Under the pieces are notes generated by a model. It did no database searches, was not told the DNA's origin, and saw only the letters and a list, made by a program, of their open reading frames with translations. A stretch of 27,573 nt of DNA, taken from a virus. Numbering within the stretch: position 1 is the first letter of the stretch; each line of letters begins with the position of its first letter. Of the stretch, positions 1 to 27,573 are shown piece after piece. Location of the stretch: positions 1 through 27,573 of IMG/VR virus record IMGVR_UViG_3300033182_001115; one strand, 5' to 3'. The translations under genes and the position numbers were made by a program.

Positions 1-48
1 ACCACCGCTTTCAGAATCGCGGAAGGGCCGCTAAGGGAGAACCGACCC

Positions 49-138
49 GGAGGAGTGGCAGAGTGGTCGAATGCACCGGTCTTGAAAACCGGCGTGCGTG
101 AAAGCGTACCGTGGGTTCGAATCCCACCTCCTCCGCCA
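49..138 (+). tRNA. tRNA-Ser (anticodon UGA)
   Basis: The 90-nt sequence folds as a class II tRNA. The acceptor arms are GGAGGAG and CTCCTCC, followed by G and an encoded CCA at 136-138. The anticodon arm is CCGGT-CTTGAAA-ACCGG, giving anticodon TGA. A long variable arm, typical of tRNA-Ser, follows it, and the T arm is GTGGG-TTCGAAT-CCCAC. It reads UCA and other UCN serine codons. It lies about 375 bp from the end of the phage recombinase operon, which points towards it, so it may mark the host side of the left prophage junction. All stems pair, so the gene looks functional. Confidence 0.97.
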
Positions 139-512
139 CCCTGCTTATGGGCCCCCTTCTCTGGACAGGACAGCCCTCAAAATTTTCTCTTATATTAAAG
201 GGTTATAGAGCTTGAATGGTGCTGGGAAGAACACCTAAATCACCTTGGCAACCCCACATAAGCGCTCTCTCCCTTGTATTTTCTCCGGACCTGTTAACCA
301 CGCATTTTTTGCTACGGTTTCAGTAACTTGCTGAATTTGAATCAATAAAATGTCTCGCTGTTTTTGAGTCCGAGCGGAGTCGCGCAAATGGCGCCAGCGA
401 CTCGCGTCCAAATCTTTGAAGTGGTGGCGGCCCATTTTGCCTTTATGACAACAAAAATCCTGTCCAAATCATTGACTTGAAACGGCTCGGCGTCTGTCTG
501 CATAGAGGGGTT
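139..512. other. AT-richer gap between tRNA-Ser and the recombinase operon
   Basis: This stretch is visibly richer in A and T than its surroundings, for example around 178-200 and 440-475. It probably holds the host-phage junction (attL), but the core cannot be located without the other end. A 9-bp inverted pair is present: TGGACAGGA at 162-170 and TCCTGTCCA at 458-466. One weak minus-strand ORF (235-435) is listed separately. I see no clear intrinsic terminator. Confidence 0.4.
235..435 (-). CDS. Possible small hypothetical protein (66 aa)
   Basis: A 66-codon minus-strand frame starts at an ATG preceded by AAAGGC about 4 bases upstream, a usable ribosome-binding site. The product is basic and polar (RTQKQRD, IQIQQVTETV) with no motif I recognise, no signal peptide and no membrane segment. 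It lies 77 bp beyond the end of the KorB-like gene, in the same direction, so it could be the last gene of the recombinase operon or host DNA beyond the junction. It could also be a chance frame in an AT-richer gap. Confidence 0.3.
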   Translation of the reverse strand: MGRHHFKDLDASRWRHLRDSARTQKQRDILLIQIQQVTETVAKNAWLTGPEKIQGRERLCGVAKVI

Positions 513-902
513 TCAGCCGCTTTCGTAGCCAAGCTCCACCCGCTGCTCTGCCCAAACTGGCGTCATCGGATCGAGCAGTTCAGTCATGCCTACAGATGGT
601 GGGTTTCCATCAAGGATCGCTTCGATGATGTCGGGCGCCAGCAAGGTAAGCCGCATGACGCGCGTCAGGTATGATGGCGATATCTTTTCGTGCTCTGCCA
701 GCTCGGCGATCGTTCCCATGTCGCCGTTTTCGATGATTTGACGCCACCTAAAGGCGCGCGCCACCGCCTTGATCAGCGTGTAGTCGGGGCTGCGATTGTT
801 CGTGCCGGGCGGAAGCTGCACCTCTTTCCGACCGCCGCGCTTGGCCACGCGGAATGGAATGGTGATGGTCACGGTATCGGGGATCGCGGATTTCTTGGTC
901 AT
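513..902 (-). CDS. KorB-like HTH protein linked to serine recombinase (129 aa)
   Basis: I read residues ~63-82 (GTIAELAEHEKISPSYLTRV) as a helix-turn-helix like the KorB/ParB DNA-binding segment. The stretch after it (LTLLAPDIIEAILDG) also resembles the ParB/KorB pattern. The first 40 residues are basic. Its ATG overlaps the recombinase stop as ATGA at 899-902, so translation is probably coupled. The ordered set DUF2924, recombinase, small HTH protein suggests a DNA-binding accessory to recombination, such as a directionality or recombinase-control factor. That role is inference from position only. The length and the intact end suggest a working gene. Confidence 0.8.
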   Translation of the reverse strand: MTKKSAIPDTVTITIPFRVAKRGGRKEVQLPPGTNNRSPDYTLIKAVARAFRWRQIIENGDMGTIAELAEHEKISPSYLTRVMRLTLLAPDIIEAILDGNPPSVGMTELLDPMTPVWAEQRVELGYESG

Positions 903-2215
903 GCGGCGGCATCCTTACCCTCAGGGCTGACCGTCAGTTCGTGAGCCAACTCCGCCAGACCATCGATGCGCATCCGCACGTTGATGGCATTGGTGCCAAT
1001 GTCGACCCTCTCAACGGCCAAGGCAACGATACGTGCCTGCTCGGCTGGGAAGAGCTCATCCCACAGCGGATCAAATTGCTGCAGCGCCATGCGCGCCTCG
1101 TCGAGGGTGATGTCGCGACAATGGCCTTTCGCAGCATCCCACGCGCCGACGATGATTTCTGGTTGGCGAAACACCGCGCGGACCTGATCGATCACAGCGG
1201 TCTCGATCTCTGCGGCCGGGACGCGGCCAATCGGGCAGGATCCAGCCCCGTGCTTCAAGATCGACTGGCTGACATAGTAGCGGTAGAGCTTACCCCGCTT
1301 TTTCGTGTGGGTCGGTGAGAAGGCTGCCCCGTCGGGGCCATAGATCAGCCCCTTGAGCAGCGCGGGCGTCTCGGCGCGCGTTTTGGCCGCCCGCTTGCGG
1401 GGGCTTTCCTGCAGGATCGTATGGACCTTGTCCCAGGTCTCTTGCGCGATGATGGCCTCATGTTCCCCAGGATAACTGTCGCCCTTGTGGACGGCCTCGC
1501 CGATGTAGGCGCGGTTGTTCAGCACCCGGTAAAGATACTTCTTGTCCATCCGGTTTCCGTTAGGCGTCAAAAGCCCACGCTGATCGATCTGGCGCGCCAG
1601 CTCCGTAGCCGATCCGATTTCAACAAACCTGGCGAACATCCACCTTACATGCTCGGCGCGCTCGGGGTCGATGACCAGCTTGCGGTTTTCAACGCGGTAT
1701 CCATAGGGCGGCACACCCCCCATCCAGATGCCCTTCCGGCGTGAGGCGGCGACCTTGTCGCGAATGCGCTCGGCGGTCACCTCGCGCTCGAATTGGGCGA
1801 AGCTGAGCAGAATGTTCAACGTCAGCCGCCCCATCGAGGTGGTGGTGTTGAACTGCTGGGTGACGGATACGAAGGTAACGCCCGTGCGGTCGAAGACCTC
1901 GACCAGCTTGGCGAAGTCAGCCAGCGAGCGGCTGAGGCGGTCGATCTTGTAGACCACGACCACGTCAATCAAGCCGTCCTCGATGTCTTGCATCAGAGCC
2001 TTGAGGCCCGGCCGCTCCAGAGTGCCGCCGGACACACCGCCGTCGTCATATTGGTCACGGAGCACCACCCAGCCTTCCGATCGCTGACTGGCAATATAGG
2101 CCTCGCAGGCTTCACGCTGGGCGTGGAGGCTGTTGAATTCCTGCTCAAGCCCTTCTTCGCTGGATTTGCGGGTGTAGATTGCGCAGCGCAGTTTGCGCAG
2201 GATCGGTTTGTTCAT
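899..2215 (-). CDS. Large serine recombinase (phage integrase, 438 aa)
   Basis: The N-terminal resolvase domain carries YTRKSSE, with the nucleophile Ser at ~18, and the helix motif KIDRLSRS at ~90-97 with its catalytic arginines. FDRTGVTFVSVTQQFNTTT and the long linking helix LLSFAQFEREVTAERIRDK follow. The Recombinase DNA-binding domain then shows GVPPYGYRV and RVLNNRAYIGE. The region where the zinc ribbon is expected (GLIYGPDGAAFSPTHT) lacks the usual Cys pairs. Serine recombinases cut both strands at short att sites to insert or excise DNA, which is the likely job here. I chose the ATG at 2215 because MNKPILRKLR fits the family start and overlaps the DUF2924 stop as ATGA. The longer frame upstream is only the shadow of DUF2924. 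It is the only integrase in the window. Confidence 0.95.
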   Translation of the reverse strand: MNKPILRKLRCAIYTRKSSEEGLEQEFNSLHAQREACEAYIASQRSEGWVVLRDQYDDGGVSGGTLERPGLKALMQDIEDGLIDVVVVYKIDRLSRSLADFAKLVEVFDRTGVTFVSVTQQFNTTTSMGRLTLNILLSFAQFEREVTAERIRDKVAASRRKGIWMGGVPPYGYRVENRKLVIDPERAEHVRWMFARFVEIGSATELARQIDQRGLLTPNGNRMDKKYLYRVLNNRAYIGEAVHKGDSYPGEHEAIIAQETWDKVHTILQESPRKRAAKTRAETPALLKGLIYGPDGAAFSPTHTKKRGKLYRYYVSQSILKHGAGSCPIGRVPAAEIETAVIDQVRAVFRQPEIIVGAWDAAKGHCRDITLDEARMALQQFDPLWDELFPAEQARIVALAVERVDIGTNAINVRMRIDGLAELAHELTVSPEGKDAAA

Positions 2216-2748
2216 GTCTTCCGGCCCTCCGCTTGCGCTCCGTGCGTTCGCGGTTGCGAACGATCCACCGGATCGTCCGCTGGCCTGCGGCCACCGCCGC
2301 TCACCCCCCGATAGTTTTTCAGGCCAAAGAACACCCAGCCATTCCAGCGCGTGCCGGTGATGGCGCGGGCGATGGCGGAGAGCGACTTGTAGGGGCGCCC
2401 TTGCCATTCATACCCATCGACCGTCACGGTCACGACATGATCGACCCCCTGCCATTCGCGGATCAGCCTTGTGCCTGCGATGGGCTTGATATCGGTGCGG
2501 ATGCGGCTTTTCAGGCGATCTCCACCATCGAGATCGTCGCCCAGCCGCGCCAGCCGTTTGAGGGTCTCGGGTTTCAGCCCACCATAGGCCAGTTCCTGGA
2601 TGCGATAAGCCAGCCGGCTTTCCAGGTAGCGCCGGTTGAAGGGCGGTGGCATGGTACCGAACAACTCGGCCCATTGCTTGCGCAATGACAGCGTTGGTGT
2701 GGTTTTCAACGCGGCGATGCGCGCGGGGATTGGATCATGTTTTGTCAT
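2212..2748 (-). CDS. DUF2924 family protein (178 aa)
   Basis: The residues RRYLESRLAYRIQELAYGGL, then TRLIREWQGVDHVVTVTVDGYEWQGRPYKSLSAIARAITGTRWNGWVFFGL, are the signature I associate with DUF2924. The second part resembles a small DNA- or recombinase-binding fold (YKSLSAIARAITGTRWNG). DUF2924 genes commonly sit directly before serine recombinases in alphaproteobacterial prophages, which suggests a recombination accessory factor, but the biochemical role is unknown to me. A strong ribosome-binding site, AAGGAGGACT, precedes the ATG. Both ends overlap neighbours by ATGA. The last ~30 residues (RRPADDPVDRSQPRT) are disordered and basic. Confidence 0.9.
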   Translation of the reverse strand: MTKHDPIPARIAALKTTPTLSLRKQWAELFGTMPPPFNRRYLESRLAYRIQELAYGGLKPETLKRLARLGDDLDGGDRLKSRIRTDIKPIAGTRLIREWQGVDHVVTVTVDGYEWQGRPYKSLSAIARAITGTRWNGWVFFGLKNYRGVSGGGRRPADDPVDRSQPRTHGAQAEGRKT

Positions 2749-2987
2749 GCAGTCCTCCTTTGAATCGGGGTTGCATGAACGCTCTGCTTGGCTGAGTTGT
2801 GTAGCGAACTTTCTCCATTTCTGTCAGATGTTTGCGTCGCGCCCCTCTGGCGAAGGCGGACCAGCCCAAGGGCCAACAGACTACACAGCTCAGCTCGCCG
2901 TTCCTGGACTCTCATTCGATCGGGGTGCAGAGCATTAGGGCGCTTCATACCAGCATCCATGCGTGTCACTTGCGCTGTTTCGCGCAT
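2745..2987 (-). CDS. Small conserved-type protein before DUF2924 (up to 80 aa)
   Basis: The stop overlaps the DUF2924 start as ATGA (2745-2748), the pattern of the whole operon. The central part, MRVQERRAELCSLLALGLVR, then LHNSAKQSVHATP, matches a small protein I recall before DUF2924 genes in other alphaproteobacteria. It is basic, without membrane segments. Its function is unknown. The start is uncertain: ATGs at 2987, 2960, 2948 and 2915 are in frame and none has a good ribosome-binding site. The one at 2960 lies just after the stop of the 55-aa gene and would suit re-initiation. Confidence 0.65.
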   Translation of the reverse strand: MRETAQVTRMDAGMKRPNALHPDRMRVQERRAELCSLLALGLVRLRQRGATQTSDRNGESSLHNSAKQSVHATPIQRRTA

Positions 2988-3133
2988 TCCCGCACAACGA
3001 TGGTCTTTAATCGAAGAGCGATGGCATCGCGGTCTTTTGCCTGCCAGCGTCGCCGGTACATATCCTGTTCGAGGATATCTTCGGCGTCTTTCTCAAGGCG
3101 TTTTCCTAGGCGTGGGTCATCCATGTGGGTCAT
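2966..3133 (-). CDS. Unrecognised 55-aa microprotein
   Basis: The start ATG at 3133 overlaps the stop of the 108-aa gene as ATGA (3130-3133). The product begins MTHMDDPRLGKRLEKDAEDI and continues through EQDMYRRRWQAKDRD to VVRECAKQRK. It is highly charged and probably helical, without membrane segments or known motifs. It fills what would otherwise be a 140-bp hole in a tightly overlapped operon, and this is the main reason to call it. It has the size and charge pattern of small phage accessory proteins. No function can be given. Confidence 0.65.
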   Translation of the reverse strand: MTHMDDPRLGKRLEKDAEDILEQDMYRRRWQAKDRDAIALRLKTIVVRECAKQRK

Positions 3134-3456
3134 GGCAGAAGCTCCAGAGCGGCTTCATCCTTGAGCTGGTGCTGAACATGGCCATCCTCAGACAGCGTGA
3201 TCATAATCAGATGATGGGGCAGCTTGCGCCAAATCGACACGATGGCCGCGGTCTCTTCGTCGCCAGAGCGTTCTGCCGCGCAACACCATTCCAGAACGCG
3301 CCCGATCGTGTCAGGCAGCTCATTAGGGTCGCGCGCACCGATTTTCCCAATGACATTGGCAATTTCATCTTCGGGCCAATTGATGCCGATGTCGCGACAC
3401 CATCCGACGATGTCCCGCCACAAGTCCGGTGCGTCATTGCGAAGGTTCTTGGTCAT
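3130..3456 (-). CDS. Unrecognised phage protein (108 aa)
   Basis: A compact soluble protein, acidic overall: LWRDIVGWCRDIGINWPEDE, then NELPDTIGRVLEWCCAAERSGDEETAAIVSIWRKLPHHLIMI. It has no membrane segment or nucleotide-binding motif. The alternating hydrophobic pattern suggests a small alpha-helical domain. The start overlaps the 189-aa gene by ATGA and the stop overlaps the 55-aa gene by ATGA, so translation is probably coupled. It belongs to the early recombination operon. I do not recognise the family. Confidence 0.75.
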   Translation of the reverse strand: MTKNLRNDAPDLWRDIVGWCRDIGINWPEDEIANVIGKIGARDPNELPDTIGRVLEWCCAAERSGDEETAAIVSIWRKLPHHLIMITLSEDGHVQHQLKDEAALELLP

Positions 3457-4022
3457 TTCTTTCTCCTGTCAGGATGATCAATTCCATCGCGCGGTAGCGC
3501 GGAGGTGTGACTTTGGCCGTCCTCATCGCCCCGCATAAGGAAGCTGGCGACAAGGATCTTTTCGATTTCTGGCCAATGATCACTGGCTTCAATCCAAGGG
3601 GCGAGGTGATCGCGCACATAGGCCATGGCATCGTCCATGAAGCCGCTGAACTCATCGCCGCCCATCGCAACGAAGCTGATCGAGACCGGGCGCGCGACAA
3701 TGGCGACAACGTCTTGCGGAACATTATGCCTGGCGCGCTCGAGGCGCGTCATCGGCCGGTTGCGGGTGCGGCCGGTGGCCACCAGCAGGTCATCCTTAAC
3801 GTTTTCAGCGCTCCAGATGGCGCCGGTCGGACCGTCGTTCAGCGCCTCGGCCACATAGGTGACAAAGGCCCAGAACAGGCGATGCTGCTTGCCGTTGCGC
3901 GGCTGGGTCGGCTCAATCTTGTAAAACGCACCGTGCCTGAGCTTCTCGAGGGCGAGCTGGCCTGACTTGGAGGCGGGAACCAGCACAGAGCCCTCGCGGC
4001 GCACGAAGAATGGAAATGCCAT
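3453..4022 (-). CDS. Early phage protein, possibly DUF1367-like (189 aa)
   Basis: The N-terminus has a beta-rich stretch (PFFVRREGSVLVPAS), then a segment I associate with phage recombination-accessory proteins: LRHGAFYKIEPTQPRNGKQH, RLFWAFVTYVAEALN and WSAENVKDDLLVATGR. The middle (RPVSISFVAMGGDEFSGFMDDAMAYVRDHLAPWI) looks like a folded alpha/beta domain. The position just after SSB in lambda-like genomes suits a NinB- or DUF1367-type recombination helper, but this is only resemblance. The ATG at 4022 shares a base with the stop of the 42-aa gene (TGATG). The C-terminal 20 residues are charged and probably disordered. Confidence 0.8.
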   Translation of the reverse strand: MAFPFFVRREGSVLVPASKSGQLALEKLRHGAFYKIEPTQPRNGKQHRLFWAFVTYVAEALNDGPTGAIWSAENVKDDLLVATGRTRNRPMTRLERARHNVPQDVVAIVARPVSISFVAMGGDEFSGFMDDAMAYVRDHLAPWIEASDHWPEIEKILVASFLMRGDEDGQSHTSALPRDGIDHPDRRKK

Positions 4023-4150
4023 CAGACCCGGGCCGCCTTTTTCACGCGCGATTGAGACATCAGGAGCGTCGGCATGCCGTACCGATTGGCTACCGCGCGC
4101 TCGACCCCGCCGCAGCTTTCACCATCAGGAAAGAAGATCACGTTGTTCAC
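4022..4150 (-). CDS. Unrecognised 42-aa microprotein with GTG start
   Basis: A 42-codon frame fits exactly between SSB and the 189-aa gene. Its GTG start overlaps the SSB stop as GTGA (4147-4150), and its TGA shares one base with the next ATG (TGATG at 4020-4024). GGGGCGCCT precedes the GTG as a modest ribosome-binding site. The product runs from [20 protein letters not shown] to [11 protein letters not shown]: a short beta-like start, one Cys and a basic end. There is no known motif. Exact coupling at both ends is the main argument that it is real. Confidence 0.65.
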
Positions 4151-4659
4151 AGGCGCCCCTCCATGAGGAAGGGGATCTCGTCGTCCAGTCCCCCGCCCGG
4201 TCGGCCACCGGCGCCATACCCCGATCCGCCAGACGCCTTACCGTCAGAGCCGTTGCCATGGCGCCGGTCATCACCGCTATAGGCAGTTCCGCCGCTTTCG
4301 CCGCTCGGGCGACCATCGAGGAGCACCAGATCCCCGCGATAGGGACGGAGCGCAATTTCGGTTGTGTAGCGATCCTGGCCCGACTGATCTTGCCATTTAC
4401 GGGTTTCCAGCTGACCCTCGACATAGACTTTCGATCCTTTCCGCAGATACTGCTCCGCGATCCGGATCAAACCCTCGGCGTGAAGTGTCACCTTGTGCCA
4501 TTCGACGCGCTCGCGCCGCTCGCCACTGTTGCGGTCTTTCCAAATTTCGGACGTGGCGATGCTGAGGTTGCAGACCTGGCCGCCATTGGCGAAGCTGCGA
4601 ACTTCCGGATCGCGTCCCAACTGGCCGAGCAGGGTGACTTTATTGATGCTGCCTGACAT
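4147..4659 (-). CDS. ssb: Single-stranded DNA-binding protein (170 aa)
   Basis: The N-terminal ~112 residues form the SSB OB-fold: [20 protein letters not shown] at the start, then [20 protein letters not shown] and [20 protein letters not shown] Gly/Ser-rich linker follows. SSB coats single strands during replication and recombination and recruits partners through an acidic C-terminal tip. Here the tip-like DDEIPF (~159-164) is not terminal; six more residues (LMEGRL) follow, and the last codons overlap the 42-aa gene. It lies with the Sak4-like ATPase in one operon, the usual pairing for phage annealing or recombination modules. The start at 4659 shares a base with the TAA of the LexA-like gene (TAATG). 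Confidence 0.96.
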
Positions 4660-4892
4660 TACTCTTCCCCTTTTGGCGCCGTTGGGCGGCGAATGATTTC
4701 GATGGCTCGCGCCCGGCCTGGCAGCCGGCGGATATGGCCCCGCTCGTCAAGCTGGCGTAGGATGTGATGAACGCCGGATTTGGAGCCCATGTTCAGAGCC
4801 TGGGCGATTTCATCGTAGGACGGGGCAAAACCACGCGCCTCGATATGCGCCGTCAGAAAGCTCAGGACCTCATTTTGCCGCCGGGTCAGCAT
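4659..4892 (-). CDS. LexA-type winged-helix protein without protease domain (77 aa)
   Basis: [20 protein letters not shown], then [20 protein letters not shown] and [20 protein letters not shown], line up along their length with the LexA DNA-binding domain, including the recognition helix region after SYDEIAQAL and the wing with [11 protein letters not shown]. LexA proteins normally continue to ~200-240 residues with an S24 autoprotease; this one stops after the winged helix with a clean TAA. It would therefore not be removed by RecA-stimulated self-cleavage. It may bind SOS-like boxes or phage operators. Its start overlaps the end of the Sak4-like gene by 7 bases, so it is a settled operon member, not a fresh truncation. 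Confidence 0.85.
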
Positions 4893-5833
4893 GCGACGCC
4901 CTCCCGGGCCTGCTGCCCCTGAGACGGGCCGACAGATGCCTCTCCCGGCTCGACGTATTTGCGGGCCTCAGGGTCAAAATCGAAGCCAAGTTCATTGGCC
5001 CGATCCACAACCTGCCTGGCAATTGCCTTGCCTGCCTTCTTGGCTCGACCAAGCAGCGCATTGATGTCCTCAGCCGTATCGATGGTCGGCAGCTTGGTTG
5101 CGAACCAATCTGCTTCCGCGTTCCGCGCGATCTGCTCCTCAGACATGGCGTTCAACGCGGCCTTGATGCCCGCGAGAACCTCGCCAAGGCATGTCTTGAA
5201 CGCCTCGGTCGTGGCTTCGGGTATCGCCATCTGTACAATCCCCGCCGGGTCTTTGCCAAAAGCCGTTTCCGTGGGCGAGAACATCAAATGACGTTCTTTG
5301 TTGAACACCGAGATGCGCGCGATCACGTCGCTGTCGGTCAAAACCAGATCCTTCGATCCCCCCTGGATTTTCAGACGCTCCTTGATCGCGTCCCCGTCCA
5401 TTTTCTCGTCCATATGCGATAGAAGAACGATGTCTTTGCCAAACCCTCGCAGGAGCTTCAGGAAGGCCGAGAAGCGTACCCCGAGTTGACCCCATCCCTG
5501 TTGATTGAGCGCACCGCCATAAGACAGGCGCGCATTGTTGGCGATGATGTCCGCGCCGAGCGCGTCGAGCGCCTTGCCCACGGTATCAATCACAATCGTG
5601 TCGTAACCTGCGAGATCTGCCGCACGCATATTGGCGATATCCGCCCAGGTCTCGACCTGCACCACATCCTTGCGGTCCACGGCGCGATAGGCGCCCTTGT
5701 CAAAATCCAGCAGAAGTGGGCGTGAGGCGGTAAATGCCAGGCTGGTCTTGCCAAGGCCGGGCTGGGAATAAATCGTAAGACAGAGGTTTTTCACCTCGAT
5801 CGGCTCATCGGCAGTCGTGATTTTCAACGCCAT
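4886..5833 (-). CDS. Sak4-like RecA-fold ATPase (phage recombination, 315 aa)
   Basis: The protein shows Walker A SQPGLGKTS at ~23-31, Walker B YDTIVIDTVG at ~77-86 and a sensor-like KDIVLLSHMDEK at ~133-144. This is the layout of phage AAA_24/Sak4-type RecA-like ATPases, which help anneal or pair DNA together with SSB. The C-terminal third (SEEQIARNAEADWFATKLP onward) is helical, and the last ~25 residues are loose. I chose the ATG at 5833 because it overlaps the Gp157-like stop as TGATG and MALKITTADE leads straight into the fold. The frame runs another 40 codons upstream, but those are low-complexity Arg/Gly shadow. Confidence 0.9.
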   Translation of the reverse strand: MALKITTADEPIEVKNLCLTIYSQPGLGKTSLAFTASRPLLLDFDKGAYRAVDRKDVVQVETWADIANMRAADLAGYDTIVIDTVGKALDALGADIIANNARLSYGGALNQQGWGQLGVRFSAFLKLLRGFGKDIVLLSHMDEKMDGDAIKERLKIQGGSKDLVLTDSDVIARISVFNKERHLMFSPTETAFGKDPAGIVQMAIPEATTEAFKTCLGEVLAGIKAALNAMSEEQIARNAEADWFATKLPTIDTAEDINALLGRAKKAGKAIARQVVDRANELGFDFDPEARKYVEPGEASVGPSQGQQAREGVAC

Positions 5834-6324
5834 CACGCCACCCGCACGGTCACGCCGTCCTCTCCGCGCGTCAAGGCCGCCCCTGGAACAGCTTCGCCGG
5901 CCTGCAGCTGAGCCTTGATCGCCCCCTTGTCCGGCGTCACCACGGTCTTGCACAGCTGCGATGGGACCGCAGCTTCATCGGTGATTTCGACAGAGAGCGC
6001 TCCTACGCGCCGTGATACTGTCGCAAGCGGGCGGACCACTTTCTTTTCTCCGGTTGCGTTCAGGATCATCAACAGCGCCTTGTCGGCCGCCTGCCCCCGT
6101 GCCTCCATGCGTTTGCGGCGCAGCGACAGCGCATCGCTTTCCGATTTGATCGCTTCTGCCAGCGCGCGGGCAGCCATGCGATCGCGCAAAAGGTGATCGA
6201 TCATCTCCGCGATATCGGTTTCGCCATCGAGCGTGTCCCAGAACGTCTCCGGGTCAAACTCTTCGCCCAGCATATCGCGCAGCAGCGCGCTGATCTGTTC
6301 AATCAAATGCGTATTGATCCGCAT
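5833..6324 (-). CDS. Gp157-like phage protein (163 aa)
   Basis: The order is an acidic helical N-terminus (SALLRDMLGEEFDPETFWDT), a long charged helix (ALAEAIKSESDALSLRRKRM), then a beta-rich end (VSRRVGALSVEITDEAAVPS). This matches siphovirus Gp157 proteins, early phage proteins of unclear role named from a streptococcal phage and often next to Sak or SSB genes. The start at 6324 is set by GGAGGAACCG directly upstream. ATGs at 6360 and 6396 are in frame but lack such a site and the second would overlap the upstream microprotein. The stop overlaps the next gene as TGATG. Confidence 0.85.
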   Translation of the reverse strand: MRINTHLIEQISALLRDMLGEEFDPETFWDTLDGETDIAEMIDHLLRDRMAARALAEAIKSESDALSLRRKRMEARGQAADKALLMILNATGEKKVVRPLATVSRRVGALSVEITDEAAVPSQLCKTVVTPDKGAIKAQLQAGEAVPGAALTRGEDGVTVRVA

Positions 6325-6376
6325 CGGTTCCTCCAAAGATAGTGAAGACTGCTCGGCCATAAGGGTCCAGCGGGCC

Positions 6377-6538
6377 TCAGTGCAGGTCGAGGCCATGGCC
6401 GATCAGGAGGAGCAGGTAGCCCGCCGCAAAGATCGATGCCGCGCCGAGGGTATCGCCGACCCACCCGGCGACAGTGCGCCAGTCGTGGCCCGGTGCTGGC
6501 GCCATGGTGATCTGGTTCGTGAGGGATGGGCGATCCAT
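6377..6538 (-). CDS. 53-aa membrane microprotein, first gene of the left operon
   Basis: An excellent ribosome-binding site (AAAGGAGGAAC) lies 5 bases before the ATG. The product begins MDRPSLTNQITMAPAPGHDW, and residues ~30-48 (TLGAASIFAAGYLLLLIGH) form one convincing membrane-spanning helix. It ends in GLDLH. It is the first gene after the left promoter, a common place for small phage proteins acting on the host. It could be a superinfection-exclusion or other host-modifying peptide, but this is inference. It is too short for most gene callers, and I do not know its family. Confidence 0.75.
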   Translation of the reverse strand: MDRPSLTNQITMAPAPGHDWRTVAGWVGDTLGAASIFAAGYLLLLIGHGLDLH

Positions 6539-6562
6539 ATGTTCCTCCTTTGTTCTGGAGGA

Positions 6563-6591
6563 TTGATCGCAAAAAGCGTGCGCGCAGTCAA
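6563..6591 (-). promoter_or_regulatory. Putative left early promoter
   Basis: On the minus strand, TTGACT (6591-6586) and GATCAA (6568-6563) lie 17 bases apart, about 25 bp before the 53-aa gene. The -35 is good and the -10 weak. The 17-bp operator-like site at 6593-6609 abuts the -35, so a bound repressor would probably block RNA polymerase. A second shared element, CGCAAAAAGCGTGCG (6568-6582), lies in the spacer. Confidence 0.5.
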
Positions 6592-6592
6592 T

Positions 6593-6609
6593 CGTTAAAT
6601 GCGCACAAA
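6593..6609. promoter_or_regulatory. Operator-like site, left of the repressor gene
   Basis: CGTTAAATGCGCACAAA differs from the site at 7409-7425 in 2 of 17 positions. The two sites lie on opposite sides of the repressor gene, both next to the -35 of a promoter leading away from it. This is the layout expected for OL and OR of a CI-type switch. The core resembles an imperfect dyad (GTT...AAC in the right-hand copy). Confidence 0.5.
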
Positions 6610-6693
6610 CGCGAGCGCATCTGCGAACGCGCCATCAGAATCGGACTGCGAAGCGGATTTATGATGTTGGTGCGGTGACTTGCGCGCGAAGGA

Positions 6694-7371
6694 TCAGATT
6701 TTCCCAGCGGCCCAGATAACCCGACCGATGACCTCAATCTCCGACAGCGACCGCTCGACACTGGGATAGACGGAGCGATTATCAGAAATAATGGTGACGC
6801 GGCCGGTTTGCGACGCGCGCCCGATTCTCTTGACCAAAAGCGCATCGCCATTGTCGCGGATCACGAAGATGCCGTCATAACTCAGGTCGCGCTTCGAGAC
6901 GTCAACCATGACGATGTCATCATCACTCAGCGTCGGGAACATGCTGTCCCCCTTGACCGATATGATCCTGAGATTCTTGGGAGATGTCGTGGTCAAATAC
7001 GTAAGATAGCCAGGAGGGAACGCCAGTTTGCCGACGGCATCTTCATAAACGATGACCGCCCCGTCACCCGCCGAGGCCTCAACATTGTAGATGGGCACAA
7101 GGTCGTCTTCGACCTCATCCTCATAGCTCCCCGGCGGCAAGCCAGCGAGTTCCATAACCTCCGACCGGGGGATACCGTGCTCTGCCAACGCATCCGCAAA
7201 GGCCTCCGCCTCGCGCATTGGCAGGATGTCGCCCTTGAAGCGGTCCGGGCTTTCATAGTGCAAATAGCCCGAAGGAGATTTGCCGACCCGCTCGGCCATG
7301 GCCCGGACTGACAGCCCAGAGCGTTCCCGGATGGCCTTGAGCCGTTCTGCGGTGGTCGTTTTTTGTTCCAT
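6694..7371 (-). CDS. CI-type repressor: XRE HTH plus S24 peptidase (225 aa)
   Basis: Residues ~8-40 (AERLKAIRERSGLSVRAMAE) form an XRE-type helix-turn-helix. The C-terminal S24 domain carries GDSMFPTLSDDDIV with the nucleophile Ser at ~143 and ALLVKRIG with the general-base Lys at ~181. An Ala-Gly pair at ~101-102 (VEASAGDGA) is a plausible self-cleavage site between the domains. Such repressors keep the lytic promoters off and are removed by RecA-stimulated autocleavage after DNA damage. The gene lies between two matching operator-like sites and two outward promoters. On its own strand, GATAAG a few bases before the ATG could be a weak -10, but I see no good -35. No Cro-like HTH gene faces it. 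Confidence 0.93.
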   Translation of the reverse strand: MEQKTTTAERLKAIRERSGLSVRAMAERVGKSPSGYLHYESPDRFKGDILPMREAEAFADALAEHGIPRSEVMELAGLPPGSYEDEVEDDLVPIYNVEASAGDGAVIVYEDAVGKLAFPPGYLTYLTTTSPKNLRIISVKGDSMFPTLSDDDIVMVDVSKRDLSYDGIFVIRDNGDALLVKRIGRASQTGRVTIISDNRSVYPSVERSLSEIEVIGRVIWAAGKI

Positions 7372-7408
7372 TTGGCTCTTATCGCAAGTCTGTCCGCAAA
7401 AGTCCGTG

Positions 7409-7425
7409 CGTTAAAAGCGAACAAA
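7409..7425. promoter_or_regulatory. Operator-like site, right of the repressor gene
   Basis: CGTTAAAAGCGAACAAA matches the left site at 15 of 17 positions and ends 4 bases before the TTGACA -35 of the right promoter. Its second half, GCGAACAAA, occurs again at 7566-7574 inside the leader gene and may be a weaker third site. CGCAAAAGTCCGTGCG at 7395-7410 also has a counterpart in the left region (6568-6582). Confidence 0.5.
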
Positions 7426-7429
7426 TGGT

Positions 7430-7458
7430 TTGACACCACGTTCGCAAATGGCGGATAT
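7430..7458 (+). promoter_or_regulatory. Right early promoter
   Basis: A perfect -35, TTGACA (7430-7435), is followed 17 bases later by GGATAT (7453-7458). Transcription should begin around 7464-7467, which coincides with the ATG of a small gene at 7467, so the transcript may be leaderless. It is the best promoter match I see in the window and drives the replication operon. The adjacent operator-like site suggests CI control. Confidence 0.65.
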
Positions 7459-7466
7459 ATGCGGTC

Positions 7467-7610
7467 ATGAACCATTCGGCGCCTCACGTCCAGTGCAACT
7501 CCCACATCTGCGCTCTAGGACAGCTGCTTTGCGCGCGCCCATCGACGACAACGCAAGCGCGTTTCGCGAACAAAGATGGGGAACATATCGTGAACGAGAT
7601 CGTGCAATGA
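7467..7610 (+). CDS. Possible leaderless 47-aa microprotein
   Basis: The ATG lies 8 bases after the predicted -10, where transcription should begin, so no ribosome-binding site can exist and translation would be leaderless. The frame ends with a TGA that overlaps the next ATG as ATGA (7607-7610), the coupling used throughout this phage. The product starts MNHSAPHVQCNSHICALGQL and ends RFANKDGEHIVNEIVQ. It has three Cys in the first half and no HTH or membrane segment. It may serve mainly to deliver ribosomes to the DUF3102-like gene, which otherwise has a poor ribosome-binding site. It occupies the position of Cro but does not look like it. Confidence 0.5.
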   Translation: MNHSAPHVQCNSHICALGQLLCARPSTTTQARFANKDGEHIVNEIVQ

Positions 7611-8512
7611 ACAAACTTGGACATAATGAACGCTCTTATCGCCTGGATGTGCTCGCCGCAGACGCGCGGCGTGGGTTGGAACATGTCACGAAGGGCGAAG
7701 AACGCACCATCGGGGGATGGCTCGCTTACGGCCATGCGCTGAACGAGGGGCGCGCACTCTTTCCCGGGGATCGGGAATTCGGTGAATGGGTTCATGCAAA
7801 TGCGCTCCGACAAGTTGTCGGTGCGGACGGATCCTTGCGCGACATTCAAGATCCCGAGCGTGCTGCTGCCATGTGGGCTGCCGCCAATGCCGACCAATTC
7901 GAGCAAGCCCGCCTGCGCGGCAACCCGCGCACGATCCGGGGTATTCACGCCAAATGGAAAGAGATCGAGGCCGAGCGAGACGCCGCGCGGTGCGAGCACG
8001 AGCGCCAGACGCAGCAAGAGGCAGAACGCCAGGCCGGTGCTGTAGAGCCTGAGACTGCCCGCATCACCGACGAAGCCGAGGGGACTGGAAAGATCGAGGC
8101 GCGGCACGCGGCAGTGGCCCGCGCCGAGGCGCCCGCACAGGCTGTGGTCATCGACGAGGCAAAGGCATCTGATCCTGACGCCGAGGCGCGCAAATCTTTG
8201 GCCGTTCTGACCCGCGTGGGTCTGGAAGACGAAGTGCTGGGTCTGCGTGCAGCCTTGGTCGAAGAACAGGCCCGCCGCAGGCAAGCGGAAGCGGAGCGCG
8301 ACGAATGGAGGGCCAAGTTCCAACACGCCACATCTAAGAGCGATCTGGGCCGCTCCCTGGGCCTGGCGCTGCGCCAGCGCGATACGGCAAAGGGCCGTCT
8401 TGGCGAGGAATTGGCCAAGAATGCCCGGCTGGGGCGTCAGGTCAAACGCCTTGAGGCCGAATGCGCCGAGCTTAAGCGCTCTCTTGAGATGCAGGAGATC
8501 CCGCTCGGATGA
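7607..8512 (+). CDS. DUF3102-like coiled-coil phage protein (301 aa)
   Basis: The N-terminal ~110 residues (IGGWLAYGHALNEGRALFPG, then DREFGEWVHANALRQ and PRTIRGIHAKWKEIEAERD) recall DUF3102, a small helical domain in phage and plasmid proteins in which a tiered helix pattern resembles DNA-binding regions. From ~residue 115 the protein is a long Glu/Arg/Ala-rich coiled coil (CEHERQTQQEAERQ, then RRRQAEAERDEWRAKF), ending in another coil (RLEAECAELKRSLEMQ). The ATG at 7607 is chosen because it overlaps the upstream stop; the frame upstream crosses the promoter. The stop overlaps the next gene as ATGA. It may bind DNA or organise replication proteins; this is inference. Confidence 0.8.
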   Translation: MNKLGHNERSYRLDVLAADARRGLEHVTKGEERTIGGWLAYGHALNEGRALFPGDREFGEWVHANALRQVVGADGSLRDIQDPERAAAMWAAANADQFEQARLRGNPRTIRGIHAKWKEIEAERDAARCEHERQTQQEAERQAGAVEPETARITDEAEGTGKIEARHAAVARAEAPAQAVVIDEAKASDPDAEARKSLAVLTRVGLEDEVLGLRAALVEEQARRRQAEAERDEWRAKFQHATSKSDLGRSLGLALRQRDTAKGRLGEELAKNARLGRQVKRLEAECAELKRSLEMQEIPLG

Positions 8513-8769
8513 CGCCGATTCTTGACCGCATACGCGCCCATGGTGGCGAAGTTATCCGCGATGAATGGCGGATCAGGCTGCGGCGGGGTCGGCTGCCCGC
8601 GCCTGCAATCGCTTGGTTGCGCCAGCCGCATATTCAAACGGCGCTGCTCCTGGAAGTCTGGCCTGAGGCGGATGCCTTCGAGGAGCGCGCAGCAATCCGC
8701 GAATATTGCGGCGGTCAAGATCGCGCAGCAGCGGAGCGCGCGGCCTACGGGGAGGTCACCGCATGCTGA
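8509..8769 (+). CDS. Unrecognised small protein before the helicase (86 aa)
   Basis: MTPILDRIRAHGGEVIRDEW then RIRLRRGRLPAPAIAWLRQP is a basic segment that might touch nucleic acid, followed by a helical acidic stretch (LLEVWPEADAFEERAAIRE). It overlaps the previous gene by ATGA and the helicase by 7 bases, so it belongs to the replication operon. A helix-strand pattern at the N-terminus resembles small primase- or helicase-associated phage proteins, but no family is recognised. Confidence 0.75.
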   Translation: MTPILDRIRAHGGEVIRDEWRIRLRRGRLPAPAIAWLRQPHIQTALLLEVWPEADAFEERAAIREYCGGQDRAAAERAAYGEVTAC

Positions 8770-10325
8770 AGTTTCAGCCTCCAAAGGCGATCCAACTGCG
8801 CGATTACCAGGCCGCCGCAATCACAGCCCTGCGCGAGGGCCTTCGCGCCGGCAAGAAACGCCAACTTCTGGTCGCTGGCACCGGGGCCGGCAAGACCCTG
8901 ACCGCCGCGCATATTCTGTATGAGGCGGCCCAGAAAGGCAGCTATACGCTTTTTATCGTCGACCGGGTGGCCTTGGTGGACCAGACCTCAGCGGTGTTTG
9001 AGGCCTACGGCATCCCGCATGGCGTGGTACAGGGCAGCCATCCCCGCTGGTCTCCCAGAGAAAATGTCCAAGTCTGCAGCGCCCAGACCCTCGCACGCCG
9101 GGTTTTGCCTCGCGATCCAGACCTGATCATCGTCGATGAGGCACACTGCCAGTACAAGGGAACCCTCGATTACATGGCCGTGCACGCCGAGGCGGTAAAG
9201 ATCGGCCTAACCGCGACCCCCTTTACCAAGGGCATGGGCCATCACTGGGATGGTGTGGTCAACGTGATCCCAACCCGCGCGCTGATCGAGGCCGGACACC
9301 TGGTCGAGCCGCTCATCTACGCCGCCCGCGCCCCCGACGACGCGGAATTGGGCCTGAACAGCTACGGGGAATTCTCTGACCAATCCGCCACGACGGCGGG
9401 CATTCAAATCATCGGTGATGTCGTCTCGGAATGGGAGGCAAAGGTCGGGGCGCAGTTCGGAGGGCCCGCCAAGACCATCGTGTTTTCGCCCACCGTCGAG
9501 CACGGTCGTGAGCTCTGCGCAGCCTTCGCCGCGGCGGGATATAATTTCCAGCAAATCAGCTATCTGGATCGCTCAGATACGGAGCGCGCCGAAAAGATCG
9601 CCGAGTTCCGCAGACCCGATAGCCTGATCCACGGGCTGGTCTCATGCGGGGTGCTGACCAAAGGTTTCGATGTGCCCGATGTGGCGGTCGGCATTTCCTG
9701 CAAGCCCTATCGCAAGAGCTTGTCGAGCCACATGCAGGAAATCGGTCGGGTGATGCGGCCGCACCCTGATGTGCCCCAAAAGCTGTGGCTTTGTCACAGC
9801 GGCAATATCGAACGCTTCGCGCTCGACATGTTCGACGTCTGGGAGAATGGCGTCGGTCAACTCGACACCGCGACCACGCGCGATAGCACACCCCGCAAGC
9901 GGGATCAGCAGGTTCGTGAACGGGTGGTCTGCCCCGAATGCGCAGGGGCTCTGCGTGGCCCGACCTGTATGGCATGTGGATGGGAACGGCCGGCACGGTC
10001 GCGCATTCATGCGCTCGAAGGGCAATTGCTTGAGTTCAGACGGCCTGAACATTTGGTGCCCCGCGACGGGCTGCGCGCGGACATCCTTGGCGACCCCCGC
10101 AAAGTCTGGGAGGGCGCACTGGCCTATGCAATGGCACATACCCGCAAGAGCGAAGATCATGCCCGGCGTTGGGCCTACGGGATCTGGCGGGGCGTCTATC
10201 CGGGCGCAAGGCTGCCCTTCGGCTGGTTTGAAGCACCAGCGCCGATCCTGCCTGATCCCGCGGCCTATGCCTTGGCCGAGCGCGAGACAAAGCGGTTTCG
10301 CAAGACCCTCCGGAGGATGTCATGA
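8763..10325 (+). CDS. DEAD/DEAH-box (SF2) helicase with zinc ribbon (520 aa)
   Basis: The SF2 motifs appear in order: Q-like QLRDYQAAAI (~11-20), Walker A VAGTGAGKT (~37-45), motif II VDEAH (~124-128), motif III LTATPF (~149-154), then motif V/VI regions GVLTKGFDVPDV and QEIGRVMRPHP. After the helicase core a Cys4 ribbon (CPECAG...CMACGW) appears, then a helical C-terminus. It uses ATP to move on or unwind DNA and is probably the replicative or origin-opening helicase of the phage; type III restriction-like helicases share this core, but no nuclease domain is seen. The ATG at 8763 follows the overlap pattern and leads directly into the fold. Confidence 0.93.
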   Translation: MLKFQPPKAIQLRDYQAAAITALREGLRAGKKRQLLVAGTGAGKTLTAAHILYEAAQKGSYTLFIVDRVALVDQTSAVFEAYGIPHGVVQGSHPRWSPRENVQVCSAQTLARRVLPRDPDLIIVDEAHCQYKGTLDYMAVHAEAVKIGLTATPFTKGMGHHWDGVVNVIPTRALIEAGHLVEPLIYAARAPDDAELGLNSYGEFSDQSATTAGIQIIGDVVSEWEAKVGAQFGGPAKTIVFSPTVEHGRELCAAFAAAGYNFQQISYLDRSDTERAEKIAEFRRPDSLIHGLVSCGVLTKGFDVPDVAVGISCKPYRKSLSSHMQEIGRVMRPHPDVPQKLWLCHSGNIERFALDMFDVWENGVGQLDTATTRDSTPRKRDQQVRERVVCPECAGALRGPTCMACGWERPARSRIHALEGQLLEFRRPEHLVPRDGLRADILGDPRKVWEGALAYAMAHTRKSEDHARRWAYGIWRGVYPGARLPFGWFEAPAPILPDPAAYALAERETKRFRKTLRRMS

Positions 10326-11239
10326 GCTTGGAGGCTGCGATGCACGATGCCTGCACGGCCGTGGGCATCCGCCCGCCGCGGCGGGCAATTCCGGGGCGCT
10401 GGATCGCCTCCCCCGCCGAGGGCAAGGCGGCGAACAATAGCGCGGGTCGCGTGCTGGTCTTTGACGATCGGTCCGGTGGCATTGCCTGGAACTGGATAAC
10501 GCAGGCGCAGCAGCGCTTCACTGCAGACGGACTCGCCGGCTTGCAAGACGTGCGCGCCCCACGTCGTGACCAAACGGCAGAGGCGCTTGAGCGAGCACGT
10601 CAGGCGGCGGCGATCGAGGCGGCCGGGCGCATGGTCGCCGCCGCGCAGCCTGAGCCACATCCTTACCTCGCCAGAAAAGGGTTCGCCGAGGAATGCGGCT
10701 TGGTGCTGGATGCTCCGGAAACCTTCGTGCCCGCGGACAGCGTCTTTGACGGCATGCGCTACCAGATTGGGCAGATGACCGCTCCCTTCCTGATTATCCC
10801 GGGCCGCATCGCGAAACAGGTCGTCACAGTGCAACTGATCGATGCGGACGGCACAAAGTTGAACATGAAGGCCGCCCCAATGGCCGGAGCAACCCATCGG
10901 ATTGCCGCGGGTCGCGAGACCTGGGTCTGCGAGGGGATTGCAACGGCTCTCTCTATCAGAGCCGCCCTTCGCCTCCTGGCGCGCTCCGCCACCATCCTGT
11001 GCGCATTCTCGGCCGCAAATGTTGCCAAGGTATCTCAACGCATCGCAGGCAGCATCATTGCAGCGGATCACGACAGGCCACTAGAGCAACTGCATGGGCA
11101 GGGCACGGGCGCTTTCTACGCCGCCCGTACGGGCCGCGTTTGGACGCAGCCACCTGATCTGGGGGATTTCAACGACTGGCACATGCGCGACGGGCTTCGG
11201 CCCGTAGCCCTGCATCTGCGGGAGGTTCGACCACCATAA
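10322..11239 (+). CDS. Toprim-domain primase-like protein (305 aa)
   Basis: The N-terminal ~110 residues (RRAIPGRWIASPAEGKAANN, then SGGIAWNWITQAQQRFTA) resemble the domain before Toprim in phage and plasmid primase/helicase proteins. The Toprim part shows TWVCEGIATALSI with the catalytic Glu at ~204, and IIAADHD with the DxD-type acids at ~249-251. LIDADGTKLNMKAAPMAGAT between them fits this family. It probably makes primers for phage replication beside the helicase, whose stop it overlaps by ATGA. A CHC2-type zinc finger is missing. The end is a clean TAA, followed by the non-coding block. Confidence 0.88.
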   Translation: MSLEAAMHDACTAVGIRPPRRAIPGRWIASPAEGKAANNSAGRVLVFDDRSGGIAWNWITQAQQRFTADGLAGLQDVRAPRRDQTAEALERARQAAAIEAAGRMVAAAQPEPHPYLARKGFAEECGLVLDAPETFVPADSVFDGMRYQIGQMTAPFLIIPGRIAKQVVTVQLIDADGTKLNMKAAPMAGATHRIAAGRETWVCEGIATALSIRAALRLLARSATILCAFSAANVAKVSQRIAGSIIAADHDRPLEQLHGQGTGAFYAARTGRVWTQPPDLGDFNDWHMRDGLRPVALHLREVRPP

Positions 11240-11915
11240 TGCCATCACATCGCCCGCTGCGTCGTGCGGGCACACTCAGGCTTCAAGCGCATCGCAGCGG
11301 CCTGAGCGGCATGGGGATGGCAAGGTCCCGGTGCAGCGCCGAAAGCCTGCGACATAGGCTCCCCACAGTAGCCCCCGGACAGTGATGGACGGACGCGAAC
11401 GAGCCACACGACGCCAGACGCCTTGCCCACACTGGACGCGGGGGCACGACCACCCGCAGCCGCCCACGCATGGCCATCGGAGAGCGTGACGCGGTGCCGC
11501 CAGGTCCCGAATGGGAGCGAAGCCACGGTGAAGGGTGACAGCCTGACCCCACCCGCGCCTCACAGCGCAGCCGCTCTGATGGTGTGTGTCTGCGTGTCCC
11601 GAGGTCCCAAGACCGAAAACAGCAGCACCCTTCGTCCCGACGACGGGCGAAGTGTGCCCAACGGAACCCTCAGAACCCAGCCCGAAGGACGCTGGGTGAG
11701 CTCACGAGGATCAGAGCAGCATGAGCAAAAACAGCATCGGCTGACCGCTGCGCGCGTCGCGTCCGACGCCAAACAGCAGCCCGCTTCAATGGGGTCGGCG
11801 CGCAGGACGCCCAATGCCTGCGGAGATTTCGATCCGACGACGGCGGCCGATACCGCCAAACATCAACCGCCGTCGCCTTCCACCCCAAGCAGCCAACCAG
11901 AAGAGGAGACCACCC
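11240..11915 (+). ncRNA. Candidate large structured non-coding RNA region (~676 nt)
   Basis: No convincing gene lies here: the long frames on either strand read as Arg/Pro/His/Ser-rich chance sequence and lack ribosome-binding sites. Hairpins are frequent. Perfect or near-perfect stems include 11252-11257/11266-11271, 11275-11281/11300-11306, 11344-11348/11356-11360 inside 11313-11317/11360-11364, 11505-11508/11513-11516 with a GAAT loop, 11630-11639/11644-11652, 11675-11681/11691-11697, and 11748-11755/11798-11805. Near the end, 11839-11846 can pair with either 11853-11857 or 11867-11874. The block lies inside the right early operon, between primase and RuvC. Large phage RNAs such as GOLLD and ROOL are the natural comparison. 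Single 5-8-bp stems are expected by chance in such GC-rich DNA, so the case rests on density and absence of coding. RNA boundaries are not known. Confidence 0.45.
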
Positions 11916-12452
11916 ATGGCTTACCCGACTCTGTCCGGCATCGACGCCGGCACAACCCCGAAAATGCCATCGCATTTGGCACCGAACCATACAGTCTTAG
12001 CGCTGGATCTAGGCACGACCACAGGCTGGGCGCTGCGTGCCTTCGATGACCTCATCACCAGCGGAACTGCCAGCTTCAAGCCCAGCCGCTATGATGGGGG
12101 CGGCATGCGCTATTTGCGGTTCACCAACTGGCTCACCGAGATCGATCGGCTCTCTGGACCAATCGAGGCGATTTATTTCGAAGAGGTCCGCCGACATGTT
12201 GCAACGGACGCAGCCCATGTCTTTGGTGGTTTATTGGCTGTCCTCACCAGCTGGGCGGAGTTGCGGGGCGTACCGTATCAGGGCGTGCCGGTCGGGACCC
12301 TCAAGAAATTCCTCACGGGCCAAGGCAATGCCAACAAACAGGCCATGGTCGACGCAGTACGCATGCGCGGGTTCAGCCCCGCCGACGACAACGAGGCCGA
12401 TGCCATCGCCATCCTGCTGTGGGCGATCGAGACGCAGGGAGGGCTGGGATGA
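11916..12452 (+). CDS. RuvC-like Holliday junction resolvase (178 aa)
   Basis: The RNase H fold begins with VLALDLGTTTGWAL, the first catalytic Asp being ~31. IEAIYFEEVRRHVATDAAHV follows, with Glu at ~89-90, and the final acids come in PADDNEADAIAILLWA at ~157-163. KKFLTGQGNANKQAMVDAVR is typical of phage and bacterial RuvC relatives. It cuts branched DNA before packaging or after recombination. The start at 11916 has a good ribosome-binding site (AAGAGGAGA, 7 bases upstream); the first 22 residues before the fold are loose. It is the first gene after the non-coding block and overlaps the next gene as ATGA. Confidence 0.9.
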   Translation: MAYPTLSGIDAGTTPKMPSHLAPNHTVLALDLGTTTGWALRAFDDLITSGTASFKPSRYDGGGMRYLRFTNWLTEIDRLSGPIEAIYFEEVRRHVATDAAHVFGGLLAVLTSWAELRGVPYQGVPVGTLKKFLTGQGNANKQAMVDAVRMRGFSPADDNEADAIAILLWAIETQGGLG

Positions 12453-12658
12453 TGGGCATGCGGTTCACACCCAATGGGTATGGCGGCAACCGCCGTGACC
12501 CAGAACAGGTCAAGCGCGATGGCTGGCACGAGCAGGGCGTATTGGCTGTCAGTGTGGATGATCATCGACTGACATGGCCCGAGCGCGAACTCGTCGAACA
12601 GCTGGGCACCAAGCTCTATGGCAAGCGGGCCTCAACCAAGGAGGTGCGCCATGGCTGA
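12449..12658 (+). CDS. Small phage protein (69 aa)
   Basis: The start ATG overlaps the RuvC-like stop (ATGATG at 12449). The product has MRFTPNGYGGNRRDPEQVKR, then DGWHEQGVLAVSVDDHRLTW and PERELVEQLGTKLYGKR. This is a polar soluble protein with a short helical C-terminus. I recall similar small proteins between RuvC and DUF6362 genes in related prophages but no function. Its end overlaps the next start by 8 bases, so translation is probably coupled. Confidence 0.75.
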   Translation: MMGMRFTPNGYGGNRRDPEQVKRDGWHEQGVLAVSVDDHRLTWPERELVEQLGTKLYGKRASTKEVRHG

Positions 12659-13037
12659 TCGTACCTGGACCGCCGACGACGTCGCCGATCATTTCGAGGA
12701 GGCATTCCGCACCCTGCGCAAGCTGCCGCCGGTGAAGGTGCAAGGGTTTTTCAACGCCTGGCCGCAGATCATACGGTCGGACAAGGAGATACTTGCGATG
12801 GAGCCCGAGCCCATGCGTGTCCGCCCTTCGACCGCGGCCATCACGCGGCTGGAGCAGACCTTTGACTGGGTGCTGTGGATCGGCGAGGACGAACGTCGCC
12901 TGATCTGGTGGCGCGCTGCCCGCCGTCCCTGGAAGGAGATCACCTACGAATTGGGCGTTGATCGCAGCACGGCCTGGCGGCAGCACAAGCTCGCGCTGAC
13001 CAAGATTGCGACCCGGCTCAATGCTGCAGCTGCATAA
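12651..13037 (+). CDS. DUF6362-like protein with C-terminal HTH (128 aa)
   Basis: TWTADDVADHFEEAFRTLRK, then LPPVKVQGFFNAWPQIIRSD and TFDWVLWIGEDERRLIWWRA match a family I know as DUF6362 in alphaproteobacterial prophages. The last 40 residues (RRPWKEITYELGVDRSTAWR, then QHKLALTKIA) look like a helix-turn-helix of the sigma-70 region 4 or terminase small-subunit type. It closes the early operon directly before terminators and the late region, which would suit a regulator of late genes, but this is inference. The start at 12651 overlaps the 69-aa gene by 8 bases. Confidence 0.8.
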   Translation: MADRTWTADDVADHFEEAFRTLRKLPPVKVQGFFNAWPQIIRSDKEILAMEPEPMRVRPSTAAITRLEQTFDWVLWIGEDERRLIWWRAARRPWKEITYELGVDRSTAWRQHKLALTKIATRLNAAAA

Positions 13038-13058
13038 AGTGTTGCAACACTTTTGTTT
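13036..13058 (+). terminator. Palindrome with T-tract at end of early operon
   Basis: AAAGTGTTGCAACACTTT (13036-13053) is a perfect 18-bp palindrome that begins in the stop codon of the DUF6362-like gene and runs into TTTTGTTTT. As RNA it gives a 7-bp stem with a TGCA loop followed by U residues, a plausible intrinsic terminator. The DNA symmetry means it could also bind a dimeric protein. Confidence 0.5.
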
Positions 13059-13099
13059 TCGACAGATGCAACAAATTCATGCTATGTGAAGCATATGAT

Positions 13100-13139
13100 G
13101 GGGAGAGTACGTCGCGGAGACGTCTCTCCCCGTTTTCGT
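13100..13139 (+). terminator. Strong intrinsic terminator before the late region
   Basis: GGGGAGAG (13100-13107) pairs with CTCTCCCC (13124-13131), and inside it ACGTC (13109-13113) pairs with GACGT (13119-13123), with a single extra T at 13108 and a five-base loop. GTTTTCGTT follows. The 13-bp stem is far beyond chance. It would stop early transcription about 530 bp before the methyltransferase. Confidence 0.75.
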
Positions 13140-13669
13140 TGGTGGATACCCCGGTGGCCTCCGGGGTCCAGTGTGGAATCCAGTCAGGGTCTAGCGGGGC
13201 TGTGGAACGGTTCGAACGGGTGGTTTCTGAGGGGTAAATGCCAACCGCTTGCCTTGATGAAAACCGTCTCTGAATGGTGTGAGAGAACGGGTGTTCGGGT
13301 GCAAATGGTGACCGGTTTTCCAGAAAAAACTGTCTCCGCTCAAAATGCTGCGCCGCGTAACCCATTGAAATTGAACGGGTCCCTCCTGTTCATGACCGTA
13401 TTCGGGGGGGCGAGGCTCGGGACTTCGCTAGCGTCAGGGCGATTTTTTTGGGAGTCCACCCCGGTCGGAATCCACCCTTGAGCGACTAAAATATTCGTAA
13501 AATCAGTGGTCTAGGTGGACCCCGCAGGTGGATACCTGCTGGACTCCGGAAGCCAGCTGGAATCCACCCTGGGGTCCACCTGCGGAATCCAGCCGGACCC
13601 CACCGTAGGAAGCCACCGCGCTGCCCGTCGATGGGCGCGCGTGCCAATCTATCGAACAGGATTATCCCC
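13140..13669. repeat. Non-coding stretch with GGANNCC repeat array
   Basis: No gene is supported here. The motif GGNNNCCASC, often GGAATCCA, recurs. Nine close units start at 13514, 13527, 13541, 13548, 13559, 13571, 13584, 13595 and 13608, mostly 11-14 bp apart, about one helical turn. Earlier clusters lie at 13141-13182 and 13451-13477. GGTGGATACC occurs exactly at 13141-13150 and 13527-13536, and GGAATCCA exactly four times (13175, 13467, 13559, 13584). GAACGGGT is also repeated three times in 13200-13385. An AT-rich stretch at 13485-13505 could hold a promoter, but the elements are weak. The array ends about 50 bp before the ParB-methyltransferase gene. Possible roles are a protein-binding or packaging-initiation site. 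Confidence 0.6.
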
Positions 13670-14935
13670 ATGCCCCTCGCCTTCGCCCCGGAGCGGATCG
13701 AGACCTGGCCGCTTGCGCGCCTGCAGCCCTACGCGAAGAATGCAAAGATGCATGGGCCTGACCAGGTCGCGAAGATCGCCGCCAGCATGGCCGAGTTCGG
13801 CTGGACCGTGCCTTGCCTCGTGGGCGAGGACGGGGAGATGATTGCTGGTCATGGCCGGGTGCTGGCGGCAACGCAACTCGGGCTCGCCGAAGCGCCGGTG
13901 ATCGTGCTCGGGCACCTGACCGAGGCGCAGCGCCGGGCCTATCGTTTGGCTGATAACAAACTGACAGAACTCGGAACCTGGGATGAGGCGCTGCTGTCGG
14001 CAGAACTACAGGATTTGCTGGCGGAGGATTACGACCTGTCGCTGATCGGGTTCGACGACAGCGAACTCGATGCCTTGCTTGCAGGCGACGGTGAGGAGAC
14101 CACTGACACCCGTGAGGCCGAGGACGTGGTTCCCGAACCGCAGGAAGAGCCGATCAGCCGCCCCGGCGATCTCTGGCTCCTCGGCAACCACCGGCTTCTC
14201 TGCGGCGATGCGACCGTTTCCACCGACGTAGATCGGCTTTTGGACGGGACGCAGGCGGATCTGTGTTTTTGCGATCCGCCCTATAACGTCGATTATGCCG
14301 GCGGCGCTGGCGCGGAAAAAGCCGGCAAGGGGCGGCGGATCAAGAACGACGCTCTCGGTGATGCGTTCGGTCAGTTTCTCCAGGACGCCTGTGTGCTGAT
14401 CAACCTGCACACGCAAGGCGCGGTCTATATCTGCATGTCGTCGAGCGAGTTGCATACCTTGCAGGCTGCGTTCAAGGCGGCGGGCGGACATTGGTCGACC
14501 TTCGTGATCTGGGCCAAGGACCGGTTCACGCTCGGGCGTGCTGATTACCAGCGGCAATACGAGCCGATCCTCTATGGCTGGCCAGAGAGCGCGAAGCGCC
14601 ATTGGTGCGGTGACCGTGATCAAGGCGATGTCTGGCAGATCGCACGCCCCCATAAGAACGACCTGCATCCGACCATGAAACCCGTGGCGCTGGTGGATCG
14701 GGCGATCCGCAATTCCAGTCGGCGGGGTGATCTGGTGTTTGACCCCTTTGGCGGCAGCGGCACGACGCTGATCGCGGCCGAGACCACAGGGCGTCGGGCA
14801 GCGCTCTTGGAACTCGATCCCCGATATGTCGATGTGATTGTCCGGCGCTGGCAGCAGTTCACGGGTAAGGAGGCCATACTTGAGGGGTGCGGGACGACCT
14901 ACGCCACGCTGAAGTCGAAACGCGAGGGCAAATGA
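13670..14935 (+). CDS. ParB-like domain fused to DNA methyltransferase (421 aa)
   Basis: Residues ~10-110 are a ParB/Sulfiredoxin-type domain (LQPYAKNAKMHGPDQVAKIA, then GEMIAGHGRVLAATQLGLAE and YRLADNKLTELGTW). The second half is a DNA methyltransferase with DPPY at ~202-205 before DPFGGSGTTL at ~358-367, the beta-class order seen in CcrM-like adenine enzymes and some N4-cytosine enzymes; TMKPVALVDRAI also fits. It methylates adenine N6 or cytosine N4 at an unknown site. There is no restriction gene beside it, so it is an orphan enzyme, perhaps protecting phage DNA or marking packaging or replication sites. The start at 13670 follows AGGATTATCCCC. Confidence 0.93.
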   Translation: MPLAFAPERIETWPLARLQPYAKNAKMHGPDQVAKIAASMAEFGWTVPCLVGEDGEMIAGHGRVLAATQLGLAEAPVIVLGHLTEAQRRAYRLADNKLTELGTWDEALLSAELQDLLAEDYDLSLIGFDDSELDALLAGDGEETTDTREAEDVVPEPQEEPISRPGDLWLLGNHRLLCGDATVSTDVDRLLDGTQADLCFCDPPYNVDYAGGAGAEKAGKGRRIKNDALGDAFGQFLQDACVLINLHTQGAVYICMSSSELHTLQAAFKAAGGHWSTFVIWAKDRFTLGRADYQRQYEPILYGWPESAKRHWCGDRDQGDVWQIARPHKNDLHPTMKPVALVDRAIRNSSRRGDLVFDPFGGSGTTLIAAETTGRRAALLELDPRYVDVIVRRWQQFTGKEAILEGCGTTYATLKSKREGK

Positions 14936-15159
14936 AACAATCGCGCCTCATGTCGCTGGTCGAGGCCGTCGCCAACGTGGTCGTCGGCTACGGCGTTGCG
15001 GTCGTGACGCAGATCCTGATCTTCCCGATCTTCGGCCTGCACACGACGCTCGCGCAAAATCTGCAAATGGGCTTGCTGTTCACCGCCGTCAGCATAATCC
15101 GCTCGTTCCTGCTGCGGCGGATCTTCGAGGCCATTCGGGTGGCAAGACCCGAGGGTTAG
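14932..15159 (+). CDS. DUF7220-like small membrane protein (75 aa)
   Basis: SLVEAVANVVVGYGVAVVTQ with ILIFPIFGL gives one long membrane segment at ~8-36, and MGLLFTAVSIIRSFLLRRIF gives a second at ~46-62, ending in basic residues. This matches a small two-helix phage protein family I recall as DUF7220. It overlaps the methyltransferase stop as ATGA. Its job is unknown; holins have similar size and topology, but its position away from a lysis cassette argues against that. It overlaps the convergent 72-aa gene by 4 bases. Confidence 0.75.
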   Translation: MKQSRLMSLVEAVANVVVGYGVAVVTQILIFPIFGLHTTLAQNLQMGLLFTAVSIIRSFLLRRIFEAIRVARPEG

Positions 15160-15374
15160 ATCAGGCCGAGGTCTTTCAGGCAGCTTGCCGTGTCCATCAG
15201 CTGATGGGTCGGAACCTCGACCGTGATGGTGAAGCTGTCGGCGTAAGTTTTACCGTAGACGCCTCCATCGTCCATCAGGGCCATCTCGATCTCTTCAAGG
15301 ACGACGGTGATGCGGCTGCGATCAAAATGTTCGGGCAGTTTCCGAATGGGGAGCCGAATGCTTGTGGTTTCCAT
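15156..15374 (-). CDS. Unrecognised small protein (72 aa), minus strand
   Basis: Starting from METTSIRLPIRKLPEHFDRS, then RITVVLEEIEMALMDDGGVY and GKTYADSFTITVEVPTHQLM, the product alternates beta and helix and looks like a small folded domain. It is the second gene of a two-gene minus-strand pair between methyltransferase and terminase, and ends tail to tail with the DUF7220-like gene (4-bp overlap). The start at 15374 is 5 bp after the stop of the 80-aa gene. No family is recognised. Confidence 0.7.
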   Translation of the reverse strand: METTSIRLPIRKLPEHFDRSRITVVLEEIEMALMDDGGVYGKTYADSFTITVEVPTHQLMDTASCLKDLGLI

Positions 15375-15379
15375 GGGGG

Positions 15380-15622
15380 TTACTCTGCGTGTTTGCCCTC
15401 CTTGAAGGCGCTGTCGGTAATGCGCTTCAGGAGTTCGGCGTAATGGTCGAGGTTGCCGACATGGCCCCAATGGACCTCGTCGGGGTGGGTGTTGAAGTGT
15501 TCGTCACTCAGCGCCTGTAGGCGCGCGAGCATCGTGTCGATCTCTGCCTTTTTCTCGATGAACGCGGCCAAGGCTGCGGTCTGGTTCCGACGCTGCGTAG
15601 TGGCCGGGTTTAGGCGTGTCAT
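15380..15622 (-). CDS. Unrecognised small helical protein (80 aa), minus strand
   Basis: MTRLNPATTQRRNQTAALAA, then FIEKKAEIDTMLARLQALSD and NLDHYAELLKRITDSAFKEG is almost fully helical and probably forms a short coiled coil. The start at 15622 has GGAG in a usable position. With the 72-aa gene it forms a small operon that faces away from the terminase genes, so the 113-bp gap at 15623-15735 should hold divergent promoters; the elements there (TTGATA and GATAAT) are weak. I know similar proteins in related prophages but no role. Confidence 0.7.
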   Translation of the reverse strand: MTRLNPATTQRRNQTAALAAFIEKKAEIDTMLARLQALSDEHFNTHPDEVHWGHVGNLDHYAELLKRITDSAFKEGKHAE

Positions 15623-15735
15623 CGCGGGAGCTCCTCGGGCTGAAATTTCATCCGTTTCTGAACCCAGGTTCGCTCTGATGCGGAGGCTTATCAACGATAT
15701 AAGAGCATGATTTCGAATGATAATCGGAGCGCGAC

Positions 15736-16296
15736 ATGGAGGGCATGAGCGAGCGCCAATACGCGACCCGTGTCGGCCTTTCGCGCGGCGCGGTCCAAAA
15801 AGCCAAGGCATCCGGGCGGCTGGTTCTGCATGAGGATGGCAGCATCGATGCGGTTGCCAGCGACGCCCTGCGCACTCAGGCGACCGACCCGTCAAAAACG
15901 CGCAAGACCCCGCAGCCGAACCTGAAGCCCGTTTCCGAGGCGGCGGTCTCCGCCGTCGGCGAGACGCTCCGCGAACAGGGGCTGAGCGCACCGCAGGTGG
16001 GCGGTGGGACGACATTTCTGCAGGCGAAGACCGCAAACGAGGTGCTGAAAGCACAAGAGCGGCGGATCCGGCTGCAAAAACTCAAGGGTGAATTGATCGA
16101 CCGGGCGCGCGCATTGTCGCTGGTGTTTCGGCTTGCCCGGCAGGAACGCGATGTCTGGGTCAACTGGCCAGCTCGTGCGGCGGCCCTCATGGCCGCGGAC
16201 CTCGGCGTAGAGCCTGCAGCCATGCAGAAGGTTTTGGAAAAACATGTCCGTGCCCAGCTCGACGATCTCGCCGAGGTCAAACCCGACCTTCGGTGA
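15736..16296 (+). CDS. Terminase small subunit, Nu1-like (186 aa)
   Basis: The N-terminus has a winged-helix or HTH motif, MSERQYATRVGLSRGAVQKA, as in lambda Nu1. A Lys/Gln-rich helical region (TANEVLKAQERRIRLQKLKG) follows, then a C-terminal helical domain (LVFRLARQERDVWVNWPARA) typical of the part that contacts the large subunit. It recognises the packaging site on phage DNA and hands it to the large subunit, directly downstream. The first ATG has CGGAG 6 bases upstream and is preferred over the one three codons later. The end overlaps the large subunit start by 53 bases. Confidence 0.87.
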   Translation: MEGMSERQYATRVGLSRGAVQKAKASGRLVLHEDGSIDAVASDALRTQATDPSKTRKTPQPNLKPVSEAAVSAVGETLREQGLSAPQVGGGTTFLQAKTANEVLKAQERRIRLQKLKGELIDRARALSLVFRLARQERDVWVNWPARAAALMAADLGVEPAAMQKVLEKHVRAQLDDLAEVKPDLR

Positions 16297-18262
16297 TGCG
16301 CACGCCTCAAGTAGCGAAGCAGTAGGCGAACAACTCGACGATTTCGACGGCGCGGCCGAGATCCTGCGCGCCTGGGGCGCTGGCCTTACGCCAGATTCCG
16401 ATCTGACCGTCTCTGAATGGGCAGACCGGCACCGGATGCTGTCGGGGCGGTCGGCCGCAGAACCCGGGCGGTATCGCACCATGCGCACGCCCTATATGCG
16501 CGAGATCATGGACCGGCTGTCGCCGGGTGACCCCACGCAACGCGTCGTGTTCATGAAGGCCGCACAGGTCGGAGCGACCGAGGCAGGCAATAACTGGATC
16601 GGCTTTGCGATCCATCAGGCGCCAGGGCCAATGCTGGCGGTCCAGCCGACGGTGGAACTCGCCAAGCGAAACTCGCGCCAGCGGGTTGATCCGCTGATCG
16701 AAGAAAGCCCCGAGCTCCGAGAGAAGGTCAAACCGGCCCGATCCCGCGACGCGGGCAATACGATGCTGTCCAAGGAATTCGCGGGCGGCATTCTGATCAT
16801 GACGGGCGCGAACTCGGCAGTCGGGCTGCGCTCGACCCCGGCGCGTTACATCTTCCTTGATGAGGTCGATGCCTATCCGGCCTCGGCCGACGAGGAAGGC
16901 GATCCGGTCTCGCTGGCCGAGGCACGGTCGCTGACATTCGCGCATCGGCGCAAAATCCTGCTGGTGTCCACCCCGACAATCCGGGGGTTGAGCCGGATCG
17001 AGCGCGAGTTCGAGGCTTCTGACCAGCGGCGCTTTTTTGTGCCATGCCCGCATTGCGACGCCATGCAATGGCTGAAGTTCGAGCGGCTGCAGTGGCAAAA
17101 GGGTCAGCCCGAGACGGCCGAATACCACTGCGAGGCCTGCGACAGGACCATCGCAGAGCATCACAAAACGGCGATGCTGGAAGCGGGTGAATGGCGTGCG
17201 ACAAGCACATCCGCCGACCCGAAAACCGTGGGGTATCACCTCTCCGCGCTCTATTCCCCCATCGGCTGGATGAGCTGGATGCAGATCGCCCGGGCCTGGG
17301 AGGCAGCACAGGGTTCGGACGAGGCAATCAAGGCATTCCGCAACACGACCCTTGGAGAAACCTGGATCGAAACGGGTGAAGCGCCCGATTGGCAACGGCT
17401 CTATGACCGCCGCGAGACTTGGAAACCCGGCACGGTTCCGGCGGGCGGGCTCTTCCTGACGGCCGGGGCCGATGTGCAGAAGGACCGGATCGAGGTCGAC
17501 GTCTGGGCTTGGGGGCGCGGTTTTGAGTCCTGGCTCGTCGATCACGTCGTCATCGAGGGCGGCCCGGATCGGCCTGATGCGTGGTCAGAATTGACCGCGC
17601 TCTTGGATCGCAGCTGGCCCCACGAATGCGGCGCGCATATGAAGATCGCCCGGCTGGCCATCGACACGGGCTATGAGGCCCCGGCGGTCTATGCCTGGTC
17701 GCGAAAAGCGGGCTTTGCGCAGGTGGCCCCGATAAAGGGCGTTGAAGGGTTCAACCGCTCGAGCCCCGTTTCGGGGCCGACCTTCGTTGATGCGACCGAG
17801 GGCGGCAAACGGCTCCGGCGAGGCGCCCGGCTCTGGACGGTGGCAGTCTCGACTTTCAAGGCCGAAACCTACCGCTTCCTGCGGCTGGATCGGCCGACGG
17901 ACGAGGAACGCGCAGAAGGGGCGGTGTTTCCACCGGGAACGATCCACTTGCCGAAATGGGTGGAAAGCGAATGGCTGAAACAGGTCGTGGCGGAACAGCT
18001 GGTGACGGTCCGCACGAAACGCGGCTTTGCCAAGCTCGAATGGCAGAAATTGCGGGAACGCAACGAGGCGCTGGATTGTCGGGTCTACGCCCGCGCTGCC
18101 GCTTGGATCCTTGGTGCCGACCGCTGGTCAAATGCACGATGGGAAGAATTGGCCGCGCAATTCGCGGTCGCTGATGCAGGTGGCGCCGTGACCGGAGCGG
18201 CTTTGCAATCGACCCGAAAAGCGCAGGTCCGCCGCGTCGCACGGTCAACATATATGGGATGA
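16244..18262 (+). CDS. Terminase large subunit, GpA family (672 aa)
   Basis: Residues ~100-115 (VVFMKAAQVGATEAGNNWIG) are the deviant Walker A of the lambda GpA type, and YIFLDEVDAYP at ~202-212 is Walker B. KILLVSTPTIRG follows as the coupling motif. CPHC at ~268-271 and a later CEACD form a zinc-like knuckle, and the C-terminal half carries the nuclease region (AGADVQKDRIEVDVWAWGRG, then DTGYEAPAVY). The protein cuts phage concatemers and drives DNA into the prohead with ATP. The length is normal for GpA. It overlaps the small subunit gene, as expected for coupling. Confidence 0.95.
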   Translation: MSVPSSTISPRSNPTFGDAHASSSEAVGEQLDDFDGAAEILRAWGAGLTPDSDLTVSEWADRHRMLSGRSAAEPGRYRTMRTPYMREIMDRLSPGDPTQRVVFMKAAQVGATEAGNNWIGFAIHQAPGPMLAVQPTVELAKRNSRQRVDPLIEESPELREKVKPARSRDAGNTMLSKEFAGGILIMTGANSAVGLRSTPARYIFLDEVDAYPASADEEGDPVSLAEARSLTFAHRRKILLVSTPTIRGLSRIEREFEASDQRRFFVPCPHCDAMQWLKFERLQWQKGQPETAEYHCEACDRTIAEHHKTAMLEAGEWRATSTSADPKTVGYHLSALYSPIGWMSWMQIARAWEAAQGSDEAIKAFRNTTLGETWIETGEAPDWQRLYDRRETWKPGTVPAGGLFLTAGADVQKDRIEVDVWAWGRGFESWLVDHVVIEGGPDRPDAWSELTALLDRSWPHECGAHMKIARLAIDTGYEAPAVYAWSRKAGFAQVAPIKGVEGFNRSSPVSGPTFVDATEGGKRLRRGARLWTVAVSTFKAETYRFLRLDRPTDEERAEGAVFPPGTIHLPKWVESEWLKQVVAEQLVTVRTKRGFAKLEWQKLRERNEALDCRVYARAAAWILGADRWSNARWEELAAQFAVADAGGAVTGAALQSTRKAQVRRVARSTYMG

Positions 18263-18270
18263 GGTCGTAA

Positions 18271-18298
18271 AATCAGTGCAGCCGCTTCGCGCGGCTGC
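18271..18298 (-). terminator. Hairpin and short T-run at end of the pRiA4b-like gene
   Basis: GCAGCCGC (18278-18285) and GCGGCTGC (18291-18298) form a perfect 8-bp stem with a five-base loop. Read on the minus strand it is followed by ACTGATTTTACG, spanning the stop codon. This could be a weak intrinsic terminator that stops the moron transcript before it runs antisense to the terminase gene. As part of a coding end it might also be coincidental. Confidence 0.4.
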
Positions 18299-18887
18299 GT
18301 TCGAATGCCTCAAGCGCGGCTTTACGCTTTTGGGCAATTGAACGGATGCTTTCGGCAATGCGGTCCGCGCCGAAATCCACGGGATTGAAGGGGCCGCCAT
18401 ACCAGCGCACCAAGTCTTTGCGCTGCGGATGCCGAGGATTGGCCATGGCTTCGACGAAGTCCATGAACCCGGGAGGGCCGCCCACATCCTCAGGTGGGGC
18501 TGTGCGCTCACCATCAATAAAGGTTGGATAGTCGGTGCCGGGAGTTGCGTCGAGGACCTCCTCCACAATGACGCGGTGATGCCAGTCATCGCCAAAATCG
18601 TAGGTGTAAAGAAGTTCGGTCACACCACGGTCCACAAGTGTGCCGAGGCGCATGCCCTTGGCCTGATAGATCTTGCGGCCCCAGACCGCATCCTCGGGAT
18701 CGGGTTCGCCATAGACACGTTCGCCCACGGCAAACTGATAAAGATGGTAGTTCTCCCAGGGCATGACCGCCTGAATGATCTCGTGCAGGGCGCGAAGATT
18801 GGTCGTCAGGCTGACGTCAACGCGCCGCCAGATGAGTGGAGCGATATGTTCGAGTTCAATCCTGATACGGGCGATCTTGGTAGACAT
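18273..18887 (-). CDS. Plasmid pRiA4b ORF-3-like protein (moron, 204 aa)
   Basis: The sequence KIARIRIELEHIAPLIWRRV, then LRALHEIIQAVMPWENYHLY and ELLYTYDFGDDWHHRVIVEE is the typical pattern of the pRiA4b ORF-3 family, including the YDFGDDWHH motif at ~96-104. The family is widespread on plasmids and in mobile DNA, and its function is not known to me. The gene is on the opposite strand between terminase and gpW, so it is an insertion into the late operon (a moron). The ATG at 18887 fits the family start. The last codons overlap a hairpin at 18278-18298. Confidence 0.92.
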   Translation of the reverse strand: MSTKIARIRIELEHIAPLIWRRVDVSLTTNLRALHEIIQAVMPWENYHLYQFAVGERVYGEPDPEDAVWGRKIYQAKGMRLGTLVDRGVTELLYTYDFGDDWHHRVIVEEVLDATPGTDYPTFIDGERTAPPEDVGGPPGFMDFVEAMANPRHPQRKDLVRWYGGPFNPVDFGADRIAESIRSIAQKRKAALEAFERSRAKRLH

Positions 18888-18934
18888 GGCACGGCCTGAC
18901 GGTGGTTTTGCTCCGAACTTAAAAGGTGATGGCG

Positions 18935-19150
18935 ATGACCACAATCACAGACCTGCGCGCCCGCCGGGAAGCGCTCTCTGCACAACGCGCCTCGGGCGTT
19001 GCCCGCGTCAGCTACGATGGAAAGTCTGTGGACTATCGCAGCATCGTAGAGATCGACCGGGCCATAGAGGCGCTCGACCGTGAGATCGCTGCGGCCGAGG
19101 GGCGGCGGATCGTGCGTCATGTCCGCGTTGCGACCGCCAAGGGGCTCTGA
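18935..19150 (+). CDS. Head-tail joining protein, gpW family (71 aa)
   Basis: MTTITDLRARREALSAQRAS, then VSYDGKSVDYRSIVEIDRAI and EALDREIAAAEG has the gpW pattern: helix, short beta hairpin with YDGKSVDYRS, helix. gpW binds the portal ring and makes it ready for tail joining. The length fits the family (~70 aa). I prefer the ATG at 18935, since AAGGTG lies 6-7 bases upstream; an earlier ATG at 18929 would lie on top of the ribosome-binding site. The portal gene follows after 5 bases. Confidence 0.9.
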   Translation: MTTITDLRARREALSAQRASGVARVSYDGKSVDYRSIVEIDRAIEALDREIAAAEGRRIVRHVRVATAKGL

Positions 19151-19155
19151 AACAA

Positions 19156-20664
19156 ATGGGGATGTTTGACCTCTTTCGCCGCCCCAAGCCGGGTGGCCCT
19201 GAAGCAATGCGCGCGCGGCTTGAAGGCGCGATGGCCAAGCGTCGCTTGCGAGGCTGGAACCCACCGCTCGAGAACATCAACGCCCTGGTCGCCTCGGGTG
19301 GGCCGCGACTGCTGGCCCGCTCCCGCGAGCTGGTGGTGACGAATGGGTACGCAGCGAACGCATGTGAGGCTTTTGCCGCGAACCTCGTTGGCGACGGGAT
19401 CAAACCGTCTTCGCTCATTGGCGATGCCGACTTGCGCGACCAGGTCCAGAAGCTCTGGCTCGCTTGGACCGATGAGGCGGATGCCGATGGGCTGACCGAC
19501 TTCTACGGCCTGCAGGCCATGGTCGCGCGGGAGATGTTTGTGGCGGGCGAATGCTTTGTGCGCTTGCGCCCGCGCCGGGCGGAGGACGGGCTTCTTGTGC
19601 CTCTGCAATTGCAGCTTCTGCAATCCGAGATGCTGCCTTTTGAGAAAACCGAGACCGACCCAAATGGAAACCGCATCCGCTGCGGGATCGAGTTCGATCT
19701 GATCGGGCGGCGGGTGGCTTATCACTTCCGTCGCCGCCATCCGGGCGACAGTACGGACCAGCGGGTGGCTGTGCCCGAGACGGTGCGTGTGCCTGCCGAG
19801 GAGGTGCTGCACATCTACCGGCCGATTGATGCCGGCCAGATCCGGGGTCTGCCGCATGTGGCGCCTGCGATGGTGCGGCTATTCCTGCTCGACCAATACG
19901 ATGACGCGGAACTCGACCGCAAAAAGACCGCGGCGATGTTCGCGGGCTTCATCACCAAGACGGCGCCCGACGACCCAATGATGGGCGAAGGTGAGGCCGA
20001 TCTCGACGGAGCCGCCATCGCCAGCCTTGAGCCGGGAACGATGCAGGTGCTGCTGCCGGGCGAAGATGTGAAGTTCTCGAGCCCTGCCGATGTTGGCGGT
20101 GGCTATGAGGCGTTCCAATACCGCACGCTCTTGGCGGTCTCGGCCTCGCTGGGTCTGCCCTATCACCTGGTCACCGGCGATGTTCGGCAGGCGAACTATT
20201 CGAGCCTTCGGGCCGAACTGGTCGAATTCCGTCGACGGATCGGTCAGCTGCAGCATGGTGTCATGGCCCATCAGCTGTGTCGCCCGATCTGGCGGCGCTG
20301 GCTGGAAACGGCTGTTCTCTCAGGCGCCTTGGATGCAGATCCGGTTGTCGCGCGACCCGTCCAATGGATCCCGCCACGGTGGGATTGGGTCGATCCGTTG
20401 AAGGATATCCAAGCGCAGGTGCTGGCGATGGAGGCCGGGCTCACCTCGCGGCGCAAGGTGGTCGAGGCCACGGGCTACGACATCGAAGAGGTCGACCGCG
20501 AGAACGCCGCGGATGCCAAGCGCGCAGCAGACTTGGGCCTGACCTATCGCGCCAGCCCCGGCGAAACCCAGGGGGCAAGGGCAACGCCCGTCCAATTGCC
20601 CGATCCAAATTCGAGTGACGGACCGTCCGACAATAACTCGGGCACCGACCTACAACAGGAGTAA
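19156..20664 (+). CDS. Portal protein, lambda gpB family (502 aa)
   Basis: The pattern RELVVTNGYAANACEAFAAN, then DFYGLQAMVAREMFVAGECF and EVLHIYRPIDAGQIRGLPHV matches lambda-family portals. The clip/crown part continues with FQYRTLLAVSASLGLPYHLV and YSSLRAELVEFRRRIGQLQH. The last ~60 residues are polar and disordered. Twelve copies form the ring through which DNA enters the head. The length is normal. It lies just after gpW and before the gpC-like protease, as in lambda. No strong ribosome-binding site precedes the start, so translation may be coupled to gpW. Confidence 0.95.
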   Translation: MGMFDLFRRPKPGGPEAMRARLEGAMAKRRLRGWNPPLENINALVASGGPRLLARSRELVVTNGYAANACEAFAANLVGDGIKPSSLIGDADLRDQVQKLWLAWTDEADADGLTDFYGLQAMVAREMFVAGECFVRLRPRRAEDGLLVPLQLQLLQSEMLPFEKTETDPNGNRIRCGIEFDLIGRRVAYHFRRRHPGDSTDQRVAVPETVRVPAEEVLHIYRPIDAGQIRGLPHVAPAMVRLFLLDQYDDAELDRKKTAAMFAGFITKTAPDDPMMGEGEADLDGAAIASLEPGTMQVLLPGEDVKFSSPADVGGGYEAFQYRTLLAVSASLGLPYHLVTGDVRQANYSSLRAELVEFRRRIGQLQHGVMAHQLCRPIWRRWLETAVLSGALDADPVVARPVQWIPPRWDWVDPLKDIQAQVLAMEAGLTSRRKVVEATGYDIEEVDRENAADAKRAADLGLTYRASPGETQGARATPVQLPDPNSSDGPSDNNSGTDLQQE

Positions 20665-20668
20665 CCCC

Positions 20669-21649
20669 ATGAAATCCTGGTACACGATCCGTGCCCGCAC
20701 CTTGGGAACGGAAGTGCTGATCTATGACGAAATCGGCGCCTATGGCGTCACGGCAAAGGGCTTTCTGGCCGAACTCGGCGCCTTGCCCGACGATGCAGCC
20801 ATCGATCTGCGCCTCAACAGTCCCGGCGGATCGGTCTTTGACGCGGTCGCCATTTACAACGCGCTAAAGCGCCATGCGGGCGACATCACCGTCTGGATCG
20901 ATGGCATCGCAGCCTCGGCCGCGAGCTATATCGCCATGGCGGGTGATACCATCATCATGCCGGAAAACGCTTTCCTGATGATCCATGACCCGTCGGGGCT
21001 CGTCATGGGCACGGCCGCGGACATGCGGTCCACGGCCGAGGCCCTCGACAAGGTCAAAGGCAGCCTGATCCAAGGCTATGCGGCAAAATCAGGTAAAGCT
21101 GACGACGAAATCGCCATCCTTATGGCGGCCGAAACCTGGCTCGATGCCAAAGATGCGCTGGAACTCGGCTTCATCGACCGCATCGCCGCGCCCGTGAAAC
21201 TCGCCGCGTCCTTTGACGTGGCGCGCTTCCGCAACGCGCCGCCGGAAGTGGTGGAAGCGGCAAGTGAGGCAGACAAGCCTGCAGCCCCGGAGCCCCATTC
21301 CGAGGGTGTTGCAGACGCCAACACCCTGCTTGACCCTGAACGCCCGGCTGCGGAAGCGCCAACCATGGCCGCAAGTGAGGCCACAATGACCGACACCGCG
21401 ACGGTGCGTGCAGAGGCCATCGCCCATGCGCGCGCCGTGATCGATCTCTGCCGCCTTGCCGGTCAGCCGCAAATGGCGGGCCGCTTCCTCGAGGAGGACG
21501 TGGGCCTCGACGAGGTCCGAAATCGCCTTCTCGCGGCAAAGGCCGAAGCCACCCCCGACATCACAGCGGCCCATGCCCAGCCCGGGCGTGCGGCCACCAC
21601 CCAATCCTGGGGCGATGTGATCGCCCGCACCTTCAAGACGAAAGGCTAA
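20669..21649 (+). CDS. Capsid maturation protease with scaffold, ClpP/S49-like gpC (326 aa)
   Basis: The ClpP-fold serine protease part shows LRLNSPGGSVFDAVAIYNAL (~48-67), the nucleophile region GIAASAASYIAMAG with Ser at ~83, and FLMIHDPSG with His at ~106. From ~200 the protein is Ala/Glu/Pro-rich and then helical (AHARAVIDLCRLAGQPQMAG), fitting a scaffold or Nu3-like segment. It processes portal and scaffold during head assembly. The start at 20669 follows CAGGAGTAACCCC, and the preceding TAA is the portal stop. Its place in lambda is gene C, with the scaffold encoded in the same frame. Confidence 0.92.
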   Translation: MKSWYTIRARTLGTEVLIYDEIGAYGVTAKGFLAELGALPDDAAIDLRLNSPGGSVFDAVAIYNALKRHAGDITVWIDGIAASAASYIAMAGDTIIMPENAFLMIHDPSGLVMGTAADMRSTAEALDKVKGSLIQGYAAKSGKADDEIAILMAAETWLDAKDALELGFIDRIAAPVKLAASFDVARFRNAPPEVVEAASEADKPAAPEPHSEGVADANTLLDPERPAAEAPTMAASEATMTDTATVRAEAIAHARAVIDLCRLAGQPQMAGRFLEEDVGLDEVRNRLLAAKAEATPDITAAHAQPGRAATTQSWGDVIARTFKTKG

Positions 21650-21655
21650 CGCATC

Positions 21656-22027
21656 ATGACGACGCTCACTGAAGGCAAACACGCGGGCGGCTTCCTCGTC
21701 TGGGAAACATCGCGCGATTACACCCGAGAAACCGTCACCATCGCGTCCGGGGCTGGAAAGCTCGAGCCCGGCACCGTGCTCGGCAAGATCACCACGGGCG
21801 GTAAATACACCGGGCTCGCACCGGCCGCGACGAACGGCAGTCAGAATGCCGCCGCTATTCTCTGGGCGGGCGTTGACGCGTCATCCGCCGATGCGCCTGG
21901 CGTCGTGGTCCTGCGCGGCCCCACGCTTGTGAACCAGCATGAGCTCGTCTGGCCTGATGGTGCAACCGAGGCCCAGATCACCGCCGCCACCACTGCGCTT
22001 GCTTCGCTCGGCATCATCCTGCGCTGA
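21656..22027 (+). CDS. Head decoration protein, gpD-like (123 aa)
   Basis: MTTLTEGKHAGGFLVWETSR, then TRETVTIASGAGKLEPGTVL and APAATNGSQNAAAILWAGVD has the typical HDPD/gpD pattern: a short N-terminal arm, the conserved Leu-Gly turn and a compact beta core. Trimers of such proteins clamp the capsid after expansion. The length (~110-125) and its place between protease and major capsid gene match lambda. The ATG comes 6 bases after the protease stop, with a weak ribosome-binding site, so coupling is likely. Confidence 0.92.
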   Translation: MTTLTEGKHAGGFLVWETSRDYTRETVTIASGAGKLEPGTVLGKITTGGKYTGLAPAATNGSQNAAAILWAGVDASSADAPGVVVLRGPTLVNQHELVWPDGATEAQITAATTALASLGIILR

Positions 22028-22053
22028 GCCCTCTGACATAAGGATCCCCACAC

Positions 22054-23067
22054 ATGGCAACCATGGACATCTTTGAGGGCGACGCCTTCAGCATCATTGA
22101 GCTCACCCGGGCTCTGGAAAACATCCCCTTCAAACCGGCGATCCTGTCGGGCTCTGGCCTCTTCGGCTCGCGCGGCGTGCGCCAACGCACCGTGATGATC
22201 GAAAGCCGCGATGGCACGCTGTCGTTGATCCCGTTCTCGGAACGTGGCTCGGCCTATGAACAACAGGTGCCCGAACGGCGCGACATGCGCGCCTTCGTCT
22301 GCCGCCAGTTCAAGAAGCAGGATGTTCTCTGGGCCTCGGAAATCCAGGGTGTCCGGGACTTCGGCTCGGAGACAGCAGTCCAGCAGCTACAGTCCGAAGT
22401 GGCCGTCAAGATGAGGCGGCTGCGCAACGACGCCGAGGCCACTTTCGAGTTCCACCTCTTCAACGGCATTCAGGGCGTGGTGAAGGACCCGAAGGACGGC
22501 GCGACCGTCATCAATTACTACACCGAATTTGGCATCACCCCGGCGGCCGAGGTCGACTTCGATCTCGACAACCAGTCGCCCGCCTCGGGCGCACTGCGCA
22601 AGCGTTGCCAGTCGCTGATCGAAAGCGTCGAGGATAGTCTTGGCGGCTTGGCCGCAGGTCAGGTGCAGCTGCGCGCCGAATGCGGCTCGGCCTTCTTTGC
22701 CGATCTCGTGGCCCACAAGGAGGTGCGCGAGACCTATCTCAACACCGCAGCCGCCGCCGATCTGCGCGGCCGCGTGGGCGAAGAGGTCAGCTTTGGCGGC
22801 ATTACCTTCCGCCGCTACCGCGGTGGCCTCGGCTTTGGCGTGCCGACTGACAAGGCGTATTTCTATCCCGAAGGCGTCGAGGGCCTGTTCGAGATCTACT
22901 ACGCCCCAGCCGACACGTTCGAGACGGTGAACACGCTCGGCCTGCCGCTTTATGCGCGCATGATCCCCGACCGCGACCGGGACGAGTGGGTGCGTCTCGA
23001 GATCGAAAGCAACCCGCTGCCGATCTGTACCCGGCCGCAAGTCTTGCGCTCGGCCAAGCGGACCTGA
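22054..23067 (+). CDS. Major capsid protein, gpE family (337 aa)
   Basis: The sequence shows the gpE-type HK97 fold pattern: FSIIELTRALENIPFKPAIL at the start, then SRGVRQRTVMIESRDGTLSL, AVKMRRLRNDAEATFEFHLF and the C-terminal YPEGVEGLFEIYYAPADTFE with PLYARMIPDRDRDEWVRLEI. The length matches lambda gpE (~340). It builds the icosahedral shell. It follows the decoration gene as in lambda, and its TGA shares a base with the next ATG (TGATG at 23065-23069). Confidence 0.96.
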   Translation: MATMDIFEGDAFSIIELTRALENIPFKPAILSGSGLFGSRGVRQRTVMIESRDGTLSLIPFSERGSAYEQQVPERRDMRAFVCRQFKKQDVLWASEIQGVRDFGSETAVQQLQSEVAVKMRRLRNDAEATFEFHLFNGIQGVVKDPKDGATVINYYTEFGITPAAEVDFDLDNQSPASGALRKRCQSLIESVEDSLGGLAAGQVQLRAECGSAFFADLVAHKEVRETYLNTAAAADLRGRVGEEVSFGGITFRRYRGGLGFGVPTDKAYFYPEGVEGLFEIYYAPADTFETVNTLGLPLYARMIPDRDRDEWVRLEIESNPLPICTRPQVLRSAKRT

Positions 23068-23378
23068 TGAGCGCCTTTACTGACGCCCTCGGGGTGCTGT
23101 TCCTCGATGCCAATCTCTCGGTCGAGATTTGGCATCGGGACAGCGAAGGGCAGTTTACGCGCGCCCGGGGCATCTTGCGCCGCCCCGATGAGATCACCGA
23201 GTTCGGAGCGGCGCGGCTTATGTCAGACACCACTCGGATCGATGTTCGGGTGGTGGATATTCCAGACCCTCGACCTCAGGAGCAGATCCTGGTCGGGGAC
23301 GAAACCTTCCTGATCCAGGGCGAGCCGCGGCGTGACCGCGAGCGGCTCATTTGGACGATAGAACTGACCCCCGCATGA
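23067..23378 (+). CDS. Probable head-tail completion protein, gpFII position (103 aa)
   Basis: MSAFTDALGVLFLDANLSVE, then GQFTRARGILRRPDEITEFG and DETFLIQGEPRRDRERLIWT is a small beta-rich protein. Its location straight after the capsid gene, and the pattern RRDRERLIWTIEL at the end, suit the gpFII-like attachment family that caps the connector and joins the tail. Function is inferred from position and size. The start is set by TGATG, and the stop overlaps the next gene by ATGA. Confidence 0.75.
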   Translation: MSAFTDALGVLFLDANLSVEIWHRDSEGQFTRARGILRRPDEITEFGAARLMSDTTRIDVRVVDIPDPRPQEQILVGDETFLIQGEPRRDRERLIWTIELTPA

Positions 23379-24025
23379 AATTGGGCCTGGACATCACACC
23401 CGACCTCGTCGCCGTGATGGCCGCCGAGATCAAAGCTGGCGAAAAGGCCGTCAGCGCCGCGATGCGCGAAGCTGGCTCGGACCTGAAATCCGCCTGGCGC
23501 GGGCAGATCACCCAAGCGGGCCTTGGCCGGAGGCTTGCGAATTCGATCCGGAGCCAGACCTATCCCAAGGCCGGTGAAAGCTTGAAAGCCGCTGCGCTGG
23601 TTTGGTCGAAGGCTCCGGTCATCGTGGGCGCGCACGACACGGGACCGCTGATCCGCTCGAAAGATGGGTTCTGGCTGGCCATCCCGACGGCGGCTGCTGG
23701 CAAAGGCCTGAAAGGCGGCCGCATCACGCCTGGGGAATGGGAACGGCGGCGGGGGCTACGCCTGCGGTTCGTCTATCGGCGCCGGGGGCCAAGCATCTTG
23801 GTGGCCGACGGGCGGTTGAACAGTCGCGGGTTGGGCGTTGCCTCGCGGTCAAAAACGGGCCGTGGAAAATCGACGGTGCCGATCTTCTTGCTGGTGCCGC
23901 AGGTCAAGCTGCCGAAACGGCTGGACCTCGACCGCGACGCGGAGCGGGCTTTCGACAGCGTGCCGGGGTTGATCGTGGCTAACTGGATCGACGGCAGCTA
24001 TGGTGACGGCCGCCAAGCGGCGTAA
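23375..24025 (+). CDS. DUF6441-like tail/connector protein (216 aa)
   Basis: MKLGLDITPDLVAVMAAEIK, then LKSAWRGQITQAGLGRRLAN, DTGPLIRSKDGFWLAIPTAA and GRITPGEWERRRGLRLRFVY match a family I recall as DUF6441 in alphaproteobacterial phages. In the gene order it stands where lambda has gpZ, a minor tail or tail-joining protein, so a comparable role is likely. It is basic, with no membrane segment. It overlaps the gpFII-like gene as ATGA. After it the late operon is interrupted by a GNAT gene. Confidence 0.85.
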   Translation: MKLGLDITPDLVAVMAAEIKAGEKAVSAAMREAGSDLKSAWRGQITQAGLGRRLANSIRSQTYPKAGESLKAAALVWSKAPVIVGAHDTGPLIRSKDGFWLAIPTAAAGKGLKGGRITPGEWERRRGLRLRFVYRRRGPSILVADGRLNSRGLGVASRSKTGRGKSTVPIFLLVPQVKLPKRLDLDRDAERAFDSVPGLIVANWIDGSYGDGRQAA

Positions 24026-24139
24026 CCCGCCGCTCGCTACCCCGAATAGAGAAAATACACTGCCTTGGATACATTCCTTCCCAAGCACGGAAATCTGAGA
24101 GGTCTTGCCTGCGATTGTGGTTCAGCCTAGTCATTCTGT

Positions 24140-24847
24140 ATGTCTGAGCGTGACCACCCACAATACCCCGACGATCCGCGGACCCCTGTCCCGAACTGGA
24201 CTCCAAGACCGGCGTGCCGTGTGCGCACGCTTGAGGGACGCACGGTACGCATCGAGCCGCTCGACGCCACACAGCATGCGCAAGCATTGTGGGATGCGTT
24301 TGGTGGCGAGGCGATAAACGAACGCATCCGTTGGTTTGGCTGGCCGATGCTGTTCACGCCCGATGAGTTGATGCAGAAACTGGACGGTTTTGCTCAAATT
24401 GCCGGTTGGTCCACTGCAGTCATGGTGGTCGCTGGCCAGCCGGTCGGAATGGCCAGCTACATGCGGGAAGACGCAACGAATGGCGTAGTAGAGATAGGTG
24501 CGATTGCACACTCAGCTGCTTTAGCCAAAACCGTTGCCGCAACTGAAGCGCATTACCTGCTCATGTGGCACGCCTTTGCGCTTGGATACCGGCGGTACGA
24601 GTGGAAATGCGATAACGCCAATGAACCCTCGAAACGGGCGGCGGCGCGTCTGGGCTTCACATATGAAGGCATTTTTCGGCAACATTCAGTCAGACACGGA
24701 CATAACCACGATACAGCTTGGTTCTCTGTCCTCGATCAAGAGTGGCCCGATAGAAAAAGAGGTTTCGAGTCCTGGCTGGACCCAGCCAACTTCGATGAGA
24801 CAGGAAAACAACGCCAACCACTGAACTTGAGCGCAACCCAGGGTTGA
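24140..24847 (+). CDS. GNAT family N-acetyltransferase (moron, 235 aa)
   Basis: The GNAT fold is seen from RTVRIEPLDATQHAQALWDA through VVAGQPVGMASYMREDATNG and VVEIGAIAHSAALAKTVAAT to YRRYEWKCDNANEPSKRAAA and RLGFTYEGIFRQHSV. This is the RimJ/RimL-like type, which moves an acetyl group from acetyl-CoA to an amine; the substrate is unknown. It is flanked by ~114 and ~82 bp of non-coding DNA, unlike the packed late genes, and its base use is AT-richer, so it was probably acquired separately as a moron. It has no clear promoter or strong ribosome-binding site. Confidence 0.92.
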   Translation: MSERDHPQYPDDPRTPVPNWTPRPACRVRTLEGRTVRIEPLDATQHAQALWDAFGGEAINERIRWFGWPMLFTPDELMQKLDGFAQIAGWSTAVMVVAGQPVGMASYMREDATNGVVEIGAIAHSAALAKTVAATEAHYLLMWHAFALGYRRYEWKCDNANEPSKRAAARLGFTYEGIFRQHSVRHGHNHDTAWFSVLDQEWPDRKRGFESWLDPANFDETGKQRQPLNLSATQG

Positions 24848-24929
24848 AGTCGCCGTTCGTCGGCTGCGAAGCATGGATCGTTTCACGCTCCAAGTGGACC
24901 CTCTCTGAACTCGAAACAGAGCGACGACC

Positions 24930-25349
24930 ATGCCCACCAAACGCGAAACCATCCTCGCCGCGCTGCATGCGCGGCTTTCGGTGCTTCCCGCCATCGCGCT
25001 GCGCGGCGAGGTACTGCCCGAGCGCGTCCCGGCCACCGGCCTGTTGATCTTGCGCGACGGTGAACCAGGCGAACCGGAGGTCACGCTGTCGCCTTTGGCC
25101 TACCACTACCAGCATCGCGCCGAGATCGAGGCCGTTGTGCAGGGCACCGCAAGTGACGCCGCCTTCGACATGCTGGCTGCCAGCATCGGCGCAGCAATCA
25201 CCGCCGACCGGACGCTAGGCGGGCTCTGTGACTGGGTCGAGGCCGAAGCCCCGCAGCCTGTCGACCTGCCTGTCGAGGGCGCGGCGAGTCTGAAGGCGGC
25301 CGTGATCCCGGTGGTGCTGCACTATTCAACGACTGACCCGCTGGGGTGA
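24930..25349 (+). CDS. Tail terminator-like protein, gpU position (139 aa)
   Basis: MPTKRETILAALHARLSVLP, then AIALRGEVLPERVPATGLLI, VTLSPLAYHYQHRAEIEAVV and DRTLGGLCDWVEAEAPQPVD has the alternating helix/strand pattern of lambda gpU-type tail terminators. Databases often carry such proteins under a wrong acyl-CoA transferase label. gpU hexamers cap the tail tube at its final length. It precedes the tail tube gene after the GNAT moron. The last 23 codons (AASLKAAVIPVVLHYSTTDP) have a second partial copy in another frame directly downstream. Confidence 0.8.
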   Translation: MPTKRETILAALHARLSVLPAIALRGEVLPERVPATGLLILRDGEPGEPEVTLSPLAYHYQHRAEIEAVVQGTASDAAFDMLAASIGAAITADRTLGGLCDWVEAEAPQPVDLPVEGAASLKAAVIPVVLHYSTTDPLG

Positions 25350-25353
25350 CTTC

Positions 25354-25464
25354 GCGGCGAGCCTGAAGGCCGCGTTCGGCGGGACGATAGTCCACTGGAC
25401 TGTCGTCTCATCCGCCTCACTCCCGGTGGTGCTCCACTATTCCATGGCCGACCCACTGGCCTGA
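25354..25464 (+). pseudogene. Duplicated 3' end of the gpU-like gene, out of frame
   Basis: Read in the +1 frame relative to the gpU-like gene, this stretch gives AASLKAAFGGTIVHWTVVSS and then ASLPVVLHYSMADPLA before TGA (25462-25464). It repeats the end of the gpU-like protein (AASLKAAVIPVVLHYSTTDPLG) with a central insertion of about 14 residues. There is no start codon or ribosome-binding site, so it is probably a remnant. The insertion contains an 11-bp hairpin. Confidence 0.65.
25383..25407. repeat. 11-bp hairpin inside the duplicated end
   Basis: GACGATAGTCC (25383-25393) and GGACTGTCGTC (25397-25407) pair over 11 positions, with one G-U pair in RNA, around an ACT loop. It is not followed by T residues, so it is not a standard terminator. 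It may be an RNA processing or pausing structure between tail genes, or the mark of an inserted short palindromic element. Confidence 0.6.
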
Positions 25465-25488
25465 CCCCGACAACCCGAGGAGAACACC

Positions 25489-26427
25489 ATGGCACGAGCC
25501 CAAGGGGCGCGGGCGCAAATGGCGCTCGCGTTCGAGACGACATACGGCACGCCGCCCGTGAGCAGCTTTACCAAGATGCCCTTCGCGAGCACCACGCTGG
25601 GGGCGGAACAGCCGCTACAGACCTCAGAACTCTTGGGCTATGGCCGGGATCCGCAGGCGCCGATCAAGGATGCGGTGACGGCGGACGGTGATGTGGTCGT
25701 GCCGCTCGATGCTGAGGCCTTCGGCTTCTGGCTCAAGGCCGCTTTTGGCACCCCGACGACCACCGGCGCCGGGCCCTACACCCACGAGTTCCGCTCTGGA
25801 AACTGGGCACTGCCGTCCTTCTCGGTCGAGACCGGGATGCCGGAGGTGCCGCGCTTTGCGATGTATTCCGGCTGCATGGTGGATAGCCTCAACTGGCAGA
25901 TGGCCCGGTCCGGATTGCTGACCGCGACAGCCAGCATCGTGGCCCAAGGCGAAAACATCGCTACGAGCACCGCGGCGGGCACACCCGCCAATATCGCGCT
26001 GAAACGCTTTGGTCACTTCAACGGGTCGATCACGCGCAATGGCTCCAACATCGGTAACGTTGTCTCTGCCGACCTTACCTATGCCAACAATCTCGATCGC
26101 ATCGAGACCATCCGCGCCGACGGCAAGATTGACGGCGCGGACCCTTCTATCGCTGCGCTGACCGGTAATGTCGTCGTGCGCTTTGCCGATCAGACGCTGG
26201 TGACGCAAGCGATCAACGGCGAGGCCTGCGAGTTGGAGTTCTCCTACTCGTTGCCCACTGGCGAGACCCTGACCTTGACCGCCCACGCCGTTTACCTTCC
26301 GCGTCCCCGGATCGAGATATCGGGGCCACAAGGGGTGCAGGCCACCTTCGACTGGCAGGCCGCCAGCGACCCGGTATTGGGCCGGATGTGCACCGTCACG
26401 CTGACCAATGACCGCGAGGATTACTGA
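25489..26427 (+). CDS. Phage tail tube protein (312 aa)
   Basis: MARAQGARAQMALAFETTYG, then TPPVSSFTKMPFASTTLGAE, PLDAEAFGFWLKAAFGTPTT and PRFAMYSGCMVDSLNWQMAR match the tail tube family (TTP) of alphaproteobacterial siphoviruses, with the typical strongly beta pattern and an Ig-like C-terminal part (RPRIEISGPQGVQATFDWQA). It polymerises into the tail tube. A good ribosome-binding site, CGAGGAGAACACC, precedes the ATG. The gpG-like gene follows 2 bases after the stop. Confidence 0.92.
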   Translation: MARAQGARAQMALAFETTYGTPPVSSFTKMPFASTTLGAEQPLQTSELLGYGRDPQAPIKDAVTADGDVVVPLDAEAFGFWLKAAFGTPTTTGAGPYTHEFRSGNWALPSFSVETGMPEVPRFAMYSGCMVDSLNWQMARSGLLTATASIVAQGENIATSTAAGTPANIALKRFGHFNGSITRNGSNIGNVVSADLTYANNLDRIETIRADGKIDGADPSIAALTGNVVVRFADQTLVTQAINGEACELEFSYSLPTGETLTLTAHAVYLPRPRIEISGPQGVQATFDWQAASDPVLGRMCTVTLTNDREDY

Positions 26428-26429
26428 TC

Positions 26430-26798
26430 ATGCTTCGCCTGAACCTCTCAACTGAGCCCCGTTGGCTTGATCTCGGCCACGGCGTGCGCCTGCTCGTAGA
26501 GCCCCTGACCACCGCTATTATGCTGGCCGCGCGGAGCGATCCGACCATTGTCGCCGCGGCTGTGGAAGCGGACAGTGATGCGGCGCATTCCAACGACGAC
26601 CTTGCGCGCATCGTGGCCAAGGCCGTTGCCCGAATTGTTGTCAAGGACTGGGACGGTGTGGGTGATGAGAACGGCAAACCGCTGCCGCTGACACCCGAGG
26701 GCATCGACGCCCTGCTGGAGCTTTGGCCGATCTTCGAGGCCTTCCAGACCAACTACATCGCGGGCGCGCTCATTCTGGACGCAGAAAAAAACGCCTGA
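26430..26798 (+). CDS. Tail assembly chaperone, gpG-like (122 aa)
   Basis: MLRLNLSTEPRWLDLGHGVR, then LLVEPLTTAIMLAARSDPTI, NDDLARIVAKAVARIVVKDW and PEGIDALLELWPIFEAFQTN is a helical acidic protein in the gpG position, between tail tube and tape measure. gpG coats the tape measure during tail assembly. The zero-frame product ends AEKNA with TGA at 26796-26798, right after a slippery A AAA AAC. A fraction of ribosomes should shift and make a longer fusion, as in lambda gpG-T. The start follows 2 bases after the tail tube stop. Confidence 0.85.
   Translation: MLRLNLSTEPRWLDLGHGVRLLVEPLTTAIMLAARSDPTIVAAAVEADSDAAHSNDDLARIVAKAVARIVVKDWDGVGDENGKPLPLTPEGIDALLELWPIFEAFQTNYIAGALILDAEKNA
26786..26792 (+). 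promoter_or_regulatory. Programmed -1 frameshift slippery site
   Basis: A AAA AAC (26786-26792) fits X XXY YYZ exactly, with zero-frame codons AAA and AAC, and a zero-frame stop follows two codons later. The -1 frame is open from here to 27130. A GC-rich downstream region could form a stimulatory structure, but I cannot assign a clear one. Confidence 0.85.
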
Positions 26799-27130
26799 CC
26801 GCTCTCGCCGACTGGGAGTTCGGCGGGGGCGGTGAGTATTGCGCGGCATGTTCCTCCGCATGCCCGGAATGTCCGCGTAGCCTTCATAAACCGCTGACCC
26901 TCGAGGGCTGGCAAGTCTGGGACCTTGTCCAGCGCCTCGGTGGCCAGGTTCGGGTTGCGGGCGGGATGAGCGGCGGCGCGGTTCTCGGCTGGGACATGGG
27001 CGCCGCTCTGCAACTCGGGGCTGCCCTCGGGCTCTCGCCCCTCATCGTCGCGGAACTCTTGCCACCCATTGAGGCAGTGATGGTGCGCAAGATCAACGAA
27101 ACCCTGCAGGCCGGATCAGGCCTGACCTGA
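26792..27130 (+). CDS. Frameshift extension of the tail chaperone (gpT-like, DUF7697-like)
   Basis: In the -1 frame, translation continues as RLTALADWEFGGGGEYC and then LEGWQVWDLVQRLGGQVRVA, AVLGWDMGAALQLGAALGLS and LLPPIEAVMVRKINETLQAG. The fusion with the 121 upstream codons would be 233 aa. The second part resembles a family I recall as DUF7697. It includes CAACSSACPEC, with spacing C-x2-C-x3-C-x2-C, a likely metal site. There is no good independent start; a TTG at 26723 is in frame but has no clear ribosome-binding site. In lambda the T domain recruits tail tube protein to the tape measure, and a similar role is likely. Confidence 0.8.
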   Translation, partial: RLTALADWEFGGGGEYCAACSSACPECPRSLHKPLTLEGWQVWDLVQRLGGQVRVAGGMSGGAVLGWDMGAALQLGAALGLSPLIVAELLPPIEAVMVRKINETLQAGSGLT

Positions 27131-27178
27131 CCTCGTTTCCATTGGGAACCAGGTCTTACGCTTTGAGGACGTCTTTCC

Positions 27179-27573
27179 ATGGCAGAAAAGCGCGTCTCCG
27201 TCCGACTTTCCGCGACGGGCGGCCGACAAGTGCGTGCTGAGCTGGAAGGCGTTGGCGAGGCCGGGTCGCGGGGCTTTGGCCGCCTCAGTCGTGAGATGGA
27301 CCAGGCCAATGCGCGCATGGCGGCCTTTGCGCGGCGCGCGCGGGTCGCGGCGACGGCGGCGGCCACAGCACTTGCTGCGGCCGTTGTCTCGATGACCCGC
27401 TCAACAGTCGCGGCCGCCAATGAGATCGGCCAGCTCTCTCAGGTGGCCAATGCGAGCCCGGAGGTCTTCCAGCGTTGGTCGGCGGCCTCGGCCACGGTGG
27501 GGATCGAGCAGGAGAAGCTCGCCCAGATCCTGCAGGATGTGAATGACCGGGTGGGCGACTTCCTGCAAACGGG
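27179..27573 (+). CDS. Tail tape measure protein, N-terminal part (cut by window)
   Basis: MAEKRVSVRLSATGGRQVRA, then ELEGVGEAGSRGFGRLSREM, DQANARMAAFARRARVAATA and SQVANASPEVFQRWSAASAT is typical of the start of lambda-type tape measure proteins: a short beta segment, coiled-coil helices and the family pattern in which ANASPEVFQRWS recurs. An Ala-rich hydrophobic helix (~60-72) is included. The protein sets tail length and is ejected with the DNA. At least 131 codons are visible; the frame is open at the window end. GAGGAC lies upstream at a usable distance. Confidence 0.9.
   Translation, partial: MAEKRVSVRLSATGGRQVRAELEGVGEAGSRGFGRLSREMDQANARMAAFARRARVAATAAATALAAAVVSMTRSTVAAANEIGQLSQVANASPEVFQRWSAASATVGIEQEKLAQILQDVNDRVGDFLQT

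Follow-up and report, generated by a model that had tools for sequence, protein, structure and literature searches.

Between the primase-like and RuvC-like genes of the window (the whole 27,573-nt stretch analysed, a virus contig of 27.6 kb), we located a gene for a structured non-coding RNA, RNA-1, on the sense strand of the helicase–primase operon. RNA-1 and a second form, RNA-2, represent a well-supported large structured RNA of many alphaproteobacterial phages. It was also found in about 5% (16/295) of the sampled genomes of one order and is not in Rfam, although an earlier description in the large Weinberg surveys is possible. Both forms end in a short direct repeat, X. Its two copies, X1 and X2, are matched within each RNA and yield a covariation signal of identity, not of complementarity, which has to be explained by a mechanism dependent on sameness.

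Composition of the gap

The 676-nt gap between replication genes given in the earlier note was exact: the primase-like ORF ends at 11239, and the ATG of RuvC at 11916 is in frame with 12452. The assignment of the two neighbours as a Toprim primase and a RuvC-like resolvase was also borne out (Table 1), and the primase-like gene is itself preceded by a DEAD-box helicase gene (8706–10325). The gap is non-coding, as had been proposed, with stop codons in every frame of both strands across several homologues. A conserved frame, which would have refuted the proposal, was looked for, and no frame was open across the RNA-1 family. Indels among the homologues were mostly not multiples of three (98/559 = 0 mod 3). 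These stops and indels ruled out a coding gene in the gap or an N-terminal extension of RuvC.

We compared the gap with loci found via the primase (33 viral, 5 bacterial) and via RuvC (80 viral). Gap positions 8–446 (window 11247–11686) recurred behind primases with 70–83% nucleotide identity, and positions 588–676 (11827–11915) recurred, with about 80–94% identity, immediately before ruvC at about 50 further loci. The ~140 nt between these blocks had no match in any compared locus, and none of the loci found via primase or RuvC held both blocks. Since the blocks never occurred in one relative and the spacer was unmatched, the window joins a replication module and a ruvC module from different phage lineages. 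By this comparison, the gap consists of two joined modules, RNA-1 and a ruvC leader. The single RNA of ~676 nt suggested earlier was thereby reduced to one of about 430 nt, the rest being spacer and leader.

Table 1. Features of the gap and its flanking genes (window positions), and gene order in RNA-bearing islands
Feature	Position	Strand	Remarks
Primase-like protein, Toprim domain	10322–11239	+	Pfam Toprim_3, PHROG DNA primase
RNA-1, structured non-coding RNA, ~430 nt	11247–11686	+	11 homologues (blastn/nhmmer); RNAalifold covariation
P1 hairpin GCCCGC/GCGGGC	11252–11271	+	directly behind primase; 3/6 pairs with double changes
P2 stem CTCAGG/CCTGAG	11275–11306	+	consensus helix
Core domain	11474–11582	+	closed by long-range helix CCATCGGAG (11474–11482) / CTCTGATGG (11574–11582)
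GGTGCCGCCAGG	11493–11504	+	invariant in 11 sequences
Covarying stem	11533–11553	+	near-invariant loop GAC[A/C]GCCTGACCCC at 11537–11550
X1, first repeat copy CCAAGACCGAA	11607–11617	+	in and behind small hairpin
3' hairpin CTTCGTCC..GGGCGAAG	11627–11655	+	between X1 and X2; consensus helix
X2, second repeat copy CCCAGCCCGAA	11676–11686	+	inside window-specific stem ACCCAGC/GCTGGGT (11675–11697)
Unconserved spacer, junction of the two modules	11687–11828	no strand	covered by no homologue
ruvC leader	11829–11915	+	separate element; about 80–94% identity upstream of ruvC, about 50 loci
RuvC-like Holliday junction resolvase	11916–12452	+	PHROG 159
L195 island			integrase–AlpA–RNA, then HsdM, HsdS, HsdR
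L197 island			integrase–RNA–HsdM–HsdS–HsdR
L198 island			integrase–(AlpA)–RNA; Gabija GajA and GajB 3.5 kb on
L199 island			integrase–AlpA–RNA

Structure of RNA-1 and RNA-2

RNA-1 begins just behind the primase stop and ends at X2, and its 11 relatives all lay behind homologues of the same primase gene. The covariation check advised in the earlier note was run on the alignment of the relatives. RNAalifold gave 82 consensus pairs for the 11 sequences, 42 of which had double compensatory changes. Paired cells amounted to 95.3%, as compared with 83.4% in shuffles, and neither a shuffle (0/500) nor a slid-structure control came near the observed covariation. Folding of the RNA-1 part as a single sequence yielded no excess stability over shuffles (z = –0.07), and the case for RNA-1 therefore rests on covariation. 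In several relatives, the RNA showed 70–83% nucleotide identity, yet the primase showed 48–65% amino-acid identity. The reservation that the stems might be chance products of GC-rich DNA without function thus held for the folding energy, which equals that of shuffles, but not for the covariation or these identities, and we consider this explanation practically negligible. With compensatory changes present and a protein frame absent, the reading of the region as a large structured RNA was upheld. G–U pairs exceeded A–C pairs (83 vs 10) and the sense strand folded better than the antisense strand; these leanings, to which the folding program itself contributes in part, favour a reading of RNA-1 in the direction of the operon (+ strand).

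The helix that closes the core showed double changes at 9/9 pairs, with 99% of cells paired. The loop of the covarying stem within the core also occurred in the distant matches L163 and L164. One stem quoted earlier, CTTCGTCCCG (11630) / CGGGCGAAG (11644–11652), is part of a helix that every one of the 11 relatives retains. Another, ACCCAGC (11675) / GCTGGGT (11691–11697), is present but peculiar to the window rather than family-wide. A resemblance to RNase P seen by eye in the 5' part of L013 and L022 (AGGGTGAAAGG, GGTAAC) had no Rfam support, and the pattern hits L129 and L130 were attributed to chance.

RNA-2, of about 310–340 nt, occupied the place downstream of the primase in nearly all homologues without RNA-1, sometimes behind an inserted small gene. 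Its core has four helices with covariation, and a crossing pair among them forms a pseudoknot. The proportion of paired cells was 97.6%, double changes were found at 15/23 pairs, and the shuffles gave 0/500. Either RNA-1 or RNA-2 was present in 36/38 homologous primase loci. L114 holds a third form, which has diverged but shares the 3' end, so that 37/38 loci carry some form, and L115 was the sole primase locus of the 38 without any. A small ORF that begins within the RNA-2 3' hairpin was rejected, because its frame was not kept.

The RNA-2 model gave no match to RNA-1 at E up to 5; locus and 3' architecture are the same in both. The rhizobial helicase–primase locus L177 appears, from its sequence, to link the two forms. 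It contains an RNA-1 core match (51 bits, E 8e-10), and its X (ACTGCCAA) has RNA-2-like flanks (GGCTCCG-X1, CTCACCA-X2).

Rfam searches at gathering and loose thresholds (E up to 5) returned no relevant match for the RNA in the window, in its relatives or in the RNA-2 loci. RNA-1 matched no Rfam family, in agreement with the new class that had been thought possible, and the proposed membership of GOLLD, ROOL or HEARO failed, with no covariance-model match in the window. GOLLD and ROOL are borne by phages and prophages (PMC12286853). RNA-1 and RNA-2 resemble GOLLD, ROOL and OLE as large non-coding RNAs of unknown function, and RNA-2 resembles them also in being pseudoknotted. GOLLD and ROOL measure 600–800 nt and belong to tRNA islands, whereas RNA-1 and RNA-2 measure 310–430 nt, lie in a replication operon and carry the matched X repeat. 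The only tRNA of the window is 11 kb from RNA-1.

The matched repeat X and candidate mechanisms

The 3' plan common to RNA-1 and RNA-2 consists of a small hairpin with X1, a long hairpin and X2, with 60–100 nt between the X copies. X varied between relatives, with words such as CGGTTGGAACA, AGTTCAGAAAC, TCGGCAGGAC, CCAGCATGAC and CCGATGAC in RNA-1 and CCAGCAA, CCAGCGA, ATGAGCAG, ACCGACAC and TTGAGCAGG in RNA-2, and X1 was matched to X2 within each RNA. Permutation of the X2 zones among relatives gave 0/20000 for the 11 RNA-1 sequences and 0/20000 for 30 RNA-2 sequences, which is a strong signal rather than an exact probability, as the sets include near-identical sequences. The register of X was set once the repeats had been initially inspected, and the same zones were used for the permuted pairs. 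The identity of X1 and X2 itself seems to be under selection. We know of no RNA family defined by a matched, fast-changing direct repeat. Two records were scanned in full (42 and 37 kb); in each, X occurred exactly twice and antisense X was absent (up to 2 mismatches), which argues against an antisense partner encoded by the phage. Exact antisense X words were likewise absent from the other loci. Sameness would be needed under three mechanisms: the RNA hybridises with template DNA further along its own gene, a polymerase performs template jumping, or a single reader recognises both copies.

Our first choice is a replication pre-primer for the phage or island, which we hold tentatively, as quite possible but short of probable. 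The transcript would fold, and X1 in the RNA would hybridise with the template DNA strand at X2; X1 and X2 would then have to be identical, whatever their letters. The 3' end of the persistent RNA–DNA hybrid could prime synthesis, or the duplex could be opened for the neighbouring helicase–primase (cf. ColE1 RNA II). In islands without a primase, the element would be retained as a site of action for phage replication proteins. We prefer the pre-primer because of the helicase/primase neighbourhood, the changing downstream genes (SSB, RuvC and others) and the islands without a primase; the variation of the downstream gene also makes a single-gene switch less plausible.

ColE1 RNA II and the R-loop origins of T4 are precedents for RNA-started replication (PMC5043065, PMC4412123). 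The likeness to ColE1 RNA II concerns the way of working only, namely a long folded transcript that pairs with template DNA further on (PMC5043065, PMC4412123). Unlike ColE1 RNA II, the present RNAs occur in phages and islands, adjoin a helicase–primase and have a matched short word in place of G/C tracts. ColE1 has the antisense RNA I, whereas none was seen for RNA-1 or RNA-2.

Some observations speak against the pre-primer. The RNA of several prophages immediately precedes a terminase gene, which would suit packaging. X1 and X2 of the window agree at only 9/11 letters, and the mismatches among X pairs include A/C, a kind unfavourable to an RNA–DNA hybrid. Cumulative GC skew in eight records had no turning point at the RNA. 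The broader proposal, that this is a new class of RNA programmed by its own flank, via identity between the X of the folded part and the X past the 3' hairpin, and constitutes a portable replication start common to phages and defence-carrying islands, is possible, though less likely than not. If true, such a start, common to phages and restriction or Gabija islands, may tell how these islands spread.

A trans-acting RNA is somewhat unlikely. X1 and X2 would be two copies of a recognition word, either a seed or a protein site, for a partner of the host or of a rival, and the word would drift with that partner in immunity, anti-defence or helper recognition. This would suit a stand-alone gene in phages and islands, the placement of X1 in and behind a small hairpin, and a variable X with a conserved core. 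The P4 CI and P1 c4 immunity RNAs have short direct-repeat words that vary between relatives, and act through a complement of the word elsewhere in their genome, whereas no such antisense partner was found for X in the phage. Moreover, a conserved host partner would not allow words as different as CGGTTGGAACA, AGTTCAGAAAC, TCGGCAGGAC and CCAGCATGAC.

A cis-acting mRNA element, such as an attenuator, a riboswitch for the next gene or a 3' UTR that stabilises the primase mRNA, would agree with the position inside the operon, a few nt past the end of the primase gene, and the ruvC leader is an example of a leader in this region. This is nevertheless distinctly unlikely, since the downstream genes differ widely and the upstream gene of the RNA varies too, being an integrase, AlpA or head genes, or an inserted ORF (L001, L009, L032 and L116).

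An element (cos/pac-like) or RNA (pRNA-like) for packaging, borrowed by the islands from phages, would account for an element common to islands and for the RNA beside a large-terminase or terminase-like gene in L196, L204, L205 and L215, where it precedes terminase or portal genes. We regard it as improbable, because the terminase gene of the window is about 4.5 kb away and a pure DNA site needs no RNA covariation with G–U pairs; to our knowledge, pRNA is known only from phi29-like phages.

Template jumping makes tandem copies in the case of the DRT2 defence ncRNA. Here, a polymerase would copy the X2–X1 hairpin segment, and the new end would re-anneal from X1 to X2, giving tandem copies. The mechanism requires just what X offers, an identical direct repeat, of any sequence, that flanks a template segment, here with 60–100 nt between the copies. 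No reverse transcriptase (RVT_1) was found in the window record or in seven relatives, which makes template jumping less likely and, in our estimate, quite improbable.

Distribution, islands and the ruvC leader

The 16 genomes with the RNA-2 core came from a whole-genome search of the order of Rhodobacter sp. NTK016B. The RNA-1 core was found in a few genomes of the order or family of Martelella limonii, and in the wider Alphaproteobacteria its model matched at least 1 of 385 genomes, with few candidates scored per genome. RNA-2 and RNA-1-like copies also occurred in small islands of alphaproteobacteria (Table 1); the AlpA-like genes were assigned by visual inspection, without a family search, and no primase was recognised in the integrase(–AlpA) islands. 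Those that carry type I restriction or Gabija genes are possibly phage satellites. PICMIs are small integrase islands with defence cargo, including type I restriction (PMC10803314). They belong to Vibrionaceae and have a prim gene, whereas the present islands are alphaproteobacterial, have no recognised primase and hold an RNA gene in common with phages.

In the isolated Paracoccus phage Shpa, RNA-2 lies behind the primase, at about 32.97–33.33 kb of KR072689, which renders it testable now. The hypothetical proteins gp47 and gp48 of Shpa (KR072689.1 33048–33443) are annotated over RNA-2, a likely misannotation. In L143, the primase is gone and RNA-2 is kept behind a helicase and a small gene; in L157, a compact integrase element, the primase is also gone and RNA-2 is kept behind an AAA protein. 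Two to three copies of the RNA-2 core within 30–80 kb of one chromosome were observed in G464 (L201, L208) and G520 (L200, L212), near recombinase or other mobile genes.

The second module of the gap is best called a conserved ruvC leader with a putative RNA structure. Its hairpin (11836–11846/11867–11877) and a competing pairing (11842–11846/11853–11857) are mutually exclusive. The competing pairings reported earlier for 11842–11846, with 11853–11857 or 11867–11871, are thus present but belong to this separate leader, not to RNA-1. Covariation was limited to one pair, and the shorter stem had none. The leader contains AGGAG, which resembles a ribosome-binding site. An Rfam match to Scr6925 (E 0.54, minus strand) was discarded as noise. 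The leader also occurs in Shinella sp. PSBB067, with two matching places in the record.

In L034–L111, a short word that varies among the phages is repeated in arrays 100–450 nt upstream of ruvC. The words include GGGGACCT, GTGAACCT, GTGTTCTG, CCAGATTTC, GGGAATGT, TTCCTCAT and TTCGTCC, and come with conserved linkers such as CAATGAAATCAATGGGTTA. These iteron-like, fast-changing arrays are possibly another origin with a drifting word. At the left edge of the window, a tRNA-Ser (TGA, 49–138) beside a large serine recombinase gene (899–2407) may mark an attachment site.
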